The position numbers and the translations under genes are program-made. Below, piece after piece: positions 1-64,000 of a stretch of 64,000 nucleotides of DNA. This stretch comes from a virus. The notes under the pieces are model-generated. The model was not told where the DNA came from. It worked only from the letters and a program-made list of their open reading frames with translations, and did no database searches. Location: positions 228,892 to 292,891 of the IMG/VR virus record IMGVR_UViG_3300044972_002389. One strand, written 5' to 3'. How positions within the stretch are numbered: the first letter of the stretch is position 1; the number at the start of each line of letters is the position of its first letter.

Positions 1-984
1 AGCATCATTGAAGCAGTTTACAAAACTTACAAACAAAAAGACCTTTTGGAAGACTGCATTCTCATTTACCGTATTGTGCGTGCACCTGAGCGCAGAGTGT
101 TTAAGATTGACGTGGGTCAGCTGCAAGGTCAACGTGCCATGCAGTATGTTGAAAGAGTCAAAAACGAAATTTACCAAAGGCGACTCCCAAACCGCACAGG
201 TGGTGGCTCAAGTATTATTGACAGCGCCTATAATCCCATAAGCATTACAGAAGATTTCTTCCTTGCAACCAACAGTGAACAACGCGGCACAACTATTGAC
301 ACTTTGAACGCTGGCGAAAACTTGGGCACTATTGACGACTTGAAATACTTCAACAACAAGTTGATGCGCGGGCTGGGTATTCCCAGCAGCTATTTGCCCA
401 CTGGACCAGATGATGGCACAGCAGTTTACAACGATGGCAAAGTGGGAACAGCATTTATCCAAGAGTATAGATTCAACAAATATTGCCAAAGATTGCAGAA
501 CAGTCTTGCGCCAACATTGGATATGGAATTTAAATTGTTTTTGAAGTTCCGTGGCATTGAGGTACACAGCAGTTTGTTTGAGTTGGCATTTAACGTTCCA
601 CAAAGTTTCAGTCAATATCGCAACATGAGCATTGACACTGAGCGTGTTAACCTCTTCAGTTCAGCTATGAACAGTGATGCAAGAGCTTACATGAGCAAGA
701 GATATGCGCTCAAGCGTTATCTAGGATGGACAGAAGAAGATATTCTGGAAAATGAGCGGATGTGGAAAGAAGAAAACAACGACAAAGTCAAAGGCAAGAC
801 TGGCACCAGCCCCATTGAAGACAGGGGTGTGGGACTGGGATCAATAGGGATACGCCCTTCACCAGAGCCTGATTTTGGTATGGGTGGACCTGAGATGCCT
901 CCTGAAGCCCCGCTTGAGACACCGGGATTTGAAACACCTGAAGTTGCTCCAGGTGCTGAAACACCTCCAACTGAAACACAGTAA
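1..984 (+). CDS. 20: Portal vertex protein gp20, C-terminal part (5' end outside window)
   Basis: The frame is open from base 1, so the start lies upstream; 327 residues are visible. The segment matches the gp20 portal family: an IYRIVRAPERRVF block, an RMKNEIYQ-like helix, then EDFFL and a LGIPSSYL block. The portal is a dodecameric ring at the capsid vertex that nucleates head assembly, docks terminase and lets DNA pass. The last 60 residues form a Pro/Glu-rich tail (PEMPPEAPLETP) that looks disordered. The fibre gene at 993 follows after 8 bases. In T4 the genes 20-21-22-23 are adjacent; here about 7.9 kb of fibre-related genes separate 20 from 21. The family call is firm; only the 5' limit is unknown. 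Confidence 0.93.
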   Translation, partial: SIIEAVYKTYKQKDLLEDCILIYRIVRAPERRVFKIDVGQLQGQRAMQYVERVKNEIYQRRLPNRTGGGSSIIDSAYNPISITEDFFLATNSEQRGTTIDTLNAGENLGTIDDLKYFNNKLMRGLGIPSSYLPTGPDDGTAVYNDGKVGTAFIQEYRFNKYCQRLQNSLAPTLDMEFKLFLKFRGIEVHSSLFELAFNVPQSFSQYRNMSIDTERVNLFSSAMNSDARAYMSKRYALKRYLGWTEEDILENERMWKEENNDKVKGKTGTSPIEDRGVGLGSIGIRPSPEPDFGMGGPEMPPEAPLETPGFETPEVAPGAETPPTETQ

Positions 985-992
985 ATATCAAG

Positions 993-2969
993 ATGAATAC
1001 AAATATCACAAAGACCAATGGCACTACGCTGGCAAGTATTCCGCCAGGACAGTATAACAGCACAGTTTCCAGTTTGATCCTATTTGGTAAGAATTTTGCC
1101 AATTACGGTACTTATTTGAATGAAAATCTTGTTCATCTCATGGAAAATTTTGCCGACCAAAGTCCTCCACAAAGTCCCACACAAGGACAGCTTTGGTACA
1201 AAACCACAGACAAACAAATGTATGTTTGGGAAGGCAGTGTTTGGAAACTGCTAAATGCAGAAAGCCTGCAACAGATTGCTGATGCAATTGTTAAAAATCG
1301 CATTTACGTTGCAGAAAGTGGTAATGATACCAACAGTGGACAAAGTTGGTATAGCGCCAAGCGAACTGTGAAAGCTGCATGTGCTGAAGCAGCTAGACAA
1401 ATTGCCACAGGTGCATTCCGACCTGATCACACAGCTATATTAGTAGCAGCTGGTGACTATACTGAAGACTGTCCTATTGAAATTCCGCCAGGTGTCAGCA
1501 TTATTGGCGATAATCTTAGAGCTGTTTCCATACGACCAAGAGTCGCAACTACTGATGTATTTTATTTGAACAGCAAGTGTTATGTGTATGGCATTACTGT
1601 AAGAGATCATAGATTGAATCCATCAGCATTGGATATAACTCCAGCAGGTTATGCCAACACAAGTGGAGTGAATACATCTGCACTGATCTCTACAACTCGA
1701 CAAACAGGATTTGCCTTTGGCTTTGCTCCAGGTGCAGACATCTTGGTCAGTCCCTATGTACAAAACTGTTCCAGCATTAGTGGCGATCCAGACACTGGAT
1801 CAGGGATTTACCCAGGTGGTGGCGGTGTGTTGATTGATCCCAGTGTTTTGGGACCCAATAATAGGATTCACAGCATTGTTATTGACGCATTTACTCAAAT
1901 CAATCTTGGTGGTATCGGCGTCAAAGTCATTGGCAAAGGCTACATGCAGTTGGTGAGTTTTTTCGTTAACTTCTGCCAGTTTGGCTTGCTGTGCCTTGAT
2001 GGTGGTCACGTGACTGCATTGAACAGCAATTGCAGTTTTGGCAATTATGCTCTTTGGAGTCAAGGACACCGGTATCTTGAAACCACTGACAGCCCTGTGG
2101 CTGTAAATCAAACTTGGGCCACCAATGGTGTCAGTTCTGATTTTGTCACAACGGGTGGCACTTATGTTTTGCCAAATCAATTCAGTGACTTGGAAGTGCA
2201 ATTTTTAGACACTGCAACACCGTTGCTGCCCACTGTTGACTATACAATATCAAAAGGTGTAACAGCGGGTGGTTTGCCTTGTTCAGTTATTAGCTTGAAG
2301 TCTTTGCCCATAGCTGGCCGGCAATTGCGAGCCAGGATCAAGTTTGGCTCCTTGATTGAAGCCAGCGGCTATACCATGAGCTATGCTGGTGCTGGCTTGG
2401 ATTATGCCAAACTCAGCCCCAGTCAAGATGGCAGTGGCTACGCTGATCCCAACAAATATACTATTGCACTAGCTGGTGGACGTGTATTCCATACCACAAC
2501 TGACGAAAGCGGAGACTTTTATGTGGGGGCTGTGACACCCAATCCAGCGTTTCAAGTTGGCGGATTGACTATTGCCAATGGCGGAGGCAGCTATAACGTA
2601 GGGGATACATTGAATTTCATTACCCCAGCCAACGTTAACAGCACCTATGCTGTGCCCACAACACTTAAGGTTTTGAGTGTGTCCAGTGGTGTTATTACAA
2701 GTGTTGCGATTCTTATTCCTGGATACTATCTACTTTCGGCGCCAGGTAGCACAACAATTGGCAGTTTGCCCACAAATCCCATTAGTGCAACGTCAACAAG
2801 TGGTGGTGGATCGTCAGCTACTTTTAACTTCGTGTGGGAGAAACCTCCTGCCAGACCCAGTTTCCGCATAAATCAGAGACGAGGTGCTATTGATGGACGC
2901 AGCTTTTATCAAAGCATCTTTGGATTTATGACTCCCTTTATACTTGCTCTTTCACGCAAAGGATCTTAA
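993..2969 (+). CDS. Putative tail fibre or baseplate-associated protein with beta-helix domain
   Basis: 658 residues. Residues 1-90 carry the phage structural motif 'QGQLWYKTTDKQMYVWEGSVWK', frequent near the N-terminus of fibres in marine T4-like phages. It is followed by IYVAESGNDTNSG and a region of short beta-rich repeats (residues 105-430) typical of right-handed beta-helix/pectin-lyase-like folds. The C-terminal part is Gly/Ser/Thr-rich and repetitive (GGLTIANGGGSYNVGDTLNF). It is probably a trimeric virion fibre or adhesin; exact placement cannot be read from sequence. It begins 8 bases after gene 20 and is followed by another small structural-type gene, suggesting one late transcript. 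There is only a weak ribosome site before the ATG. Confidence 0.7.
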   Translation: MNTNITKTNGTTLASIPPGQYNSTVSSLILFGKNFANYGTYLNENLVHLMENFADQSPPQSPTQGQLWYKTTDKQMYVWEGSVWKLLNAESLQQIADAIVKNRIYVAESGNDTNSGQSWYSAKRTVKAACAEAARQIATGAFRPDHTAILVAAGDYTEDCPIEIPPGVSIIGDNLRAVSIRPRVATTDVFYLNSKCYVYGITVRDHRLNPSALDITPAGYANTSGVNTSALISTTRQTGFAFGFAPGADILVSPYVQNCSSISGDPDTGSGIYPGGGGVLIDPSVLGPNNRIHSIVIDAFTQINLGGIGVKVIGKGYMQLVSFFVNFCQFGLLCLDGGHVTALNSNCSFGNYALWSQGHRYLETTDSPVAVNQTWATNGVSSDFVTTGGTYVLPNQFSDLEVQFLDTATPLLPTVDYTISKGVTAGGLPCSVISLKSLPIAGRQLRARIKFGSLIEASGYTMSYAGAGLDYAKLSPSQDGSGYADPNKYTIALAGGRVFHTTTDESGDFYVGAVTPNPAFQVGGLTIANGGGSYNVGDTLNFITPANVNSTYAVPTTLKVLSVSSGVITSVAILIPGYYLLSAPGSTTIGSLPTNPISATSTSGGGSSATFNFVWEKPPARPSFRINQRRGAIDGRSFYQSIFGFMTPFILALSRKGS

Positions 2970-2972
2970 CAT

Positions 2973-3443
2973 ATGCCTGCACCTATTTTTAACTTTCGTA
3001 ATGTCAAAGTTAGAGTTACAAATGATCAACCCACAACCATTTACAAAGTTTCAAGTTACGATCAAACTATTCCCAACACAACATTGCCTCCAGGTGTAGA
3101 TCCAACTGAAGTCAGTATTGTGTTGTTGACTGTTCAATGCAGCAACATTACAGGCAGTCCCAGCAGTCCTACTCTACGGAAAACCATCAATCTCAGTGTA
3201 TGGATTGATAATCCTCCTGATCCAGCCTATCTGCCCACTGGTAGACGTTACCTTGTTAACAATTACACAATTATTCCCAACAACGCTTTTGACCCCTTGA
3301 ATGGCAATTTGATCATGAGCAGCGGAGATACCTTGGTTGTACAAGTAAGTAATCCTCCAGCAGAAACAACCAATACCAGTACTGATAACTGTGTTGATGT
3401 TGTTGTAAGCCTATTGGAAATTGCCAATGCGACTGCCAATTAA
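2973..3443 (+). CDS. Hypothetical protein in the fibre operon
   Basis: 156 residues, ATG preceded by AAAGGAT. It is rich in Thr, Asn, Pro and Val with predicted beta strands, and ends in VDVVVSLLEIANATAN. There is no signal peptide and no recognisable catalytic motif. It sits 3 bases after the beta-helix fibre and 9 bases before the collagen-like genes, so it is most likely a small virion or fibre accessory protein, for example an attachment or capping protein. No family recognised; the function is inferred from position only. Confidence 0.55.
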   Translation: MPAPIFNFRNVKVRVTNDQPTTIYKVSSYDQTIPNTTLPPGVDPTEVSIVLLTVQCSNITGSPSSPTLRKTINLSVWIDNPPDPAYLPTGRRYLVNNYTIIPNNAFDPLNGNLIMSSGDTLVVQVSNPPAETTNTSTDNCVDVVVSLLEIANATAN

Positions 3444-3452
3444 GGACTAAGC

Positions 3453-4007
3453 ATGCCAAAGCTACTTGATAACCGCGTTGTTGGATCAGCTGATCTTATT
3501 GATGTGCAACTGGAAGGTGTTCCAGCTGGCTTGGTATTGAAAGTCTCTGCCAACGGAGAGCAATTCTTTTTTGGGCAACAAATTGGACCACCTGGACCTC
3601 CAGGTATTATTGGCACAGCAGGGAGCCCTGGCCCTCAAGGACCACCAGGAGATGACACATTTGTTGTTGGTCCACCTGGGCCTCCTGGTCCTCCTGGTAT
3701 GGGAGGGGGAATTCCTGGAAGCCCAGGAGTTCAAGGACCTCCAGGTCCAAACAAAGGCCCGCCAGGCGATCAAGGACCCAATGGTGATACTGGGCCAACA
3801 GGACCACAAATAACTGATCAACAACATTATGCAGCAGTTTTCAGCACTGCTGGTCCACAAACATGGACAGCGCCACCTGGTGTTAGGCGTGCTAGAATAA
3901 CACTGATCGGTGGAGGGGCTGGGGGAACGTTGGGCATTTATGTGCCTCCAGGTTCAGTTCCACCTACAGAAGGTGGCCCTGGGGCTGGCGGCGGAGGACT
4001 ATTTTGA
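3453..4007 (+). CDS. Collagen-like fibre protein paralogue 1, N-terminal part (interrupted)
   Basis: 184 residues, with AAGGA upstream of the ATG. The N-terminal about 42 residues ([15 protein letters not shown]..., [10 protein letters not shown]) are shared with the genes at 4514 and 5447. Residues 46-118 are Gly-X-Y repeats rich in Gly-Pro-Pro, the collagen triple-helix signature. Then follow [21 protein letters not shown], the start of a Gly-rich C-terminal domain, and a TGA stop at 4005-4007 inside that domain. The missing half of the domain is encoded in the same frame from about 4122 to 4514. The gene is therefore interrupted by about 115-130 bases relative to its two paralogues. The product is probably a trimeric fibre or adhesin; whether the two halves are joined is unknown. 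Confidence 0.72.
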
Positions 4008-4121
4008 TTACCATAAGTAGTAACAGAGTCGTAGCATAAGACAGCCATTGTCTATTATAGGGATTTAAGGCTATGCAACGCTGGGACTAAACAGTTGGGG
4101 TGTAACAATGGATAGCTATAG
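4008..4121 (+). other. Stop-containing insertion splitting a collagen-like gene
   Basis: Between the TGA at 4005-4007 and the last in-frame stop at 4119-4121, all three plus frames carry stops and there is no gene. Both flanking halves are in the same frame, so the insertion length is a multiple of three. A short hairpin is visible (GACAGCCATTGTC, about 4041-4053). The word GATTAC recurs at both edges (after position 4004 and near 4124). It is too short for a normal group I or II intron and I see no conserved intron core. Possibilities are a degenerate intron, a translational bypass element, or simple damage with reinitiation. Confidence 0.5.
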
Positions 4122-4133
4122 AGGATTACTGTT

Positions 4134-4514
4134 ATGAGTGGAAGCATTGGCGGATGGTTTACTGGCCTGGCTGGAGGCTCTGGAGCAATTTTACGGCTGT
4201 GGGTAGATATAATCCCAAATGCCACCTATAATCTTCAAGTTGGTGCTGGAGGTCAAGGGCAAACATCTGCCACAGTTCCTCCAACAAATGGAGGCAACAC
4301 TACTATGAGCGGACCAGGTGGAGTATTTTATTCTGCTGGAGGCGGCGTAGCAGTGAGTGGAGGCAATGCAGGCACGACACCAAACATAATTTGGCCCTTG
4401 GTACCTGGATCATATCTCCATGGTTTGGCAGGTGCAGGAGGCGATCCCACTAAGCCAAATCCTGCAGGGTCAAATGGCTCAGCTGGCCTTATTTTGATTG
4501 AATGGATTAACTAA
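4134..4514 (+). CDS. Collagen-like fibre protein paralogue 1, C-terminal Gly-rich domain
   Basis: 126 residues completing the Gly-rich domain cut at 4007: [20 protein letters not shown] aligns with the equivalent parts of the two paralogues, as does the ending LILIEWIN (ALIEWI and VLIEYV in the others). AGAGG lies 9 bases before the ATG, so it could be translated as an independent polypeptide. It has no collagen repeats of its own. It overlaps the ATG of the next paralogue (TAATG), consistent with translational coupling. It is either a separate fibre subunit or exon two of a joined product. Confidence 0.6.
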
Positions 4515-5443
4515 TGCCTCGCTTACTTGATAACCGTATTGTTGGCCCATCACGAGACGTTTTGACTACAACATTATATGGGGCACCTGCCGGGTATGTG
4601 TTACGAGTATCCCCCACAGGAGATACACTTGTGGTCACAACCCCAGGTGGCCCACTGGGTCCTCCAGGTCCTCCTGGCCCCGCTGGACTAGCAGGGCCTG
4701 TTGGGCCACCTGGAGCCAGCAGTGCATTAGTAGGTGATACAGGTCCCCCAGGTCCTCCTGGTCCTGCAGGAGGACCTCCTGGTCCTGCAGGTTTAACTGG
4801 ACCAACGGGACCAGGCGGGGGACCAGTGGGTCCTCCAGGACCGCCTGGAATTACTGGACCTATTGGGCCGCCTAGTGGCAATCAAGATATAAATGCAGCA
4901 CAACTTGTGTCTCCTGGTGTATGGACAGCACCCCCAGGTGTGTTTTCTGTTAAGCTGACACTTATTGGAGCAGGGGGAGGCGGTAGTTTGCCCGTGAGTG
5001 GGGGTAGTCCAATTGAATTTGACAATAGTGCTCAATCTGGTTGGACAATACAAGGTATTCCTGGAAGCAGTGGTGGCGTAAATGAACAATGGGTAACTGT
5101 GCAGGGCGGACAAAATTACAATGTCACAATAGGAGTTGGGGGTAGTGGAGCTATAATATCTGGAGGTGGGGTGTACCCCAATGAAAATAATATTCCAACA
5201 TATTACCCACAATATATATACGTTCCACCAAGTCCTGGCACCCCTACAACATGGAGTGGTCCAGGCAGTCCCACAGTCGTAGCAGGCGGCGGCCCATCAG
5301 CAGGCACCCCCGCAGGAATTCTGGGTACTCCTGGAGTGAATTCCCCCTTAAGTGTGGGATTGGGTGTGGCAACAGTCTATGGATTTGGGGCAGGAGCAGA
5401 ACAACAGGGCGGCCCTGGTGCAGCACTTATAGAATGGATTTAA
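4514..5443 (+). CDS. Collagen-like fibre protein paralogue 2
   Basis: 309 residues. The N-terminus [11 protein letters not shown]...[15 protein letters not shown] is shared with its neighbours. Residues 48-118 are a collagen-like Gly-X-Y run dominated by [29 protein letters not shown] then opens a Gly-rich C-terminal domain ending ALIEWI. This is the intact reference for the split paralogue upstream. Bacterial and phage collagen-like segments form trimeric rods, and the Gly-rich end resembles host-range tips of tail fibres. The start codon overlaps the preceding stop. Collagen repeats in such proteins normally carry no hydroxyproline, but see the adjacent oxygenase at 6379-6987. Confidence 0.75.
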
Positions 5444-5446
5444 AAG

Positions 5447-6382
5447 ATGCCAAAACTTCTTGATAAGCGTATAATAGGCGGGTCTGCAGACGTCCTGAAT
5501 ACAATACTGATTGGTGTGCCTGCTGGGTTGCCCCTTATAGTGGCGCCAACAGGCGCCGCTTTGCTGTTGGGTCCAGCCACAAGTTTTCCAGGCGTAAGGG
5601 GGCCTACAGGGCCTACAGGATTGGGAGGAGCGCCAGGATTTGGTGGATTTCCTGCCCCTCCAGGTGTAAAAGGTGCCACTGGGTCTGCTGGGCAGCCTGG
5701 CCCATTAGCAGGACCACCAGGCACACTAGGGGCAACCGGGCCAGTAGGTGGCGCTGGCCCGACCGGAGACCCAGGGGCAACAGGAACTCTTGGTTTTCCA
5801 GGACCCCAAGGGACAGGCCAAAAATTAGCAGTAGCTGGCTTTTTGTCTCCCAGTACATGGGCTGTGCCTGCTACAACTACTAATGTAAAAATCACAACTG
5901 TGGGCGGAGGAGGAGCAGGTGGTTGGGGAGCAATTTATACAACACAGGATTACACAGGTGCTGACGGCGGCTATGCTGATGGTCCCACTATAAAACTAAT
6001 TGGAGGCAAGGGTGGACCAGGTGCCGCTATAGAAACATGGATACCGGTCACGGCAGGCAGTAATTTGCAAGTAATAGTTGGAGGTGGTGGGGCTGCTAAC
6101 ATTAGTAATTCTGGAAACCCTGGCACGCCCAGCCAACTTTTGGATCAAAGTGGAATAGCCCTTGTTACAGCAGGTGGTGGAAGCGGCGGCCTCAATGCCA
6201 ACATCTTCACACCCGGTGCCAATGGTGCGAGAGGAACTGCCACCAGCATAGGCCCGCTGGTTTACTTGAATGCTGACTTAGGCCTTAGGTTTGGTTACGG
6301 GGGCGTGGGCCGAGACGATACATCAGCATCAGGTGGACAACCAGGTGCAGTTCTTATAGAATATGTTGCTGTAGGTCCTTAA
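5447..6382 (+). CDS. Collagen-like fibre protein paralogue 3
   Basis: 311 residues. It has the same plan as the two preceding genes: [17 protein letters not shown] head, a collagen-like Gly-X-Y region (about residues 45-124, with more Ala/Thr and fewer GPP triplets), and a Gly-rich C-terminal domain beginning [22 protein letters not shown] and ending [10 protein letters not shown]. The last bases overlap the end of the opposing oxygenase gene by 4 bp. Divergence among the three copies is greatest in the C-terminal domain, as expected if that part contacts variable host surfaces. Probably a virion fibre; exact location unknown. Confidence 0.74.
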
Positions 6383-6987
6383 CGCAGTGCTGGACCAGTT
6401 AACCAAGCCACCAAAGTGCGGCGTAACCCACTTGTAACGGGTGTTACTCTATGCAGAACAAAGCTGGGAAAAACGGCTACAAGGCCTAGATCCTTGCTAA
6501 TGGTTTGTGGATCAGCGCCTAACTTAACTTGTAGATTGCCACCTTCATACTCACAGGGATCGCTCAATTGTAAAACTACACTGAGTTTTCGAGGACCGTG
6601 GTTTGTGGAAGTGATGCCACTGTCAATATGCCAGGTGTAGTGACCCTCATCATCCCCGTAGTATTCAGTGTATTGCAGGTGTTCACCAAATCCCCACAAA
6701 TCAAAGCGAAAATGCTGGCCATTTAAATTACGAACAATATTACCCAAGCGTTGATAAATCCAATCAGTGTCAGGACTGGCTTCAATCCAACTGGTTTTGC
6801 TTTTGCGTATTTGTTCATAATTTTGAGCGGGATCAAATCCACCAATTACCGCTTTTCCTGGCTGTCTAGCCTGCCCTAGTTGAATTATCTTTTTTATATC
6901 ATCTCCTGAAAATCCATCTTTCCAGGTTGCTACGTTTGCCTCACCAGCGCCAAAGCTGGGACTTGGTAAAAATTGATAAATTGACAC
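6379..6987 (-). CDS. 2-oxoglutarate/Fe(II) oxygenase, prolyl 4-hydroxylase-like
   Basis: 202 residues from a GTG at 6987 with AGGGAG at good spacing; a TTG at 7038 would give 219 residues. Family hallmarks: iron ligands in HID (His120, Asp122), a distal His179 in FPSFVLHRV, and the 2-oxoglutarate-binding Arg in [19 protein letters not shown] lies between them, as in the P4Hc family. These enzymes use O2 and 2-oxoglutarate to hydroxylate prolines or other residues. It is convergent with, and overlaps by 4 bp, a run of three Gly-Pro-Pro collagen-like genes, so those proteins are the obvious candidate substrate. Oxygenases of this family are common in T4-like cyanophages with unknown targets; the substrate here is inferred. 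Confidence 0.85.
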
Positions 6988-7049
6988 TCTGTTGCTCCCT
7001 TTGATTTGAACTATACAAGGGCCTTTGTTTCTCTGCAATAAATAGATTT

Positions 7050-7277
7050 ATGAGAGCAATGGATTTAGATAGTGCTGGCTATTACAGCCCAGACCAAGAT
7101 CATTATACTATGCAAAATCAGTATGACCCGCGTCGACCCAAGATTACAATCGCACATTTAAATCAAATGAAAAGAATGCGTAGTGCCAAGAAATTGGAAA
7201 ATCTTGTGCGCAGAGATCTTTTGGGCCTGTTGTATGGCGCTCCCTCTGCTGAAGGCGGCGGAATGCCAGGCATGTAG
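7050..7277 (+). CDS. Hypothetical small basic protein upstream of the capsid genes
   Basis: 75 residues with possible starts at 7050 or 7059. The core HLNQMKRMRSAKKLENLVRRDLLGLLYGAP is a basic amphipathic helix; the end is Gly-rich. A late-promoter-like AATAAATA lies at 7037-7044, so close to the ATG that the leader would be very short. The position just before the prohead core, protease and scaffold genes is that of small prohead genes such as 67 in T4, but I do not recognise true homology. Function unknown. Confidence 0.55.
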   Translation: MRAMDLDSAGYYSPDQDHYTMQNQYDPRRPKITIAHLNQMKRMRSAKKLENLVRRDLLGLLYGAPSAEGGGMPGM

Positions 7278-7299
7278 TCTAAAATTGCCTTATTTTCCA

Positions 7300-7307
7300 T
7301 ATAAATC
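7300..7307 (+). promoter_or_regulatory. Possible T4-type late promoter (7/8 match)
   Basis: TATAAATC, one mismatch to the T4 late box TATAAATA. It lies about 65 bases before the ATG of the acidic core gene; a weaker TCTAAATA follows near 7328. Confidence 0.45.
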
Positions 7308-7373
7308 CAAGTTATTCTTCAACTCCTTCTAAATAAACACAGAGTCTATCAACTTTACCAAAGGAGACAAACT

Positions 7374-8735
7374 ATGGCTAATAGCAAGCTGTTGAAGGTA
7401 ATGGATTACCTTATCAACGAGCAAGAAGACAAGGCTCGTGACCTGTTGCACCAAATCTTCATTGAGAAGGCACGTGCAATTCACGAGGAAATGCTAAGTG
7501 ACGACGAGCATGAAATGGACAGGGACGAGGGCAGAAATCTCGGAGATGACATTGAATTTCACAAAGAAGAAATTGAGAATGAAGAGCATTATGGCGACGG
7601 CACAATGGAAGATGTTGACCTCGATGACGCGGTTGAAGATCTCACAGTAAGTGCTGGCGATGATGAAGATGCTGACGATGTTGATGTTGACGTGGAAGAC
7701 GATGACATAGACATGGACGCTGAAGACGACATGGACGATGAAGACGACATGGACGATGAAGAAATGGATGCTGATGAAGCTGAAATGGATGCAGACATGG
7801 ACCACGACGAGGAAGCTGAAGGCGAGCGTCTAAAAGACATTGAGCAAGCAATTGAAGAGTTGACTGCTGAATTTGAAGCTATGAAGGCTGAACTACATGG
7901 TGAACATGGTGATGCAGAGGGAGATAAAATGCCCCTGCAGGAAATGGCAGATTCGGGCACTACGCCTGGTGGTAAACAGTACAAAATTAGCGGCGATTTT
8001 GAAACCGTGACTGTTAATGGAACTTCTTACCCAATCCGCAAACTGAGTGGTCAAGGGGACAACCCCGACTACGTAATAGATGACATCCATATTGGTCAAA
8101 CATATCAGGACATGCCACACCCTGACGCGGATGAGGAAGACTATGAGGAAGAATATGAAGTCTGGACAGAAGCACCAGGACAAGCAGATAACACCCTACA
8201 CGTTGGTACGTGGGATGAGTGCTGGAACTTTTTAATTGATCAACTAGGAAGTGAAGACCATTCGCGTTTGAAAAGACGCCTACAGCGCGATGCTAGCGGT
8301 GGTGGCATGAGAGAAGGCTGGATGGACAACACTGACGACCTTGATGAAGACTATGATGATCTTGATGAAGCCATTGCCCTCGATACAGTTCATGTTGATC
8401 TCAAGAAAGTTGGCGAAGTTGGCTCAGGAAAGTTTTCTCGTAGTGATGTAAGCAAGCATAGCCCAGTGCCCAAAGGCGTTCAAAGCCCTGTTCCAGGTGC
8501 CAAGCCAGTTGTGACAGGCAAGGGATCAAAGGCTGATGGATATCATCTTCAATCTGCCCCCACAAGTGCCAGTATGAACTTGTCCAACCGTCGCAAGAAG
8601 GCTAGTGAAGACATGACTCATGTCAGCAAGGAAGGCAGCACAAAGGCCATGTTGAACAAAGATCGTTCAGAAGGTTTTGGCGCCGCCAACGTTCGCAGCC
8701 CACTGGGCAGCACCGGCACAACACCAAAGAAGTAA
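7374..8735 (+). CDS. Highly acidic putative prohead core protein (gp67/gp68-like)
   Basis: 453 residues, AAGGAG before the ATG. Residues 1-45 (LLKVMDYLINEQEDKARDLLHQIFIEKARAI) resemble the N-terminal helix of gp68-type core proteins. Residues 80-150 are an extreme Asp/Glu/Met tract (DDEDDMDDEEMDADEAEMD). Residues 150-175 form a coiled coil. The C-terminal third is basic and Ser/Gly-rich with many SPVPG-type linkers. It sits directly before the prohead protease and scaffold, the T4 order for core genes 67 and 68. T4 core proteins are cut by gp21 during maturation; it is plausible that the acidic tract is processed similarly. It is much longer than T4 gp67/68 (80-141 residues). A perfect hairpin follows. 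Confidence 0.65.
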   Translation: MANSKLLKVMDYLINEQEDKARDLLHQIFIEKARAIHEEMLSDDEHEMDRDEGRNLGDDIEFHKEEIENEEHYGDGTMEDVDLDDAVEDLTVSAGDDEDADDVDVDVEDDDIDMDAEDDMDDEDDMDDEEMDADEAEMDADMDHDEEAEGERLKDIEQAIEELTAEFEAMKAELHGEHGDAEGDKMPLQEMADSGTTPGGKQYKISGDFETVTVNGTSYPIRKLSGQGDNPDYVIDDIHIGQTYQDMPHPDADEEDYEEEYEVWTEAPGQADNTLHVGTWDECWNFLIDQLGSEDHSRLKRRLQRDASGGGMREGWMDNTDDLDEDYDDLDEAIALDTVHVDLKKVGEVGSGKFSRSDVSKHSPVPKGVQSPVPGAKPVVTGKGSKADGYHLQSAPTSASMNLSNRRKKASEDMTHVSKEGSTKAMLNKDRSEGFGAANVRSPLGSTGTTPKK

Positions 8736-8751
8736 TTTATCAACAAGAAAT

Positions 8752-8780
8752 TATGCTGTAACTCAAAAGGTTACAGCATA
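8752..8780 (+). terminator. Hairpin terminator after the core protein gene
   Basis: A perfect 11-bp stem (TATGCTGTAAC / GTTACAGCATA) with a 7-base loop, followed by a short T-containing tail (GTTCTTTG). Confidence 0.7.
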
Positions 8781-8837
8781 GTTCTTTGAAAAAACACTGG
8801 TTTCTTACTGGAAATCCAGCTGTTTCAGATAGTGTTG

Positions 8838-8844
8838 TTAAATA
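8838..8844 (+). promoter_or_regulatory. Possible late promoter for the protease-scaffold-capsid operon
   Basis: TTAAATA, matching the 3' part of the T4 late box, 31 bases before the gene 21 ATG and just downstream of the hairpin at 8752-8780. Confidence 0.4.
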
Positions 8845-8875
8845 TTGTTACTACGAAACTAAACAGGAAACAAAA

Positions 8876-9508
8876 ATGGTCTCAATTCTGCAAGAACACT
8901 TGCATTTTGATGATGCACAAATGAAGGTTGTTACCGAAGCCATAGAAGGTGGTCATAAAAACCTCTTCATGGAAGGAATCTTCATTCAAGGCGGAATCAA
9001 AAATCATAACGGAAGAGTCTATCCTGTAGACGAGATTCGCAAAGCCGTAGAGCTAGTAAATTCAAGCATATCCAAAGACAATGGGGTACCTGGTGAACTG
9101 GATCATCCACAAGAGCTTCAAATTCATCTAGATCGCGTAAGCCACAGCATTCAAAAAATGTGGATAGACGGTCCCAATGGCCTTGGTAAGTTGAAAGTAT
9201 TACCAACACCTTGCGGTCAAATTGCAAAAACCTTGCTTGAGAGTGGTGTAAAACTTGGCGTTTCATCACGTGGCTCAGGCAATGTCGATCCCTATGGGAA
9301 CGTTTCAGATTTTGAAATGTTAACAGTCGACATAGTGGCCAAACCTTCAGCCCCAAGTGCATATCCTGTGCCTGTATATGAGGCTATGTATCACAGAAGG
9401 CTCGGCAGCAACATCAGAGACTTGGCAGAAAGCGTGCGTCATGATGAGAAGGCTCAAAAGCATCTCACCAAGACCCTGCTCCGCTGGGTTAACGAGTTGA
9501 AGATTTAA
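8876..9508 (+). CDS. 21: Prohead core protease gp21
   Basis: 210 residues; the ATG at 8876 (MVSILQEHL) has CAGGAAAC upstream, and the longer frame from 8786 lacks one. T4 prohead protease family (S80): catalytic His77 in ELDHP, Ser130/131 in GVSSRG, and Asp152 in VDIVAKPSAP. It sits inside the assembling head, cleaves the core and capsid proteins, and destroys itself, allowing expansion and DNA packaging. It is followed by scaffold gene 22 and capsid gene 23 in the T4 order. Confidence 0.94.
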   Translation: MVSILQEHLHFDDAQMKVVTEAIEGGHKNLFMEGIFIQGGIKNHNGRVYPVDEIRKAVELVNSSISKDNGVPGELDHPQELQIHLDRVSHSIQKMWIDGPNGLGKLKVLPTPCGQIAKTLLESGVKLGVSSRGSGNVDPYGNVSDFEMLTVDIVAKPSAPSAYPVPVYEAMYHRRLGSNIRDLAESVRHDEKAQKHLTKTLLRWVNELKI

Positions 9509-9526
9509 CAAGGAGACGCCAGTCCT

Positions 9527-10732
9527 ATGGAAAAACAACTACAAGAGCTCCTGGAGAACGAAGTGCTTGGCCCCGAAGCCAAAACTGCCCTTCAGGAAGC
9601 ATTCACAAACAAGCTCAAAGAAGCTGAGACAAAGCTCCAAGAAAGTTATGCTCATCGCTTCGAGCACGAGCGCGGATTGCTTGTGGAAGCCATGGACAAG
9701 ATGTTGAACGATGTTGTGAGAAAAGAACTCAGTGAGTTCTCTCAAGACAAGCAAGCAGTAGCAGCCAAAAAGGTGCAGCTCACCCAGGCTGTTAGTGAGG
9801 CAAAATCCACTTACAACAAAAAGCTGGCCCAACATGTGAAAATGATGGAACAGTTTATGCAAGGTGAAATCCGCAAGGAAATTACTGAGTTCAAAGCCGA
9901 CAGAAAACAGTTGGCCGTTCAACGCAAATCTATGGCTACCGAACTGCTGGAGAGTAAGAAAAACGCTCAAGCAGCCCTCGAAGCTAAAATTGGCAAACTG
10001 GAGAACTTTGTTCTTCAGCAATTGTCAGAAGAAATTTCCGAATTTCAATCTGACAAAAAGGCTCTGGTAGAGCAACGAGTCAAACTGGCAAGCGAAGCAA
10101 AACGCAAGCTGGATGAAACCCAACGCTCATTTGTCAACAGAGCAACCACTGTGGTTGATAAAACCTTGAACGAGGTCATCAAGCGCGAGTTGGTGCAATG
10201 GAGAGACGATATCAAAATTGCTCGTGAGAACAATTTTGGTCGTAAAATATTCGAAGCTGTGGCCGCTGAATTTATGACCAGCTACCTTGCAGAAGGTACT
10301 CAAGTCAAAAAGCTCAGTGATCAACTCAAGACGCAACAAGCAGCACTAGCTGAGGCACAAAAGGCAATTCATGAGAAAGAAAATCTCTTGGAAAGCGTTC
10401 GTGCACAAAGCCGTGCAGCACAAGCTCAGCTTCAAAGAGCCCAAGTGCTCAATGAGCTGTTGAACCCCTTGGCCAGAGACAAGAAAAAGATCATGGAAAG
10501 CCTTTTGGAAGATGTGAAAACCACACACCTCAAAGAAAGCTATCACAGATACTTGCCCGCAGTGTTGAACCAAAATGCACCAGCCGCACCAAAGGCTGTG
10601 CAAGCAAAACCCAGCAGAGCTGTGGCACATTCCGGAGACCGCGTAAGTCTCGTGGAAACACAACAAAACCCAACTGAAGATCGCGATCTTCAAAATATCT
10701 TGTATTTGGCCGGTGTCGCCAAAGCACAATAA
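9527..10732 (+). CDS. 22: Prohead scaffold (major core) protein gp22
   Basis: 401 residues, AAGGAG upstream. Almost entirely helical coiled coil rich in Glu, Lys, Ala and Gln (MEKQLQELLENEVLGPEAKTAL...). The C-terminal region ends RDLQNILYLAGVAKAQ, a conserved ending for gp22 in cyanophages. It forms the internal scaffold around which gp23 assembles and is degraded by gp21. It is longer than T4 gp22 (269 residues). Gene order 21-22-23 supports the call. Confidence 0.92.
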   Translation: MEKQLQELLENEVLGPEAKTALQEAFTNKLKEAETKLQESYAHRFEHERGLLVEAMDKMLNDVVRKELSEFSQDKQAVAAKKVQLTQAVSEAKSTYNKKLAQHVKMMEQFMQGEIRKEITEFKADRKQLAVQRKSMATELLESKKNAQAALEAKIGKLENFVLQQLSEEISEFQSDKKALVEQRVKLASEAKRKLDETQRSFVNRATTVVDKTLNEVIKRELVQWRDDIKIARENNFGRKIFEAVAAEFMTSYLAEGTQVKKLSDQLKTQQAALAEAQKAIHEKENLLESVRAQSRAAQAQLQRAQVLNELLNPLARDKKKIMESLLEDVKTTHLKESYHRYLPAVLNQNAPAAPKAVQAKPSRAVAHSGDRVSLVETQQNPTEDRDLQNILYLAGVAKAQ

Positions 10733-10745
10733 GGAGAAAATGACT

Positions 10746-11954
10746 ATGAAAGGCAACCTTTTTGAAGCCAACTGGAATCTCACCAGAGACGCTCTTTGCG
10801 AAGGCCTCACCGGCAATCGCAAGAAAGTTATGGAAGTGGTTCTTGAGAATACCAAGCGTGACCTAAGCAGCAAAGCAGGCATCTTGTTTGAAAACGCAAC
10901 ACCTGGTTCAACAAGCCAAGGCAACGTTGCTACCCTAAACAAGGTTATCCTGCCCGTTATCCGTCGAGTGATGCCAACTGTTATCGCTAACGAGATCATC
11001 GGCGTGCAACCAATGACAGGTCCCGTTGGGCAAATCCACACCCTGCGTGTGCGTTATGCCGACACATACCCCAATCCAGCAGTAGCTGGTGGCGTGATTG
11101 CTGGTACTGAAGCTCTCAGCCCCTTTGACATTGCTCGCTTTTACAGCGGTAATGGCGATGTGAACAACCCTCGCGGTGCTGCTGCTGCAACACTTGAAGG
11201 CACAGCTGGCAAGAGACTAAACATCCAGATCTTGAAAGAGACTGTGGAAGCCAAGACCCGCAAGCTCAGCGCTCGCTGGACTTTCGAGGCTGCACAAGAT
11301 GCACAAGCCCAACAAGGCATTGACATCGAAGCTGAGATTATGGCTGCTCTAGCTCAAGAAATCACAGCTGAAATTGACCAAGAGATCCTAAACAGCCTGC
11401 GCAACCTAGCTGGCATCACTCTCACATACGACCAAGGCGCTGTCTCCGGCACTGCCACATTCGTTGGTGACGAGCATGCTGCTCTTGCTGTCTTGATCAA
11501 CCGTGGTGCAAACTTGATTGCTGCTCGCACACGTCGTGGTGCTGGTAACTGGGTTGTGGTTTCCCCCACAGCACTGACAATCCTGCAAAGCGCAACAACT
11601 TCCGCTTTCGCTCGCACAACTGAAGGCACATTCGAAGCTCCAACCAACACCAAGTTCGTTGGCGTTTTGAACAACTCAGTTCGCGTGTATGTGGACCAAT
11701 ATGCTGCTGATGATACCCCTGTGCTAGTTGGTTACAAGGGTCCTGGCGAAATTGATGCGGCTGCGTATTATTGCCCATATGTGCCACTGACAAGCAGTGG
11801 TGTTGTGATTGATCCCAACACCTTCGAACCAGTGGTATCTTTCATGTCACGATATGGTTACTTGGAACTCAGCAACGTAGCAAGTTCACTTGGTAATGCT
11901 GCTGACTACTTGGCTGGCATCGCCATAAATACTGCGAATTTGAAATTTCTTTAA
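10746..11954 (+). CDS. 23: Major capsid protein gp23
   Basis: 402 residues from the ATG at 10746 (MKGNLFEANW), 9 bases after AAGGAG; an in-frame ATG at 10740 gives two more residues and is only 3 bases from it. Strong gp23 family blocks: NWNLTRDALCEGLTGNRKKVMEVVLENT near the N-terminus, GPVGQIHTLRVRYA, RRGAGNWVVVSPTAL and YVGYKGPGE-type segments. HK97-fold hexamer subunit of the head. A cleavage site for gp21 is expected around residues 45-65. Two hairpins follow. Confidence 0.97.
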   Translation: MKGNLFEANWNLTRDALCEGLTGNRKKVMEVVLENTKRDLSSKAGILFENATPGSTSQGNVATLNKVILPVIRRVMPTVIANEIIGVQPMTGPVGQIHTLRVRYADTYPNPAVAGGVIAGTEALSPFDIARFYSGNGDVNNPRGAAAATLEGTAGKRLNIQILKETVEAKTRKLSARWTFEAAQDAQAQQGIDIEAEIMAALAQEITAEIDQEILNSLRNLAGITLTYDQGAVSGTATFVGDEHAALAVLINRGANLIAARTRRGAGNWVVVSPTALTILQSATTSAFARTTEGTFEAPTNTKFVGVLNNSVRVYVDQYAADDTPVLVGYKGPGEIDAAAYYCPYVPLTSSGVVIDPNTFEPVVSFMSRYGYLELSNVASSLGNAADYLAGIAINTANLKFL

Positions 11955-11965
11955 GTTATTGATAT

Positions 11966-11989
11966 CATTAGCTTTTTTTGAAGCTAATG
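11966..11989 (+). terminator. Hairpin downstream of gene 23
   Basis: A 9-bp perfect stem (CATTAGCTT / AAGCTAATG) with a T-rich loop, 12 bases after the capsid stop. It stands in front of a second stronger hairpin, so the two may act in tandem. Confidence 0.55.
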
Positions 11990-12001
11990 GTGGAAAACGA
12001 C

Positions 12002-12039
12002 AAGATAAAACCCCGGGATCTCTCCCGGGGTTTTATCTT
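12002..12039. terminator. Strong bidirectional terminator between gene 23 and the endonuclease
   Basis: A 17-bp perfect stem: AAGATAAAACCCCGGGA pairs with its complement around a TCTC loop. The A-run on one arm and T-run on the other let it work for both strands. The stop of the minus-strand endonuclease lies in its edge. Confidence 0.88.
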
Positions 12040-12892
12040 AAAACAATGTGCAACCTTGCAGTAACAATTGCTCTCTCCAATCATCAGCCAATGCACCAGG
12101 AACTTTGATGCGGAATATTTGGTACCCTTGCGCAATAGCGTTTGCAGTCTTGCGTGCATCTCGTGCTTGAGTCTTAGCGAGCCCTTCAAGTTTAATAGAT
12201 TCTGCATCATCTTTCTTACCATATAAATTCTTGTTGTAATGATATGGTCCATCTATTTCAACTAATATTTTTTCATTTATTACGAAGTCATAAAGAAACA
12301 ATCCGACACGTACAAATTTGCGATATATCAGCCCTGATTCAATAAGGATTTGTTCAAACTGTAGCTCCGGTTTAGTATTGAATAATTTCATTCCAAGCTT
12401 GTCTGGATTTTCCGCCATAAACTTCAGTCTACCCCGACTGTAATTTTCCTTTTGTTCATCAGTAGCCTTGCTGCCGCGCCGTGCAGCCCACATCTGTTCA
12501 ACCTTTTGTTGCACTAGTGCAGGATCTCTAGTTTGTGCTATGTGACTCATTCTCTTTTTGAATTCGTCACTACGTTTGTAGCCTTTTTGAGGACTGCCAC
12601 CATTACTCTCTAAAAATTTCTGGTAACTTTCTTTTTGCCGCTCCACAGCTTCTCTAGGCATAATTTTACCCTTGTTACCAACACCAATTTTTTGTTTGGT
12701 TTCTTCGCTGTGTTTTCTGCCAGTCCGCACTTGTTTTTGTTTGGCACGCAACTCCTCTGTCCATGGCTTCATTGCGCTAACAGGATTCCCAGGAAATTTT
12801 TCTTGATACTCTTGACTTGATAAACCATGGCTTTTGAGGTGCTTACCTACCAAGGTGCCCAATTGTCTTTTGCAGATTTGACATTCGATCAT
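12038..12892 (-). CDS. Homing endonuclease with zinc-finger, NUMOD3-like repeats and Vsr-like nuclease
   Basis: 284 residues. Residues 1-35 form a MucR/Ros-type zinc finger (CQICKRQLGTLVGKHLKSHG). Residues 60-130 contain NUMOD3-like DNA-binding motifs (HSEETKQKIGVGNKG, RSDEFKKRMSH). The C-terminal about 120 residues contain LYDFVINEKILVEIDGPYHY, a DUF559/Vsr-type PD-(D/E)XK-related nuclease core. Such free-standing endonucleases cut a related phage's DNA at an allelic site and spread by repair. It lies right after the capsid gene, antisense, with its own perfect late promoter and GGAG ribosome site. The nuclease class is clear; the target is unknown but is likely the gene 23 region. Confidence 0.82.
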   Translation of the reverse strand: MIECQICKRQLGTLVGKHLKSHGLSSQEYQEKFPGNPVSAMKPWTEELRAKQKQVRTGRKHSEETKQKIGVGNKGKIMPREAVERQKESYQKFLESNGGSPQKGYKRSDEFKKRMSHIAQTRDPALVQQKVEQMWAARRGSKATDEQKENYSRGRLKFMAENPDKLGMKLFNTKPELQFEQILIESGLIYRKFVRVGLFLYDFVINEKILVEIDGPYHYNKNLYGKKDDAESIKLEGLAKTQARDARKTANAIAQGYQIFRIKVPGALADDWREQLLLQGCTLF

Positions 12893-12921
12893 TTAACAAA
12901 CTCTCCAATTTAAGTTTGTTG

Positions 12922-12929
12922 TATTTATA
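12922..12929 (-). promoter_or_regulatory. T4-type late promoter, perfect match
   Basis: TATAAATA read on the minus strand, 30 bases before the endonuclease ATG at 12892. Confidence 0.75.
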
Positions 12930-12966
12930 GCGATATGTCAAATCCAGTATCAAATGAGGCTACGAC

Positions 12967-12994
12967 AAAAGCCTGGGATTTCTCCCAGGCTTTT
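12967..12994 (-). terminator. Terminator of the second homing endonuclease
   Basis: A 12-bp perfect stem (AAAAGCCTGGGA / TCCCAGGCTTTT) with a TTTC loop. The minus-strand gene stop touches its edge. The T-run on both sides could terminate either strand. Confidence 0.8.
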
Positions 12995-14613
12995 CATGTT
13001 TTATACCATATCCATTTAGCGTTGCCACAATCCCAAATCCTTTCCAAGCCTGCCCCTTGGGCCATGGAATATTCAGTGCAGCCTTCTGTAACAAGATGGG
13101 GATACTTTTTGATCATGGACTGTTTGTTGAATGTAAATCTATGATATCGTTTGAAGTCAGGATTTTTGAGACTGAAATACCAATAATTGGGTGGGGTATC
13201 TTCAAAGCGCCTAAATCCCAGATGTGCAAGATATAACCCTTGGCCCCATCTGAGGTCAGCATAACTGAGCACACTTTGGGGCTGATATGTTTTCTCAAAA
13301 TGATTAAACAATCTTGCAGCAATACCAGCATAATGCTGCCCATCTGTGCTGAATCGCACCATTTCCCACTGCCAAACTTCTTTGGGCTTTGTGAACTTTC
13401 GACCTTGACTGAATGTCATCACAGCAACCAATTTTTGATTTAGGTCATATGCACCCACAGCAACTTCTGCTTTGGCTGCGCCACTTATATGATGGGTGTT
13501 CAAGAAATCTGTTGCTTGACTACTGGAGATGCAAGAGAGTCTGAGGCATCGGGCCCCGGGCCCTCGTTTATTGATGCCCAATATTTGTGATAGCCTAGAT
13601 TTCACAATTTGTGATCTATTGAGCCATTCATCCTCAAATATGGTTATCAATTTGATGCCTTGGTCTCGACAGGCAATATATTTGTTCTTGTGATACCCTC
13701 GTTGTTTGTGACGCTGACTATGCCAATATAAGCCACAATATTCTATGCCAAGGTGCTGACTCTCACTATAGAGGTCAATTTCCTGCTTGTTAAGCAAGGT
13801 TGTTCGAGTTTTCTCAAAATCAACAAAACCTTGAGCTTTCAACCAGCTGTTCAACTGTAGTTCAGCTGATATTTCATTTGGCTGGCGGATTCCCCATATT
13901 TTGAGGTATTTGAGTATTGTGGTCTCACAAACAGCTAGTTCTTGAGCCATATTTGATATATTTGATGTTTCAAACATGGTTTTGAGCGCAACAGGATCAT
14001 TAAGCACTTGGTTTGCAAGAGAACTATAATTTTTCTGAGCTGGGTTTGAGACACCGTATTTGTTATTAAGAGTTTCTGTTGTTTTGGCGATCACATCCTG
14101 CCTCTTGCTATGCCAATCTACGCCATACTGCTCTAGGCATTGTTGTCTTATCCTTTCCACATTTTTAGGATCCTTCATGGGATTGTTCACTAATCGATGA
14201 GTATCTACGTGGGGAAGGCAGAACGCATTTGACACCCCATATGTATTTTCAAGTGTTTGTTGTGCTTTAGCTTTGGATTTAGGATTTGCTAGCCCTACAC
14301 CGCCGTTCTCTTTGAGAACCTTAACACGACGTTCTGTTGCAGCAGCCTTGGCATGCACACACTCTTTTGAACAGAATTCTCTGTGACCCTTGGTTATGCT
14401 AATAAAGCTTACTGATTTTCCACATACACATGCAGGGGGCTGGCTAAGCTGTTTAACATAGCAATAGATCTTCTCGCTCAATAGATCACAGTACTGGCTT
14501 GCACTCCAAGAATTCACAGTGGTCAACAAGTTCACGTCATGTTTGACTCTAGTTGCAATACCATCTATCTTGTGATTGCTTAGCAGATTTTGGATCTTTT
14601 CAAGTGGTGTCAT
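12994..14613 (-). CDS. Large Hef/EDxHD-type homing endonuclease
   Basis: 539 residues. Residues 55-85 have a Cys cluster (CVCGKSVS...REFCSKEC) like a zinc ribbon, followed by repeated YGVSN-type motifs (NTYGVSNAF, NKYGVSNPA) and a helix-turn-helix-like block. Residues 245-330 hold the Vsr-like nuclease: NKQEIDLYSESQHLGIEYCG, then LYWHS and ITIFEDEW. The C-terminal about 200 residues are shared with the gene at 34738-36381, ending RIWDCGNAKWIW versus RIWDCGSSKWIW. It is antisense and tandem with the endonuclease at 12038; together they form a mobile cluster after gene 23. Confidence 0.82.
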   Translation of the reverse strand: MTPLEKIQNLLSNHKIDGIATRVKHDVNLLTTVNSWSASQYCDLLSEKIYCYVKQLSQPPACVCGKSVSFISITKGHREFCSKECVHAKAAATERRVKVLKENGGVGLANPKSKAKAQQTLENTYGVSNAFCLPHVDTHRLVNNPMKDPKNVERIRQQCLEQYGVDWHSKRQDVIAKTTETLNNKYGVSNPAQKNYSSLANQVLNDPVALKTMFETSNISNMAQELAVCETTILKYLKIWGIRQPNEISAELQLNSWLKAQGFVDFEKTRTTLLNKQEIDLYSESQHLGIEYCGLYWHSQRHKQRGYHKNKYIACRDQGIKLITIFEDEWLNRSQIVKSRLSQILGINKRGPGARCLRLSCISSSQATDFLNTHHISGAAKAEVAVGAYDLNQKLVAVMTFSQGRKFTKPKEVWQWEMVRFSTDGQHYAGIAARLFNHFEKTYQPQSVLSYADLRWGQGLYLAHLGFRRFEDTPPNYWYFSLKNPDFKRYHRFTFNKQSMIKKYPHLVTEGCTEYSMAQGAGLERIWDCGNAKWIWYKT

Positions 14614-14645
14614 AATAGGGCCTTGTGTGATAGATGTTACACTAC

Positions 14646-14653
14646 TATTTACA
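14646..14653 (-). promoter_or_regulatory. Possible late promoter for the second endonuclease
   Basis: TGTAAATA on the minus strand, 7/8 match to the T4 late box, 33 bases before the ATG at 14613. Confidence 0.5.
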
Positions 14654-14749
14654 CATATAATAGGGATCTGTATCCAATAAAGTCAATATTGACACACCCC
14701 CTTCCCTAAGCCAAACTCTACTTGATTACCTATACTCAGGAATAATACG

Positions 14750-15784
14750 ATGGAACGGCTACCCGACCTCAAAACAGAAGTTTTGCCATTCAATGGTTTG
14801 AATCTACACATAAACAAAGCTGACTTCTGGAGCAGCAAGCTACGTCTCCAAAATGACAATTGGTTGTTCAAGAAATGGTGGAAAAGCTGGAAGTCACTGG
14901 GACTGGAAGGACCAGGACTGCTGTTGGATATTGGTGCAAACTATGGTGTTGCCAGCTGGGAATTTTTGAGTCAAAGCTTCTGTAGTCAAACAATTATGTT
15001 TGAACCCATTCAAGAAAATTGTGAATGCATAATGCGTAGCTATGCAGGCAAGGAAAGCATTTATCAAATCCACAACCAGGCAGTGAGTCAACAAAGTGGA
15101 GAAATCAGCTTTCAATACAATCCCAAACAAACTGGCACCAGCCATATTGTGGGATCAGAGGGCGGAAACCGCACTGTGAAAACTGTTTGCATTGACAGCC
15201 TTGATCTTCCCAAAATCAAGCTCATGAAAATTGATGTTGAAGGTCATGAGCTTGATGTTCTCAAAGGTGCGGCTGCCCGTATTCAACAAGACCAACCTTG
15301 GATATTCTTTGAATGCAATCACAATAATGCAGTGGAACTGCAAAAAGTCACTAATGTAATCAATTGGTTCTTGGAACATGATTATGTTCCTATTAGTAGT
15401 AGCTATCATCAAATTTTGACTGAAACTGATATCAGGGCCAGCAGCCTCGCAAGCAACAGCATCCTGGCAGGTGTGAACGATCTATTGGCTGTGCCTCGAG
15501 CCCTGCTGCCCAGCAACAGTGAGAAAGTCCATCTCTACAAAGTGTATCAGGAGCAATTGACAAAATCTGGAAAAGTCAGCTTTTGGAAAGATAGGGTGCC
15601 TTGGTTTCAGTTGAACGCTAGGGAAATGGCCAAGCTAGACAAACTGCCGGAGGAGGGAGAAACTTTGTCTCCCAGCCGCAGTAACAAAGTTTATACGCGA
15701 GAGGGAGATTTGGTTGTTTTTACAGAAAGGTTTTTTCAACAGTTTCCAGAATATCAAAACGCATTGAGTGATATCTTTACATGA
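14750..15784 (+). CDS. FkbM-family methyltransferase
   Basis: 344 residues; CAGGA before the ATG. SAM-binding motif LLLDIGANYGVASWEF at about residues 62-77, then MFEPIQENCE, a loop with IKLMKIDVEGHELDVLKGA, and WIFFECN, all diagnostic of FkbM methyltransferases, which typically O-methylate sugars or small molecules. The last 90 residues lie outside the family core and are unique here. It is flanked by mobile endonucleases on one side and a terminator on the other, so it appears to be a single transcription unit. Substrate unknown; modification of a surface glycan or virion sugar is possible. Confidence 0.85.
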   Translation: MERLPDLKTEVLPFNGLNLHINKADFWSSKLRLQNDNWLFKKWWKSWKSLGLEGPGLLLDIGANYGVASWEFLSQSFCSQTIMFEPIQENCECIMRSYAGKESIYQIHNQAVSQQSGEISFQYNPKQTGTSHIVGSEGGNRTVKTVCIDSLDLPKIKLMKIDVEGHELDVLKGAAARIQQDQPWIFFECNHNNAVELQKVTNVINWFLEHDYVPISSSYHQILTETDIRASSLASNSILAGVNDLLAVPRALLPSNSEKVHLYKVYQEQLTKSGKVSFWKDRVPWFQLNAREMAKLDKLPEEGETLSPSRSNKVYTREGDLVVFTERFFQQFPEYQNALSDIFT

Positions 15785-15819
15785 TCAAAGGAGCTGGATT
15801 TGTGTCCAGCTCCTTTGAT
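15784..15819. terminator. Bidirectional terminator
   Basis: A 15-bp stem (TCAAAGGAGCTGGA and its complement, plus one flanking pair) around TTTGTG, placed between two convergent genes. No long T-run, but the position fits termination of both. Confidence 0.7.
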
Positions 15820-15821
15820 TG

Positions 15822-16709
15822 TTAAAAGCCCAAGCTTTTCAAAGCGTCCTTGGCCATCTTGATGCCGTCTTCAGCAGCTTTGGCGTCTGGACCCTTGCTT
15901 GCACCACGCGGCAGCACACCCTCGCAAATCAGCGTTGCAATAACTGGGGAGATGGCTGATCCCACAGCAATACCAACACCGGCTGGTGTACCCCAGAGAT
16001 ATGCATTAGTAATCGTTGTGTTGATGCAATTTGACAGAGCATTGAACACAAGTGTCTTGTTCACTTGACCCTTTACCCCTGGAATCAAAAACAAGCCTTC
16101 GGTTATGATGTAACTGATACTGCAACTCAATGCCATAGTTTGTGCTGCGGAGGCAGCCTTACCCGCTTGTGATGCAAACCAGGCAACCCAGGTCATGCTG
16201 GCTGCGGTTGAATTCACAGTGCCTGGATCACCTGGAGCAGGCTTGGGAGCAAAGTAGAGCACTATACCAGTTGTGAGTGCATAGTTCAAGCCAATTCTAC
16301 AGGCATTAGCATCCGCCCAGGCATATGCATCTTCAGCAGCTTTGACAACTGCCTCAGCACCATCCTTATACAAGTCTTGTGCTAGAGCACTGCCCTTCTT
16401 CCACTCATCACTAGCAACGTTGATGCCCTGTTTGGCAGCCTCTTCGGTGTTTTTGGCAACGGTGTTGGCAACACTTGCACTCACAGCAGCAGTATTGTTA
16501 GCCAAGCTTACTGAATAATTGTAGGCATCAGACGCTGCCTTAGATGCGTCCTTGTAGGCATCAGTGGCTGTGTTGGCTATTGTGTCAACAGCCTTGTCAA
16601 CAGTTTTGGTAGTTTCTTTAACCACAGTGTTGCTGGTGTCAGTGACAGTTTTTGTCACACTGTTGGTGGCCTTTTTGACGTCCTTGGTGCTGGGCATTTT
16701 TATTTTCAT
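15822..16709 (-). CDS. Ala-rich helical protein with hydrophobic segments, unknown function
   Basis: 295 residues, AAGGA before the ATG. Residues 1-130 are a Lys/Ala/Thr/Asp repeat-like amphipathic region (TKTVTDTSNTVVKETTKTVD, AYKDASKAASDAY) resembling LEA or apolipoprotein-type 11-mers. Residues 145-165, 180-225 and 255-280 are hydrophobic and could span or insert in a membrane (LTTGIVLYFAP, AISPVIATLICEGVLP). No signal peptide. It has its own extended -10 promoter rather than a late box. It could be an ejected or membrane-remodelling protein or a stress-type shield; no family recognised. Confidence 0.6.
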   Translation of the reverse strand: MKIKMPSTKDVKKATNSVTKTVTDTSNTVVKETTKTVDKAVDTIANTATDAYKDASKAASDAYNYSVSLANNTAAVSASVANTVAKNTEEAAKQGINVASDEWKKGSALAQDLYKDGAEAVVKAAEDAYAWADANACRIGLNYALTTGIVLYFAPKPAPGDPGTVNSTAASMTWVAWFASQAGKAASAAQTMALSCSISYIITEGLFLIPGVKGQVNKTLVFNALSNCINTTITNAYLWGTPAGVGIAVGSAISPVIATLICEGVLPRGASKGPDAKAAEDGIKMAKDALKSLGF

Positions 16710-16745
16710 TCTTGGTCCTTATATACATAGAGAGTTGTTGCCATC

Positions 16746-16754
16746 ATTATAGCA
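16746..16754 (-). promoter_or_regulatory. Extended -10 promoter (TGCTATAAT)
   Basis: On the minus strand TGC precedes a perfect TATAAT, 37 bases before the ATG of the Ala-rich protein. No good -35 is seen, which is usual for extended -10 promoters. Confidence 0.55.
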
Positions 16755-16806
16755 GAGTCAGGACATACATTGCTACTTTGTTACTGGTGTTACTGAGGCA
16801 AAAATA

Positions 16807-17598
16807 CTAACAAGGTAAGTAGGAAATGTATTTTTTTACACCCAATTGGCACATCAATTCTAATATTCTGTCAGCATTTGGGCTTTTTTGAATACTCAAT
16901 AAGTTTCTGATAACTCTCTCGTCATCTTCTTGGTCAGCTAACAAGCTAATGTGTTTCTTGATCCACTCAAGGTCTGTTTTCACCATAAGTGGTTGTGGAA
17001 ACATAGTCAAGGCTTTGAAGTATCGCATGATTTGGTTGGGATCGTCCTTGATGTTGGATTTAGTATCAGGCAACATTCGGATACGACTGTGCTTCAAATC
17101 GGCGTATCCGCCTTGATAATCCCAAATGTGGCCATGTAAATCCATACTCATGCTGTTGATTGTCAGGTCCCGCATTTCACTGTCTGTAGCCCAGTTTTTG
17201 GCTTTTTTGAGAAAAGGTCGAGCACCTTTCAACTGTATCCTGTAACCCAAACTGGTTATTTCCACTTTGTTTTTGTCCCCGTTCTGCCTAAAAACGGCTT
17301 TGATGGTGCCATGTTTGATGCCCTGTGTTTCTGCCTCAATTCCATATAGGTTCAAGAGAAACAACGTTTCACTAGGATCTGCGTCCACTACCAAATCAAT
17401 ATCCCGTGGTTTTTTATGTAGCAACATGTCTCTCACTGCACCACCTACAATCCGAGTGGACACATGATGATCATGAAGAATTTTCAAAATTTGCCGCGTA
17501 TTGGGATCAATAAATTGGTCCATTATTTGCATATCAACTTGTGCAACTGGCTTTGTGGGATACTGTTTCATAGGATTATTTAGAGGCTGAGACGCCAT
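16807..17598 (-). CDS. CCA-adding enzyme / tRNA nucleotidyltransferase-like
   Basis: 263 residues from an ATG at 17598 with CAGGG upstream; starts at 17661 or 17571 are also possible. Class II nucleotidyltransferase core: RIVGGAVRDMLLHKKPRDIDLVVDA (GG motif plus DxD metal ligands), then an RDLTINSMSMDLHGHIWDYQGG block and the DPNQIMRYFKAL block, as in bacterial Cca/PcnB. These enzymes add or repair the 3' CCA of tRNA using CTP and ATP. The protein is shorter than bacterial Cca (about 400) and stops soon after the neck region. It is the last gene of the gp14-lysozyme-gp15 late operon. Activity on tRNA versus poly(A) cannot be decided. Confidence 0.85.
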   Translation of the reverse strand: MASQPLNNPMKQYPTKPVAQVDMQIMDQFIDPNTRQILKILHDHHVSTRIVGGAVRDMLLHKKPRDIDLVVDADPSETLFLLNLYGIEAETQGIKHGTIKAVFRQNGDKNKVEITSLGYRIQLKGARPFLKKAKNWATDSEMRDLTINSMSMDLHGHIWDYQGGYADLKHSRIRMLPDTKSNIKDDPNQIMRYFKALTMFPQPLMVKTDLEWIKKHISLLADQEDDERVIRNLLSIQKSPNADRILELMCQLGVKKYISYLPC

Positions 17599-19463
17599 AA
17601 GCCCTGTGTATACGTGCTCTTGGGAAAAGCTTTCCATTCTTGATTCGTCCAAAGAAACCATTTTTGACTGTATTGATTCAACACCAATGTCTGCAAAGGG
17701 CTGCTGCTGTCAAAGGCCAAAACCCATTGTGAGCCGTTGTATTCAATTATATCGTTGGCAATAACAGGGTAAATTACTTGCACAAAATCTCCAATTTGTG
17801 CAACAGAGTCTCCTGACAAAACCACTTGGTATTGAAGTGCATTCAATTGTACAATTTGCACAACACTTGCAGTTTGTGTAATGCCTGACCCAAATAGGAT
17901 TTGCATGCTGCGGTTCAGGCTTAACTGGGCTTGATCAACAGGTTCTATTACCAGTTCGTTGGTGCTGACCCTACCAACTACCAGTGCCTGCACATTTGGT
18001 ATTGCCTGAACATTGCCCCACGCGCCGCTTTGAAATGCAATTTCATTTGTCAACAAATATCTTTGACCAAATCTTTCCTCAGTCAAGCCAGAGCCAGGGT
18101 AAGTGCGCTGTGGATCAATAACAGCAGTGATGGGAGGAAGTTGATCTCCGGGCCAACTGGAAAGTTTGCCTTTCCAAATCAAATAGTTTTGGTTGGTGGG
18201 ATGAAAATCAATATATCCCACAATGTCAGAGTCTCTGTTGTCAAGATCATCTGTTGACAACAGCCTTATTTGGCTAGCGTTTTCTTGGAAACTGCTTTGG
18301 GGTTTTACTGCGCCATATTTGTCCAAGAGCCTCCACCAAGCCAAGGTTCCGCCCTTGTATATGGTGGGCTGAAATCCCAAATCTTGGATTGGTGTGCCTT
18401 CCACGTTTTCCAAGACAATATCTCCACCAGTCATGTTCCAAAATTCAATTTGCTGATTCAAATTAAAAACTGCGTTCAAACTGGGTTCAACAGTTCGCAC
18501 TCGAATCAAGTTGATTAAATCATCAATACTTGTGTTGGGTATTGTTATAGCTTGCCCATTGAACTTGAATGTAGTACCAGGTGTCAATACAGGATTTTTT
18601 CTGCCCAACACACGGGTCGGCAATGTCTGAGGATCAATCGTACTACCAGAAGGACTTTGTAGGCTGATTTCCCAGGTGTTTTCACCTGCATTGGCCATGG
18701 CAATACAGGCATCCAGAGGAGTTGTTAACACTCTACTCAGCAAAGACTGTTCGGTCCACTCCATTGTGTTGGGATCATATTCACCTTCACGTATATTTGT
18801 TACAATCTCTTGAATTATCTTTTGTAGTTTTACTTTGGCTGGTGGATTTATGAAAATTGGCACTTTGTATTCAACAGTACAAACATCAATGGGGTTTTCT
18901 GTACCAATGGGAATACTTCGACTGCTCCAAGTGATGTTTGTGGGCTCAAGGGTTGTAATAGCTGTCCAGTCCAAGGGATTGTTCGATGTTTGAATATCAA
19001 TCATTCCATTATAGAGTACTTGGGTTTGCTCAATAAGCTCTTCTTTTTGGTTAAGGTTACTGGTCCAAAAGTCTACGTTGAAGGTCAGGTCAAAAGGTAC
19101 AGCCATATAACGTTCAACAGTGCTTCTGTTACCTTGTGTACCTAGGTAGCGACTATTTTCTCCGTCGTATTCACGTTCAATAACGTTTTGTGTTGAAACA
19201 AGGCTTGGAGCATGACGCCGGTTGGGTGCCAAACTCATGGCTGTCAAATAGACTGAGATGAAAGGGGCTGTTGGTAATTTGTTTTCACTGTTGGCATTTG
19301 TGATGGTTTCTGCCAAACGTGAAGGGTCACCATAGCGACAAGGCACTCGCCTCAGCTTCGGGGTGCCGTCGCTGTTGATACCCATGCTTACACTGAAGTT
19401 GCTGAATGCTCGTATGACTTGAAGTCTATACTGCCGTAGCTGTTGGTTGTACCAATATTCCAT
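17580..19463 (-). CDS. 15: Tail sheath stabiliser and completion protein gp15, extended
   Basis: 627 residues. The N-terminal about 250 residues match gp15: EYWYNQQLRQYRLQVIRAFSNFSVSMG, then LRRVPCRYGDPSRLAETI, APFISVYLTAM and the YMAVPFDLTFNVDFWTSN block. gp15 caps the contractile tail and joins it to the neck. T4 gp15 has 272 residues; here the extra about 350 C-terminal residues are beta-rich with a repeated VGRVSTNELVIEP-type pattern and could decorate the neck or carry whiskers-like functions. The stop of the lysozyme gene touches its ATG (coordinate 19463). Confidence 0.82.
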   Translation of the reverse strand: MEYWYNQQLRQYRLQVIRAFSNFSVSMGINSDGTPKLRRVPCRYGDPSRLAETITNANSENKLPTAPFISVYLTAMSLAPNRRHAPSLVSTQNVIEREYDGENSRYLGTQGNRSTVERYMAVPFDLTFNVDFWTSNLNQKEELIEQTQVLYNGMIDIQTSNNPLDWTAITTLEPTNITWSSRSIPIGTENPIDVCTVEYKVPIFINPPAKVKLQKIIQEIVTNIREGEYDPNTMEWTEQSLLSRVLTTPLDACIAMANAGENTWEISLQSPSGSTIDPQTLPTRVLGRKNPVLTPGTTFKFNGQAITIPNTSIDDLINLIRVRTVEPSLNAVFNLNQQIEFWNMTGGDIVLENVEGTPIQDLGFQPTIYKGGTLAWWRLLDKYGAVKPQSSFQENASQIRLLSTDDLDNRDSDIVGYIDFHPTNQNYLIWKGKLSSWPGDQLPPITAVIDPQRTYPGSGLTEERFGQRYLLTNEIAFQSGAWGNVQAIPNVQALVVGRVSTNELVIEPVDQAQLSLNRSMQILFGSGITQTASVVQIVQLNALQYQVVLSGDSVAQIGDFVQVIYPVIANDIIEYNGSQWVLAFDSSSPLQTLVLNQYSQKWFLWTNQEWKAFPKSTYTQGLWRLSL

Positions 19464-19906
19464 TAGCTGAGAAACAAGTCCCTTTCAGCATTTCGGCGGC
19501 GGGTCAAACCTGCCAGTTCTTTGCCACCAGCTTTGTTCCATTTGGGGAACTCATCAGCAGCACCAGCATAGTCACCTGCATTGAGCTTTTTCAAGAGTGT
19601 GCTGCTACGTAAATTGCCAGCGCCTAGATTGTAAGTGAAACTCACAAGTGCGTCAAATTGGTTTTGTGTAACTGGCACAGAGACAGCACTGTTAACAGAT
19701 TGCTCAAATGCTTTGACATCAGTTTTCAGATAGTCGTTGGCTTGGGACTCTGTTATAACTGACGGCACTTTAACTGCTTGACTATTGATTTTGGTTGTGC
19801 CATAACCAATAGTGGCTACACCTGCAGGACAGATATAGGCGTCCAATCGCAAGCCTTCAAAACTCTTGATAAGTGATAGCCCTTTTTCGCCTGTTGTTTT
19901 ACTCAT
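19463..19906 (-). CDS. GH24 phage lysozyme (endolysin)
   Basis: 147 residues from the ATG at 19906 with GAGGAGACAAAC upstream. T4/P21-type lysozyme: catalytic Glu in LIKSFEGLRLDAY, then CPAGVATIGYGTT with the conserved Thr. The position of the usual Asp is Cys; this is common in R21-type endolysins, and in T4 lysozyme the D20C change keeps much activity. The middle has QNQFDALVSFTYNLGAG and the end ELAGLTRRRNAERDLFL, both typical. There is no signal-arrest segment, so a holin would be needed; none was identified. It lies in a late structural operon, so it might instead be virion-associated. Confidence 0.92.
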   Translation of the reverse strand: MSKTTGEKGLSLIKSFEGLRLDAYICPAGVATIGYGTTKINSQAVKVPSVITESQANDYLKTDVKAFEQSVNSAVSVPVTQNQFDALVSFTYNLGAGNLRSSTLLKKLNAGDYAGAADEFPKWNKAGGKELAGLTRRRNAERDLFLS

Positions 19907-19916
19907 GTTTGTCTCC

Positions 19917-21011
19917 TCATAAAATATCTGGATCGAGTTTGGGTTTGATAGCTGTGCGCAGGTTTTGGCGTTCATCAATCACACTACCATCTGTGAGAGT
20001 GGTTTTGTTTTTGTTGTTTATGAAGCTAGTGAGCACGCGGTTAGCGGGTAGCCACGGGGCCCTATAATTGGTCTCAACTCTCTTCCACTTTGATGCAGTC
20101 CGTTTGTATAATACAGGGGGAACATAATCTAAGCGAAGGAAATAGTCGCCTTCTTTGTTAACAGCGGGAAAACTTGTGCCAGAAGGCACAGGTTTGCTTT
20201 GGTTTGGTGGGATACCGTCTGAGTTGTAGACTGAAATAGGTTGGTCTAAGTCCTCTTGAAGGATGTAAAAGTGTGTGCTTTGCCAGTTTCTGAATGCCAC
20301 GTTAGCAGTAGCCTCTTCCAAAACACCATCGTTGATGCTGATTTCTTTGTCATATACGCTAGTGATATCACCAATTGTAGGCATGCTGCCGTCAGGATTG
20401 GGCTCAGGCACAATTCCATCTCCACGATCTTCCAATTCTTTATTCAAAATGTCCTGGAACTCTTGACTGTCTGTAAGTGGTTGGCACTTCACACGCCATA
20501 GATGTGCCCACCAAGTGGGGCTAAATCCTTCTGCAGGACGTGTGCCCTCTTGGATCACGTAAAACTTGTTGATGGGCCTGCCATCCAAAGTAGTGTCGTC
20601 TCTCATGTGCAGCACTTCAAGTACATCACCACTCATTAACCGTCGGCCCAGTTGGGTAACCATTTGGTTGATATGAAAGGTTATGAAAATTGTATCTGTT
20701 GACAGGAAAAAACCAAACTGCTTCAAATCAAACTCTGTGTCAGTGACTAAGTAGTGTCCCTTGAGGCTGTAGACGTCGTTGTCATATTTTCTGTCTCTCA
20801 CCTCCAAGTTCACTAAGTCTGATATGCTGAGTAAGTTGGTTTCGTCTGTGTCAGGTGTAACAATCTTGGGATCTGGATTCAGTGGCCCAACGTACTTATG
20901 GCAATAAAATTCTGTACCACCCATGTTCATATACTGAGATGCCATGCGATCAAAGAACTTGTAATCTTTGTTTTTCGCACCAACTCCATTCCAGAACGTC
21001 AACGGCGGCAT
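19917..21011 (-). CDS. 14: Neck protein gp14-like
   Basis: 364 residues from the ATG at 21011 (MPPLTFWNG) after GAGGAAAA. Features of gp14 in marine T4-like phages: FYCHKYVGPLNPD near residue 37, NLEVRDRKYDNDVYSLKGHY, FGFFLSTDTIFITFH, GDVLEVLHMRDD, FYVIQEGTRPAEGFSPTWW and HLWRVKCQPLTDSQEFQDIL. gp14 joins gp13 in the neck ring at the head-tail junction. It is longer than T4 gp14 (256) through an added C-terminal part that binds or wraps around. First gene of a minus-strand late operon with its own late promoter. Confidence 0.75.
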   Translation of the reverse strand: MPPLTFWNGVGAKNKDYKFFDRMASQYMNMGGTEFYCHKYVGPLNPDPKIVTPDTDETNLLSISDLVNLEVRDRKYDNDVYSLKGHYLVTDTEFDLKQFGFFLSTDTIFITFHINQMVTQLGRRLMSGDVLEVLHMRDDTTLDGRPINKFYVIQEGTRPAEGFSPTWWAHLWRVKCQPLTDSQEFQDILNKELEDRGDGIVPEPNPDGSMPTIGDITSVYDKEISINDGVLEEATANVAFRNWQSTHFYILQEDLDQPISVYNSDGIPPNQSKPVPSGTSFPAVNKEGDYFLRLDYVPPVLYKRTASKWKRVETNYRAPWLPANRVLTSFINNKNKTTLTDGSVIDERQNLRTAIKPKLDPDIL

Positions 21012-21031
21012 AACATTTTCCTCATTTGTGA

Positions 21032-21039
21032 TATTTATG
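21032..21039 (-). promoter_or_regulatory. T4-type late promoter (CATAAATA)
   Basis: CATAAATA on the minus strand, 21 bases before the ATG at 21011. Same box and spacing as before genes 13, 18 and 19. Confidence 0.75.
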
Positions 21040-21074
21040 ATAGTCACACTCCTGACTCTTTCTTATGTTGAAAG

Positions 21075-21092
21075 CTGTATTACAGTCGTATT
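21075..21092 (+). promoter_or_regulatory. Possible weak Pho box upstream of pstS
   Basis: CTGTATT-ACAG-TCGTATT has the 7+4+7 geometry of a PhoB site (consensus CTGTNAT repeats), but each half carries mismatches. It lies about 80 bases before the pstS start. Cyanophage pstS genes are known to be under host Pho control, which makes the match worth recording. Confidence 0.3.
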
Positions 21093-21172
21093 AAAACTTT
21101 AGAGCCTCATTGCATATTTGGAAAATCGTCGGCAAACTGAGATTACCAAAAGAAACTATGAAAGGAAACTTT

Positions 21173-22204
21173 ATGGGTTTGAAAAAATTGTTGATGGCTG
21201 CTGCGTTGATGGCAATGGGTGCTACTGGTGTAGTTGCGCAACCAATAAACGGTGCTGGTGCCACTTTTCCCAACCCGCTTTATCAAAAATGGGGAGAGGA
21301 AGCGAAGAAAACTGGTATTGCACTCAACTACCAAAGTGTGGGCAGCGGTGCTGGGCAAAACCAAATCCGGAACCGCACTGTGGATTTTGGGGCCAGTGAT
21401 GCTCCTATGAAACAGGAGGATTTGGAAAAAAACAACTTAGTGCAGTTTCCAACAGCTATGGGCAGTTTAGTTGCAGCAGTCCATGTGCCGGGTCTAGAGC
21501 GAGAGCAACTGAGACTCACTGGTCCAGTGTTGGCAGACATCTATCTAGGTAAGATCGTAAAGTGGAATGATCAACGCATTGTGGAACTGAATCCAACAAT
21601 TCGCTTGCCTAATTTGACTATTGCAGTGGTGTATCGCGCAGATGGCAGTGGAACAACCTTTGTTTGGGCCAGTTACCTATCGGCAGTGAGTGAGCAATGG
21701 CGCACCCAGGTAGGTACAGGCACCTCAGTTAAGTGGCCCACTGGCACTGGAGCACGAGGAAACGAGGGTGTTAGCGCCAGTGTGCGTCAGATCATGGGAG
21801 CCATTGGTTATGTGGAAAATGCCTATGCTCAGCAAGCTGGATTGGTTACCACGCAAATCCGCAACCGCGATGGACATTGGGTGAAGCCCACTCACAAGGC
21901 TTTTGAGGCTACAGCAGCATCTGCCAACTGGAACGTGCCTAACTTTGCTGTTGACCTCGTTGACCAGCCTGGCGCCAACAGTTGGCCTATTGTGAGTCCC
22001 ACCTACATTCTGTTGCCGCGTGATCCTCGCAACCCCACCAACAGCCTCACAGTGATGCGATTTTTTGACTGGGCTTACACACATGGCGACGAGATAGCTG
22101 AACGGTTGGATTATGTGCCTATACCAGCTGTAGTGAAGGCCAGAATTCGCCAAACCTGGGCAAGTGAGGTGAAAGCCCCTGACGGTAACCCCGTCTGGAA
22201 GTGA
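21173..22204 (+). CDS. pstS: Phosphate ABC transporter substrate-binding protein PstS
   Basis: 343 residues from the ATG at 21173, preceded by AAAGGAA; an ATG at 21158 is less well placed. Signal peptide at residues 1-23 (MGLKKLLMAAALMAMGATGVVA). Mature PstS motifs: INGAGATFPNPLYQKW, YQSVGSGAGQNQI, DFGASDAPM, IVKWNDQRI, YRADGSGTTFVWASYL and GNEGVSASVRQ. It is a full-length periplasmic phosphate-binding lobe pair. PstS feeds the host PstCAB transporter and is a well-known auxiliary metabolic gene in cyanophages, raising phosphate uptake for DNA synthesis. It is transcribed away from the neck operon and followed by a GC-rich hairpin. Confidence 0.95.
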   Translation: MGLKKLLMAAALMAMGATGVVAQPINGAGATFPNPLYQKWGEEAKKTGIALNYQSVGSGAGQNQIRNRTVDFGASDAPMKQEDLEKNNLVQFPTAMGSLVAAVHVPGLEREQLRLTGPVLADIYLGKIVKWNDQRIVELNPTIRLPNLTIAVVYRADGSGTTFVWASYLSAVSEQWRTQVGTGTSVKWPTGTGARGNEGVSASVRQIMGAIGYVENAYAQQAGLVTTQIRNRDGHWVKPTHKAFEATAASANWNVPNFAVDLVDQPGANSWPIVSPTYILLPRDPRNPTNSLTVMRFFDWAYTHGDEIAERLDYVPIPAVVKARIRQTWASEVKAPDGNPVWK

Positions 22205-22253
22205 CGACGAGGTCGTGCCCCGGAACCCGGTTGCACTCTTGAGGGCACACAAC

Positions 22254-22288
22254 TTGAGGCAGCAGGGCAATGTGCCGCGCTGCCTCAA
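22254..22288 (+). terminator. Probable terminator hairpin after pstS
   Basis: A 10-bp perfect stem (TTGAGGCAGC / GCTGCCTCAA) with a 15-base loop, 50 bases after the pstS stop. No T-run directly follows, so termination is inferred from position. Confidence 0.5.
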
Positions 22289-22347
22289 GTCTTGGGTGTT
22301 GCGGAAATCACACATCAAAAAAATTGGCAATTTGGCAAAGAAAACGG

Positions 22348-22380
22348 TTGACACTGGGCCCAACTAGCTATATGTTGGGC
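22348..22380 (+). promoter_or_regulatory. Promoter with operator-like inverted repeat before the accessory island
   Basis: A perfect -35 TTGACA (22348-22353) with possible -10 boxes TATATG or TATGTT (15 or 17 bases away). The -10 region is flanked by an inverted repeat, GCCCAAC (22358-22364) and GTTGGGC (22374-22380). A palindrome around the -10 suggests a repressor or activator site. It drives the genes from 22404. Confidence 0.5.
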
Positions 22381-22403
22381 TCATAGAGACAGGAGTTACC
22401 CAA

Positions 22404-23339
22404 ATGGCTCGGTTGACGCGCACTGACACAAAGCTGCAAGAGATCTTGAACAGCCGTGGTGCACCCGACTTCAGCACCCTTGACTACACGGCCCCAGACT
22501 TCAATGTGAGGTATGGGCTTGCACTGAACTGGGTGCATCAGGCTGCTGAGCCGGAAGAGCTGATTCGCGAAGCGCAAGCGTATCTCACGCAGGTGGGCAG
22601 GCCCCACGATGCTGCTGTGGTCAAGAACGTTCCTTTTGGCACCCAGCAGACTATGGGTAAGATTGCTTACTGCCTCAATCGGGGAGCTCAGCTGAGCCCC
22701 AAGAGCTACACTTACATTGACAATGCGTTGCAGCAGGCCAAGCCCAACACTGACATTGGGATGGAAAACCTCACGCTCAGTGCCTCAGGCAAGCTGATTG
22801 AGGCATATGTGGCTTGCTATTCCCGGATTGACAACCTCAAAACCCTTGTGCTCAAGGGCAAGATGGAGCTCCGGGAGCTGGCTGTGGAAATTGAAAAGAT
22901 TATTACCAAATATGGTCATCCCAAGGTGCGAGTCCGCCTGCAGGAGCACTATGCTGAGGCGTTTGCTGAGGCACAGAGCGACAAGCTGATCCAGGACTGG
23001 CAGAAGCCGCTTAAGGCTATTGTGCGTGCACTTAACAGCAATGCGGAACCTGAGCAGGCTCGCCAGGACAAGGTTCTGCCCAAGGCGGTGAAGGCAGGCA
23101 AGGCGCCTGCACGCAAGGGCAAAGCTGTGAAGACGCAAGCCAAGGTTAAGGCTCCAGCAGCAGCCAAGCCCAGCAAGGACGCAGGAAAGCCCAGCGTTGC
23201 AGCCCAGGTGCGTGCGCTGATCCAAGACCACAAGGGCAAGGTAAATGAGGCACAGATGGTAGATGTGGTTGTCAAGGCCCTAGGCCTCACTACTGCACGC
23301 GGCAAGAGCGTGGTCAAAGCTTTCTGGGGCAAGGTGTAA
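22404..23339 (+). CDS. Hypothetical protein with basic linker and C-terminal helical module
   Basis: 311 residues, CAGGAG upstream. Three parts: an N-terminal 200-residue helical domain with no recognised family; a histone-H1-like Lys/Ala/Pro linker (about residues 225-260, APARKGKAVKTQAKVKAP); and a C-terminal about 48-residue module (VRALIQDHKGK...GLTTARGKSVVKAFWGKV). This module is similar to the C-terminus of the SprT-like protein at 49836-50555. The linker suggests binding to nucleic acid, and the module looks like a small winged-helix or SAP-like domain. First gene of the island; GC content is higher than in the structural regions. Confidence 0.7.
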   Translation: MARLTRTDTKLQEILNSRGAPDFSTLDYTAPDFNVRYGLALNWVHQAAEPEELIREAQAYLTQVGRPHDAAVVKNVPFGTQQTMGKIAYCLNRGAQLSPKSYTYIDNALQQAKPNTDIGMENLTLSASGKLIEAYVACYSRIDNLKTLVLKGKMELRELAVEIEKIITKYGHPKVRVRLQEHYAEAFAEAQSDKLIQDWQKPLKAIVRALNSNAEPEQARQDKVLPKAVKAGKAPARKGKAVKTQAKVKAPAAAKPSKDAGKPSVAAQVRALIQDHKGKVNEAQMVDVVVKALGLTTARGKSVVKAFWGKV

Positions 23340-23345
23340 CAGGCT

Positions 23346-23822
23346 TTGACTCAAGAAACGCATCTTGAATTTGCCTTGAAGTGGACTAAATGCTGGGCGG
23401 GCTGTTATCAAACTTGCCTGCCCAGCCAAGACGTGTTGGACACCATGTGTGAGGAGTTTGCCCAAGCCAACGCCAATAGTCCTTGGGTCCGGGTAGTTTT
23501 GGGTTGGATGTATGAAAAAAGTCAATGTGAAAATGACCAAGACCTATTCCTCTGGTGCGACAAGCTGGGACGAGTATTGACGGGACCATACTTTGTCAAA
23601 TATCGGGTTGACCCAGCCAGCCGAAATGAAATGATTGACGCCTCAGTTGGCAATCTTGGTATTCAAATCTGGTGCAGTTCCCTTGAGGATGCTGCGATAG
23701 TAGGGCTTGTGTATCCTGAGTGGATAGTAACCCAACGTGTTTTTCAGGCAGCCCAGATGCCAGACACCTTGCGCGGGATGGGCAGCCCGCCACTTATTTT
23801 TGGTAAGGAAATGCATCCATGA
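23346..23822 (+). CDS. Hypothetical protein
   Basis: 158 residues from a TTG at 23346 with AACAGG just before; no ATG is well placed. Several Trp and Cys residues (WTKCWAGCYQTCLPSQ) occur at the N-terminus; no metal-site spacing I can name. Overlaps the next gene by 4 bases (ATGA), so probably translated from the same mRNA. No family recognised. Confidence 0.55.
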   Translation: MTQETHLEFALKWTKCWAGCYQTCLPSQDVLDTMCEEFAQANANSPWVRVVLGWMYEKSQCENDQDLFLWCDKLGRVLTGPYFVKYRVDPASRNEMIDASVGNLGIQIWCSSLEDAAIVGLVYPEWIVTQRVFQAAQMPDTLRGMGSPPLIFGKEMHP

Positions 23823-24106
23823 TAGCTGATGGCATTTTAATTTTCTTGATGATTGGTGCAGGTATTTGGAGTGCCCGATTGAGCGTCAAGAGTGCAATTG
23901 AAAACAGCACTACGCCCAACGGCTGTATCCAGTATATGCTCCATGAGACTTATTTGGTAACAGGAATCCTGGTGCTGCTCTATGTCATAGGATGGGTTGA
24001 CATATTTGTGATGACAATGTTTATTGTTCGTACGGCTGAACTCTTGGTATATGATTATTCCAAGCTGATCCAAAACTACCACACGCTAAAAGAAGGGAAT
24101 AGCTGA
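23819..24106 (+). CDS. Small membrane protein
   Basis: 95 residues. Two or three hydrophobic segments: residues 3-18 (ADGILIFLMIGAGIWS) and 45-75 (YLVTGILVLLYVIGWVDIFVMTMFIV). No signal peptide cleavage site. Its stop overlaps the helicase start (TGATG). It could anchor something at the inner membrane or act as a lysis or exclusion factor, but nothing in the sequence decides this. Confidence 0.6.
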   Translation: MIADGILIFLMIGAGIWSARLSVKSAIENSTTPNGCIQYMLHETYLVTGILVLLYVIGWVDIFVMTMFIVRTAELLVYDYSKLIQNYHTLKEGNS

Positions 24107-25086
24107 TGGCTGGACAACCAGGACGTATGTTCTTATACGTGTGGAGTGAGAGCACTAATCCACACGAATGCAAATTTGGCGAACGTTGGGTCCTGCCAGA
24201 TGAAACTCCTGCAGACTCAGTTCGAGCTCGAGTGCGCGACAGCCTTGGCGTGCGGAAAGATCTCTTGCGAGCAGGCATTGTTACAGTTGATCATATTTGG
24301 GACGTAACTGACTACGCCCAGCGCGTGGGCCGCAGCCGTCAGCATGCAAGGATGGACGACTACGTTCGAACCTTTGTAGGGCATCGCAAAGGCACTACTG
24401 GTGAGATCCACATGCTCAGCAGTGCGGAACTGATTCTCAAGGTCAACCAACATCTTGCCAGTGTGAATCAAGCACTGCCTCAGGCAGGCTTGAGCACTAT
24501 GCAATACAGCATGTGCACACAAACCCTAGATGCCTTTCAAGCTGGGAAACATGTGGTGCTGGCTGAGCTGTGTGCTCGATTTGGCAAGACCATCTACAGC
24601 GGCGCAGTAGCTCGCGAGCTTGATGTGCCTTTGGTGATTGTAGCCAGTTACGTGAAAACAGTTTTCGCCAGCTTTGCCAAAGACCTCACCAGCTTTGAGC
24701 AGTGGGCACACTACCAACATGTGGACACACAGAGCGAAGGCTGGCAAGATCTTGTCTCAGGGGCATTGAAGAAAAAGAAACCTGTGGTATGCTACCTCAG
24801 TATGTGCAGCGGTGGTCAGCGCGAGGCCCGCATCAAATGGCTGTGTCAGAAGAGGGTAGACCGGCTGTTGATTGTCGATGAGGCTGACTATGGCAGCTAT
24901 CGACCTGGGCAGGCTGAACTGCTGAAGAAATATATTGGCAAGCGCGATAAGGTTCTCATTATGACCGGAACCAACGCTGACAGGGCCAGCAAGCTGTGGA
25001 AGATTGACACCATGCTGAGCGTGACCTATCCAGAACTGTTGATCCAGAAGCGTGCTAGTCAAGAGATGAATTCAGCCAATGCTTAA
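24106..25086 (+). CDS. SF2 helicase/restriction-type ATPase, N-terminal half
   Basis: 326 residues. Residues 8-100 form a separate N-terminal domain (FLYVWSESTNPHECKFGERW, then DDYVRTFVG and TTGE) loosely like T5orf172/GIY-YIG-type nuclease domains. Then SF2 motifs: Q-like FQAGKHVVLAELCARFGKT (motif I, Lys161), LLIVDEADYG (motif II, residues 255-263) and LIMTGTN (motif III). The ELCxRFGKT form of motif I is typical of restriction-type helicases. It stops after RecA domain 1; domain 2 is encoded by the next gene, which overlaps by 8 bases in another frame. Probable partner of the methyltransferases downstream. Confidence 0.75.
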   Translation: MAGQPGRMFLYVWSESTNPHECKFGERWVLPDETPADSVRARVRDSLGVRKDLLRAGIVTVDHIWDVTDYAQRVGRSRQHARMDDYVRTFVGHRKGTTGEIHMLSSAELILKVNQHLASVNQALPQAGLSTMQYSMCTQTLDAFQAGKHVVLAELCARFGKTIYSGAVARELDVPLVIVASYVKTVFASFAKDLTSFEQWAHYQHVDTQSEGWQDLVSGALKKKKPVVCYLSMCSGGQREARIKWLCQKRVDRLLIVDEADYGSYRPGQAELLKKYIGKRDKVLIMTGTNADRASKLWKIDTMLSVTYPELLIQKRASQEMNSANA

Positions 25087-26362
25087 GCATTTCAAGATTG
25101 AAACCTCTCGAGACCTTCTTGTGTCTGACATGAGGCTGTTTCAGCTGGACCTCAGCGAGCCTGTTATGCAGAGTGTAGCTGCTGGCGAGTTTGATGACGA
25201 AGACATGAAGCTGCTGCCCAGTTGGAGCAAGTTTGCAGCGCACCCGCAAAAAGCCAAAGGTTTTTTTGTGCGGATGCTGGAGACAGTGTTCCTAGGCAAG
25301 CACGGTGTTGATCCTGCCAATGTGGATCTACAAACCCAAAACTGGTTTGGTCGCGAGCGTCAAAAAACAGCCATGATGTTTGTGCCAGGAAGCACCCGAG
25401 TGAAGGATGGCCAGCTGGCTGCCATTGGTGTGATTGCGCAAAGTGCTCTGCCAGCTTGGCGAGTGATTGTGTTGGGTGGCAACATCCTCATTGATGGACA
25501 AAAAGTGCGCAATGCTAATGCTGAGCGAAAGGTAAGAGAGCAAATGGAACAAGCTGTCAAGCTAAATCAAAGTGTGCTGATCATCAGCAGCCTTATGGCA
25601 CAGCGCAGCTTCAGTATTCCTGAGATTACGGAGTTGTATCTGGCTTACGACAGCGGCGAGGTGGGTGCAACTATTCAAAAAATGAGCCGCGTTCTTACCC
25701 CAGGCAAAGATCCCAAGAAGGTGGGCAAGATCATCAGTCTTAGCTTTGATCCCAATAGGGACGACAAGTTTGACAGCATGCTCTTGGAAACCACTTTCAA
25801 CATTACAAAACAGAACCCCAAGCGGAGTGCTGCCGATGTCATGAGTGAAGTGCTGAGCACTATGGACATCTGGAAGGGCAGTGCACATGCCAGTGTACAA
25901 GTCAACAAAGACAGATACCTTACAGAGGTTCTTGCCCGGAAAAGTGTAAGCCGAGTTATTGGCAGCAGTGCTGATCTTACCCAACTGGACAAAGATGCCA
26001 TCAAAGAGCTAGCAACTGGAGTAATTGCCTACCAACGTGCCAATCCTGTTGCATCAGTGCCCAAAGGCAAAACAAAAATCTTGCCCAAAAAACCAAAGTC
26101 CTTCAAAGACAAAGACACTGCTGTTGAAGAGATGCGCAGGGCCCGTGAACGTATTACAGCCATTGTAGAGAACATTGACGTAATTAGGGATGGCAGTGGG
26201 TGTGATCAACTACAGCAAGCTCTTGCAGCTATTGCGGATGATCCTGATACACAAGAGAGTATTGCAGAAGAGTTTGGCGTGCGTTGGGAAGTGGTGCAGC
26301 GGTTGTTTGATCAAGGGATCATCAGGCGTGAATGGCTTGAACTGATTTACGATAGGGTTTAA
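25079..26362 (+). CDS. SF2 helicase/restriction-type ATPase, C-terminal half
   Basis: 427 residues in the +1 frame relative to the N-terminal half. It contains the second RecA-like domain: WRVIVLGGNI, QSVLIISSLMAQRSFSIPEIT (motif V region) and GATIQKMSRVLTPG (motif VI with the arginine finger in QKMSR). The remaining about 200 residues are helical with a Lys-rich stretch (KGKTKILPKKPKSFKDK) and end with a helix-turn-helix-like EEFGVRWEVVQRLF. The overlap ATGCTTAA could allow reinitiation, so two subunits may assemble into one helicase; a frameshifted single gene is the alternative. Followed after 3 bases by a methyltransferase. Confidence 0.72.
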   Translation: MLKHFKIETSRDLLVSDMRLFQLDLSEPVMQSVAAGEFDDEDMKLLPSWSKFAAHPQKAKGFFVRMLETVFLGKHGVDPANVDLQTQNWFGRERQKTAMMFVPGSTRVKDGQLAAIGVIAQSALPAWRVIVLGGNILIDGQKVRNANAERKVREQMEQAVKLNQSVLIISSLMAQRSFSIPEITELYLAYDSGEVGATIQKMSRVLTPGKDPKKVGKIISLSFDPNRDDKFDSMLLETTFNITKQNPKRSAADVMSEVLSTMDIWKGSAHASVQVNKDRYLTEVLARKSVSRVIGSSADLTQLDKDAIKELATGVIAYQRANPVASVPKGKTKILPKKPKSFKDKDTAVEEMRRARERITAIVENIDVIRDGSGCDQLQQALAAIADDPDTQESIAEEFGVRWEVVQRLFDQGIIRREWLELIYDRV

Positions 26363-26365
26363 ATT

Positions 26366-27541
26366 ATGCTGAGTCGTCTCAAATTTGAAATCTCACCTCT
26401 TGTCAAAGAGATGTTGGATCAATTTCCCAGTTCTGTTTGGTCTAGTTCATCTACAACCTTCCTAGACCCTGCTATGGGCGGAGGCCAATTTTTGGTTGAA
26501 ATCGAACGCCGCTTGCGTTCTGCAGGACATTCGGATGAGAATATTTCTTCTCGAGTGTTTGGTTGTGAGAAGAACAAACTTCGTGTAAATTATGCTAAGA
26601 ACAACAAGAAACTTGTGTCAAAAAATCTACATATCAGTAATTTTTTGAACCAGGACTGGGGTGATATGAAATTTGATGTGATTATTGGAAATCCACCTTA
26701 TCAAAGTCCGGACGCCAAAAAGGTCAAGCTGTGGTTTGATATTTTACAAAAAAGTATGCATTTAGTGCAGCCAGAGGGAGTAGTAGCGTTTGTTACTCCC
26801 AACAGTTGGCTTAATCAAGATACAACTGTAGCTGAAAAAACAAGAGAGCTTTTCAAAGGATGCACTTTTATACATATAGCACCAAATGTTTCAAAATATT
26901 TTGAAGTGGGAGAACGTATCTGCAGTTTCGTTGTGAAAAAGAGCACAACAGGTTCTTACTCAGGAGAAAAAATATTTGAAAATGAGATGCAGCGACAAAA
27001 AAACGATGTTTGTCTCAAACTCAAAAATAGCAATTATGTGAAGGCTAAACAACTTCTCCAACGGGTGTATCACAGTGGTCATCCTAGAGAGTTTGATACT
27101 TATGCAGAAAACCCTACAGAGAAAATTGCACACCCAGTAGTTCACAGTAGTGTTGAGACTTGGTATACATCATCTGATGTGTCTGCATTTCAAGGACATA
27201 ATGTGATTATTAACAACTCTGGATATTATTTCCATGAATCCTATCCAGACAAATACATCTATTATTCAACTTCCAAAGTTGCTGGTGGCAACGCCTTTCA
27301 ATTGACGTTCCCTTCTAAAAAAGAGGCGTTGAATGCACTATCTTATCTAACAAGCAAGCTCTATAGATTTTTTGTTGATACTACAAAAAGTAGTGGATTT
27401 AACGCAACTGCATTGTATCAACTTCCGTTGTTGGATAGCAAAGTCTTATGGACAGATCAGTCAGTTTATGACGCCTTTGAGTTATCTAAAGAAGATATTA
27501 TACTTGTTGAGAGCAACACTAGGCAAAAGATAGATCAATGA
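26366..27541 (+). CDS. N6-adenine DNA methyltransferase, copy A
   Basis: 391 residues. Motif I TFLDPAMGGGQFLVEIERR (residues 31-49) and catalytic motif IV NPPY in FDVIIGNPPYQ. The rest is a variable C-terminal region probably holding the target recognition domain. The N-terminal 115 residues are close to copy B (28060), while the C-terminal halves differ strongly. Family: gamma-type amino-methyltransferases of Eco57I/type I style. It sits directly after the helicase halves and overlaps the next gene by 4 bases. It modifies phage or host DNA at an unknown site; with the helicase it may form a restriction-modification-like unit. Confidence 0.85.
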   Translation: MLSRLKFEISPLVKEMLDQFPSSVWSSSSTTFLDPAMGGGQFLVEIERRLRSAGHSDENISSRVFGCEKNKLRVNYAKNNKKLVSKNLHISNFLNQDWGDMKFDVIIGNPPYQSPDAKKVKLWFDILQKSMHLVQPEGVVAFVTPNSWLNQDTTVAEKTRELFKGCTFIHIAPNVSKYFEVGERICSFVVKKSTTGSYSGEKIFENEMQRQKNDVCLKLKNSNYVKAKQLLQRVYHSGHPREFDTYAENPTEKIAHPVVHSSVETWYTSSDVSAFQGHNVIINNSGYYFHESYPDKYIYYSTSKVAGGNAFQLTFPSKKEALNALSYLTSKLYRFFVDTTKSSGFNATALYQLPLLDSKVLWTDQSVYDAFELSKEDIILVESNTRQKIDQ

Positions 27542-27996
27542 GTGATATTGTAGATGATCTTGATACTTCTCTTCTGTCCAAAGAAGAGAAAAAGAAACAA
27601 TTTGGTGAAGTATTCACACCACCTGCATTGGTAAATGAAATATTGGATCAATTGCCAAAAGAAATCTGGCAGGATCCAACGAAAACATGGCTAGACAACA
27701 GTTGTGGTGAAGGTGCATTTTTGATTGAGGTCAAGAGACGATTGATGGCAGGACTCTCAGAGTGGCAACCAAACGCTAAAAAACGAGAACAGCACATCTT
27801 GGAGAATCAACTCTATGGTGTTGAGTTGCAGCGTGATAATTGGGAAAAGTGCAGACAAAAATTGGGCCTTACTCCCACAGGTAATGATGGCAACATTGTG
27901 TGCGCCAATGGGCTGGAATACAACTACACGTTTTTGAAAGATGACACGGGTGGGTATGTAGTTGCAGACAATACCTTTGACTCACTTTTTCAATAA
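27538..27996 (+). CDS. Truncated methyltransferase-like protein
   Basis: 152 residues. It has FGEVFTPPALVNEILDQLP (motif X-like) and motif I TWLDNSCGEGAFLIEVKRR, then LYGVELQRDNWEKC, but ends before any NPPY catalytic motif. It is therefore probably inactive alone: either a regulatory or partner fragment, or a decaying third methyltransferase. FGEVFTPP lies upstream of motif I, an element missing from copies A and B, so it could supply motif X in trans. It overlaps copy A by 4 bases. Confidence 0.65.
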   Translation: MSDIVDDLDTSLLSKEEKKKQFGEVFTPPALVNEILDQLPKEIWQDPTKTWLDNSCGEGAFLIEVKRRLMAGLSEWQPNAKKREQHILENQLYGVELQRDNWEKCRQKLGLTPTGNDGNIVCANGLEYNYTFLKDDTGGYVVADNTFDSLFQ

Positions 27997-28059
27997 TATC
28001 TTGACGCAATCTATTTCTATGTAATATTGCCTTCAGTAACCCCAGCTAAAGGTTTGCCA

Positions 28060-29187
28060 ATGCTAAGTAGATTGAAGTTTGAGATAGCACCACTGGTCAA
28101 CGAAGTGCTAGATATGTTGCCAGAAGATGTCTGGACAAGCGACTCAACAACTTTCCTAGACCCAGCTATGGGTGGTGGCCAATTTTTAGTTGAAATTGAA
28201 CGCAGGCTGAAGAATGCTGGTCATTCCAACCAAAATATTGCCAAGAGGGTGTTTGGTTGTGAGAAGAATAAACTTCGTGTAAATTATGCAAAGAACAATA
28301 AAAAGCTGGTATCAGAAAACTTACAGATCTCGGATTTTATCAGCTATGACTGGGGTAATATGAAGTTTGATGTAGTTGTAGGTAACCCACCCTACCAAAA
28401 CACACATGGTGCCAAGAGGTGGCCAATTTGGCATGAATTTGTTGCCAAATCTGCTGAGCTCAGCAATGAGCATGTGCTCCTAGTGACTCCCAACAGTTGG
28501 ATTGGTGCAGGCAAAGGTGAAGTCAAAGACACTATTTGGAAGTCTATTACCAAATGCAGCTTGGATGTAGACAAATACTTCAATGTGGGATCTACTTTCA
28601 GTTGGTTCAGTCTTGATGTGAAAAATCACAGCAGCAGTTTTGAAGTTAAAACACCACAAGGTGTTTTTTCTGTAGACAAGACAACGGAATGGCTGCCTGC
28701 TAAGATCACCACTCAAGCACTTGGTATCAACAACAAAGTGTTTTCCCAGCCTTCCTTTTCCTTCAAACGCGGTGAATGTCACACCAGCAACAAAGAAAAG
28801 TTCAGTGACAAGGGCTATGAAGTGTTTCATACACATGCACAAACATTGTATGTGAAAGAAGAACCTGCAAACTATAAGTCAACTAAAGTTGCATTTACTT
28901 TGAGTGGCGACATTCGTGCCAAAATTGGCAAAAATTTTGGCACCAGCCAAGCAGTTGCATATCTGGAAATTCCCTATAAACAAAAATCAACAGCGGAATT
29001 TGTCTTCAACAGCCAACTTTTTCGATGGCTGCTCCAAAACAATAAATGGAGCGGTTGGAACAGCTTGGATGTAATCAAGCGTCTGCCGCAAGTAGACCTT
29101 TCTGTATCGTGGGATGATCAAAAACTATTTGATCATTTTCAACTTACTCCAGATGAAATTTCGGAAATTGTAATTCAAAATCAATAA
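28060..29187 (+). CDS. N6-adenine DNA methyltransferase, copy B
   Basis: 375 residues from the ATG at 28060 (MLSRLKFEIAPLV, same start as copy A), AAAGG upstream; the longer frame from 28027 has no support. Motif I TFLDPAMGGGQFLVEIERR and motif IV NPPY in FDVVVGNPPYQ. After residue 120 it diverges from copy A (WIGAGKGEVKDTIWKS, FSWFSLDVKN), implying a different target recognition domain. The pair looks like a duplication followed by replacement or rapid change of specificity. Last gene of the accessory island; the gene 13 late promoter follows. Confidence 0.85.
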   Translation: MLSRLKFEIAPLVNEVLDMLPEDVWTSDSTTFLDPAMGGGQFLVEIERRLKNAGHSNQNIAKRVFGCEKNKLRVNYAKNNKKLVSENLQISDFISYDWGNMKFDVVVGNPPYQNTHGAKRWPIWHEFVAKSAELSNEHVLLVTPNSWIGAGKGEVKDTIWKSITKCSLDVDKYFNVGSTFSWFSLDVKNHSSSFEVKTPQGVFSVDKTTEWLPAKITTQALGINNKVFSQPSFSFKRGECHTSNKEKFSDKGYEVFHTHAQTLYVKEEPANYKSTKVAFTLSGDIRAKIGKNFGTSQAVAYLEIPYKQKSTAEFVFNSQLFRWLLQNNKWSGWNSLDVIKRLPQVDLSVSWDDQKLFDHFQLTPDEISEIVIQNQ

Positions 29188-29229
29188 AGAACAGCAACTA
29201 ACCTCTTACAGGTTTTGGTCGTCTGCATT

Positions 29230-29237
29230 CATAAATA
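29230..29237 (+). promoter_or_regulatory. T4-type late promoter before gene 13 (CATAAATA)
   Basis: CATAAATA, 20 bases before the gene 13 ATG. Confidence 0.75.
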
Positions 29238-29257
29238 TCTCCACAAGGGGATAATAA

Positions 29258-30019
29258 ATGAGCAGCACACTTGATTTAAAGCAGGACATTATAAATGACG
29301 TAACTAGGCTCCTCGGTGGCTCAATGGTTGAGGTGGAATTAGAGCCTGGAGATTTTCAGCTAGCTGTTAAAATTGCCCTAGAGCGTTATCGGCAACGAAG
29401 TTCAAATGCTGTTGAAGAAGCGTATGCATTCTTGGAAATGCAACCAGAGACAACTGAATATTACCTGCCAGAAGAAATAGTAGATGTGCGACAAATCTTT
29501 CGCCGTGGATTGGGAGGCAATACAGGAGGCACCTATATTGACCCCTTCTCGTTAGCTTACACCAACCTGTACCTACTGCAAGCTGGTGCTGGGGGTGGAT
29601 ATTCTGCTGGCCTACTAACATTTGAACTCTTTTACCAATATCAAGAACAAGCTGGTAGGATGTTTGGTCGTGACATCAACTACCACTTCAACACTGTAAC
29701 CAAAAAACTCACCATAATACGCCGACTGTTGACTGATGAATCTGTGCTACTTTGGGTCAACAAAATGAAGCCAGATGACATGATTCTCATGGATCCCTTC
29801 AGCAGGCCTTGGATTAGAAGTTACACACTGGCAGTGTCCAAAGGAATGCTGGGAGAGGCCTACAGCAAGTTTGGCCAGATCATTGGCCCACAAGGTGGTT
29901 CAACACTTAAAGGCGATTCCTTAAAAACTGAGTCAGTTGCAGAAATTGAAAAACTAGAGATTGAACTCCTGCAATACGTGGACAACGGAACTCCATCCAG
30001 CTTTGTAATTTTGGGCTAA
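29258..30019 (+). CDS. 13: Neck protein gp13
   Basis: 253 residues, AGGGGATAATAA before the ATG. gp13 features: LKQDIINDVTRLLGGSMVEVELEPGDF at the N-terminus, ALERYRQRSSNAVEEAYAFLEM, YYLPEEIVDVRQIFRRG, and the C-terminal MILMDPFSRPWIRSYTLAVSKGMLGEAYSKF with KGDSLKTE. It forms a ring with gp14 below the portal that closes the filled head and receives the tail. In this genome gene 13 is separated from gene 14 by the pstS/methyltransferase island. Confidence 0.9.
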   Translation: MSSTLDLKQDIINDVTRLLGGSMVEVELEPGDFQLAVKIALERYRQRSSNAVEEAYAFLEMQPETTEYYLPEEIVDVRQIFRRGLGGNTGGTYIDPFSLAYTNLYLLQAGAGGGYSAGLLTFELFYQYQEQAGRMFGRDINYHFNTVTKKLTIIRRLLTDESVLLWVNKMKPDDMILMDPFSRPWIRSYTLAVSKGMLGEAYSKFGQIIGPQGGSTLKGDSLKTESVAEIEKLEIELLQYVDNGTPSSFVILG

Positions 30020-30058
30020 AAACTCAATTTATACTTGAAACTTGTCTATACTAGCCAT

Positions 30059-30703
30059 ATGAAAAACATCATAGGGCTAGTAGGGTTTCAAGGCAGTGGC
30101 AAAGACACTGTGGGCAGTATAATTCAAGAGCTATATCCCAGTTATACAACCACTAGTTTTGCCAAACCCATCAAAAGTGCACTCAGCAGCATGTTTGGCT
30201 GGCAAGCCAAACTGTTGGAAGGCACAACAGAAGCAAGTAGAGTTTGGCGAGAGACACAAGACTCTTACTGGACTGAAAAACTAGGCAAGCCCATTACTCC
30301 TCGTTTGATGATGCGAGAGTTTGGCACTGAATTGATACGTAATCAATTTTCTCAAGACTTTTGGACAAATCGCTGTGAGCTGTTTCTCCAAGACTCTAAA
30401 AAATCAGTTGTTGTAACTGACGTAAGATTTGTCAATGAGATTGAAATGATCAAGCGACTGGGCGGCAAGATTGTTTGGGTAAGACGAGATCCATTACCCG
30501 ACTATTACAATCAATCACTTTGGTTCAATCAACAAACCAAATTTATTCAATTTGTATCAAAACCATTTTTGCGAAAAATCCATGGAGTTCATAGGAGTGA
30601 ACGCGATTGGATTGGTACAGATTTTGACTCTATTATCTTAAATAATACTTCAATTCAAGATTTGACTCGAAACGTTACTACTTTTATGGAGACGCTTAAG
30701 TGA
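30059..30703 (+). CDS. 1: Deoxynucleoside monophosphate kinase (T4 gp1-like)
   Basis: 214 residues from the ATG at 30059. P-loop IGLVGFQGSGKDTVGSI at residues 4-20, then FAKPIKSALSSMFGW, PRLMMREFGTELIR, VVVTDVRFVNEIEMI and VWVRRDPL, as in T4 gp1 and its relatives. It phosphorylates dNMPs for phage DNA synthesis. No ribosome site is visible; a TATACT box sits 8 bases before the ATG, so a leaderless transcript is possible. Overlaps the next gene by 4 bases. Confidence 0.9.
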   Translation: MKNIIGLVGFQGSGKDTVGSIIQELYPSYTTTSFAKPIKSALSSMFGWQAKLLEGTTEASRVWRETQDSYWTEKLGKPITPRLMMREFGTELIRNQFSQDFWTNRCELFLQDSKKSVVVTDVRFVNEIEMIKRLGGKIVWVRRDPLPDYYNQSLWFNQQTKFIQFVSKPFLRKIHGVHRSERDWIGTDFDSIILNNTSIQDLTRNVTTFMETLK

Positions 30704-30948
30704 CAACCTTGCCCAAACCCGATGACATTGTATATGTTCCAGATACTGACGATCAAATGTTAAATTGGAAATTTCATGGGGGGTGGGCACAAGTTGGAAG
30801 GGTCCTTGTTGGTGTAGTAGAGCAACAGGAAAAAGTTTGGGTGTCTGTTCGAGAATTTGGTGCATTGACATTTGAATGGGCTGAACTAGCTGAACAACAA
30901 GACAGTCTCCGACTTCAATTCAGTCACATCCACGCCGGCCCACGCTGA
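30700..30948 (+). CDS. Hypothetical small protein
   Basis: 82 residues from a GTG overlapping the kinase stop (GTGA). Trp-rich and beta-rich (VYVPDTDDQMLNWKFHGGW, VWVSVREFG). No family recognised; coupled to gene 1 and ending before the tail sheath promoter. Confidence 0.5.
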   Translation: MTTLPKPDDIVYVPDTDDQMLNWKFHGGWAQVGRVLVGVVEQQEKVWVSVREFGALTFEWAELAEQQDSLRLQFSHIHAGPR

Positions 30949-30976
30949 CTGAACCAGGGCTTTTTCAGTAGCTTTT

Positions 30977-30984
30977 CATAAATA
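30977..30984 (+). promoter_or_regulatory. T4-type late promoter before gene 18 (CATAAATA)
   Basis: CATAAATA, 29 bases before the tail sheath ATG. Confidence 0.78.
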
Positions 30985-31013
30985 TCCTACAAGATATTTT
31001 TGATGAGGTACAA

Positions 31014-34000
31014 ATGGCCAATCTAACAAGCCCTGGAGTTCAGGTACAAGTAATTGATGAGAGTTTTTATGCCAGTTCGGGCCCTGGCACTGTGCCATTC
31101 ATTATGATGGCTACTGCACAAGATAAGCCGCAACCAGGCAACGCCACTAGCATTGCCCCAGGTACAATCAAAGCCAATGCTGGCAAGTTGTACCGGATAA
31201 CAAGTCAGAGAGAACTGCTCCAAACCTTTGGCAATCCTAAATTTTACACCCAAGCTGGCACACCACAGCATGGTAACGAACTTAATGAGTATGGGCTGTA
31301 TTCAGCTTACCAATACTTGGGGTTGGCTAACAGTGCCTATGTTATGCGAGCTGATGTTGATCTAGGAAACCTTGCACCCACTGGTACAGAGCCCGTTGGT
31401 GAGCCAGTAAATGGCGACTATTGGTTGGACCTCACTGCAACTTCTTGGGGCTTGTTCCGCAGTAACGGAAATGTAAACAGTGGGTTGGCTTGGGGTGCTG
31501 TACGACCCAAAGTGATTGACACTGCAACACAGCTTCAACGTATTGTGCAATGTTTCCGTGAAACACAGTGCACCAATCCCAATATTGCAATTGTCACTCC
31601 TGGTGGCAATGGCACACTGGAAATTGCAGATGTTGTAATAACCATTGAGTTGACAGACACTTTGAACACAATAGTTCAAAAAATCAACACCAATACAACA
31701 TTGACAAAAAAGGGCATCAAAGCTGAAATCTTCAGCCGACTGGAAAAAGCCAAGGTAGTTGCTCCCACACTTCCTACAGAAGTAACAGTCTACAATCTTC
31801 GCTTGGTTGGTAGCGATATCACTGTCAATATAGACATCAGCAATGCAGCTCCTGCCACCTTACTAACTGCTCTTGGTTTTACAAATACTCAACTACCGCC
31901 GTTGCCTGGTCCCATATCTCAACCCACTGACAAGCCTCAACAAAACTACATTGTACCTGTGAATGACTTTGGTTCAAATGGTGACCTTGCTATCAATGCT
32001 GTGAGTGTTGTGCAGGGCCTTGGATTAACTGTTATGGTACCAGCTGTGCAAATTTTTGAAAAGGTAAACCAAACTACTGCACAAGGAACAGTAAGTCGCT
32101 GGTATCCAGTGGGTGGCACTGAAGATGAATATCCTGGACACAGTTGGGCAGCGGCTTCACCAACTATGGTGAGCAGCACTGATCCTGTAACGCAGACTTT
32201 TGTAACTGGTACTAGCACATTGTTTCATATTGTTGCTGGTGTAAGCACACCAATTACTATCACAGTTCCGGCAGGCACCTTGGAAACTTTTGTTACCAGC
32301 ATCAATACAGCATTGGCAAGCACACAAATTTTGGCTACTACATATACAATTGGTGTTAGCAAATATTTGAAGCTGACAGATTATAGCGGCAATACAGTCC
32401 AACTACTGGATACTACAACTGCTAGCGGGTTGGGTGGCTTTGCTCGCGCCAACATGAAACTTGCCAGCACTTACTATAAAAGTGTGACAGGATCAGTTGT
32501 CAATCCTGCGTTCGTTACTGGTACTAGCCAGATTATTACTGTCACCGCTGGATTTGGAGCTGGCAGCGTCAGCGCAAACATCAATGTAAGTGCAGTATCT
32601 CCACTGCCTACGACAATTGCCACTGTTGTAGCTGCTATCAATGCTGACCCAACTGTGGGCTTGACAAATTTGATCAAAGCTGAGGCAACAGCGGACAACA
32701 GACTACGTATCTACAGCCCCACAGGCACATTGTTCTCTCTTGAAAACGTAGTTGGGTATGCTACTATCGCACCGTTGGTCTCAGCTGGCATCCCCACTGG
32801 AATAACTTATGGTAATAGCTTAGTTTATCAAGGCTATAGTGTGGGCACACCACAACCAGCTGAATTGAAACAAGTTGCAGCAGGTAATATTTGGGTCAAC
32901 ACTGTTGCAGGCAATCGTGGTGCCAATTTTGTTGTGAAACGTTACAACAGTGGCACTGATCAATGGAACACACGTTTGGCTCCACTATATGCAACTGATG
33001 CAAGTGCGAATGCAGGGTATGGTGCCAATCGCACAGTAGGCAGCATTTATGTGCGTTACAATGAAAACGGCCCAGATGTATTGACACAAACTGGCGTGCT
33101 ACTTGTGAAGATTTGGGATGGCACTGCCTGGGTCACAATCCCCAGCTATGTAGCCAGCACTGTGGATTTTGGAGACAAATACACCCAAAGCAGCACAACA
33201 CCATCAGGCTTGCCTGCAAATAACACATTGTGGTACAATGCAAATTTGAGAGTAGACTTGATGGTAAGCGATGGCAGCACTTGGTTGGGCTATCGTAATA
33301 TCTATACTGCAACTGATCCCAACGGACCTACTCTAAGTGCAACAGCCCCTACAACACAATCAGGTGGATTGCCCTTGGTGGATAATGACATTTGGATCGA
33401 TACAAGCGATTTGGAAAATTATCCCAAGATTTACAAAAGAGATGCGTTCAACAGTCAATGGCTTTTGGTAGACAACACTGACCAAAGCAGCAGCAATGGC
33501 ATTTTGTTCGCTGATGCCCGTTGGACAGCCAATGGAACCAGCACAGGAAGCCAAGCAATTGTAGATATGCTAGCTAGTAATACAGTGGACCCTGATGCTC
33601 CCAGTGCATTGCCATATCCTTTTGGATTGCTACTGTTCAACACACGCTACAGCTTTGGTAACGTGAAGGAATACAAAGTCAACTATCTTCCACTTACACA
33701 ACAAATCAACGGTGACAGAAACCGTTGGGTTACAGCAAGTGGTTTGATGAACACTGGTGCGCCTTACATGTTGCGGAAAGCACAACGTCAATTGATTGTT
33801 ACCGCTATGGCAAGTGCCTTGGCAGCTAGTGAAGAATTGAGAAGCGAAAGCAATGTGTTCAACTTGATGGCTGTTCCCGCTTATCCAGAACTTTTGGATG
33901 AAATGGTTACCTTGAACACTGACAAGAAAGACGTTGCGTTCATTGTTGTTGACACCCCCGCTCGCTTGCAGCCTGATGGCACAAGTATTCAAAATTGGGC

Positions 34001-34706
34001 CACAAACGCTGCCAATGCATTGGGTAATGGTGAAGAATCACTTATTACTGCTACACGCTATGGCGGTGTCTACTATCCATGGGGATTGGCTACAAATATT
34101 GATGGTACACAAATATTTGTACCAGCCAGCATGACTATACTGCGCACCATTGCCTTCAACGACCAAGTGGCTTATCCCTGGTTTGCCCCAGCAGGATTCA
34201 CACGCGGATTAGTAAGTGCTGTTAGCAGTGTTGGTTACTTGAACGCAGAAAATGAATACGTGCCTGTTGCATTGAGTCAAGGACAACGAGACACACTGTA
34301 TCAAAACAAGATTAACCCCATTGCATTCATTCCTGGGCGCGGACTTGTTGTGTATGGACAAAAAACCCTCAGTCCCTTGAGCAGTGCATTGGACCGCGTA
34401 AATGTTGCCAGATTGATTAACTATTTGAACTATCAATTGGACATTTTGGCCAAACCCTTCTTGTTTGAGCCCAATGACAAACAAACACGCGATTCTGTAG
34501 CCCGCACATTTGAAAGCTTCTTTGGTGACTTAGTGGGCTTGCGTGCTGTATATGACTTTGCTGTGGTTTGTGATGAAACGAATAATTCGCCAACACGTAT
34601 TGATCGCAATGAGTTGTGGATTGATGTGGCTGTCAAACCCACCAAAGCCATTGAATTCATTTACATACCATTGCGAATTTTGAACACTGGCGATCCATTG
34701 CCATAA
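31014..34706 (+). CDS. 18: Tail sheath protein gp18, very large form
   Basis: 1230 residues, TGATGAGG before the ATG. N-terminus LTSPGVQVQVIDESFYASSGPGTVPFIMMATAQDKPQP is diagnostic of the contractile sheath family. The conserved C-terminal core includes RYGGVYYPWGLATNI, IRTIAFNDQVAYPWFAPAGFTRG, ALDRVNVARLINYLNYQLDILAKPFLFEPND and FFGDLVGLRAVYDFAVVCDE. T4 gp18 has 659 residues; the roughly 550 extra residues (about 170-800) are beta-rich, Thr/Val-rich inserts with repeated segments (FVTGTSTLFHIVAGVS versus FVTGTSQIITVTAGFG) that should lie on the sheath surface. It contracts to drive the tube into the host. Confidence 0.95.
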   Translation: MANLTSPGVQVQVIDESFYASSGPGTVPFIMMATAQDKPQPGNATSIAPGTIKANAGKLYRITSQRELLQTFGNPKFYTQAGTPQHGNELNEYGLYSAYQYLGLANSAYVMRADVDLGNLAPTGTEPVGEPVNGDYWLDLTATSWGLFRSNGNVNSGLAWGAVRPKVIDTATQLQRIVQCFRETQCTNPNIAIVTPGGNGTLEIADVVITIELTDTLNTIVQKINTNTTLTKKGIKAEIFSRLEKAKVVAPTLPTEVTVYNLRLVGSDITVNIDISNAAPATLLTALGFTNTQLPPLPGPISQPTDKPQQNYIVPVNDFGSNGDLAINAVSVVQGLGLTVMVPAVQIFEKVNQTTAQGTVSRWYPVGGTEDEYPGHSWAAASPTMVSSTDPVTQTFVTGTSTLFHIVAGVSTPITITVPAGTLETFVTSINTALASTQILATTYTIGVSKYLKLTDYSGNTVQLLDTTTASGLGGFARANMKLASTYYKSVTGSVVNPAFVTGTSQIITVTAGFGAGSVSANINVSAVSPLPTTIATVVAAINADPTVGLTNLIKAEATADNRLRIYSPTGTLFSLENVVGYATIAPLVSAGIPTGITYGNSLVYQGYSVGTPQPAELKQVAAGNIWVNTVAGNRGANFVVKRYNSGTDQWNTRLAPLYATDASANAGYGANRTVGSIYVRYNENGPDVLTQTGVLLVKIWDGTAWVTIPSYVASTVDFGDKYTQSSTTPSGLPANNTLWYNANLRVDLMVSDGSTWLGYRNIYTATDPNGPTLSATAPTTQSGGLPLVDNDIWIDTSDLENYPKIYKRDAFNSQWLLVDNTDQSSSNGILFADARWTANGTSTGSQAIVDMLASNTVDPDAPSALPYPFGLLLFNTRYSFGNVKEYKVNYLPLTQQINGDRNRWVTASGLMNTGAPYMLRKAQRQLIVTAMASALAASEELRSESNVFNLMAVPAYPELLDEMVTLNTDKKDVAFIVVDTPARLQPDGTSIQNWATNAANALGNGEESLITATRYGGVYYPWGLATNIDGTQIFVPASMTILRTIAFNDQVAYPWFAPAGFTRGLVSAVSSVGYLNAENEYVPVALSQGQRDTLYQNKINPIAFIPGRGLVVYGQKTLSPLSSALDRVNVARLINYLNYQLDILAKPFLFEPNDKQTRDSVARTFESFFGDLVGLRAVYDFAVVCDETNNSPTRIDRNELWIDVAVKPTKAIEFIYIPLRILNTGDPLP

Positions 34707-34727
34707 TATTTGAATCTATAACAAGAG

Positions 34728-34752
34728 AAACCGGAGCTCACTGCTCCGGTTT
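34728..34752. terminator. Bidirectional terminator after gene 18
   Basis: A 10-bp stem (AAACCGGAGC / GCTCCGGTTT) with a TCACT loop and a T5 run on the plus side. The opposing endonuclease ends inside it. Confidence 0.82.
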
Positions 34753-36381
34753 TTCATTAAGCCATATCCATTTACTGCTACCACAATCCCAAATCCTGTT
34801 CCAACCTTGCGCCTTGCGATTTTCCCATTCTGTCAAGGCAGGATCATCCTGCGAGTTTTTGCGCAAGCTAAATCTGTGCAGTCGTGTAACATCAGGCCCT
34901 TTGAAATACCAATAATTTGGCGTGCCTAAATTTATGCAAGTAAATCCCAATTGTTCATATACAGTTCCTTGATTCCATCTTAAATCACAGTAACTTATAA
35001 TTTGTTTTGGATTGTAATTGGTTACAAAATATTTGAATAATTTTCCCGCCCCGCCCATAACTTGCGTTTTTGTGATACTGCACAGCCTACTCAATTCCCA
35101 GACATCGGCTCCTGTGTTCCGAGAACCTTTGCTGATATTGGGTTGACTAAAGGTTGCCACTTGGATCAATTGTTCCCCATAATACAATCCCAAGCAAATC
35201 TTGCTAGCTCCACTGCCTTGAATATGATTTTGCGTGCAAAAGTCACGGGCAATTTTGGCATCAATGGGTTTCACAACACATTTTCTTGCAGCAATTTTGT
35301 TGTGACATTTACCTAGTAAGTGTTGTAGCCGACTTTTTACTATGTCTTGTTTGGTTAACCATTCATCTTCAAAAACAGTAATCAAGGATATTCCTTGTGC
35401 AGCACATAATTCTTTTTTGTTTTTGTGATAATTTTTATCTTTCCCCTGTAGTTCACTATGCCAATATAGACCGCAATATTCCACTGCAAGGTTCCTGTGT
35501 GGAATCAGTATATCCAGTTCCAAGGGAAAAATAGTTGATCGGTTACCACTTAAGACGGTTTCATGTGGCAAAACGGATCGTATCCAGAACAGCAACTCAA
35601 GTTCAGCATTGGACTTGACGGGAATTGGTCGGCAAACAGGGCAAATGTCTTTCCGCCACTTGGAAATAGTGAAATATTGTTTTGTAATGGAGAATTGATT
35701 GTTACATGCAATACATTTAACAAATACATTTTGACCTTCCACAGACTCACACAATAAATTTGCATCGGAAATTGCTTGTAACATCTTATCATGGCTCAAC
35801 ATTGATTTTTTCAATGCAGACATGCGGCTGCTTGCACTGATCTTGTTTTTGGTTGTTTGTGAGTGTTTTTTGCCACGCATATGACTCCCAAAATCATAAC
35901 CTTGCTCGTGCAATGTTTGTTTGGCTTTTGCTGCTCGTTGTTGCATCAATTCTGGATTCTGATGTGCGTAATCTTGCACTCCTTGGCGGATCTGATTCCT
36001 AGTAGCAGGGCTCAATATGGCCCCTTTTCTGGGATGAGTATCATTCTGCTGCCATTTGACAGTTCGCGCTGCAACAGCTTTGCGTAGATTTTCAAGATGG
36101 TCGGGATCTGTAACTTTCTTGCCTTTGTTTGACGGAATTTGACCTTCCCGCTTTTCACTCATTTTTTGTAAGCTGGCTTGCGCATGTTTCTTACCAAACA
36201 TGCCGTTTTTTTCGCCGCTGCGCGCTAAACTACGTTCTTTTTTGTAGTCTGCACAAGCTAAGCTATCACGCCCAAATTTCTGTCGGTATTGTTCACTACT
36301 TATTTGATGAGAGAATTTCAAATGAGTGCTGCTGATAATCTTGTCAAATATTTTTTCACATAACTGACACGTTATTGTCAT
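34738..36381 (-). CDS. Large Hef/EDxHD-type homing endonuclease
   Basis: 547 residues. Zinc finger at residues 4-27 (CQLCEKIF...STHLKFSH), a NUMOD3-like region (GKKHAQASLQKMSEKREGQ, GKKHSQTTKNKISASS), and a second Cys cluster at 218-250 (CIACNNQF...CPVC). The Vsr-like nuclease follows: FPLELDILIPHRNLAVEYCG, then LYWHSE and ITVFEDEW. Its C-terminal 200 residues are homologous to the gene at 12994-14613 (SYCDLRWNQG, GTPNYWYFKGPD, RIWDCGSSKWIW). It lies antisense downstream of the tail sheath with its stop in the terminator hairpin, the same arrangement as after gene 23. Confidence 0.83.
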   Translation of the reverse strand: MTITCQLCEKIFDKIISSTHLKFSHQISSEQYRQKFGRDSLACADYKKERSLARSGEKNGMFGKKHAQASLQKMSEKREGQIPSNKGKKVTDPDHLENLRKAVAARTVKWQQNDTHPRKGAILSPATRNQIRQGVQDYAHQNPELMQQRAAKAKQTLHEQGYDFGSHMRGKKHSQTTKNKISASSRMSALKKSMLSHDKMLQAISDANLLCESVEGQNVFVKCIACNNQFSITKQYFTISKWRKDICPVCRPIPVKSNAELELLFWIRSVLPHETVLSGNRSTIFPLELDILIPHRNLAVEYCGLYWHSELQGKDKNYHKNKKELCAAQGISLITVFEDEWLTKQDIVKSRLQHLLGKCHNKIAARKCVVKPIDAKIARDFCTQNHIQGSGASKICLGLYYGEQLIQVATFSQPNISKGSRNTGADVWELSRLCSITKTQVMGGAGKLFKYFVTNYNPKQIISYCDLRWNQGTVYEQLGFTCINLGTPNYWYFKGPDVTRLHRFSLRKNSQDDPALTEWENRKAQGWNRIWDCGSSKWIWLNEKPEQ

Positions 36382-36409
36382 AGCTATTTCCTTCGTTTTA
36401 GTATATAGT

Positions 36410-36417
36410 TATTTAAG
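36410..36417 (-). promoter_or_regulatory. Possible late promoter for the endonuclease (CTTAAATA)
   Basis: CTTAAATA on the minus strand, 29 bases before the ATG at 36381; two mismatches to the late box. Confidence 0.4.
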
Positions 36418-36507
36418 GCTTTATAACAATATCTATCCATAATAATCTGTCTAGACAGACAACAATCCGAACTTAAGCTTAAATACAAGAAAACAATTGC
36501 AGGTAAC

Positions 36508-36831
36508 ATGACAAGCTCAATTCTTGAATCTGAAGAAATTGACTCAGACCCTCAAACTGACCTTGATTATGAAAGGCAGAGAGTTACTGGTGAGTTGACT
36601 AAACTAAGTGTAGCCTTGTTTGAGCACTACAGCTCTACTATGGGGAAAAATGATGCATTGGGTATGTTGATTGAAAGTTTGAGCGAAACCTTAGGCAATA
36701 TGATCAGTCTTGTTGCTGATGATCATCAACAAGAAGTTATTGACGGTGCACATTTGGTTATTCTGCAAGGCCTAATCAGTCAACAAGAGAGCATTGCTCT
36801 ATTGGCTTATGGTCAAGTGGGGCATGCCTAA
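36508..36831 (+). CDS. Hypothetical helical protein
   Basis: 107 residues, CAGGT before the ATG, with a CTTAAATA box about 30 bases upstream. Acidic and helical (LIESLSETLGNMISLVADDHQQEVIDGAHLVILQGLISQQESIALL). No catalytic motif. Lies between the gene 18 endonuclease and gene 19; probably a small late protein. No family recognised. Confidence 0.55.
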   Translation: MTSSILESEEIDSDPQTDLDYERQRVTGELTKLSVALFEHYSSTMGKNDALGMLIESLSETLGNMISLVADDHQQEVIDGAHLVILQGLISQQESIALLAYGQVGHA

Positions 36832-36861
36832 AAACTGCCCCTGATTTTTCCACCCTCTCTC

Positions 36862-36869
36862 CATAAATA
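36862..36869 (+). promoter_or_regulatory. T4-type late promoter before gene 19 (CATAAATA)
   Basis: CATAAATA, 32 bases before the tail tube ATG. Confidence 0.75.
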
Positions 36870-36901
36870 AGTTTGCAATAAACAAGTTTCTGGAGTAGAG
36901 C

Positions 36902-37483
36902 ATGGTAGAGACTCTTTCAAAATTCGGCGTTCCCATCAACGGTGCAAGAAATGGCTTGCTCATGCCGAAGATCAAACATCGCTTCCGTGTGCGAGTAATC
37001 AATTTTGGGCCCATTGCTGGTGGGTTGGAGTTGACTCAACAGGTAGTTAGTGCAGCCCGGCCCAATGTTTCAATGAACAGCGTTGAGGTACACAGCTACA
37101 ATTCCATTATGCATTACGCTGGTAAGGCAACTTGGCAACAGATGAACATCACTGTTCGTGACGATATTACTAACAGTGTCAGCAAACTCGTGGGTCACCA
37201 GCTACAAAAACAAATGAACTTTTTTGAACAAACAAGTGTTGCTGCGGGCATCAATTACAAGTTTACAACTATTCTTGAAATACTTGATGGCGGCAACGAA
37301 ACAGTATTTGAAACTTGGACTTTGGAAGGTTGTTTCCTTGAAACTGTTGATTATCAATCACTAGAATACAACAGCAGTGACCCCGTGGACATTCAGCTTA
37401 CTGTGAGATTTGACAATGCCACCCTTGCGGATGGGTTGTTTGAACTAAATCCGCAATTTAGACCTGGTGTCAGTATAGGATAA
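36902..37483 (+). CDS. 19: Tail tube protein gp19
   Basis: 193 residues, TCTGGAGTAGAGC before the ATG. gp19 family: FRVRVINFGPIAGGLELTQQVVSAARPNVSMNSVEVHSYNS, then WQQMNITVRDDITNSVSKLVGHQLQKQMNFFEQ, ILDGGNETVFETWTLEGCFLE and LTVRFDNATL. It stacks as hexamer rings to form the inner tube. Starts an operon running into head completion and terminase genes. Confidence 0.95.
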   Translation: MVETLSKFGVPINGARNGLLMPKIKHRFRVRVINFGPIAGGLELTQQVVSAARPNVSMNSVEVHSYNSIMHYAGKATWQQMNITVRDDITNSVSKLVGHQLQKQMNFFEQTSVAAGINYKFTTILEILDGGNETVFETWTLEGCFLETVDYQSLEYNSSDPVDIQLTVRFDNATLADGLFELNPQFRPGVSIG

Positions 37484-37486
37484 CCT

Positions 37487-38512
37487 GTGCCTTTAGCAGC
37501 CGATCAAGCGCAACAGCAAACCTCTAATGAACTAGGCGCATCAGCAGGAAGCCGTACTTACTATCGCGGCCTCCCTTTGATCTTGCGCAACAGTAGGTAT
37601 GCTACAAAACATACAAAAACCAATCGTGTCATTAGTGCAATGCCACGTCAAAAGTTTTTGTTTTATGCAAGCTTCAATGCTGGGCCTGCCATCAGCTCCT
37701 TGAGAGAATTCAGCAGTTGGCAATCAGGATTTGCCTTCCAAATCAAAACTATTGATAGGCCTAAATTCTCTCCTGAGGCTAAAATCCTAAAACAATACAA
37801 TCGTAAGCGTGTTGTCTACACTGGTATCGACTATTCAGATTTGAATATCATTTTGCACGACACTGTTGATGACCGAGTATTACGGGTGTGGAGAGATTAC
37901 TACAACTGGTATTTTGGGGATGGAAGACTGCGGCCTAATAGTAGAATAGGCAATGCAGTGGCTTGGCGAAGCAGCGTAATTGAAAAAGAGTTTAGTATCG
38001 GAAGTGGCTGGGGATTCAGTCCACAACCAGGCCCTGACACTAACTTTTTTGAAAGTCTTGACATTTACACCTTTTATGGTGGCAAGTACACCAAAATGCG
38101 AGTATACAATCCAAAAGTGTCCAGTCTTGAGTTTGACAGCTTGGAAACAGAAAGCAGTGCCCTTAACACAATCAACATGACTGTCAAGCATGAAGGTGTA
38201 GCTTTTGAGGAAGTAGCTTATAAATTAACTCCTGAATTGATCAGCAAATTTGATTTAGATGGCGGTGACTATTATGAGCCTGCAGACATGTTTGGCGGTG
38301 TGAACACCTTTTTGTTGGAATTGGATGACAGCATTCAAAACACATTGGATGGGCTGCTCAACAATGTTGCCAGCAACGTACCTTTTGTGGGACAGGTGTT
38401 GAGCAGTCTTGGATCACGTGCCATAACTGCAAGTGGAATAACAGGCATTGGGGGCAGAGTCGCACAGCGACTGGGGTCAAGTGCATTGAGTAGATGGGGG
38501 AGATTCATCTAA
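37487..38512 (+). CDS. Tail-tube-like baseplate protein (gp54/gp48-like)
   Basis: 341 residues. The middle resembles a tube-fold subunit: PRQKFLFYASFNAG, FAFQIKTIDRPKF, YSDLNIILHDTVDDRVLRVWRDYYNWYFGDGR, then MRVYNPKVSSLEFDSLETESSALNTINMTVKHEGV. The C-terminus is a Gly/Ser/Leu-rich helix pair as in T4 gp54 (VGQVLSSLGSRA). It begins 3 bases after gene 19 and ends overlapping the next ATG. Likely the tube-initiating layer of the baseplate; whether it equals gp48 or gp54 cannot be decided here. Confidence 0.62.
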   Translation: MPLAADQAQQQTSNELGASAGSRTYYRGLPLILRNSRYATKHTKTNRVISAMPRQKFLFYASFNAGPAISSLREFSSWQSGFAFQIKTIDRPKFSPEAKILKQYNRKRVVYTGIDYSDLNIILHDTVDDRVLRVWRDYYNWYFGDGRLRPNSRIGNAVAWRSSVIEKEFSIGSGWGFSPQPGPDTNFFESLDIYTFYGGKYTKMRVYNPKVSSLEFDSLETESSALNTINMTVKHEGVAFEEVAYKLTPELISKFDLDGGDYYEPADMFGGVNTFLLELDDSIQNTLDGLLNNVASNVPFVGQVLSSLGSRAITASGITGIGGRVAQRLGSSALSRWGRFI

Positions 38513-38982
38513 TGGTTCAAGATCTCATAACCAGGAATTTGATTGATCAATCAAATAATTTTGGTCAAGAAAGTATCGTTGTAAATGTGCAAGGCACAAG
38601 ACAGTTTCAAAATCCCGCAACAGGTGAATTGCAAAACCGTCCCATCAATGCCAGTGCATATGATTTACAAAATAGCCCACTTGATAACAGTTTCCAAATC
38701 AATCCCGAAAACTATGCGATCGCCAAAAGCATGTTCTCAGGGCAAGCAGTTCCTGAAAATCTCAGCAACACTTATGGCGCTATTGCTGCGGTAACTGCAA
38801 AAAGCATAAACAAAAATCCACAGAGCTTGTTCAAAAACGGTGTTATGACGCCAGACCTGTTGGAGAATTTGAATTTTTTTCGATCAGCAGCAAGTCAAAT
38901 AGGTTACAACAATGGGCCGCCTGATCCCCCGTATGTCAATAATTTGATGCTCAACGCAAAGATTTTGGCACAAACAACATAA
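38512..38982 (+). CDS. Hypothetical protein, tail/head operon
   Basis: 156 residues from the ATG at 38512, overlapping the previous stop (TAATG) and after GGGGGAG; an ATG at 38494 is less likely. Polar, Asn/Gln-rich (TRQFQNPATGELQNRPINASAYDLQNS), with helical ends. No family recognised; position suggests a minor virion protein or baseplate partner. Confidence 0.58.
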   Translation: MVQDLITRNLIDQSNNFGQESIVVNVQGTRQFQNPATGELQNRPINASAYDLQNSPLDNSFQINPENYAIAKSMFSGQAVPENLSNTYGAIAAVTAKSINKNPQSLFKNGVMTPDLLENLNFFRSAASQIGYNNGPPDPPYVNNLMLNAKILAQTT

Positions 38983-38998
38983 GATTCTAAATAGATGC

Positions 38999-39433
38999 AT
39001 GGCAATAAAATACAGTCAAGGCACCTTCACACCGAAAAATCCTGGAAAAGTGGTTGGTAATCCCTCACCTACCTTCCGTAGTTCTTGGGAATTAGCATGC
39101 ATGCATTTTTTTGATACTCATCCCAGCATAATTCAATGGGCTAGTGAATTTATCAAAATACCCTACAAAAACCCCTTAACAGGCAAACAAAGTCTCTATG
39201 TGCCTGATTTCCTAATTGTATATCAGGACAAAGCTGGTAACAACATAGGTGAGCTGATTGAAATCAAGCCCAAAAAAGAAACCTTGATGGAAAATGCCAA
39301 AAGCAAAAGAGATAAAGCGTTTGTAATTGTGAATACAGCAAAATGGGCTGCTGCATTTGCTTGGGCAAATAAACAGGGTTTGAAATTTAGAGTTGTGAAT
39401 GAAGACAGCATATTCAAGCAAAAAGGCAAATAA
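38999..39433 (+). CDS. 4: Head completion protein gp4, TnsA-like nuclease fold
   Basis: 144 residues. Family features: FRSSWELACMHFFDTHPSIIQWASEFIKIPYKNP, YVPDFLIVY and ELIEIKPKKETL. These give the Glu, Asp and ExK residues of a PD-(D/E)XK/TnsA fold, as in T4 gp4 (gp50/65). It acts at the portal vertex of the filled head before tail joining. The stop overlaps the next ATG. Length is as expected (T4 about 150). Confidence 0.9.
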   Translation: MAIKYSQGTFTPKNPGKVVGNPSPTFRSSWELACMHFFDTHPSIIQWASEFIKIPYKNPLTGKQSLYVPDFLIVYQDKAGNNIGELIEIKPKKETLMENAKSKRDKAFVIVNTAKWAAAFAWANKQGLKFRVVNEDSIFKQKGK

Positions 39434-39894
39434 TGGGACGTTTTGATCAACTGGAACAAACTTTTGACTTGCCTAGACTGGAAGACAGCATATCTCCTCA
39501 AGAGTTGTTGGAAACCAGTCTTGAGAAAGCAAAAGATTTGGTTAAGGAATTCAAGGATCAAGATGCTGGTGAAGTTCATGACGATGAAATGAACGAAATT
39601 GCCAGTTTGGCGATAGAGTGGGGCAAGAATTTAAATGATCTCGGCATGACAGTTGAAATGCGACACGCAGGGGAAATTTTCACAGCCAGCGCAACAATGC
39701 TGAAAGTTGCCTTGGATGCCCGGAACAGCAAAATGGACCGACGTTTGAAACAATTGAAATTGGATTTAGACCGATTGAAATTGGAAAAAGCTTTCCCAGA
39801 TAAAAATGAGGAAGTTGATACAGGGAATATCAAAGTTTTGGACCGTAACGCATTGCTGGAACAATTGCGAGAGTTCAGCAGAGAAACTAAATAG
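39433..39894 (+). CDS. 16: Terminase small subunit gp16-like
   Basis: 153 residues, mostly helical. The N-terminus FDQLEQTFDLPRLED is the short acidic block at the start of marine T4-like small terminases. A central coiled-coil region (LIEWGKNLNDLGMTVEMRHAGEIFTASATMLKVALDARNSKMDRRLKQLKL) resembles the oligomerising core, where a Tyr/Arg-His-Ala helix precedes the ATM... repeat. It recognises DNA and regulates gp17. Located a few genes before gene 17, with three T4-like conserved genes between. Confidence 0.65.
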   Translation: MGRFDQLEQTFDLPRLEDSISPQELLETSLEKAKDLVKEFKDQDAGEVHDDEMNEIASLAIEWGKNLNDLGMTVEMRHAGEIFTASATMLKVALDARNSKMDRRLKQLKLDLDRLKLEKAFPDKNEEVDTGNIKVLDRNALLEQLREFSRETK

Positions 39895-39916
39895 AGGAAG
39901 AATTGAAAGTAGTGCT

Positions 39917-40735
39917 ATGAAAAGTTTCAAAACATATTTGGAAGAAGCTCAAAAACAATACGACTTCCGCATCAAAATGGTGGTTCCGCCCACAGATGAG
40001 CATATGGATGACATGGAGCGGCTGTTAAGTAGATACAACCTCATCAGCATTGGCACTCCAGTGAAGATCTCTCCCAAGCAAGATGCTATGGAGTTCCGGG
40101 ACATTGAAAATGCTGATGTTTGGTATATTGATGCTGTAATTGGCATCCCTTTCAGCGCATACATTCTTCAACAAGAACTTCGTGCTGCATTGAATATTCC
40201 TGAAAAGTTTTTGGTTGTGCGTAATGACAACGAGCCTATTGAAGTTGAAAGTCAAAAGATGCAAATCCTAAGCCTATTGGACAAAATGGCTGATGAAAAA
40301 GGTTTAACACAAAAAGCCAGCTTGTTGAGCACAGATAATGAATATCTAGATGCTGAACAGCCAGTTGTCAAAGACGCATTTGGGGACAAATACAACAAAA
40401 AATTTCTCAGTTATCTGGCAGACGTTGCAGCTTCTCGGAAACCCCAAGAGTTTGAAACCCTCAGCAGTCACATTTCAGTTAAGGAATTGAAAGCTGCTCG
40501 GCAAGAACCCACTCAAGACTTGGCAGATTTTAACGACAAGCATGATACACCAAAGCCTGTAACAAAATCCAAAAAATCCAACAAAATGCCAGTTGACAGC
40601 AAATTTTTGACTAGCAGTGGAAATTTTGATGACGACAGCAAGACCTACTTCACAGCACGCAAAAATCGCAGTGGGAAAACAGTAACCATGAGCATGCAAG
40701 CTGACGAAATCAGGCATCCTAGAAAAGGCAAGTAA
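39917..40735 (+). CDS. Conserved T4-like protein of unknown function
   Basis: 272 residues from the ATG at 39917 (MKSFKTYLEEAQKQYDFRIKM). The start and the block YNLISIGTPVKISPKQDAMEFRDIENADVWYIDAV resemble a protein found beside terminase in marine T4-like phages, where it is usually unnamed. EFRDIENADVWYIDAVIGIPFSAYILQQEL is the best conserved part. The C-terminal 70 residues are a basic Lys/Ser-rich tail. Probably a head-associated factor; function unknown. Confidence 0.65.
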   Translation: MKSFKTYLEEAQKQYDFRIKMVVPPTDEHMDDMERLLSRYNLISIGTPVKISPKQDAMEFRDIENADVWYIDAVIGIPFSAYILQQELRAALNIPEKFLVVRNDNEPIEVESQKMQILSLLDKMADEKGLTQKASLLSTDNEYLDAEQPVVKDAFGDKYNKKFLSYLADVAASRKPQEFETLSSHISVKELKAARQEPTQDLADFNDKHDTPKPVTKSKKSNKMPVDSKFLTSSGNFDDDSKTYFTARKNRSGKTVTMSMQADEIRHPRKGK

Positions 40736-40737
40736 TT

Positions 40738-41478
40738 ATGGAATCAAATCGATATAATTTAACTATTTCAACCAAAGACATTCCCAGCAAGAGTGCTAGT
40801 GTTAGCACTGACGATGCAGGTGATGTGATGAGGTTGATGCAGCTGGCTGGGCAAGGTAGTGACAAAAGATATAATGCATCAATAACATCTGCCAGTCAAA
40901 ATCCCAATGATGCTGCTTCCATGACCGTAAACACTTGTGAGCCTGACGATGTTATGCGCTTGTTGCAGTTGGCTGGGGTTCCTCATATGACACAATCTAA
41001 AGCTTGTGGCTGTGATGGCCCTTGCGACTGTGATGTAGGAAAAGCTTGCGGCTGCCAAGGACCTTGCGATTGTGGAGACAGCGGCGTAGATGCCACGTCT
41101 CCAGAGGTAGTTGTTATGGAACAACAGGCTGAGTATGATTATGGCCACAAAGACCCTACTGAAGAAACTAAAGAATTTGACATAAAAGACTATAACTTCA
41201 AGGGACGTGGCGATCTGCCTGAACGTTTGACAAATGCGCGATTTGGCAGCAATGCTTTGAAATCAGAAATGCGTGAAAGTATTCATGCCCGTTTAGTAGC
41301 AGCCTACAACGACTTCATAAATGAAAGTGAACAGCGTGTAAATGCAGATGGTCGGGCCAGCCCTCTAACAGCTACAAAACGTGATGAGTTTTTGAAAGAT
41401 CCCTACACTGAAGAACCTGACACTGACGGCAGTGAAAGCCCTTTGACTGATATCAAACGGCAACACATAAATCGATAA
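40738..41478 (+). CDS. Conserved phage protein with Cys-rich CGCxGPCDC repeats
   Basis: 246 residues. Two copies of a DDVMRLLQLAG-type motif (GDVMRLMQLAG at about residues 29-39 and DDVMRLLQLAG at about 68-78). Then residues 88-115 contain ACGCDGPCDCD and ACGCQGPCDCG, two tandem Cys-rich units with eight Cys, which look like a small metal-binding or disulphide knot. The C-terminal half is polar, with a NARFGSNALKSEMRESI helix and SPLTATKRDEF/SPLTDIKR repeats. Related marine phage proteins share the VMRLLQLAG part; the Cys unit is less familiar. Located between the small and large terminase genes. Confidence 0.65.
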   Translation: MESNRYNLTISTKDIPSKSASVSTDDAGDVMRLMQLAGQGSDKRYNASITSASQNPNDAASMTVNTCEPDDVMRLLQLAGVPHMTQSKACGCDGPCDCDVGKACGCQGPCDCGDSGVDATSPEVVVMEQQAEYDYGHKDPTEETKEFDIKDYNFKGRGDLPERLTNARFGSNALKSEMRESIHARLVAAYNDFINESEQRVNADGRASPLTATKRDEFLKDPYTEEPDTDGSESPLTDIKRQHINR

Positions 41479-41483
41479 TTTGC

Positions 41484-41729
41484 ATGCTGATACGTCGCAC
41501 GACAATAGTAACACTGGACATTTTTTATTATCGACCTGATTATCAACACCTGATTCAGGAATTTGTGTGGACGTTGGATGACTACGTTCCAGAATTGCAG
41601 CGAACACAAGCGTTCTTGCAATTCTGGAAACAAAATATTGATGCAGTGATAAAAGAAATATTATTGGGTGTCAGCGGAGAAACACCTCGTAAACTGGAAG
41701 CAGTTGACCATTTGTTCCGCTTGTATTAG
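41484..41729 (+). CDS. Conserved small protein before the large terminase
   Basis: 81 residues. Motifs LDIFYYRPDYQHLIQEFVWTLDDYVPELQRTQAFLQFWKQNIDAVIKEILL are like small conserved proteins encoded just before gene 17 in marine T4-like phages. Helical, no catalytic residues. Ends 2 bases before gene 17. Function unknown. Confidence 0.65.
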   Translation: MLIRRTTIVTLDIFYYRPDYQHLIQEFVWTLDDYVPELQRTQAFLQFWKQNIDAVIKEILLGVSGETPRKLEAVDHLFRLY

Positions 41730-41731
41730 AG

Positions 41732-43327
41732 ATGCTACAAAATAACACTGATCCAGTCCTAATAAAAAAGCCGCACCAACAGTTGCGACTGACTGCACAC
41801 CAAGAGGCTGAGTTCCTCAAGTGTGCTATCAATCCCTTGTATTTTATAGACAACTACATATACATTCGACATAGCACCAAAGGCAGAGTGCCCTTCAAAC
41901 TGTTTGACTATCAAAAAGACTTGGTTTTGACCTACTGGCAAAACCGCCAAGTTATAGCTATGTGCTCAAGACAGTTGGGGAAGACAGAAACAGCAGCCAG
42001 CTTCATGTTATGGTTCGCAACGTTCCAAAAAGATGTGAATATTTTGATCGCTGCCAATAATTTTCGCGCAGCTACCGAGATTATGGATCGCATCAAATTC
42101 AGTTATGAAGAACTTCCTGACTGGTTAAAAGCTGGTGTTGTGACCTACAACGTGCAAAAGATTGTTTTTGACAACGGCAGCAAGATTGAAAGTGCTACTA
42201 CCACTCCTTCAACAGGACGTGGTAAATCCATCAGCTTGTTATATTTGGACGAGATGGCATTCGTTAAGCCTCGAATTGCTGAAGAGTTTTGGAGTGCCAT
42301 CAGCCCAACTCTAGCCACTGGAGGAAAATGCATTATCACTAGCACTCCCAACAGTGATGAGGACCCATTTGCACAAATTTGGTATAGCAGTAATCGTACA
42401 ATTGACGAATTTGGGAACGAACTGCCTGATGGACTGGGAGCAAATGGATTCAAAGCATTTGTTGCCAAATGGAATCAACATCCTGATCGAGACGAAGACT
42501 GGGCCAAAAAAGAGCGTGCCAAAATTGGTTATGAAAAGTTTGAGCGTGAATATGAACTGCGGTTCCTAACAGCAGACAGCACCTTGATTGACAGTCAGTG
42601 TCTAGCAGGACTGGTTTCAACTGAACCCTTGTTCAAAACCAACCATATACGATGGTGGGAAAAGCCTCAAGCCAACAACATTTATCTCATTAGCCTTGAT
42701 CCATCAGCTGGCGTGGGCTTGGACTCAGCAGCTATACAAGTATGGCGATTGCCAGAAATGGCTCAGGTTGCTGAATGGATGCATAACCGCAGTGATGTTG
42801 CTACACAATTGAAAATGATTGTACAAATTACCAGCTTCATCGAACGAGAAATGCGAGCACAACCCCAGCAAATAAGCGAACCAGAAATATTCTGGACATT
42901 TGAAAACAACAGTTATGGGCAGGCTGTTATTGAACTTTTAAATGAAGCAGGATGGGACGTAGTACCAGCGCAATTGATGAGTGAACCCAATCAAAGTGGA
43001 TCAAAGTTCAGGAAAGGATTGAATACAAATGGGCGCACAAAGAATCAAGCTGTAACCAAACTCAAAAGTTTGATAGAAGGCAATCGCCTCCAAATCAAGA
43101 GCAAGCCTTTGATCTCAGAACTGAAAAACTATGTTACCAAAGGCGGAAGCTTTGCAGCCAAAAGTGGAGAACACGATGACTTGGTCAGTGCACTATTGAT
43201 GATAGTAAGAATGAGTCAGCTTATAGCAAGATGGGACGACAGCACAGCATCACAAATCAGGAATAATGATTTAGTGGAGGTTGATGATTTGATGGAGCCT
43301 TTGCCAATAGCTGTTAGCATCTGGTAA
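41732..43327 (+). CDS. 17: Terminase large subunit gp17
   Basis: 531 residues. ATPase domain: Walker A SRQLGKTE (residues 79-86), Walker B LLYLDEMAF (169-177) with catalytic Glu, and motif III ITSTPN. Nuclease domain: LDPSAGVGLDSAAIQVW (first Asp), ENNSYGQAVIELL and GEHDDLVSALLM (last acidic pair). It packages DNA into the prohead through the portal and cuts concatemers. Length matches the family (T4 610, cyanophage about 540). Confidence 0.97.
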   Translation: MLQNNTDPVLIKKPHQQLRLTAHQEAEFLKCAINPLYFIDNYIYIRHSTKGRVPFKLFDYQKDLVLTYWQNRQVIAMCSRQLGKTETAASFMLWFATFQKDVNILIAANNFRAATEIMDRIKFSYEELPDWLKAGVVTYNVQKIVFDNGSKIESATTTPSTGRGKSISLLYLDEMAFVKPRIAEEFWSAISPTLATGGKCIITSTPNSDEDPFAQIWYSSNRTIDEFGNELPDGLGANGFKAFVAKWNQHPDRDEDWAKKERAKIGYEKFEREYELRFLTADSTLIDSQCLAGLVSTEPLFKTNHIRWWEKPQANNIYLISLDPSAGVGLDSAAIQVWRLPEMAQVAEWMHNRSDVATQLKMIVQITSFIEREMRAQPQQISEPEIFWTFENNSYGQAVIELLNEAGWDVVPAQLMSEPNQSGSKFRKGLNTNGRTKNQAVTKLKSLIEGNRLQIKSKPLISELKNYVTKGGSFAAKSGEHDDLVSALLMIVRMSQLIARWDDSTASQIRNNDLVEVDDLMEPLPIAVSIW

Positions 43328-43330
43328 TCT

Positions 43331-43338
43331 CTTAAATA
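43331..43338 (+). promoter_or_regulatory. Possible late promoter (CTTAAATA)
   Basis: CTTAAATA, two mismatches to the late box, 24 bases before the ATG at 43362. Confidence 0.4.
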
Positions 43339-43361
43339 TTGGAATAGAGAAGGGATAGAGT

Positions 43362-44429
43362 ATGGCAACACCTCATGAAGAGATGGCCCAATTGATTTTT
43401 GATGTTTTGAGTGGCAAGGGTCATGAAATTTATATGTACGATGAAAAAGGCAATCAAGTTTTTGATCCCAAGAAAAGCGATCGCCTTTGGAGTAACAATG
43501 AAAAGTTGATGGTTTCTCTAGGATATACCAAAGGCAAGCCACCTAAACCCTTGGTTACATTTTATACGAGTGATGTAACAGACAAAAAAAGGTTCAAGGA
43601 TATCAAATTTGCCTTGAAGAGACACAATCCATGGGACTTCAGTTTTGACACCGAGCATTTTGCTCGTACGCTTGAGCCACGTCATTTCAAACACATGAAC
43701 GTAACAGAAACTCATTCTTGGAGTGGAAGCACACGCACTAGCTATTTTCCCATCAATGGCGTATTGGTTGTAATCAAGCACTCAAGGCCTTGGCACAAAG
43801 ACAATCTTGATCAAGCCCAACGCTGGCGCAGAATCAAACAGGTTATGCTCCATACTCCAACAGGAGAAAGATTTAAATTTCCGTTGAACCATGTGCTGGG
43901 AGCCAAAGCTATGGCACAGCATCTAAGCCAACAAAAATCCATGCACGACGCTGAAGGAACTTTGATTCAAGATTTGACCAAATCCCTACAAAACATGAGT
44001 GCACTTCAACGTCGGGCACGTAGACTGGGGTCCACAAGCTTGCTGAATGAAATCAGCACAACTCGTGGACAAATCAAAAAGCTCTTGGGACAAATGGCAG
44101 AAACACGCTCCTACAATGAGGGTGTTAGTAAGGCCAGAAAAATGTTGACTGATTGGAAACACCCTACAACATCATTGCCATTGACTTTCCGTGAAGCCAA
44201 AGACATGATGGGTTGGTTGGAAAGTTTTGATCTCCAGATAAGTGAAAATGAATCAAAAACAGACCAAGTGAAAGCTGCTTGGGTAGCAAGTGATGGCAAC
44301 AAATATGAAACCCTAGACTACTTGAAAAGAAATGTTCCAGGGTGGGAAAGCCGCTTTGAAGCCGATCCATCTGCTGTGACAGCAGAGTTGGATGAAATAA
44401 TTGAACAATTGAAAAAATCAGAAAAATAA
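43362..44429 (+). CDS. Conserved T4-like phage protein, unknown function
   Basis: 355 residues, AGAAGGGATAGAG before the ATG. N-terminal DVLSGKGHEIYMYDEKGNQVFDP and MVSLGYTKGKPPKPLVTFYTS, then RHNPWDFSFDTEHFARTLEPRHFKHMNVTETHSWSGSTRTSYF. A basic helical middle (KSLQNMSALQRRARRLGSTSLLNEI) follows. I recall related proteins in marine T4-like genomes without assigned function. Own late-like promoter, so perhaps a structural or packaging protein. Confidence 0.62.
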   Translation: MATPHEEMAQLIFDVLSGKGHEIYMYDEKGNQVFDPKKSDRLWSNNEKLMVSLGYTKGKPPKPLVTFYTSDVTDKKRFKDIKFALKRHNPWDFSFDTEHFARTLEPRHFKHMNVTETHSWSGSTRTSYFPINGVLVVIKHSRPWHKDNLDQAQRWRRIKQVMLHTPTGERFKFPLNHVLGAKAMAQHLSQQKSMHDAEGTLIQDLTKSLQNMSALQRRARRLGSTSLLNEISTTRGQIKKLLGQMAETRSYNEGVSKARKMLTDWKHPTTSLPLTFREAKDMMGWLESFDLQISENESKTDQVKAAWVASDGNKYETLDYLKRNVPGWESRFEADPSAVTAELDEIIEQLKKSEK

Positions 44430-44466
44430 CTTGTAAGAACTATCAATACTAAATAAGCTTGTTAGT

Positions 44467-44491
44467 GACAACAAAACAGTGTTTTGTTGTC
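44467..44491 (+). promoter_or_regulatory. Strong hairpin in the leader of gene 32
   Basis: An 11-bp perfect stem (GACAACAAAAC / GTTTTGTTGTC) with a three-base AGT loop, 38 bases after the previous stop and 53 bases before the gene 32 ATG. T4 gp32 represses its own mRNA through a leader pseudoknot. This hairpin sits at a comparable distance but could equally terminate the upstream gene. Confidence 0.5.
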
Positions 44492-44544
44492 TCTATCCTG
44501 AAAACATATAGACACTTTAATAGGCACATAGAAAGAAAAATACA

Positions 44545-45618
44545 ATGGCACTATCATTAGCTCAAATTCGTGAAAAACTACTTGAACAACAAAATTCAAA
44601 AGACCGCGCTCGTACAGGTGGCGGTGGTGGGGATAAAGCAAATTATCCCTTCTGGAGCAATCCAGACGGCAGCACAGCAACACTACGATTTCTTCCAGAC
44701 GGCGATACCAGTAATGATTTCTTTTGGGTTGAACGGCTGATCACGCGTCTTCCCTTCCCAAGTATCAAAGGTCAAGCTTCAACTGGTCGTCCAATTGAAG
44801 TGCAAGTGCCTTGCGTTGACATGTGGAAGCCTGGCAGTTGCCCAATCAATGCAGAGATTCGTCCCTGGTGGAAGGGCGGCAAAGAAATGGAGGACATGGC
44901 ACGCAAGTATTGGCGCAAAAAGTCATTTTTGTTCCAGGGCTTTGTGACACAGAATCCCAATCCTGAGGATCTAGCCAATCTTCCAGAAAATCCCATTCGG
45001 CGCTTTGTGATCAATCCCAGTGTGTTTGATCGCATCAAGACAGTGTTTCTTGACCAAGAGATTGAAAACAACCCCATTGACTATGACAACGGGCTGGATT
45101 TCCGTTTGGTAAAGGGGAGCAAGGGTGCGTATGCTGACTATGGTACCAGCTCTTGGGCGCGTCGTGAGCGAGCACTGAGTGACGATGAACGCTCAGCTAT
45201 TGATCAATATGGGCTGTTTGCTCTCAGCAACTATCTGCCCAAGCGTCCAGATGAGGCACACATGCAGGTTATTATGGACATGTTCCATGATTCAGTTGAT
45301 GAGAAGCCATACGATCCAGACAAGTATGCACAGTTTTACAAGCCTTTTGGCCTACAAACTGATAACGACTCTGGCTCATCTATGGCACGTGATGTTGCAG
45401 GAGCAGAGAAACGGTTTTCCAAACCATCAACTACTCCCCGTAACATTAGTGTGACAGCGCCATCAGCATCTGCTGATGTTGCTGATGCACCATTCGACGG
45501 TGCAAAAGCTGTATCCTCAACCACTGCACCAGTTGCAGAAAGTGGAGAAGCCAAGAAGATGACGAGCCCAGAAGACATTCTGGCTGCACTACGTCGTAGG
45601 CAACAAGCCAAGGCATAA
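44545..45618 (+). CDS. 32: Single-stranded DNA-binding protein gp32
   Basis: 357 residues. A T4-like gp32: N-terminal LAQIREKLLEQQNSK (cooperativity region), a Gly-rich linker, FWSNPDGSTATLRFLPDGD, and the OB core with VPCVDMWKPGSCPI and ARKYWRKKSFLFQGF. VINPSVFDRIKTVF and an acidic/Ser-rich C-terminal tail follow. The Cys/His zinc site of T4 gp32 is not obvious, as in cyanophage gp32. It coats ssDNA and recruits replication and recombination proteins. Followed by a hairpin terminator and uvsX. Confidence 0.92.
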   Translation: MALSLAQIREKLLEQQNSKDRARTGGGGGDKANYPFWSNPDGSTATLRFLPDGDTSNDFFWVERLITRLPFPSIKGQASTGRPIEVQVPCVDMWKPGSCPINAEIRPWWKGGKEMEDMARKYWRKKSFLFQGFVTQNPNPEDLANLPENPIRRFVINPSVFDRIKTVFLDQEIENNPIDYDNGLDFRLVKGSKGAYADYGTSSWARRERALSDDERSAIDQYGLFALSNYLPKRPDEAHMQVIMDMFHDSVDEKPYDPDKYAQFYKPFGLQTDNDSGSSMARDVAGAEKRFSKPSTTPRNISVTAPSASADVADAPFDGAKAVSSTTAPVAESGEAKKMTSPEDILAALRRRQQAKA

Positions 45619-45628
45619 TTGGCCTTAA

Positions 45629-45655
45629 GAAGGTGGAAACTAAGTTTCCACCTTC
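45629..45655 (+). terminator. Rho-independent terminator after gene 32
   Basis: A 12-bp perfect stem (GAAGGTGGAAAC and its complement) with a TAA loop, followed by ATTTTCTC. Confidence 0.85.
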
Positions 45656-45685
45656 ATTTTCTCTCAAGCATAAAAAGGAACAAAT

Positions 45686-46780
45686 ATGAAACCTTTAGAT
45701 TTATCCCGATTTAGAAAAGATATTGCCAAGAGCATTCCAGGACTATCAGTTGGCTTTCGCGATCCCAAGGTATGGATCTCAACAGGCAACTATGCACTCA
45801 ATTATGCTATCTCTGGTAGATTCCGTGACGGTGGCATCCCGCTAGGCAAAGTAACAATGCTGGCTGGACAAAGTGGCAGTGGCAAGAGCTTTCTGGCAGC
45901 AGGAAACTTAACCTCTAATGCACAGAAAAAAGATGTGTTTGTGGTGTTGATCGACAGTGAGAATGCACTAGATGAAAAATGGCTAAAGGCGCTAGATGTA
46001 GATACATCTGAGGACAAGCTTTTGAAGGCAAACTTGGCAATGATTGATGATGTTGCCAAGTTGATCTCAGATTTCATGAAGGACTACAAAGCTCGTTACA
46101 ACAGCGTGAGTGAGGAAGAACGCCCTCGCGTGCTCTTTGTGATTGACAGTTTAGGCATGCTCCTAACTCCAACTGATGTCAATCAATTTGAGGCTGGTGA
46201 GCTCAAGGGTGATATGGGGCGCAAGCCGCGTGCACTTGCTGCGCTTGTGCGAAATTGTGTTAACATGTTTGGTGAATATGATATCGGCATGATTTGCACA
46301 AACCACAGTTATGCAAGCCAAGACATGTTCAATCCAGATGATGTCATTAGTGGTGGGCAAGGCCCCATCTACGCCAGCAGCATTGTGTTGGCTATGCGCA
46401 AACTCAAGCTCAAGGAAGATGAGATGGGCAACAAGACAACAGACGTCAAAGGTATCCGTGCTCAATGTCGTGTAATGAAGACGCGATATAACAAACCCTT
46501 TGAGACTGTTGAGGTTAAAATCCCATACGACCGAGGCATGGACCCCTACAGTGGCTTGTATGACCTGTTTGTTCAGAAAGGGTTGTTAGTCAAAGAAGGA
46601 AACAAGTGGTGTTACACTCGTTTGGATGGCACACAGATCAAGCAGTTTGAAAAAGCTTGGGATCGCAATGAAGATGGATGTCTTGATCAAATAATGAATG
46701 AGTTCCATCAGAAGCTAAGCAAAATTGCCCCTGTGTTAGAAGATATTGAAGTTCAAGAGCCTGAAGAAGATCTATCATAA
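45686..46780 (+). CDS. uvsX: RecA-like recombinase UvsX
   Basis: 364 residues, AAAAAGGAACAA before the ATG. Walker A AGQSGSGKSFLA (Lys67), Walker B VLFVIDSLGMLLTP, and ICTNHSYASQDMFNPDDVISGGQGPIYASS, the UvsX/RecA L2-like segment. It forms filaments on ssDNA for recombination-dependent replication and repair. It works with gp32, UvsY (48204) and UvsW (58152), all present here. A terminator follows at 46803. Confidence 0.95.
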   Translation: MKPLDLSRFRKDIAKSIPGLSVGFRDPKVWISTGNYALNYAISGRFRDGGIPLGKVTMLAGQSGSGKSFLAAGNLTSNAQKKDVFVVLIDSENALDEKWLKALDVDTSEDKLLKANLAMIDDVAKLISDFMKDYKARYNSVSEEERPRVLFVIDSLGMLLTPTDVNQFEAGELKGDMGRKPRALAALVRNCVNMFGEYDIGMICTNHSYASQDMFNPDDVISGGQGPIYASSIVLAMRKLKLKEDEMGNKTTDVKGIRAQCRVMKTRYNKPFETVEVKIPYDRGMDPYSGLYDLFVQKGLLVKEGNKWCYTRLDGTQIKQFEKAWDRNEDGCLDQIMNEFHQKLSKIAPVLEDIEVQEPEEDLS

Positions 46781-46802
46781 CTTCCAATACATAGCAGTGC
46801 AA

Positions 46803-46827
46803 AGAGCGGGACAAAATGTCCCGCTCT
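46803..46827 (+). terminator. Terminator after uvsX
   Basis: An 11-bp stem (AGAGCGGGACA / TGTCCCGCTCT) with an AAA loop; the following CATTGTTTTG is T-rich. Confidence 0.82.
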
Positions 46828-46829
46828 CA

Positions 46830-46857
46830 TTGTTTTGAGCTGATTGCCATATATAAT
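46830..46857 (+). promoter_or_regulatory. Sigma70-like promoter of the bL33-RlmN-like pair
   Basis: TTGTTT, 16 bases, then a perfect TATAAT. It starts directly downstream of the uvsX terminator and 23 bases before the bL33 ATG. Confidence 0.6.
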
Positions 46858-46879
46858 CACGCATAGCAGGAGACACAGG

Positions 46880-47071
46880 ATGGCAAAAGCAGCAACCGTA
46901 ATTGTAATGTTGGTAAATCAAGACCATGATACACCAACCAAATACATGACGCATGTTACTACAAAAGGTGCAAAGTCTAGTGAAAAGTTGCGTCTGAAGA
47001 AGTATGACCCAGTGGTACAAAAACATTGTAACTTTGGTCAAAAAAAACTACCTTCGCCCAAATCCCGTTAA
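46880..47071 (+). CDS. rpmG: Ribosomal protein bL33
   Basis: 63 residues from the ATG at 46880 with CAGGAG upstream. It matches bacterial bL33: MAKAATVIVMLVNQ at the start and the signature SSEKLRLKKYDPVVQKHCNF (E. coli has PEKLELKKFDPVVRQHVIY). It is slightly longer than the usual 55 residues through an insertion after residue 14 and a basic tail. No CxxC zinc-ribbon pair, so it is of the zinc-independent type. bL33 sits near the E site of the 50S subunit. A phage copy could exchange into host ribosomes. It shares its promoter with the RlmN-like gene 17 bases downstream. Confidence 0.86.
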   Translation: MAKAATVIVMLVNQDHDTPTKYMTHVTTKGAKSSEKLRLKKYDPVVQKHCNFGQKKLPSPKSR

Positions 47072-47088
47072 CCAGAAAGTTTCAACGT

Positions 47089-47934
47089 ATGTTACAACAG
47101 ATCAACTCGCAACTGGATGCGAGTGTAAATTTTGTTGAGCAACAGCTGACAGGATTTATTGAGTCGCGTTATGTAAGACGTCAAGCTGACTATTTCATCG
47201 CGTATCTCAGTTCACAAACTGGCTGTAACCGTGGATGCCAAATGTGTCATCTCACTGCAACCAAACAAACACAATTTTCGAATCTGGACCAAAGTGATTT
47301 TGTCAGTCAGTTTGAAACTGTATTGTCTCATTATGAAAAAGACACTCCTGCGCAAACAGTGCACTTGAATTTCATGGCCCGGGGAGAGCCGCTAGCCAAT
47401 ACCACGATAACCAAAACTGGAACAGAACTTTTTTGGCGACTGGGTAACATGGCACGAGACCGAGGACTGCGAGTAAAATTCAACGTGTCTACCATTATGC
47501 CAGTAACGCTCAAAAAAAGCCTGTGTGAAGTGTTCCCTCTTATCCCGGCGAATGTGTATTACTCCATATATTCAATAAATTCTTCATTTAGAAACAAATG
47601 GTTACCAGCTGCGATGCCAGTAGAGCGTGCGCTAGCTAATCTCAAGGAATATCAACAAGTTTCAAAAAAGATCATCAAGTTTCACGGTGCATTTATCAAG
47701 GGCGAAAATGACAGTGAACAAGATGTTGAAGAGCTGATGAACACCATTGCTGAATACAGTTTTCACAGTGAGTTCAACATTGTGAGATACAATCCCTATA
47801 GCAGTCAACAGGGTGAAGAAAGTCTACGGGTGGATGACATAGCTGCACAAATCCAGCAATATATGCCCTGTAAGATTATTCCGAAAGTTGGTCAAGACGT
47901 ATATGCAAGTTGCGGCCAATTTGTACCCAAGTAA
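47089..47934 (+). CDS. RlmN/Cfr-like radical SAM protein, short form
   Basis: 281 residues. Radical SAM cluster CNRGCQMC (Cys46, Cys50, Cys53) in LSSQTGCNRGCQMCHLTATKQ, as in RlmN (LSSQVGC...C..C). Then NFMARGEPLAN (RlmN MGMGEPL), YYSIYSINSSFRNKWLPA, IVRYNPY, and a C-terminal ASCGQF whose Cys275 matches the methyl-carrying Cys of RlmN/Cfr (ACGQL). The family methylates 23S rRNA A2503 (and some tRNAs) at C2 or C8. It lacks the N-terminal accessory domain of bacterial RlmN (about 370 residues). The pairing with bL33 strongly suggests the ribosome as target. Confidence 0.85.
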   Translation: MLQQINSQLDASVNFVEQQLTGFIESRYVRRQADYFIAYLSSQTGCNRGCQMCHLTATKQTQFSNLDQSDFVSQFETVLSHYEKDTPAQTVHLNFMARGEPLANTTITKTGTELFWRLGNMARDRGLRVKFNVSTIMPVTLKKSLCEVFPLIPANVYYSIYSINSSFRNKWLPAAMPVERALANLKEYQQVSKKIIKFHGAFIKGENDSEQDVEELMNTIAEYSFHSEFNIVRYNPYSSQQGEESLRVDDIAAQIQQYMPCKIIPKVGQDVYASCGQFVPK

Positions 47935-47936
47935 CC

Positions 47937-47944
47937 TTTAAATA
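47937..47944 (+). promoter_or_regulatory. Possible late promoter (TTTAAATA)
   Basis: 7/8 match to the late box, 30 bases before the ATG at 47974. Confidence 0.4.
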
Positions 47945-47973
47945 ACCCCAGATTTTTTGTGGAGATCAAACTA

Positions 47974-48192
47974 ATGGAAATTGATGCAAAACTAATTGCA
48001 GAGCTTTGGGAAACAGTCAAGGACTTGATTCCCTCTGGCAAGCGAGACGATGTGGCACTGGAATTCATCAGTGTTTTTGAAGAAAATGATGTAGAGATTC
48101 ATGATCTTGACTCACTGCGTGGTGCAGATGACAGCCTTGATTCTGCCCTTGATGAACTCTATGGAGATGTTGACGTAGACGACGACTGCTAG
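47974..48192 (+). CDS. Hypothetical acidic small protein
   Basis: 72 residues from the ATG at 47974 with TGGAG upstream; a GTG at 47959 overlaps that ribosome site. Very acidic C-terminus (SALDELYGDVDVDDDC). Contains IAELWETVKDLIPSGKRDDVALEFISVFEENDVEIHDLD, a helical block seen in small T4-like proteins of unknown function. Sits before uvsY. Confidence 0.6.
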   Translation: MEIDAKLIAELWETVKDLIPSGKRDDVALEFISVFEENDVEIHDLDSLRGADDSLDSALDELYGDVDVDDDC

Positions 48193-48203
48193 TATCAATT
48201 GTC

Positions 48204-48656
48204 ATGTGGTTTAACAGAGTAAAAAACGACCTATCGCAAATTCCTGATATGGTCGACTACTACAACAATGAGCTTGAGGTTGCTCAAAAAGAATGCAAGG
48301 TTTTTGGCAGCCTTGAAAAAAACAGTCAAGAGCTGCCAGGTCAGGTAAGTTGGCGTTTCAGTCAACTGCAAGAGATTGAGGCTGTGTTGAAACATCTCAA
48401 CAACCAAGTGGACAAAATGAGAAGCGACTTTTATCGTCGCTATCTCGAACGCTACAACAGAGAATTGAGTGACCGCGCCATTGAAAAATACATTGATGGC
48501 GAGGCTGATGTTCAAACAATGATGAGTCTAGTGAATGAGGTGGCATTGATTCGCAACAAGTATCTTGGTGTAATCAAGTCAATGGAGATCAAGGGTTTTC
48601 AACTTAACAATATCATACGCCTTAGGTCTGTGGGTATGAATGATATTGCGCTCTAA
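48204..48656 (+). CDS. uvsY: Recombination mediator UvsY-like
   Basis: 150 residues, helical and charged. N-terminal WFNRVKNDLSQIPDMVDYYNNELEVAQKECKVFGSLEKNSQELPG, then FYRRYLERYNRELSDRAIEKYIDGEADVQTMMSLVNEVALIRNKYLGVIKSMEIKGFQLNNIIRLR. The IxxYIDGExDV...FQLNNII pattern fits the C-terminal half of UvsY in marine T4-like phages. UvsY loads UvsX on gp32-coated DNA. The genomic closeness to uvsX and 32 supports the call. Confidence 0.7.
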   Translation: MWFNRVKNDLSQIPDMVDYYNNELEVAQKECKVFGSLEKNSQELPGQVSWRFSQLQEIEAVLKHLNNQVDKMRSDFYRRYLERYNRELSDRAIEKYIDGEADVQTMMSLVNEVALIRNKYLGVIKSMEIKGFQLNNIIRLRSVGMNDIAL

Positions 48657-48964
48657 CTCCCACAGACTTCATCCCGCAAGATCTGTTCCATCTCATCTGG
48701 AGTTACTTGGCCACATTCCAACACAGTGTAGAGCTGGGCTAGCTTATGGCCCCAGCTTTCATCATGCCTGTTGAGACAGTCAACAGTTTCTGCCATTTTG
48801 GTGACCAATATATTTTGACTTGTCCAAAGCTGCTCTAAAGCACTCACACTGCCTTTTAGTAAGCTGATCAATTCAGTCTGGGACAGTGTGTTTTCCTTCT
48901 CTAATGAGTTCTTCAAATGGGTCAAAAAATCATTTGGGTTATCAAACATCAAAACTTTGTTCAT
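48653..48964 (-). CDS. Hypothetical protein
   Basis: 103 residues, antisense and overlapping the uvsY stop by 4 bases. Helical: NDFLTHLKNSLEKENTLSQTELISLLKGSVSALEQLWTSQ. Possibly a small regulator; no family recognised. Confidence 0.5.
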   Translation of the reverse strand: MNKVLMFDNPNDFLTHLKNSLEKENTLSQTELISLLKGSVSALEQLWTSQNILVTKMAETVDCLNRHDESWGHKLAQLYTVLECGQVTPDEMEQILRDEVCGS

Positions 48965-49022
48965 ATGAAAATTATGAAAGATCTATTTTGGGTTTGTCTA
49001 TTGAAACCATTACACTCCCTGC

Positions 49023-49835
49023 ATGATCAAATTATTTTTTGCTATCTCAGCTCTTATATTCTCACTTAGTGATGCCTATGCTCAACAAACGCCGCCAAGG
49101 CCTATGGAGGCATGTCAATCAGAAGCGCCGTGGGGGTTTCCCACTGCCAATTTACCCACTGGCCAACCCATCTGTCGCATGGCTTATGCGTTATTGCACG
49201 ACAATAGGGCAAAGATACCATTATGGACTGTCTATACGATTACGCCTGAAAAGGCCATGGGGTGTGGAAAGAGAAGTGATGCATTCTCTCCAGACCAAAG
49301 CTTGCCTCGTGGTGAGCGAGCTGAATTGGGCGACTATCGACAATCAGGATATGACACTGGTCACATGGTGAATTCAGCCGATATGTTGTGGAGTGTTACT
49401 GCTGAGCGTGAGAGTTTCATCCTCAGCAATATGAGCCCGCAATTGGCTAATGTAAACCGCGGTGCGTGGAAAACTCTAGAGACTGGTATCAGAGGATGGA
49501 CCCAACAGACTAATGATACCTATACCGTTTACAGCGGAAACATTTATGATGTGATGACTGCCAAAACCATTGGCCGCAATGCAGTAGTAGTGCCCAACAG
49601 CCTCTGGAAGGTTGTTGTAAGCCATCGCACTGGCGAGGCGTGGGCTTTTCTTTTTCCCAATCAACCCAACATCTCTACAGAACTCAAAAGCTTCCAGGTC
49701 ACAGTAGTTGAACTGGAATCTCTTGTGGGATATGAAATTCCCATGCCAGGCGATAAAACTGCTAAACCCTTCTTACTTCCTGTTCGATCTGTAAGTGAGG
49801 CTCGGCAAGCAGCTTGTACTTTGCCTCAGAGGTAA
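49023..49835 (+). CDS. Exported DNA/RNA non-specific endonuclease
   Basis: 270 residues. Signal peptide at residues 1-20 (KLFFAISALIFSLSDAYA). The beta-beta-alpha-metal nuclease signature is YDTGHMVNSADM (residues 110-121; DRGH equivalent with His114), followed by SNMSPQLANVNRGAWKTLE, which holds the conserved Asn. This is the Serratia/NucA family. It would act in the periplasm or outside the cell, degrading nucleic acid to provide nucleotides, thinning extracellular DNA, or blocking superinfecting DNA. Uncommon in T4-like phages. No ribosome site is visible; TACACT lies 9 bases upstream, so the transcript may be leaderless. Confidence 0.86.
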   Translation: MIKLFFAISALIFSLSDAYAQQTPPRPMEACQSEAPWGFPTANLPTGQPICRMAYALLHDNRAKIPLWTVYTITPEKAMGCGKRSDAFSPDQSLPRGERAELGDYRQSGYDTGHMVNSADMLWSVTAERESFILSNMSPQLANVNRGAWKTLETGIRGWTQQTNDTYTVYSGNIYDVMTAKTIGRNAVVVPNSLWKVVVSHRTGEAWAFLFPNQPNISTELKSFQVTVVELESLVGYEIPMPGDKTAKPFLLPVRSVSEARQAACTLPQR

Positions 49836-50555
49836 TTACACCTTATCCCAAAAGGTCAAAACTGCTGACCGGGCAGAACTCAGTCGCATACCAGCAGCAA
49901 CAGCCTTTTGAATAATGTCAGATTGAGACGCACCTTGGGGCTTATGTGTGCGGATCCATTCCCGGATCCTAGCCGCATAAGATCCATCCTTCTGAGAAGG
50001 GATCTTGGTGGTTGTATTTCCAGAGACATCAATCCCTGGAATAATTTGTTTACGCCAATTGCAACTCCGATCAATCCACCCCTTGGCCTTGAATCGGTAC
50101 TTATGGCCCTTCTGCACCTTTGTGTGTCTATGAGCCGAGATCACCACTTCTTGCCCAGTGGAGGTAGTGTAGTGGTAGTTTCCGCCAGAGTATGTGGTTT
50201 TGTAGCTGTGGTAGATGCTGCCATTACCTCCCAGTGCTACACAAACCCTCTTCCAACCCTGGTCATGATCCCGGCCCAAACTGGGGTTCATGAAACACAC
50301 GATGTGCGCCACCTCATGTGCTGTGGCATTTTGTAGCACATCATCAAACTCAGACCCTTGGATAACCTGTTGGTTGAAATGCACAGAATACTTACGAGTG
50401 AACGTGCGCTGGCAAATCCGGCAGCAGGCCTTTCCAGCCTTCATCCCTCGAAGGTCAAAGCGAATCGCAGTCTGCCGCAAATTCAAGCCATACAGCTGAT
50501 CAGCAAGCTCAAAAAGGCTGTGCACCTTTTGAGTCATCTGTGCCAAGCGATCCAT
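49836..50555 (-). CDS. SprT-like metalloprotease domain protein
   Basis: 239 residues from the ATG at 50555, after the leader GCAAACAAGGGA shared with other early genes. Zinc motif HEVAH (residues 80-84) with a probable third ligand in RDHDQGW, and an upstream CCRICQ. The C-terminus has CNWRKQ. The last about 48 residues (IREWIRTHKPQ...RLSSARSAVLTFWDKV) match the C-terminal module of the gene at 22404. SprT/Spartan proteins cut DNA-protein crosslinks; phage versions may remove host proteins from DNA. Convergent with the nuclease gene, next to its stop. Confidence 0.8.
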   Translation of the reverse strand: MDRLAQMTQKVHSLFELADQLYGLNLRQTAIRFDLRGMKAGKACCRICQRTFTRKYSVHFNQQVIQGSEFDDVLQNATAHEVAHIVCFMNPSLGRDHDQGWKRVCVALGGNGSIYHSYKTTYSGGNYHYTTSTGQEVVISAHRHTKVQKGHKYRFKAKGWIDRSCNWRKQIIPGIDVSGNTTTKIPSQKDGSYAARIREWIRTHKPQGASQSDIIQKAVAAGMRLSSARSAVLTFWDKV

Positions 50556-50580
50556 ACTCACAGTCCCTTGTTTGCCCAGC

Positions 50581-50608
50581 AATGTAGCTGAATTTGCGAC
50601 GCTGTCAA
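50581..50608 (-). promoter_or_regulatory. Sigma70-like promoter of the SprT-like gene
   Basis: On the minus strand TTGACA, 16 bases, TACATT, then the common leader GCAAACAAGGGA. It starts 7 bases after the 44-residue gene. Confidence 0.68.
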
Positions 50609-50614
50609 TCCAGT

Positions 50615-50749
50615 TTAGGTCCGTGCCAGCTGAGCTTCCTGGGCAGCCTCCCGTTCAACCTGCCGAAGCAGAGAGTCGGAAACAGCTCCGCCCCCAGAGA
50701 GGATCACCAGGAGCCGGTGCAGACGCTGAGCAGAAGATTCGTGAGCCAT
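50615..50749 (-). CDS. Small early protein, 44 residues
   Basis: Reads MAHESSAQRLHRLLVIL, then SGGGAVSDSLLRQVEREAAQ and a short end. AAAGGA precedes the ATG at good spacing. Amphipathic helix at both ends. Lies between two minus-strand early genes, each with its own promoter. No family recognised. Confidence 0.6.
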   Translation of the reverse strand: MAHESSAQRLHRLLVILSGGGAVSDSLLRQVEREAAQEAQLART

Positions 50750-50775
50750 TTTGTAGGTCCTTTCAGTTTAGTGTG

Positions 50776-51045
50776 TCAAGTGTTGAGCACGTGAACAGTA
50801 ACGCCAGCCAGCTGAGGCATATGCTGGAGGGTGTTAGGGCTGGGTGCCATCACCCAAGCAGTCACCTCTCCATAGTGCATAACTCGGCGCTGGATTGTGA
50901 ACTCTGCCTCACTCCCAGTGCGATGGCTCACCAAACGCAAGCCATCATACCAGAAGCTGTGGCCCCCGCGATCCACCTGACTGGCCTCCACCACAAACCT
51001 ACGCAGTTGGCGGCAGTAAGTCATGTCCTTGGTGTTTACAAGCAT
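50776..51045 (-). CDS. Hypothetical early protein
   Basis: 89 residues from the ATG at 51045, with CGGAGAA upstream and its own TTGACC-16-TAAATT promoter. Beta-rich (GLRLVSHRTGSEAEFTIQRRVMHYGEVTAWVMA). The opposite plus-strand frame across it has no ribosome site. Function unknown. Confidence 0.6.
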   Translation of the reverse strand: MLVNTKDMTYCRQLRRFVVEASQVDRGGHSFWYDGLRLVSHRTGSEAEFTIQRRVMHYGEVTAWVMAPSPNTLQHMPQLAGVTVHVLNT

Positions 51046-51069
51046 CACTGTTCTCCGTGCAACAACTGC

Positions 51070-51097
51070 AATTTAGCAGATTTTTTGACGAGGTCAA
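51070..51097 (-). promoter_or_regulatory. Sigma70-like promoter (TTGACC-16-TAAATT)
   Basis: Read on the minus strand, 25 bases before the ATG at 51045; its -35 overlaps the end of the small membrane gene at 51094. Confidence 0.62.
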
Positions 51098-51261
51098 GCC
51101 TTTGGTGGAAAAACCTTATCAAAAACCAAACCAGCAACCATACCACAGGATGCTCCCACCACAAAGCTCCAGAAAAAACTCAACTCAAACATTACCGACA
51201 CAGCCACCGCTCCAACTGCTGCCAGGACTGCTGCCACTAGGTATGCAACTGCGTAAAACAT
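51094..51261 (-). CDS. Small membrane protein, 55 residues
   Basis: From the ATG at 51261 with GAGAGGG upstream. Two transmembrane segments: residues 3-23 (YAVAYLVAAVLAAVGAVAVSV) and 29-46 (FFWSFVVGASCGMVAGLV), then a basic end FDKVFPPKA. Own TTGACA-16-TATGCT promoter. An early membrane protein of this size could affect host envelope or exclude other phages; no family recognised. Confidence 0.62.
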   Translation of the reverse strand: MFYAVAYLVAAVLAAVGAVAVSVMFELSFFWSFVVGASCGMVAGLVFDKVFPPKA

Positions 51262-51291
51262 CTGTTACCCTCTCTTGCACATTTATGCCCC

Positions 51292-51319
51292 AGCATAAGA
51301 CTCCAATGACATCTGTCAA
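51292..51319 (-). promoter_or_regulatory. Sigma70-like promoter (TTGACA-16-TATGCT)
   Basis: Read on the minus strand, about 31 bases before the small membrane gene; perfect -35. Confidence 0.65.
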
Positions 51320-51353
51320 GCCCAAAATTCTCCAAATAAGACGGTTTTTTCCA

Positions 51354-51382
51354 TAGACAAGCCAGCATCACACAGCTATATT
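51354..51382 (+). promoter_or_regulatory. Sigma70-like early promoter (TAGACA-17-TATATT)
   Basis: Followed by the leader GCAAACAAGGAG (51389-51400) and the ATG at 51410. It diverges from the promoter at 51292-51319, so this 150-base gap is a two-way early control region. Confidence 0.65.
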
Positions 51383-51409
51383 GCGTGGGCAAACAAGGAG
51401 CATACGCAA

Positions 51410-51646
51410 ATGGACAAGCTTACTACAGCACTGCGGAACAATGTAGTTGTTGTGACCTTCAAGAAGGTTGATGGAACGGTGCGTAAGATGCGTGCCACAA
51501 CGGACGCGAGCCGCTTCATCTACGAAAGCAAAGCCACTGGTGAGCGCAAGCGCAATGACGGTGTTACTGTGCTGTGGGATATGGACAAGGGCCAGTGGCG
51601 TAGCATGCGGAACGACAGCTTGATTGAGTGGCAAGTGGAAGCTTAA
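51410..51646 (+). CDS. DUF2693-like SH3-barrel early protein
   Basis: 78 residues. LRNNVVVVTFKKVDGTVRKMRATTD and VTVLWDMDKGQWRSMRNDSLIEW are the two conserved parts of the WYL/SH3-like small phage proteins (DUF2693). The leader GCAAACAAGGAG is shared with other early genes. Function unknown; probably binds nucleic acid or a host protein. Ends before a terminator. Confidence 0.75.
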   Translation: MDKLTTALRNNVVVVTFKKVDGTVRKMRATTDASRFIYESKATGERKRNDGVTVLWDMDKGQWRSMRNDSLIEWQVEA

Positions 51647-51653
51647 CTTTTTG

Positions 51654-51690
51654 AGGCAATGCAAGGAAAACCTCTTGCATTGCCTTTTCT
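51654..51690 (+). terminator. Rho-independent terminator overlapping the next promoter
   Basis: A 12-bp perfect stem (AGGCAATGCAAG and complement) with an 8-base loop, then TTTTCT. The -35 TTGCAT of the AAA gene promoter lies inside the second arm. Confidence 0.8.
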
Positions 51691-51702
51691 CCCTGCTATA
51701 CT
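51675..51702 (+). promoter_or_regulatory. Sigma70-like promoter (TTGCAT-16-TATACT)
   Basis: Drives the AAA+ gene; the shared leader GCAAACAAGGAG (51709-51720) follows. Confidence 0.68.
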
Positions 51703-51727
51703 GCTGAGGCAAACAAGGAGCCTACCA

Positions 51728-52771
51728 ATGGAACTGGAAAACGCTTTTGTGCGTGTGATCAAAGGAAACACACGGCAGGGAGTGAGCGTTGACGGAACTG
51801 TGTTCCGTCTGCTGGGCCATCTCAATACTGATCAGTGGGGCACCTATATCACTGTAGATGGTCGTGGGCATGAAGGTACCCGGAATGGTAAAGCCCGGAT
51901 TTATGTCAGCGCAACCGGCTATCAGATGATTGATGCCCAAGGTGCAGTGCAAGCTGACCCTGATATTATGAGCTTTGAGGAAACTGACTCCCGAACCGAT
52001 GCAGAGATTGGTGCGGATCTCAAAGAGACTTTTGAGATTGTGGCTGAGATGACAGAGGCCACCACAACGGGTGTGATCAAGGGTTTGATCATCTCGGGGC
52101 CTGCTGGTATTGGCAAAAGCCACACTGTTGAGACGGTGCTGGACGAAACTGTTGGGATGCAATGCAAGCTTCAGGGCTTGGAGCCCAAGTATGAAATCAT
52201 AAAAGGCAATCTCAGTGCCATTATTCTGTATTGCACCTTGTATCGCTACAGCAGCAAGGGCTCGGTGCTGGTGCTGGATGACTGCGATGGGCTGCTGTAT
52301 GATGAAGATGGCTTGAACGTGCTGAAAGCAGTTTTGGACACCAAGAAGACCCGGCGGGTGCATTGGGGCACCAGCAGTACTGTCCTTGAAAAGGAAGGAG
52401 TGCCCACCAGCTTTGAGTTTGAAGGTTCAGTTGTGTTCCTCACCAACATCAAGTGGGACAATCCCAAGAGCCCTCGCATTGCCAACCATCTCAATGCAAT
52501 AATGAGTCGAGTTCACTATTTGGACCTCAAGGTCGACACACTGCGTGAGCGTGTTATTCACATGCGTAATGTAGTTGACACAACGGACATGCTGTGGGAA
52601 TACAATTTCAACAAGAGGGATGTGGATGATCTCATGGGGTGGGTGATGGAAAACATCAACCGGATTCAGTTTGTAGACCTCAGGACCGTGCTGAAGGCAG
52701 CAGACCTAAAGCGTGCGATGCCCACGACGTGGCGCAAGCGTGCTGATCGAACACTGTGCAAGAGGGGTTGA
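51728..52771 (+). CDS. AAA+ ATPase
   Basis: 347 residues from the ATG at 51728 after GCAAACAAGGAG. Walker A SGPAGIGKSHT (residues 124-131, Lys130), Walker B VLVLDDCDG (about residues 180-188), and sensor-like VVFLTNI and IMSRVHYLDL. The N-terminal 110 residues form a small separate domain (FVRVIKGNTRQGVSVDGTVF). Related single-domain AAA ATPases occur as early genes in many large phages with unclear roles in replication. First gene of a plus-strand early operon running to 54805. Confidence 0.85.
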   Translation: MELENAFVRVIKGNTRQGVSVDGTVFRLLGHLNTDQWGTYITVDGRGHEGTRNGKARIYVSATGYQMIDAQGAVQADPDIMSFEETDSRTDAEIGADLKETFEIVAEMTEATTTGVIKGLIISGPAGIGKSHTVETVLDETVGMQCKLQGLEPKYEIIKGNLSAIILYCTLYRYSSKGSVLVLDDCDGLLYDEDGLNVLKAVLDTKKTRRVHWGTSSTVLEKEGVPTSFEFEGSVVFLTNIKWDNPKSPRIANHLNAIMSRVHYLDLKVDTLRERVIHMRNVVDTTDMLWEYNFNKRDVDDLMGWVMENINRIQFVDLRTVLKAADLKRAMPTTWRKRADRTLCKRG

Positions 52772-52773
52772 AT

Positions 52774-53049
52774 ATGCGAGTCACATGTTTTGTGCCTGTC
52801 CAGGAAGATTGGTATGGTAACTTCCAGATTGCGGATGACAGGCGGCACGATCTTACGCTACTCGTGCAGGTGAGTGCCATGAGTCTCAGCAATGGGCAAT
52901 ACCGGGTGTGCGTTTGGGGCAATGATGATTTTGGCTTTGAACGGGACTTTGAGCAGCCAGGCGAGGCCATGGTGCTGTATCAGCTGATTGTGAGCCAGCC
53001 CTATCCCACCCAAACTTGGCTCAAGAACCTTGATATGGTTCGGGCTTGA
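52774..53049 (+). CDS. Hypothetical early protein
   Basis: 91 residues from the ATG at 52774 after AGAGGGG; a start at 52756 overlaps the previous gene. Beta-rich (VTCFVPVQEDWYGNFQIADDRRHDLTLLVQVSAMS). No family recognised. Two bases after the AAA gene. Confidence 0.55.
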   Translation: MRVTCFVPVQEDWYGNFQIADDRRHDLTLLVQVSAMSLSNGQYRVCVWGNDDFGFERDFEQPGEAMVLYQLIVSQPYPTQTWLKNLDMVRA

Positions 53050-53072
53050 TAGATACAGAAAGGAAAAATGGC

Positions 53073-53246
53073 ATGAAGCGAGTGCTGGTGACTGTGGAGT
53101 TCACACTCCGCGATGACGACAGGCTGCATGAGATGAGCGAGGAGGCCCTGGCCACCGAAGTGCGCCATCTCTTTGAGCAAGAACAAGGGGGCGTTGCCAT
53201 GTATGGCTTCACGGGCGTGATGGCACTGATGGCCAAGGAGATTTAG
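53073..53246 (+). CDS. Hypothetical small early protein
   Basis: 57 residues from the ATG at 53073 after AGAAAGGA. MKRVLVTVEFTLRDDDRLHEMSEEALATEVRHLFE; ferredoxin-like beta-alpha pattern. No family recognised; operon member. Confidence 0.55.
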   Translation: MKRVLVTVEFTLRDDDRLHEMSEEALATEVRHLFEQEQGGVAMYGFTGVMALMAKEI

Positions 53247-53247
53247 C

Positions 53248-53442
53248 ATGACTACGGGCGAGAAATCAACAAAAACACTCCAACCCCACAACAAGGTAGT
53301 GAAGTCTCTTTTAAACCTTCGAGACGAACTGTATCTGAGATCGAATGATGCATCGTCTGACGAGATCTTTTTCAAGATCAACTCCTGCCTGTATAAAGAG
53401 TATCCCCATATCGGGGACACAGATGTAGCACAGGAGGAATAG
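53248..53442 (+). CDS. Hypothetical small early protein
   Basis: 64 residues, AAGGAG upstream of the ATG. Mostly helical and acidic (ELYLRSNDASSDEIFFKINSCLYKEYP). One base after the preceding stop. No family recognised. Confidence 0.5.
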   Translation: MTTGEKSTKTLQPHNKVVKSLLNLRDELYLRSNDASSDEIFFKINSCLYKEYPHIGDTDVAQEE

Positions 53443-53443
53443 C

Positions 53444-53722
53444 ATGACACTGGACCAAGTTATCCGCAACCTTGAGAACACCATCCTGGGCAAGCGCGGC
53501 TTGCTATTTGACAGCATCAACTTTTACACAGGCGGAGATGGGGTGGCTGAGCGAGTCACGTCAGAGTTCCTCCGAGTGAACATCAGCGAGCTGGAGCGCA
53601 TCCTAGCTGACCTCAAAAAAGTGCAAGAGGCAGCTACAGCAGCCAGCTGGGAACGCAACCCAGACCGTATGGGAGGTTGCTACACCCAAGAAGAGATTGA
53701 CGCAAGCCAACGTTACCGCTAA
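53444..53722 (+). CDS. Hypothetical small early protein
   Basis: 92 residues, AGGAGGAATAGC before the ATG (the best ribosome site in this operon). Helical (LDQVIRNLENTILGKRGLL..SELERILADLKKVQEAATAA). No family recognised. Confidence 0.55.
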   Translation: MTLDQVIRNLENTILGKRGLLFDSINFYTGGDGVAERVTSEFLRVNISELERILADLKKVQEAATAASWERNPDRMGGCYTQEEIDASQRYR

Positions 53723-53746
53723 AGTGCGCAAACAAGGAGAATATTC

Positions 53747-54139
53747 ATGACACCTACCGATCAAGCTGCGCTGACTTATCTCGCAGAGTTCCTCAAGCGC
53801 AATCCGCAAATCCTGAAAACAGCTTACGGTAAGCATGCTGAGGGCAATGAAATGCAGGAGTTTCAAAGCTATTGTGAAAATTCCAGCAACTGGCAAATGT
53901 TGGGGCCGCGCCCGCCTAACGAGGATGACTATTTCAAGGGCACCAGTATTGGAGTGTATCTTGAGGGTTCCACCCCAAATGAATACGTTGAACCAACCAA
54001 CACTGTGCCAGCCGTCAAGGTCTCACAGATGCGCTATTTTGCGGTGCTGGATGAGATGAGTGACTGTGGCTTCAACCTACTGGAAATGAAAGACGGCAGT
54101 TTCCGAGTGGGCCAGCTTGCTGACAATTGGCCGGAATAA
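53747..54139 (+). CDS. Hypothetical early protein
   Basis: 130 residues after the shared leader GCAAACAAGGAG (53728-53739). No catalytic motif; RYFAVLDEMSDCGFNLLEMKDGSFRVGQLADNW is the most structured part. No clear promoter before it, so probably read from 51675. Function unknown. Confidence 0.58.
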   Translation: MTPTDQAALTYLAEFLKRNPQILKTAYGKHAEGNEMQEFQSYCENSSNWQMLGPRPPNEDDYFKGTSIGVYLEGSTPNEYVEPTNTVPAVKVSQMRYFAVLDEMSDCGFNLLEMKDGSFRVGQLADNWPE

Positions 54140-54153
54140 GAAAGGAAATCAAG

Positions 54154-54336
54154 ATGGGTAACATTCTCGTCGTAACTCTCATGCTCACAGGAGATCCTTC
54201 TTTTGAGCCCAGGCGCCTGGACACTGTGAGCAAAGGCTGCGAGTTCGAACGGGCCACTGTGGCTGGCATGAACCGTGCCGAAGCTGAGGCTGGAACCAAC
54301 CGCCGCTATATGCCCTACTGCGTGGGGAAGATGTAA
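54154..54336 (+). CDS. Hypothetical small early protein
   Basis: 60 residues from the ATG at 54154 after GAAAGGAAATCAAG. MGNILVVTLMLTGDPSFEPRRLDTVSKGCEFERATVAGMNRAEAE; one hydrophobic start. Ends 1 base before the kinase ATG. No family recognised. Confidence 0.5.
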   Translation: MGNILVVTLMLTGDPSFEPRRLDTVSKGCEFERATVAGMNRAEAEAGTNRRYMPYCVGKM

Positions 54337-54337
54337 G

Positions 54338-54805
54338 ATGCCTACTCTATGGATGTTGGTGGGTGTGCCTGGCAGCGGGAAGTCCACATGGCTTGATCAG
54401 CAGGGCTTTGGTCGAGACACTGCTATCATCAGCACCGATCAGCACATTGATGCTGAGGCAGCTCGTCAAGGCCGAACATACAGCGAGGTGTTCAAGGGCT
54501 TTGTGAAGCGTGCTACCTCCATCATGAACGCTGATTTGGCCATTGCCATCAAGGATGGAGACGACATTTGTTGGGATCAAACCAATGTCACCAGCAAAAG
54601 CCGTGCAGCTAAGCTGGCCTCTGTGCCCAACACCTACCGGAAGGTGGCAGTGTTCTTTCCCACTCCTGAGCCCAAGGAGCTGGAACGCAGGCTCGCCAGC
54701 CGGCCAGGCAAGCATATTCCCTGGAACATCCTCCAGGGCATGGCCAGTCACTTGGAGATACCCACTGAGGACGAAGGCTTTGATGAGGTTGTGGTTGTGT
54801 CATAG
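54338..54805 (+). CDS. P-loop kinase, polynucleotide-kinase/zeta-toxin-like
   Basis: 155 residues from the ATG at 54338. Walker A LVGVPGSGKSTW at residues 7-18, DTAIISTDQHID (lid/phosphoacceptor region) and DDICWDQTNVTSKSR, which fit the T4 PNK N-terminal or AAA_33 kinase family. It ends before any phosphatase domain, so it is kinase only. In T4 PNK this fold repairs RNA and DNA ends, for example tRNA cut by host anticodon nuclease. Last gene of the operon. Confidence 0.8.
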   Translation: MPTLWMLVGVPGSGKSTWLDQQGFGRDTAIISTDQHIDAEAARQGRTYSEVFKGFVKRATSIMNADLAIAIKDGDDICWDQTNVTSKSRAAKLASVPNTYRKVAVFFPTPEPKELERRLASRPGKHIPWNILQGMASHLEIPTEDEGFDEVVVVS

Positions 54806-54811
54806 CGCACT

Positions 54812-54851
54812 GAGCCGGGGAAAATTGCCCTGATAACTCCCAGGGCGGGCT
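54812..54851 (+). terminator. Compound hairpin after the kinase gene
   Basis: An outer GAGCC/GGCTC pair and an inner GCCCTG/CAGGGC pair, 7 bases after the stop. No T-run, so a weak or Rho-assisted terminator. The remaining 140 bases to the next gene hold the promoter at 54929. Confidence 0.5.
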
Positions 54852-54928
54852 CCGTATTGGGACCTTGGAAACAGGGTTAAGGAGGGGTTAATTTGCCCGT
54901 TTAGCAGGAACCTCCGGCCATAAAACTA

Positions 54929-54957
54929 TTGACACAACCACACACTACAAATACACT
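54929..54957 (+). promoter_or_regulatory. Sigma70-like promoter (TTGACA-17-TACACT)
   Basis: Perfect -35 and ideal spacing, 35 bases before the PspA-like ATG; AAAGGA follows. Confidence 0.72.
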
Positions 54958-54991
54958 ACTGATGATATCAATCCACTGAAAGGATATAAAC

Positions 54992-55717
54992 ATGGCTTTC
55001 TTCACTTCATTCTTCAAAAGCAAGATGGACTCACTGCACGATGGGGCAATCAAGCTGATGGCCCAATGGGACCCTGAGGCAGTTTCTTCAGCCCAGCTAC
55101 GGGAGTGGGACACTCAGGCCCAGGAGATGGCTACGGCTGCTGCACGAGCTGAAACTGACAGCAAGCAGGCTGCTGAGCGACTAGCCAACATCCAAAGTAA
55201 CTTAGCTCGCTACACGGCTGCTGCTGAAAAGCTGCTGACCGCTGGTAACGAAACTGCTGCCAACAAGGCTGCTGATGAAGCACTCTCGTATCAAGCTCAG
55301 CTGAAGGATGCTGAGGAAGAGGCTGCTGATGCCTCTGAGTGGGCTACTGAAACTCGCCAAGCTGCACAAAATGCCCAGCGACTGGTCCTCGAAGGCCGGC
55401 AGAAGCTGGACCGTGCTCGCCGAGACCAAGAGCGTGCGGAACAGGAGGCCAAGGTCTCTGAGGCACGCCGAGCAGAACGGGAACGTATGGCTGGCATCAG
55501 CAAAGGGCTGTCGGGTACAGACGCAGCACTGGATGCTATGGCAGCAAATGCTCGTGAGTCTCGCGAGCGCGCTGCTGCTAACCGTATTCGGAGTGATGCA
55601 CTGGGCAAGGCCTCAGACAACGACTCTGCTGTAGCTGCTGCTCTTGCAGAAGTTGACGGCAAAGGCAAAAGCAACAGCCTGCACGAAAAGCTGGCTGCAC
55701 TTCGCAGTAAGGTGTGA
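54992..55717 (+). CDS. PspA/IM30-like coiled-coil protein
   Basis: 241 residues, CTGAAAGGATATAAAC before the ATG. N-terminal amphipathic MAFFTSFFKSKMDSLHDGAIKLMAQWDPE, then about 170 residues of Ala/Glu/Arg-rich coiled coil (AAARAETDSKQAAERLANIQ, DRARRDQERAEQEAKVSEARRAERER), and a terminal LHEKLAALRSKV like the end of PspA. PspA/IM30 proteins bind stressed inner membranes and remodel them. The match is by pattern; a generic coiled coil is the alternative. Own strong early promoter. Confidence 0.6.
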   Translation: MAFFTSFFKSKMDSLHDGAIKLMAQWDPEAVSSAQLREWDTQAQEMATAAARAETDSKQAAERLANIQSNLARYTAAAEKLLTAGNETAANKAADEALSYQAQLKDAEEEAADASEWATETRQAAQNAQRLVLEGRQKLDRARRDQERAEQEAKVSEARRAERERMAGISKGLSGTDAALDAMAANARESRERAAANRIRSDALGKASDNDSAVAAALAEVDGKGKSNSLHEKLAALRSKV

Positions 55718-55718
55718 C

Positions 55719-55752
55719 AAAAAATGGGGAGGATTGCTCCTCCCCATTTTTT
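55719..55752. terminator. Strong bidirectional terminator
   Basis: A 15-bp stem (AAAAAATGGGGAGGA and complement) around TTGC; the T6 run on the plus side and the A6 run make it work on both strands. Separates convergent genes. Confidence 0.9.
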
Positions 55753-56383
55753 AAAAGAATGGGTCAGTTATTACTAGATTGCCGTCTCGGGTCATAAAAT
55801 TTGCATTGTGTAAATCCCAGGATGTTAATCCATAGTGAGTGGCATACGAAATCAAATTTTGGGATACTTGTTTCCAACTGGGATCTGGGGGACCAATCGT
55901 TTGCCAAATGTCCCAAAGATCTCCCATTATGTCAGATATTGACTCTATATCAATTCCCTCTGCATAGATAAAATCTGCAACTGCATCAAAAACATGGTCC
56001 ACTAGGGCACGAACATTATATTTTTTGGCCAAGAGGTGCAAATATAGCAGCTCAGGCATATAATTTTGTGTTAATCTATTCAAACTAACAGGTAATAGTT
56101 TTTCCATTCGCACATACACATAAGGTGTCCCAGGAATAGGGCGTATATATCTACTGAATTTGGGAACATGAGTATTGTGTTGGTTGTGCCTACAAAACTC
56201 AACAAAGTGCTCATACCGGCTGCCTTTGACCCAGATGCGCAGTACATAAGACTCTTTGGGGTGTTCAGCAACAAACGCTTCTTTGCCTGTGCCCAATAAT
56301 TGCCATCCATTTTTGCGCAATATTTCGCTAAGGCTTTTGGTTTTTAAGTCTTTTGTAATCTCTAGCTCGTGTAAGTTATGCAT
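55751..56383 (-). CDS. Kinase-fold protein, paralogue 2
   Basis: 210 residues. N-lobe-like GWQLLGTGKEAFVAEHPKESYVLRIW (Gly-rich loop equivalent and Lys), then VPKFSRYIRPIPGTPYVYVRMEKL (hinge region), and a catalytic-loop-like WDLHNANFM followed by NLVITDPFF. This D-x-H-x-x-N and DP pair matches APH/protein-kinase-like phosphotransferases. About 37% similar in block order to the tandem gene at 56376; the two overlap by 8 bases. Small for a kinase; substrate unknown. Confidence 0.7.
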   Translation of the reverse strand: MHNLHELEITKDLKTKSLSEILRKNGWQLLGTGKEAFVAEHPKESYVLRIWVKGSRYEHFVEFCRHNQHNTHVPKFSRYIRPIPGTPYVYVRMEKLLPVSLNRLTQNYMPELLYLHLLAKKYNVRALVDHVFDAVADFIYAEGIDIESISDIMGDLWDIWQTIGPPDPSWKQVSQNLISYATHYGLTSWDLHNANFMTRDGNLVITDPFF

Positions 56384-57026
56384 GGTGACTAGGTAACTTC
56401 AGGGGGTCAGAGATTACAAGAATATTGCCTCGTAGCATGAAGTTGCCATAATGCATATCCAGCTCACTAGGCCACTTTTTACTTTTTTGGTGTAAGGTCA
56501 ACAATAAGTCTATTGCCTGTTTCCAAGAGCTGTCTGGTTTTCCAATTTTTTCCCATAGTTCGTTTTGAATTTGTTTGTCAAAAATACTGCCTCTTGAAAG
56601 TTCTCGGAGGTAAACCCCTACTGTTAGGGCAAAGTCTAATTCAAACTGATATCCCAGCAGTGTTGTTTGAATATACAAATATGCTAATTCTGGTAGATAA
56701 TCTTTCATCAATTGATTTTGCGTAATGGATTTTAATATTTCCATTCTCACATAATTCATTTCAGTTCCTGGAATAGGTCTTACGTAGCGGCTGAATTTGG
56801 GAAAATGTGGATTTTCTTGATGTGACTTAACTAAATTGACCCAATCCACATAGGGCGTGTCCTTACTGAAAATTCTAAGCACATAGGGTTTTTCAGGATG
56901 ACCTACCACTACAGCCTCATTACCCCACCCAACAAGCGCCCAGCCATGTTTGTTCACAACTTCTTGCCAGTGAACAGGTCCGCGCTTTTTCAATTGTTTG
57001 GTTATTTCCAATTCACTAAGTTGCAT
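56376..57026 (-). CDS. Kinase-fold protein, paralogue 1
   Basis: 216 residues. LSELEITKQLKKRGPVHWQEVVNKHGWALVGWGNEAVVVGHPEKPYVLRIF and FPKFSRYVRPIPGTEMNYVRMEIL correspond to the same parts of its neighbour. The catalytic loop is LDMHYGNFM followed by NILVISDPL. The D-x-H-x-x-N/DP signature is kept in both copies, arguing for activity. A TGTAAATA box lies a few bases before the ATG. Divergent from the uvsW relic. Function unknown. Confidence 0.7.
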   Translation of the reverse strand: MQLSELEITKQLKKRGPVHWQEVVNKHGWALVGWGNEAVVVGHPEKPYVLRIFSKDTPYVDWVNLVKSHQENPHFPKFSRYVRPIPGTEMNYVRMEILKSITQNQLMKDYLPELAYLYIQTTLLGYQFELDFALTVGVYLRELSRGSIFDKQIQNELWEKIGKPDSSWKQAIDLLLTLHQKSKKWPSELDMHYGNFMLRGNILVISDPLKLPSHHA

Positions 57027-57049
57027 AAGAGTATTTACACTACCACAAC

Positions 57050-57078
57050 TTGGCTGAAGTCAGATGCTAAATTACAAT
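57050..57078 (+). promoter_or_regulatory. Sigma70-like promoter of the uvsW relic (TTGGCT-17-TACAAT)
   Basis: 26 bases before the relic ATG; it would still drive the truncated reading frame. Confidence 0.5.
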
Positions 57079-57103
57079 CAATACTTGAAACTGAGATGGA
57101 AAC

Positions 57104-57352
57104 ATGAGCAAAGTTGCAAAGATAATTATTCAAGACGAGGTAAACATTCAAATCACAGGGATCGACCTACCTGTCAAGAGAGCATTGGTTAATTCTGTCA
57201 AATACTTCTTGCCATCAGCTCGGTATAGTCCCGCTTTCAAAATGGGACGATGGGTGTTGCATTCTTACAACACCCTAATTACCAGTAATCCCTTAAATTA
57301 TCCTTATTGTGATATTGCATCACATCCTAATTTCAAATGTACTTTGAACTGA
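57104..57352 (+). pseudogene. uvsW 5' fragment (relic) next to the homing endonuclease
   Basis: The first 50 residues (MSKVAKIIIQDEVNI..., ending PAFKMGRW) align with residues 1-50 of intact UvsW at 58152 at about 70% identity. After MGRW (about 57253) the frame runs into unrelated residues and stops at 57352, inside the opposing endonuclease. It keeps an ATG, a possible ribosome site and a promoter. Most likely a leftover of uvsW created when the GIY-YIG gene inserted; a second, diverged complete copy follows. Confidence 0.8.
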
Positions 57353-58020
57353 CTTATGCCATAATCCTTATGGCACTGGATACAGCATAGTCTAGGACTG
57401 ATTGTTCCTTTGTTGTAAGGCGTCTTGTCCCGAGTTATCCATGCTCTTCGCAATGATTCTTTGTGTTCTTCGGAGCGATTGCGCCCCTTATGTTTTTGAC
57501 TTATCTTTTGTCGGGTTTGTTCCGATTGTTTGCCCCTACCTTTTTCCAAATTGACAAGCATTTTTGCCCTAGCCTCAGGAGTTAACACCCGTTCTCTATT
57601 ACGTAAACTTATGAGTGCCTTAGTAGATTCTGAATGCTTGCGGCCAGGACGAGCTTTCAAAGTCTGGCGTATTTTTTCCCGTGTGTCTGGAGATCGAACT
57701 GTTCCGCTTGCTCCATCACCACCATTTGTTTTGTTGTGTAATATGCCTGTTCCTAGATCTTTACGTCCCCATAGTTTTATATGCAATGATTCTATTTGGA
57801 AAGCCTGGTGTTCGGTCAGTCCCTCTGTAATTATTACAATATTAGTTGTATCCTTCGGTATTCGTATATTTTTTGTGTGAAACCTCCAGGCGCGCGCACC
57901 ACATCCCTTGCCTACATAATACGGGGTGCCACATAATCCTTGATTAGTGGTTTCGCTGTCTTGATTTCTCAAATAATAATAAACATAGTATCCAAGGGGA
58001 TACTTTCTGTAAATAGCCAT
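57304..58020 (-). CDS. GIY-YIG homing endonuclease with NUMOD3 repeats
   Basis: 238 residues, AAGGAGCAACAGC before the ATG. The GIY-YIG domain includes GYYVYYYLRN, TPYYVGKGCGARAWRFH (Tyr and Arg), EAHAF-like EHQAFQIESLHIKLWG (catalytic Glu) and NKTNGGDGASG. Residues 105-200 carry NUMOD3 repeats (SPDTREKIRQTLKARPGRKHSES, RNRSEEHKESLRRAW). The C-terminus has a Cys/His pair (LCCIQCHKDY). Antisense, between the uvsW relic and intact uvsW. It has a late promoter and a leader hairpin, as is typical of endonucleases silenced early. Confidence 0.9.
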   Translation of the reverse strand: MAIYRKYPLGYYVYYYLRNQDSETTNQGLCGTPYYVGKGCGARAWRFHTKNIRIPKDTTNIVIITEGLTEHQAFQIESLHIKLWGRKDLGTGILHNKTNGGDGASGTVRSPDTREKIRQTLKARPGRKHSESTKALISLRNRERVLTPEARAKMLVNLEKGRGKQSEQTRQKISQKHKGRNRSEEHKESLRRAWITRDKTPYNKGTISPRLCCIQCHKDYGISQFKVHLKLGCDAISQ

Positions 58021-58047
58021 ATGCTGTTGCTCCTTCTAAGCGATAGA

Positions 58048-58077
58048 GTGGTTGGGAGCGCCAACTCCGTGAACCAC
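58048..58077 (-). promoter_or_regulatory. Leader hairpin of the GIY-YIG gene
   Basis: An outer GTGGTT/AACCAC stem and an inner GGAG/CTCC stem between the late promoter and the ribosome site; it could block read-through or early translation. Confidence 0.5.
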
Positions 58078-58082
58078 AAGTC

Positions 58083-58090
58083 TATTTATG
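58083..58090 (-). promoter_or_regulatory. T4-type late promoter of the GIY-YIG gene (CATAAATA)
   Basis: Read on the minus strand, 63 bases before the ATG at 58020. Confidence 0.65.
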
Positions 58091-58093
58091 TCA

Positions 58094-58122
58094 TTGCATT
58101 ATTATATTGGCTGTGATACACT
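58094..58122 (+). promoter_or_regulatory. Sigma70-like promoter of intact uvsW (TTGCAT-17-TACACT)
   Basis: 30 bases before the uvsW ATG, diverging from the endonuclease late promoter. Confidence 0.5.
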
Positions 58123-58151
58123 ATGATATCATTTATTAATTATGGATTTAT

Positions 58152-59609
58152 ATGACAAAGATAGCTAAAATTATCATAGAAGATGAAGTGAATATATCTA
58201 TCAAAAATATAGATTTGCCCGTAAAACGTGCAATGGTTAAGTCTGTTGAATATTTCTTACCACAAGCCCGATATTCCCCAGCTTTTCGTATGGGTAGATG
58301 GAACGGGTGCATGTCTTATATGACACTCGGAGGCAAAACCTATCTCAACATTCTGGATCGACTATTACCTGTTTTACAAGAACATGGTTATGAGTTTGAG
58401 ATTGACGATCAACGTGCATTTCACAACATCAGCTTTCCATCAATTGATGAGAATTTTCTAAGTCCTTTGACTTGGCCTGCAGGGCATCGATTTGCTGGTC
58501 AACCAATTCAATTGCGAGACTATCAAGTAGACGCCATCAATCTCTGTCTCCAAAACCCACAAGGGGTCAATGTACTACCCACTTCAGCTGGCAAAACTAT
58601 TGTAACAGCCACACTTTCAAAAATTGTTGAAGAGCGTGGACGAACTATCGTTATTGTTCCTAACAAGAATCTTGTGCAACAGACAGAAGAAGATTATCGA
58701 AATATTGGTCTTGATGTAGGGGTATTGTTTGGTGATCGAAAAGAGTACACCTGCAAACACACTATCTGCACATGGCAGAGCTTGAATGTTCTAGACAAAA
58801 AGAACAAAGACTCTCTTGATGGAGATCAGTTAGAGACATTTTTGAAAGATTTGGTGTGTGTGATTTGTGATGAGTGCCATGGAGTAAAAGATTTAAATGT
58901 GTTACATCAATTACTCACAAGCGTGTTCAAAAACATTCCCATTCGTTGGGGACTGACTGGCACCGTTCCTGAGGAAGAATACAAACAAGTGGGTTTGTTT
59001 ACTGCTATTGGGCCGCAAATTGGAAGCCTTACTGCCAAAGAACTGCAAGACAAAGGAGTGCTGGCACAGTGTGATGTAACATGCTTACAAACACAAGAAA
59101 CATTCCAATATGGAAACTACCAGGAAGAGTTGAAGTTTTTGGTCACAAATGATCAGAGGCTGCAATGGATGGCACAAACTATCGAGACAATAGCTGAGTC
59201 AGGAAACACACTTGTTCTTGTTGACCGTATTGAAACTGGACAAAAACTCTATAATCAACTAAGTGGAGCAGTATTCATCTCAGGAGAAATGAGTGCCAAA
59301 GATCGTAGAGAGCATTACAAAGAGATCAATTTCAGCGATAATAAAATAATGGTAGCCACATATGGCACCACGTCAACAGGTATTTCAATCAACAGAATCT
59401 TCAATCTAGTATTGGTTGAAGCAGGCAAAAGTTTTGTAAGAACTATTCAAAGCATTGGGCGTGGATTACGAATGGCAGATGACAAGAGCAGTGTTCAAAT
59501 TTATGACATCAGCAGCAAGATGAAGTTCAGTAACAGCCATCTTAACAAACGCAAACAGTTTTACAAAACAAGTGAATACCCTTTTGAGGTGAAAAAAATC
59601 CGTTACTAG
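58152..59609 (+). CDS. uvsW: RNA-DNA and DNA helicase UvsW
   Basis: 485 residues. The N-terminal substrate-binding domain (MTKIAKIIIEDEVNISIKNIDLPVKRAMVKSVEYF) is shared with the relic upstream. SF2 motifs: LRDYQVDAINLCLQNPQGVNVLPTSAGKT (Q and I), VVIVPNKNLVQQT (Ia), VICDECHGV (II), LTGTVP (III), VLVDRIETGQKLY (IV), MVATYGTTSTGISI (V) and QSIGRGLRM (VI). UvsW drives fork regression and unwinds R-loops, switching from origin- to recombination-dependent replication with UvsX and UvsY. It is complete compared with T4 UvsW (about 500). Confidence 0.95.
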   Translation: MTKIAKIIIEDEVNISIKNIDLPVKRAMVKSVEYFLPQARYSPAFRMGRWNGCMSYMTLGGKTYLNILDRLLPVLQEHGYEFEIDDQRAFHNISFPSIDENFLSPLTWPAGHRFAGQPIQLRDYQVDAINLCLQNPQGVNVLPTSAGKTIVTATLSKIVEERGRTIVIVPNKNLVQQTEEDYRNIGLDVGVLFGDRKEYTCKHTICTWQSLNVLDKKNKDSLDGDQLETFLKDLVCVICDECHGVKDLNVLHQLLTSVFKNIPIRWGLTGTVPEEEYKQVGLFTAIGPQIGSLTAKELQDKGVLAQCDVTCLQTQETFQYGNYQEELKFLVTNDQRLQWMAQTIETIAESGNTLVLVDRIETGQKLYNQLSGAVFISGEMSAKDRREHYKEINFSDNKIMVATYGTTSTGISINRIFNLVLVEAGKSFVRTIQSIGRGLRMADDKSSVQIYDISSKMKFSNSHLNKRKQFYKTSEYPFEVKKIRY

Positions 59610-59654
59610 TGTGATTTCAATTTAAATAAGTGATCATCACATTAGGAAACTCCT

Positions 59655-60155
59655 TTGCGCATTTTGACCACAGAAAATACAGCGTATGACTTGAATCAAC
59701 TTCCTGAAAAAGTGGATGATTTGCGCTATTGCGTTCTTGACTACAGTGATAGCCACAACATTGACTACTATTGGTACCCATTGATCTTCTTAGATATTTT
59801 CCATAGCCCTTGTGCAGATATCAAAATTGGACCTTACAACATACAAATGCCCTTGGATTGGAGCATTGTTGTGGGAGACAAACACGCTGGTGATTTGGAA
59901 ATCATGAAGCTAGTGGACCTAAACGACAAGGATTTTGATGCATTTTGTATCAATCCCATAAAAGGCTACATGCCTGATTTCTGTAACATTGAAATTCTCA
60001 ATGTGTTCAGTGATGTCAAGTGGTATTTTCCCAGATTGAAGAATGGACACATACTGGCCTTTCCATTGACCCAAGGCAGTAATCCCTTATGTGTGTTTTT
60101 TGTGAAAGAGCTGGGCAAGCTGCCCGATCAACTGGATATTCGCCAATTGGTCTAG
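59655..60155 (+). CDS. Conserved T4-like protein of unknown function
   Basis: 166 residues from a TTG with TAGGAAAC upstream. Beta-rich, with DLRYCVLDYSDSHNIDYYWYPLIFLDIFHSP, IQMPLDWSIVVGDKHAG and DVKWYFPRLKNGHILAFPL. Related proteins occur in marine T4-like phages, unnamed. Sits between uvsW and a radical SAM gene with its own promoter. Function unknown. Confidence 0.62.
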   Translation: MRILTTENTAYDLNQLPEKVDDLRYCVLDYSDSHNIDYYWYPLIFLDIFHSPCADIKIGPYNIQMPLDWSIVVGDKHAGDLEIMKLVDLNDKDFDAFCINPIKGYMPDFCNIEILNVFSDVKWYFPRLKNGHILAFPLTQGSNPLCVFFVKELGKLPDQLDIRQLV

Positions 60156-60156
60156 C

Positions 60157-60202
60157 TTGACGTATTTTCTCTCGTGTGTATAATGGTTGAACACACGAGA
60201 GA
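60157..60202 (+). promoter_or_regulatory. Promoter inside an 11-bp palindrome (operator-like)
   Basis: TTGACG (60157-60162), 16 bases, then a perfect TATAAT (60179-60184). The -10 lies in the 13-base spacer of a perfect inverted repeat, TCTCTCGTGTG (60168-60178) and CACACGAGAGA (60192-60202). The right arm runs into the ribosome site GAGAGG. The left arm is upstream of the start point, so it is a DNA operator, not an RNA hairpin. Confidence 0.75.
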
Positions 60203-60209
60203 GGTTGCT

Positions 60210-61652
60210 GTGAAGATTTTCAACGTTCGGGCTGGCTTTGCTACCAACAGCAGTAGTAGTCACAGCATTGTGATGATTCCAGCCGGAATGCGGGTTGGCA
60301 CAGATGAGCACAACCGCTTTGAATATGGTTGGGAACAGTTCACCCTGGCTGATCAAGAAAGCAAGTCGGCGTATTTTGCCACCCAGCTATACCATGCTCT
60401 GGATAGGGAAAATGTGTCAGGGGAAACCGCTGTTCAGTTGATGAACAGCTGGCTTGGCACAAACTACACAGCAGACACTTTTTGCAGCTATGGTGTGGAC
60501 CATCAAAGCATTTGGGGAATTTTCTCAAGCTCAGATCCTGTTGATGGTGGATTTGTCAAGAGCCTCTACCAGTATGTGATGCGCGATGATGTTGTTATCC
60601 TCGGCGGGAACGACAACAGCGATGGGCAAACACCCCCAGACGGCAGCTTTGAGAACGACATCACTGCGGCTATCCAACACTCGGGCGAAAAGCGCATTCG
60701 CCAGGATGGGGATTATTGGACCTTGTTCAGCCCCAGCAGTGGGCACAAGGTGCGGCTCAGCATGCAAGATGACGCTCTTCCTTACGTCAAGAGCACTTAT
60801 CCTGAGCTCGTCGACGTTAAGCTGACCGACCACTGCCTTTACAAATGTAATTGGTGTTATCAGGGCAGCACCCCAGAAGGCAAGCATGCACAACTGAGTG
60901 AAGTTCTCAATTTGGTTGATACGTTTAGTCGGATGGGAGTGTTTGAAATTGCTTATGGTGGCGGGGAGACAACTGACCACCCCAATTTCGCAGAGATCAT
61001 TCAGTACACCGCAAGTAAGAACATTGTACCAAACTTCACTACTTTTGGTGTTAAGTGGAGTTTGGATCGGGAGAAGGCATTGGCTGTAGTGAACCATGCT
61101 GGTGCTATTGGTGTGAGTATTCACAATGCCAAAGACTTGAACAAAATCTCCAAGATTAGGAGTAACCTAGACAATCACATGAAGAGTCAGGGCGAGAAGT
61201 GGTGGAAACTGCCCTCCATTATGGCTCAGCATGTGGTAGGCAGCGTGGACCTTGCTGAAACAGCAGAACTCCTGGAACGTTGCTGGCAGGAAGGTGTGAA
61301 CGTTCTTCTACTCGGCTACAAAAATGTGGGATTTGGTGAAAACTTCGCCCCCCACGATCTCACTGGGTTGGACTTGGTTCTGCGACTTCGGCAGGAAAAA
61401 GGCCAGGCCCACTACAACGCCAGATTCAGTATGCTGGGAGTGGATACGGCTTTTGTGCAACAGTTTGACCCAATCCTGCAGGAACTGGAGATTCCCAGCG
61501 TGTTGAAAACTGCCGAAGAGGGTAAATTTTCAATGTATGTGGATGCAGTCACTATGCGGCAGGGGCCCAGCAGCTATATGCCAGATCAGATGGTTGATGT
61601 GGACACAAGTCAACTGCGTGACAGCATCTCCCAAGCCTATATTACCTGGTAG
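60210..61652 (+). CDS. Radical SAM protein with FATNSSSSHS N-terminal domain
   Basis: 480 residues from a GTG at 60210 after GAGAGG; an upstream ATG at 60174 would place the start inside the promoter. N-terminal FNVRAGFATNSSSSHSIV is a motif seen at the start of various phage and bacterial proteins. The radical SAM cluster is CLYKCNWC (Cys209, Cys213, Cys216) in LTDHCLYKCNWCYQGS, then YGGGETTDHPNFAEII. No extra Cys cluster (no SPASM domain), so not a typical peptide-maturation enzyme. Substrate unknown. Own palindromic promoter and terminator: a stand-alone regulated unit. Confidence 0.82.
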   Translation: MKIFNVRAGFATNSSSSHSIVMIPAGMRVGTDEHNRFEYGWEQFTLADQESKSAYFATQLYHALDRENVSGETAVQLMNSWLGTNYTADTFCSYGVDHQSIWGIFSSSDPVDGGFVKSLYQYVMRDDVVILGGNDNSDGQTPPDGSFENDITAAIQHSGEKRIRQDGDYWTLFSPSSGHKVRLSMQDDALPYVKSTYPELVDVKLTDHCLYKCNWCYQGSTPEGKHAQLSEVLNLVDTFSRMGVFEIAYGGGETTDHPNFAEIIQYTASKNIVPNFTTFGVKWSLDREKALAVVNHAGAIGVSIHNAKDLNKISKIRSNLDNHMKSQGEKWWKLPSIMAQHVVGSVDLAETAELLERCWQEGVNVLLLGYKNVGFGENFAPHDLTGLDLVLRLRQEKGQAHYNARFSMLGVDTAFVQQFDPILQELEIPSVLKTAEEGKFSMYVDAVTMRQGPSSYMPDQMVDVDTSQLRDSISQAYITW

Positions 61653-61659
61653 TCAAAAA

Positions 61660-61701
61660 GAAACCCTCTCAAGTTCGCTCGGGCTTGCTTGAGAGGGTTT
61701 C
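61660..61701. terminator. Bidirectional terminator after the radical SAM gene
   Basis: A 14-bp stem (GAAACCCTCTCAAG and complement) with a 14-base loop between convergent genes; A/T-rich on both sides. Confidence 0.78.
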
Positions 61702-61737
61702 CAGAGTCCACTGCTTTACCAAGGCAGCGAAACTGTC

Positions 61738-62670
61738 TTAGGTATTGTTGATTTGCACAACAAGGTTGTCAGCAGCCTCAAGGCCCCAAGGAGCTAGCTC
61801 ACCGGTTTGCCAAACATAGCTGCCAACCATAGCTTTTTGGGTCAACACAGCAAGATGGGCTGTAAGCTTTGTCACATAGTATGTGCTGCCATTTGCGTCA
61901 GTTGCCAGAAGGTATGCGCCGCCAAACACAGGTGTATCAGTAGTACCCAACGTGCAGAGAGTTTGCCCTTCTGTAGTTTCCATGATGTAGTTGTTGTCAC
62001 CAGTTTGTTTGATGATATCGGCTGGCAAAACTGTGCCACCGTCAATGGTAACAGCATAAGGAGTGATAGCTGGCTCAGTTGTGCTGGTGAGCACTGCTGC
62101 GCCAGTTGCTGTAGCAGTACCGGCGCTGAAAGTAGGTAGAGCATCAGCTACACTAATGTAACCTGAACCAGCTGTTGTCACAGTAACAGAAAGAACCCGC
62201 CATGTTACATCCACACGAGCGTTGTTGCCTGAGCCGCCATCTAGGCTGAGGTTTGTGATATTGCTGCCTCCAGCAACCTTTGCAGGCAGTGCTGTATATG
62301 ATCCGCGAACGGCCAAAACTTCAAAAGCTGTGATAGCTCCTGTGATACCGTCAACTGTGTCAACAACTATCTCGGCCTGCACAGTGTATGTGCCAGCAGT
62401 GGTATCACCTACCACAGCGCCGCCGCCGATCACTAGCACGTCACCTGCTGTGTAAGATCCACCAGCATTGTTGATGGCAACAGTGCGCAGTTCCATCACC
62501 ACACTACCCACAGCTGAAATGCCGCCTGGTAATAATGGCGGGCTAAAGCCCACTGTTGGCAAACTAGTATAATTACCTTGTCCGGTTATGGTTACAGAGG
62601 CAACACCTTCGCCTCCAATTCCCGAGGCAGCCAAGCTGCCAAAATATTTTTTGTTAAGTGGTCGTCCCAT
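61738..62670 (-). CDS. Virion structural protein, MGRPLNKKYFG type
   Basis: 310 residues from the ATG at 62670 with TAGGAGACC upstream. N-terminal MGRPLNKKYFGSLAASGIGGEGVASVTITGQGNYTSLPTVGFSPP is the start of a beta-rich virion protein of marine T4-like phages. Repeats of a VTVTTAGSGYI/VAINNAGGSYTAGD type run through the middle (GSYTAGDVLVIGG, GSGYISVADALPTF). The C-terminus includes QTGDNNYIMETTEGQTLCTL and AHLAVLTQKAMVGSYVW. Perhaps a head decoration or fibre protein. Expressed from a perfect late promoter. Confidence 0.68.
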   Translation of the reverse strand: MGRPLNKKYFGSLAASGIGGEGVASVTITGQGNYTSLPTVGFSPPLLPGGISAVGSVVMELRTVAINNAGGSYTAGDVLVIGGGAVVGDTTAGTYTVQAEIVVDTVDGITGAITAFEVLAVRGSYTALPAKVAGGSNITNLSLDGGSGNNARVDVTWRVLSVTVTTAGSGYISVADALPTFSAGTATATGAAVLTSTTEPAITPYAVTIDGGTVLPADIIKQTGDNNYIMETTEGQTLCTLGTTDTPVFGGAYLLATDANGSTYYVTKLTAHLAVLTQKAMVGSYVWQTGELAPWGLEAADNLVVQINNT

Positions 62671-62749
62671 TGCTTTTGGTCTCCTACGTGGCGTTCTAGG
62701 CCATACGGGGCGGGTAACCCCATAAAACTGCACCAATTGCAGTTACTGA

Positions 62750-62757
62750 TATTTATA
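62750..62757 (-). promoter_or_regulatory. T4-type late promoter, perfect TATAAATA
   Basis: Minus strand, 80 bases before the ATG at 62670. It is back to back with the plus-strand promoter at 62766. Confidence 0.75.
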
Positions 62758-62765
62758 TGGATGCC

Positions 62766-62794
62766 TTGAATGAACCAAGATTACAGCCTACAAT
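62766..62794 (+). promoter_or_regulatory. Sigma70-like promoter of the clamp loader gene (TTGAAT-17-TACAAT)
   Basis: 22 bases before the ATG at 62816, with AAGGAAATATT between. Confidence 0.62.
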
Positions 62795-62815
62795 TACACT
62801 AGATAAGGAAATATT

Positions 62816-63331
62816 ATGGCAAAAGCAGCAACAGCAAAAAGAAGCTTCAAACTGGACCTTATGGTACTGCTGGAGGCTATTGACAAAAAGGATCGCGGAT
62901 TTTATGCAAATTTAACTGAAGAAGAGCGCAAGGGCTTTGTACCGAAAGTGGTAGTTCGCTGGCTTTCTGCCGTCCCAGACTCAAATCCCTACAAAGAATA
63001 TTTTGTACTGGCAGCTAATGATCTTGTGAACAATGGCTTATGGAATTTAGGCAAACATCCAGAACTGCAATACTTGCTGATGTGTGTTGCTGGTGTGGGG
63101 AAAAAACAGTACCATCAGTGGATCAGCACCAAGTCTACAGCTTCCAAGACACCCAAGACAGAGGCTTTGCTGACTCAATTGTATGGTGATGTAAATGAAG
63201 CAGAGATGATGATTTTGAAAACCAATCACAGTGATGAAGAGTTGATGGAAATTGCCAAATACAGTGGAATGGATGACCGTGGTATCAAAGAGCTCAAAGA
63301 CGAACTCAAAAAAGCTGCCAAAGGCGATTGA
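62816..63331 (+). CDS. 62: Clamp loader small subunit gp62-like
   Basis: 171 residues. FKLDLMVLLEAIDKKDRGFYANLTEEERKGFVPKVVVRWLSAVPD, then NDLVNNGLWNLGKHPELQYLLMCVAGVGKKQYHQWI. This fits the small subunit of the sliding clamp loader in marine T4-like phages, which is shorter than T4 gp62 (187) and rather different from it. It would join gp44 (outside the window) to load gp45. The stop overlaps the following zinc-finger frame. Confidence 0.65.
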   Translation: MAKAATAKRSFKLDLMVLLEAIDKKDRGFYANLTEEERKGFVPKVVVRWLSAVPDSNPYKEYFVLAANDLVNNGLWNLGKHPELQYLLMCVAGVGKKQYHQWISTKSTASKTPKTEALLTQLYGDVNEAEMMILKTNHSDEELMEIAKYSGMDDRGIKELKDELKKAAKGD

Positions 63332-64000
63332 TTTAAATCGGCCCCACTTCTGCACTTGGTGTCAACAAGCATTTGCCAAAGAAGCAACCTTGGTTTCCCA
63401 CAGTTGCGAACCAAGGCGCAGGAGTGAAGCCCAATACAATCCAGATGTCAAGCTGGGGTATGCATCATATCTATTGTTTAATGAAGGCACAGCACCGAAA
63501 AATACAACACTCAAGAGCAAAAGTTATCAAGAGTTTTGTGTTAGTAGGCATTACACTGAGTTTGTGCGCTTTGGCAATTGGTTGATTGAGCAGCAAGTTC
63601 AGGAGATTGAAACATATGTGCGGTGGTTATTGAAACAAAAAGCTGATTTCAAAAAATGGAGTGATGTGCTGTTATACAACAGCTTTTTGAGTGAGCTGTT
63701 GCATGATGAAACCCCTGAAATGGGATTGCAGAGAAGCTTGCGCACAGTTCAAAAATGGACTGAAGAGCAAGACTTGCCCATGCAAGACTTTTGGATAAAG
63801 GTAAATCCAAACTTAGCTACTCGATGGATATCACAAGGCAAAATCAGCCCTTGGATGCTATATAATTGTAACAGCGCAGTGGAATTTTTTGAAAGATGTA
63901 ATCCTGAGCAACTGTATTTGATACAAACGGTTGCGCCAGTGAAAAAATGGAAGGTAAGACTGCTCCGTTATAAACAACAGGCTGATTTAATCAAAAGTGT
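63327..64000 (+). CDS. Zinc-finger phage protein, 3' end outside window
   Basis: Open in frame to the window end, at least 224 residues. Begins around an ATT at 63327 (residues IDLNRPHFCTWCQQAF...SHSC); no ATG, GTG or TTG precedes the finger, so an ATT or CTG start is possible, with AAAGG a few bases upstream. The finger is C-x2-C...H-x-x-C. Then EPRRRSEAQYNPDVKLGYASYLLFNEG and YQEFCVSRHYTEFVRFGNWL, like a conserved zinc-finger protein beside the clamp loader in marine T4-like phages. DNA- or RNA-binding is inferred. Confidence 0.65.
   Translation, partial: MDLNRPHFCTWCQQAFAKEATLVSHSCEPRRRSEAQYNPDVKLGYASYLLFNEGTAPKNTTLKSKSYQEFCVSRHYTEFVRFGNWLIEQQVQEIETYVRWLLKQKADFKKWSDVLLYNSFLSELLHDETPEMGLQRSLRTVQKWTEEQDLPMQDFWIKVNPNLATRWISQGKISPWMLYNCNSAVEFFERCNPEQLYLIQTVAPVKKWKVRLLRYKQQADLIKS

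Follow-up and report, generated by a model that had tools for sequence, protein, structure and literature searches.

A possible split DNA-methylation island tied to the replication clamp in a T4-like giant phage

Type ISP enzymes are described as single chains with an Mrr-type nuclease (PMC4666363). The tails of gp43, gp55 and gp33 bind gp45 and can replace one another (PMC2988020), and eukaryotic DNMT1 has a PCNA-binding region that takes this methyltransferase to the replication clamp (PMC4575159). Here we analyse an island of five collinear ORFs, located between pstS and a gp13-like gene in a stretch of 64,000 nucleotides (the window) of the 328.6-kb record of a T4-like giant phage. An earlier note had reported two overlapping SF2-ATPase genes together with methyltransferase-like genes, in a T4-like setting between pstS and gene 13; all five ORFs were found where it had placed them, and the flanks contain the pstS-like ORF and a gp13-type adaptor, as follows.

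21110-22204: pstS-like ORF, flank of the island
22348..22376, + strand: possible sigma-70-type promoter (TTGACA-17-TATGTT), ahead of the co-directional gene run containing the island
24106..25086, + strand: helN, N-terminal domain and SF2 RecA1 domain
25079..26362, + strand: helC, RecA2 and C-terminal region of the motor begun by helN
26366..27541, + strand: M1, N6-adenine methyltransferase with a variable C-terminal target-recognition part
27538..27996, + strand: Ms, small putative SAM-binding methyltransferase half, 152 aa
28027..29187, + strand: M2, second N6-adenine methyltransferase, likely start ATG 28060
31014: tail-sheath-like ORF, flank
Also in the flanks: gp13-type adaptor (phrog_211 match, 4e-29) and a dNMP kinase gene

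The promoter candidate comes from a consensus scan (10/12 matches) and is weak, 20 such sites being found against 12 expected in shuffles. The helicase split and the gene order are seen again in many relatives, and are thus not the product of chance or of a sequencing error. No BREX partner was found among eight island and neighbour proteins, in which generic PglX/methyltransferase matches were weak.

The motor is encoded by the first two genes. HelN carries a Walker A motif (ARFGKT), DEAD and MTGT, and helC starts inside helN via a conserved ATGCTTAA overlap. Both are joined as one gene in four relatives (L014, L017, L020 and L034), and in other phages the helN-helC motor and a methyltransferase form a single protein of 1255 aa or 1074 aa (LR756508, Synechococcus phage MA01). 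A structure model was used of the fused L014 homologue, which is 64% and 60% identical to helN and helC, respectively; it shows an SF2 motor, and its PDB matches in Foldseek include EcoR124I HsdR and LlaBIII (4xqk), an ISP enzyme. The motifs and these matches identify an SF2 helicase-like ATPase. The helicase profile found no real match in the PDB, and two genome-collection scans for a cellular origin of the motor returned nothing convincing.

M1 and M2 match Eco57I/N6_Mtase (E 1e-10 to 1e-13). M1 contains motif I (DPAMGGGQF) and motif IV (NPPY), and its model matches CamA, M.BseCI and M.TaqI; motifs and fold identify both proteins as N6-adenine DNA methyltransferases. M2 probably starts at ATG 28060, common to its relatives, rather than at TTG 28027. 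The two are 79% identical over residues 1-112 and 20% identical in the C-part, and the same pattern is seen among M proteins, in which the N-part is conserved (71-96% identity) while the C-part is either 14-41% or 70-94% identical, that is, target-recognition parts have been swapped. The number of M genes per phage ranges from 0 to 5, with five in L035.

Ms, which overlaps M1 by ATGA, had been taken for a truncated methyltransferase. This does not hold: it belongs to a conserved single-copy family found in 448 viral stretches (PHROG 4376, annotated 'unknown'), whose small size is kept among relatives, and conservation across relatives contradicts a decayed or truncated gene. The P-SSM2 version of the family is T4-GC 34. 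Ms matches the N-part of N6_Mtase (E 6.5e-9) and contains motif X (FTP) and motif I (DNSCGEGAF), with no motif IV. Motifs X and I are present in 49/49 non-redundant Ms, collected with search patterns that favoured motif I, and motif IV in none of the 49. Conversely, motif IV is present in 42 of the 44 M neighbours of Ms; motif I is not intact in 23 of those 42, and some M begin directly at motif IV (PSSM2_036 'MKFTLAIGNPPY', ACG-2014f gp191). No motif X is recognisable in M; it sits on Ms. In the window both M1 and M2 have an intact motif I, so that a SAM site from Ms is not strictly required in this phage.

The C-terminus of Ms (DNTFDSLFQ) resembles that of the phage's own DNA polymerase gp43 (NETFDSMFSF). 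Among 341 window ORFs of at least 60 aa only Ms carries the tail motif, with a score of 24 against 15 for the next-best ORF. The motif was built on gp43 tails and framed after Ms had been seen; in this form it occurs in 28/49 Ms against 9/823 other ORFs. In its strict form it is missing in ~40% of Ms, some of which carry near variants, and the P-SSM2 tail is weak. Moreover, Ms and gp43 tails co-vary by lineage (LEAFF/LESFF in S-CAM7, LEGFF/LESFF in ACG-2014f and WNQLF/FQSLF in L018; permutation p=0.03). A similar peptide in helN of L084/L085/L087 (KKLDFLFN) was discounted, as the gene is split differently there and the peptide falls within the RecA1 region, and the clamp-like helicase tail of L086 (EIDNLFI) is suggestive only. 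Searches for gp45 and the clamp loader of this phage gave no match with Pfam, PHROGs, PDB, hhalign or P-SSM2 gp44; a candidate gp45, encoded close to gp43 by a 252-aa gene, has no named match, and the last 150 aa of gp43 retrieved nothing from the PDB. We found no description of a clamp-type tail on a phage DNA-methylation protein in the open-access literature.

The gene order, the partition of motifs between Ms and M, the likeness of the tail to the phage's own polymerase, the exchange of target-recognition parts and the fused relatives are all apparent in the sequences; an Ms-M complex, clamp binding, methylation and, most conjecturally, DNA cutting are inferred. The island could be a modification system of ISP/type IIG ancestry that is split between genes, has several specificities and is linked to phage replication through the Ms clamp tether, a reading to which we give an about even chance. 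HelN and HelC would together make up a single SF2 DNA translocase, preceded by a nuclease-like domain, while M1 and M2 would be alternative catalytic and target-recognition subunits methylating adenine in different motifs. Ms would be the small subunit common to both, providing motif X and a SAM site and no catalytic motif, and its C-terminal peptide would bind a sliding clamp of the T4 gp45 type, placing the methyltransferases on phage DNA that has just been copied. The main benefit would be a phage genome methylated at several motifs while it is made, and so shielded from host restriction and from the nuclease-motor of the island itself or of a rival phage. Cutting of foreign DNA by the island would be plausible.

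Whether the island also cuts DNA bears on two other readings, as does the front domain of HelN. Residues ~1-130 form an N-terminal domain with GIY-YIG/T5orf172-like position and topology, and helN has a weak PADLOC type IIG match (6.6e-7). For the window clade the T5orf172 profile match is not significant (hhalign probability <7%, wrong register), and a direct assignment was rejected; a T5orf172 relationship is kept by inference from the sister islands L086, L109, L084, L093 and L078, in which a T5orf172 (GIY-YIG) nuclease domain stands ahead of the motor. Their five-sequence profile matches T5orf172 in hhalign at 96% (E 1e-9); L086 itself matches Pfam T5orf172 (E 0.0098) and MUG113 (E 0.0056), neither match reaching the curated cut-off. 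In bacterial T5orf172 frames of 1351-1361 aa, helN was matched, and helC in 2/3, below 1e-4.

The sister-island nuclease domain, the ISP/IIG-like fused relatives, the HsdR/LlaBIII fold of the motor and the restriction-like swapping of specificities would all suit phage-borne restriction-modification, with HelN-HelC cutting unmethylated DNA of competitor phages or of the host, M1 and M2 protecting the phage, Ms a structural partner or relic and its tail likeness incidental. This reading as a whole seems rather unlikely to us. Ms is the most widespread part of the island, found also at loci near which no helN/helC relative was detected, and has motifs X and I wherever it occurs; some carriers, such as L011-L013 (helN, helC and Ms), have no M in the stretch examined, which also counts against our main reading; and in the window clade the nuclease residues have degenerated compared with T5orf172. 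Of the two roles raised in the earlier note, protection of phage DNA through methylation would agree better with the evidence than defence against other phages.

Loss of the T5orf172 H and EWF signature in this clade, together with several methyltransferases per motor, up to the five of L035, could instead indicate an anti-restriction island devoted to modification, with a dead front domain, a motor that just carries methyltransferases along DNA and no link to the clamp. This too we consider unlikely, since the front domain is still conserved (Y, K-F-G, DDx[IV]R) down to ~41% overall identity, and the match of the Ms tail to the clamp peptide far exceeds background.

Many marine cyanophage loci hold Ms with no M or helicase neighbour detected, and gp33 and gp55 typically bear clamp tails. 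Ms might then be a gp33-like late-transcription or replication factor derived from a methyltransferase half, binding clamp and SAM without serving M1 and M2; this is very improbable, given that Ms adjoins helicase/M genes in every helicase locus detected by the Ms scan, overlaps M1 and has a motif set complementary to that of M. Finally, a decaying restriction-modification remnant, suggested at first sight by genes that look split and short, is hardly credible, as every frame is open and conserved among relatives down to 40% identity, including the split junction and the length of Ms.

The proposed clamp-tethered modification system may extend beyond this phage. Tentatively, and at somewhat less than an even chance, many T4-like phages, including marine cyanophages, could possess a replication-coupled DNA-methylation hub, in which a clamp-hooked SAM-binding half-methyltransferase serves exchangeable catalytic/target-recognition halves and an ISP-like motor. 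If so, phages would have their own counterpart of DNMT1-PCNA coupling, one with combinatorial specificity. The hub would also account for a very common phage gene annotated 'unknown', and would show a phage marking its DNA at copying speed, with methylation specificity altered through exchange of one subunit. Versions of it occur in cultured Synechococcus phages, and MA01, S-CAM7, Bellamy, ACG-2014f and S-SKS1 are cultured carriers, so that direct testing is possible.

The island is like type ISP (LlaGI, LlaBIII) in its order of nuclease, SF2 motor, adenine methyltransferase and target recognition. It differs in having three or more chains, fused only in distant relatives, a T5orf172-like front domain with no Mrr-family match, M proteins that can be interchanged and an additional SAM subunit whose tail is of the clamp type. 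In type ISP, cleavage comes after two motors have converged. The likeness to a type I/ISP locus drawn in the earlier note stands for the anatomy, seen in the fused relatives and the sister-island T5orf172, but not for ISP membership, given the split, the other nuclease and the additional trans-acting subunit; the clamp-type tail and the swapping of specificities had escaped that note. With the bacterial type IIG T5orf172-helicase-methyltransferase (PADLOC PDLC03626; L171-L173) the helN/helC profiles match weakly and colinearly, directly behind T5orf172; that system is one polypeptide, whereas the phage island is multi-gene, several M genes standing beside a separate Ms. CamA, M.BseCI and M.TaqI share fold and NPPY motif with M1 and M2, but each is a complete enzyme that stands alone and includes motif X. 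The T4-type clamp tails (gp43, gp55, gp33, DNA ligase) are, as in Ms, hydrophobic-acidic peptides at the extreme C-terminus, with TFDS[ML]F common to Ms and its own gp43. DNMT1 resembles the proposed island in the recruitment of a methyltransferase to the replication clamp, although it is an unrelated enzyme that acts on cytosine, not adenine, and its tether lies within the enzyme, whereas that of the island would be on a separate subunit.

The virus record is 328,603 bases long, the window being its positions 228892-292891, and carries at window positions 24106-29187 an island of five collinear ORFs:

24106-25086, helN, 326 aa, first of two overlapping SF2-ATPase (restriction-type motor) genes
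25079-26362, helC, 427 aa, second of these genes
26366-27541, M1, 391 aa, full N6-adenine methyltransferase
27538-27996, Ms, 152 aa, small methyltransferase-like protein
28027-29187, M2, 386 aa (375 aa if started at ATG 28060), full N6-adenine methyltransferase

M1 and M2 match Eco57I/N6_Mtase, and Ms matches the front half of N6_Mtase. The earlier note had this ORF set and arrangement right, but Ms, which it took for a truncated gene, is not one. The island is flanked on the left by pstS and three unknown ORFs (311, 158 and 95 aa), and on the right by a gp13-type adaptor, a dNMP kinase and a tail-sheath-like ORF. The three unknown ORFs (22404-24106, +) are co-directional upstream of helN and are kept there in close relatives; the 311-aa product has a Lys/Ala-rich C-part and the 95-aa product is membrane-like.

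An alignment scan of viral contigs for Ms gave 448 relatives, of which 80 were kept. The SAM motifs X (FTP) and I are present in all 49 non-redundant Ms, searched with two patterns of which one included motif I, and the catalytic motif IV in none. Among the non-redundant neighbouring M proteins, motif IV is found in 42 of 44, and 23 of these 42, a few of them cut at contig ends or split, have no intact motif I. Moreover, motif IV is the very start of the M genes PSSM2_036 and ACG-2014f gp191. Most simply read, Ms would provide the cofactor half in trans. As both M1 and M2 retain a motif I, Ms is not necessarily the sole SAM site in the window phage, where it could be a partner. In the model cyanophage P-SSM2 (locus L038, 3801-4761), an Ms with motifs X and I overlaps the methyltransferase starting at motif IV, and PSSM2_036/037 is apparently a split methyltransferase. 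In phage S-SKS1 (locus L212, 3641-5020), the 459-aa SWZG_00215 directly upstream of Ms has a GIY-YIG-like N-part (FYIGQT) and a weak Eco57I match.

The C-terminus of Ms (VADNTFDSLFQ) resembles that of the window phage's DNA polymerase (NNETFDSMFSF), whose PHROG match stops at most two residues short of the end. In T4, gp43, gp55 and gp33 end in hydrophobic-acidic peptides of this kind, which attach to the gp45 clamp and are interchangeable (PMC2988020; PMC7892883). Ms alone among 341 window ORFs bears a narrower tail motif, and its similarity score to the gp43 peptide is 24, the other window ORFs reaching 15 at most. A motif framed on gp43 tails occurs in 28 of 49 Ms versus 9 of the 823 remaining ORFs from their loci; the strict motif is missing in about 40% of Ms, and the P-SSM2 tail is poor. 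Ms and gp43 tails co-vary by lineage (permutation p 0.03, ten pairs, kinship uncorrected), as in S-CAM7 (GLEAFF and TLESFF), ACG-2014f (GLEGFF and SLESFF), Bellamy (GLEMFM and NLELFF) and L018 (TWNQLFEI and TFQSLFEF). We looked for gp45 of the window phage and did not identify it. In locus L045 (the G000 gp43 region), gp43 is followed downstream by a 252-aa gene (4721-5479; PHROG 12062, function unknown), which has no PDB or Pfam match and is, by place only, a candidate clamp.

Viral scans found helN in 21 loci and helC in 15, and the gene order of the window island recurs in Synechococcus phage S-CAM7. helN and helC are separate ORFs in most loci, and close relatives share the window's overlap, ATGCTTAA; in L014, L017, L020 and L034 they form a single ORF of 745-777 aa. 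Furthermore, a single 1255-aa ORF of LR756508 comprises helN, helC and an Eco57I methyltransferase, and the cultured Synechococcus phage MA01 has a 1074-aa ORF with ResIII and Eco57I domains, followed by Ms. The window island is thus a motor-methyltransferase protein in split form.

Modelled with AlphaFold2 (pLDDT 80), the fused L014 helicase matches SF2 motors, including EcoR124I HsdR, LlaBIII and RadD. The first 130 residues of helN contain conserved motifs (Y..., K-F-G-E/D, DDx[IV]R, E/D-[IV]-H) in a strand-strand-helix-strand-helices fold. In the sister islands L086, L109, L084, L093 and L078, this position holds a T5orf172 domain (L086 against Pfam profiles, E 0.006-0.01; five-sequence profile, hhalign 96%, E 1e-9). 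The same profile and hhalign test fails for helN of the window and its close relatives, so that a nuclease there may be proposed only from position and topology. Three bacterial frames (1351-1361 aa) carry a T5orf172 domain at the N-terminus; the helN profile aligns after it (E 7e-5 to 3e-3), and in two of the three the helC profile comes next. The fused helicase of L086 (3612-5852) ends in EIDNLFI, like a clamp peptide, its homologues end in VDSPF, and L086's own Ms lacks the clamp-type tail.

Loci differ in how many full M genes they carry, from none (L011-L013, with helN, helC and Ms, within the fetched stretch) through one, two (window, L005) and three (L008, L010) to five in tandem (L035). 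Compared among close relatives of the window and inside the L035 array, M residues 1-112 are 71-96% identical, and the C-terminal parts either 14-41% or 70-94%. In its C-part, M2 has 75% identity to the second M of L005 and of L008. In L003, with flanking genes about 99% identical to those of the window, the only M has a C-part corresponding to that of L008's third M (70%). Target-recognition parts are swapped from phage to phage. M1, as modelled, is similar to CamA, M.BseCI and M.TaqI. In L035 (3311-9817, IMGVR_UViG_3300025139_000012), the five tandem genes precede one Ms; their N-parts are 92-96% identical (DNA 91-94%) and their C-parts 14-41%, which suggests a specificity array.

Three other genes of the window are the following:

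34738-36381, -, homing-endonuclease-like protein (NUMOD3, HNH-type PHROGs) with a Mom DNA-modification domain (Pfam PF25680, E 3.5e-8), adjoining the tail-sheath-like gene
12994-14613, -, second homing-endonuclease-like gene (DUF7487, weak MTES_1575 nuclease match)
14750-15784, +, FkbM-type methyltransferase (PF05050, E 8e-18), adjoining a homing endonuclease gene

The sequences show the order of the genes, the partition of motifs, the likeness of the tails, the exchange of specificities and the fused relatives; from these we infer complex formation, clamp binding, methylation and cleavage as follows. Ms and M subunits would form methyltransferases of several specificities, held at the replication clamp by the Ms tail; daughter DNA would then be methylated while being made. 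HelN-HelC would be an ISP-like motor with a probable or former nuclease, and methylation would shield the phage's DNA against enzymes of the host and against the island itself. L011-L013, without a detected M, speak against a simple restriction system, unless M lies elsewhere in those genomes.

Among known systems, type ISP and T5orf172-type IIG enzymes are nearest to the island, which resembles both in layout. The likeness to a type I/ISP locus proposed earlier thus holds for the ISP-like layout and not for membership of type ISP, the island being neither a single chain nor equipped with an Mrr nuclease. We found no clamp-linked methyltransferase subunit in phages in the open-access literature; eukaryotes have a clamp-directed methyltransferase, DNMT1 with PCNA (PMC4575159). 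There is a fair chance that two principles new to phages are at work here: the tether and the shared SAM subunit.

Follow-up and report, generated by a model that had tools for sequence, protein, structure and literature searches.

A Tyr-type RlmN-like radical SAM enzyme encoded next to ribosomal protein bL33 in a T4-like jumbo phage

Radical SAM RNA methyltransferases and phage-encoded bL33

RlmN and Cfr have been called the sole two radical SAM RNA methyltransferases in a 2024 paper (PMC10838301). In these enzymes, the methyl group is carried by one cysteine (C355 in RlmN, C338 in Cfr), and a second cysteine (C118 and C105, respectively) takes a proton and thereby releases the RNA. RlmN with C118A/S and Cfr with C105A/S form stable covalent protein-RNA adducts (PMC9692996, PMC13001441, PMC10838301). 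Helices H91 and H92 of 23S rRNA are bound by the N-terminal domain of Cfr (PMC13001441). Ribosomal protein bL33, which counts among the loosely bound, exchangeable ribosomal proteins (PMC6375957), has already been reported from more than 10 aquatic viral contigs (Mizuno et al. 2019, PMC6375957), and a bL33 gene is present in the jumbo cyanophage PhiMa05 (PMC13157829). The main texts of PMC6375957 and PMC13157829 make no mention of RlmN.

The window analyzed here is a stretch of 64,000 nucleotides, bases 228,892-292,891 of a virus record of 328,603 bases. The phage is regarded as a T4-like jumbo phage because it encodes a Gp23 capsid protein, a T4-type terminase, UvsX, UvsY, a single-strand DNA-binding protein and a UvsW-like helicase. 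The closest terminases among deposited phages, about 49% identical, are those of Sinorhizobium phage Phosso and the PA5oct-like Pseudomonas phages. Between the uvsX recombinase gene (45686-46780, plus strand; phrog_97, E 8.8e-70) and a gene for a uvsY-like recombination mediator (48204-48656, plus strand; phrog_231, E 2.6e-16) lies a slot in which the order is bL33, an RlmN-like gene and a gene for a small acidic protein. The last of these (47959-48192, plus strand; 77 aa, GTG start as listed) comes next among the conserved genes of the slot and is kept in the viral relatives L045, L048, L050, L138 and L141. Elsewhere in the window are found a second radical SAM protein unrelated to the RlmN-like enzyme (60174-61652; phrog_16999, E 3.1e-31), a CCA-adding-type head domain (16807-17661, minus strand; PF01743, 85 bits) and a kinase-like AAA_33 protein (54275-54805, plus strand); no tRNA genes were found in the record of this phage.

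The bL33 gene (46880-47071, plus strand) encodes 63 aa of the zinc-free (C-minus) type, and its start codon is preceded by GGAG. The identification made by a sequence-only reading of this DNA was borne out: the protein passes the cut-offs of PF00471 (Pfam; 30 bits against 25) and TIGR01023 (NCBIfam; 29 bits against 23.95), remains under the stricter one of PRK00595 (28.3 against 50 bits), and matches solved bL33 chains. The KKYDPVV.KH core is present and the zinc CxxC pairs are absent. The likeness to the virus-encoded bL33 of Mizuno et al. 2019 and PhiMa05 consists in bL33 being carried by a virus; the insert and C-terminus are the own of the window phage's clade, whose relatives have them in common. 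No relatives of the window bL33 were found in deposited phage records by tblastn. The gene adds a further phage-encoded ribosomal protein to a phenomenon that is already known.

The RlmN-like enzyme and the Tyr-type family

The enzyme gene (47089-47934, plus strand) begins 17 bases past the bL33 stop codon on the same strand, and its assigned start is backed by the relatives L007-L009, where a stop codon immediately precedes it. Motifs, profiles and predicted structure identify the product, of 281 aa, as a Tyr-type RlmN-like radical SAM protein. The sequence-only reading had credited it with both RlmN hallmarks, and these are indeed present: C46, C50 and C53 form the CX3CX2C cluster motif, and the C-terminal ASCGQF holds C275, which aligns with the methyl-carrier C355 of RlmN. 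The resolving cysteine (RlmN C118, Cfr C105), however, is replaced by Tyr39. The MGMGE motif of RlmN reads MARGE, and R98 and H199 are further altered residues, in place of M176 and the usual Glu, respectively.

The label RlmN/Cfr-like was upheld to the extent that the best NCBIfam model is RlmN (TIGR00048, E 1.7e-17), but the protein falls under every RlmN and Cfr cut-off. It scores 63.4 bits against TIGR00048 (cut-off 290), with the match starting at profile position 79 and the N-terminal RNA-binding domain absent, and lower still against the Cfr models (53.7 and 48.5 bits; cut-offs 530 and 550). A canonical RlmN or Cfr can be ruled out because of the low score, the missing N-terminal domain and the missing resolving cysteine. 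In comparison with RlmN (TIGR00048; E. coli 3rfa, 5hr6), the radical SAM fold, CX3CX2C, the GEPL.N region and the methyl-carrier cysteine in a C-terminal CG[QMT] motif are shared; with Cfr, the A2503 C8 methylase, the fold class and the methyl-carrier cysteine are the same. The structure of the enzyme was predicted with a pLDDT of 96.4, and the best PDB matches of the model are RlmN, followed by Cfr. The highest TM-score, 0.82, was obtained with 5hr6, which is C118A RlmN crosslinked to tRNA.

The protein matches phrog_27142 over its full length (305 bits, E 1.2e-90, profile positions 8-299 of 300). This group, annotated as Fe-S-cluster redox domain-containing, includes 201phi2-1 gp434 and proteins of Psa21 and CcrColossus, is 40-45% identical to the window enzyme and shares the active-site changes. 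With tblastn, members from 201phi2-1, Psa21, Phabio, CcrColossus, CcrPW and Brevundimonas jumbo phages showed an identity of about 40-43%; bL33, which accompanies the enzyme in the window, is absent from the tested records of 201phi2-1, Psa21, Phabio and CcrPW.

A profile search traced this family to 72 viral contigs and to the genomes of 16 cellular organisms; a few of the cellular matches may be phage-derived. The residue comparison covers 92 loci with 83 distinct sequences, some contigs being near-copies. Tyr occupies the resolving position in each of the 91 rows covering it. Arg98 in place of M176 and His199, where canonical RlmN mostly has Glu, occur in 92 of 92 rows, Ala97 (one Ser) replaces Gly, and the cluster motif and methyl-carrier cysteine are kept. 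In contrast, 17 canonical RlmN-type proteins of the same cellular genomes have Cys, Met (one Ile), Gly and mostly Glu at these positions. A canonical RlmN over the cut-off is also present in 12 of the 16 cellular genomes that carry the Tyr-type family. In a quick tree, the branch separating the Tyr-type family from canonical RlmN received an SH-aLRT of 99. Two more distant phage proteins fall outside the family, those of Klebsiella phage 05F01 and Tunturi_5, with Val and Cys at the resolving position, respectively. No papers on the family were found in a literature search mostly without subscription journals. The Tyr-type family is a separate, widespread and apparently unstudied RlmN-like family, and this is the new point of the analysis.

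Adjacency and expression of bL33 and the enzyme gene

The pairing of bL33 with the enzyme, which the sequence-only reading did not know from elsewhere, recurs in 12 further viral contigs, several of which are near-identical to the window. The gene order is that of the window in 8 of the 12, and bL33 follows the enzyme in the other 4 (L049, L050, L051, L138). That the genes are adjacent in both orders, with comparable divergence, could reflect a shared function. Other members of the clade depart from this arrangement. In L048, the enzyme is present and a different ORF occupies the possible place of bL33. In L141, bL33 is kept, and a remnant of 36 residues of an RlmN-like N-terminus (7802-8038), located between uvsX and bL33, indicates a deletion of the enzyme gene. 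L046 shows a broken frame, and in G011, a record of 452,799 bases, both genes are present about 320 kb apart. ORFs of about 79 codons that look alike follow the enzyme gene in L048 (8850-9088) and L054 (8849-9088), neither of which has an adjacent bL33.

Among 50 enzyme-bearing virus records, some of them fragments, any bL33 was found in 8, all from the clade of the window phage, and no Tyr-type enzyme was detected within up to 8 kb of bL33 in other bL33-bearing viral contigs. A bL33-RlmN pair conserved across phages was thus ruled out, the pair being confined to one phage clade. The link is real within this clade, but it is not obligate.

Several relatives carry inserted sequences around uvsX. 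Intein-like sequences are seen in L050 (5015-7996), where two uvsX pieces flank an endonuclease-like ORF, and in L141 (6355-7869), where a single longer ORF has an internal insert. In L045, uvsX and bL33 are set apart by some 900 inserted bases (about 6810-7690) that look endonuclease-like by eye.

Transcription of the pair had been attributed to one shared promoter with a perfect -10. A TATAAT was found at 46852-46857, within the block TATATAATCACGCATA (46850-46865, plus strand), and is a possible -10 without a consensus -35. No plus-strand -35/-10 pair was detected by the scan before bL33, and there was no excess over shuffled sequences; a consensus sigma-70 promoter was not found at this place. 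The TATAAT site is also unlike the motifs enriched upstream of the phage ORFs (late-type TTAAATA; TTGACA/TGCTATA). Over the whole record, the 120 bases before ORFs show an enrichment of about 9- to 13-fold for TTAAATA and ATAAATA, as in T4 late promoters, and the acidic gene is directly preceded by the late-promoter-like TTTAAATAA, of a motif class enriched upstream of ORFs. After uvsX, a terminator-like hairpin (46803-46827, plus strand; 11 pairs in the scan, 7 of them G-C) is followed by a T-rich stretch. A transcription start before bL33 is plausible, because the core of this hairpin and the TATATAATCACGCATA block with its TATAAT are both kept in L045, in which synonymous sites are near saturation. 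The 17-base spacing, together with the terminator after uvsX, makes a single shared transcript of bL33 and the enzyme gene plausible as well.

The slot might simply be a cargo site whose genes move with mobile elements, the pair itself having little or no selected function. The differing slot contents among relatives, the intein-like uvsX sequences, the insertion between uvsX and bL33, the enzyme remnant in L141 and the broken frame in L046 all agree with this. Selection on the genes makes it distinctly unlikely: between the window and L045, dN/dS is about 0.06 for bL33 (a rough figure, the gene being short) and about 0.13 for the enzyme, showing purifying selection on both genes; five phage copies of bL33 agree at 26 of its 63 positions; and the enzyme belongs to a broad, strongly conserved family.

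A further proposal was a joint remodeling of the host 50S subunit by bL33 and an A2503 methylase of canonical type, with altered translation or stalling. Both families act on the 50S, and such a device would suit the short spacing and the fact that the pair recurs in both orders. The enzyme, however, is without two features of A2503 methylases, the N-terminal domain and the resolving cysteine; most of its carriers are without bL33, and the genes separate even within the clade. Most cellular carriers already possess a canonical RlmN, and the surroundings of the enzyme's relatives indicate tRNA at least as much as the 50S. The two gene identities hold at the broad family level, both being translation-related; a joint 50S-altering pair lacks support and is very unlikely.

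Target and possible mode of action

The genomic surroundings of the Tyr-type genes bear on the RNA that may be modified. The Tyr-type genes of Psa21, D6 and related Pseudomonas phages come after tRNA genes and before RtcB. Caulobacter phages and several Brevundimonas phages encode a CCA-adding enzyme about 2-3 kb downstream, and in L060 and L064 the Tyr-type gene is located inside tRNA arrays. Comparison of the local number of tRNA genes with random positions gave weak P values of 0.03-0.06, from three records of which two are related. Many relatives are without a nearby tRNA gene, and neither bS21 nor RtcB was found in the record of the window phage. The N-terminal domain by which Cfr is known to grip 23S rRNA is absent in the Tyr-type family. 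Because some relatives are found inside tRNA arrays or close to RtcB or a CCA-adding enzyme, tRNA is no less likely a target than 23S rRNA.

The loss of the resolving cysteine recalls the mutants in which protein and RNA remain joined. The enzyme might be a natural trap that remains covalently attached to an adenine of host tRNA or rRNA, thereby blocking host translation or marking selected RNAs. The invariant Tyr at the resolving position and the kept methyl-carrier cysteine are compatible with a trap, as are the stable adducts of C118A/S RlmN and C105A/S Cfr. Tyr differs from Ala and Ser, however, and could serve as a base, the linked changes to Arg98 and H199 suggest reworked chemistry, and stable chromosomal presence in diverse bacteria is ill-suited to a poison; a trap is accordingly held to be highly doubtful. 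A substrate other than RNA, such as a small molecule or a protein, would suit the absence of the RNA-binding N-terminal domain and the altered active-site residues, but is very improbable in view of the retained methyl-carrier cysteine and C-terminal segment, the best structure matches, which are all RlmN and then Cfr, and the tRNA-related neighbors in several lineages.

The explanation preferred as a whole, though tentatively, is that bL33 and the enzyme are neighbors in a cargo slot, bL33 entering ribosomes and the Tyr-type enzyme acting on RNA with an altered release step. It builds directly on the observed sequence, conservation, distribution and predicted fold; from these we infer the RNA substrate, the preference for tRNA, the altered release and the entry of bL33 into ribosomes. 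The variable slot between uvsX and uvsY would hold two translation-related cargo genes that became neighbors through cargo assembly. Phage bL33 would most likely replace the loosely bound host bL33 near the ribosomal E site. Its conserved residues and fold suggest that the enzyme should bind a [4Fe-4S] cluster and SAM, place a methyl group onto C275, and then transfer it by radical addition to an adenine in a folded RNA. A tRNA, for instance at position 37, would be a likelier substrate than 23S rRNA at A2503. With Tyr39 at the position of the proton-removing cysteine and Arg98 at that of M176, the release step would have to differ from that of RlmN and Cfr, and Tyr39 or another residue may serve as the base. 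A shared benefit to phage translation is possible under the cargo-slot explanation, and a joint 50S mechanism would be unnecessary.

RlmN and Cfr need two catalytic cysteines. The Tyr-type family retains one of them, with Tyr at the place of the second and linked Arg and His changes, and is a natural test of the two-cysteine mechanism and of phage action on RNA adenines. A more far-reaching proposal, unlikely on present evidence, is that jumbo phages use an RlmN-like class without the resolving cysteine that either forms a lasting covalent adduct with a host tRNA or 23S adenine or performs new Tyr/Arg/His chemistry. If this is true, such chemistry would yield a different product, and the family would be a means by which jumbo phages target the translation machinery.
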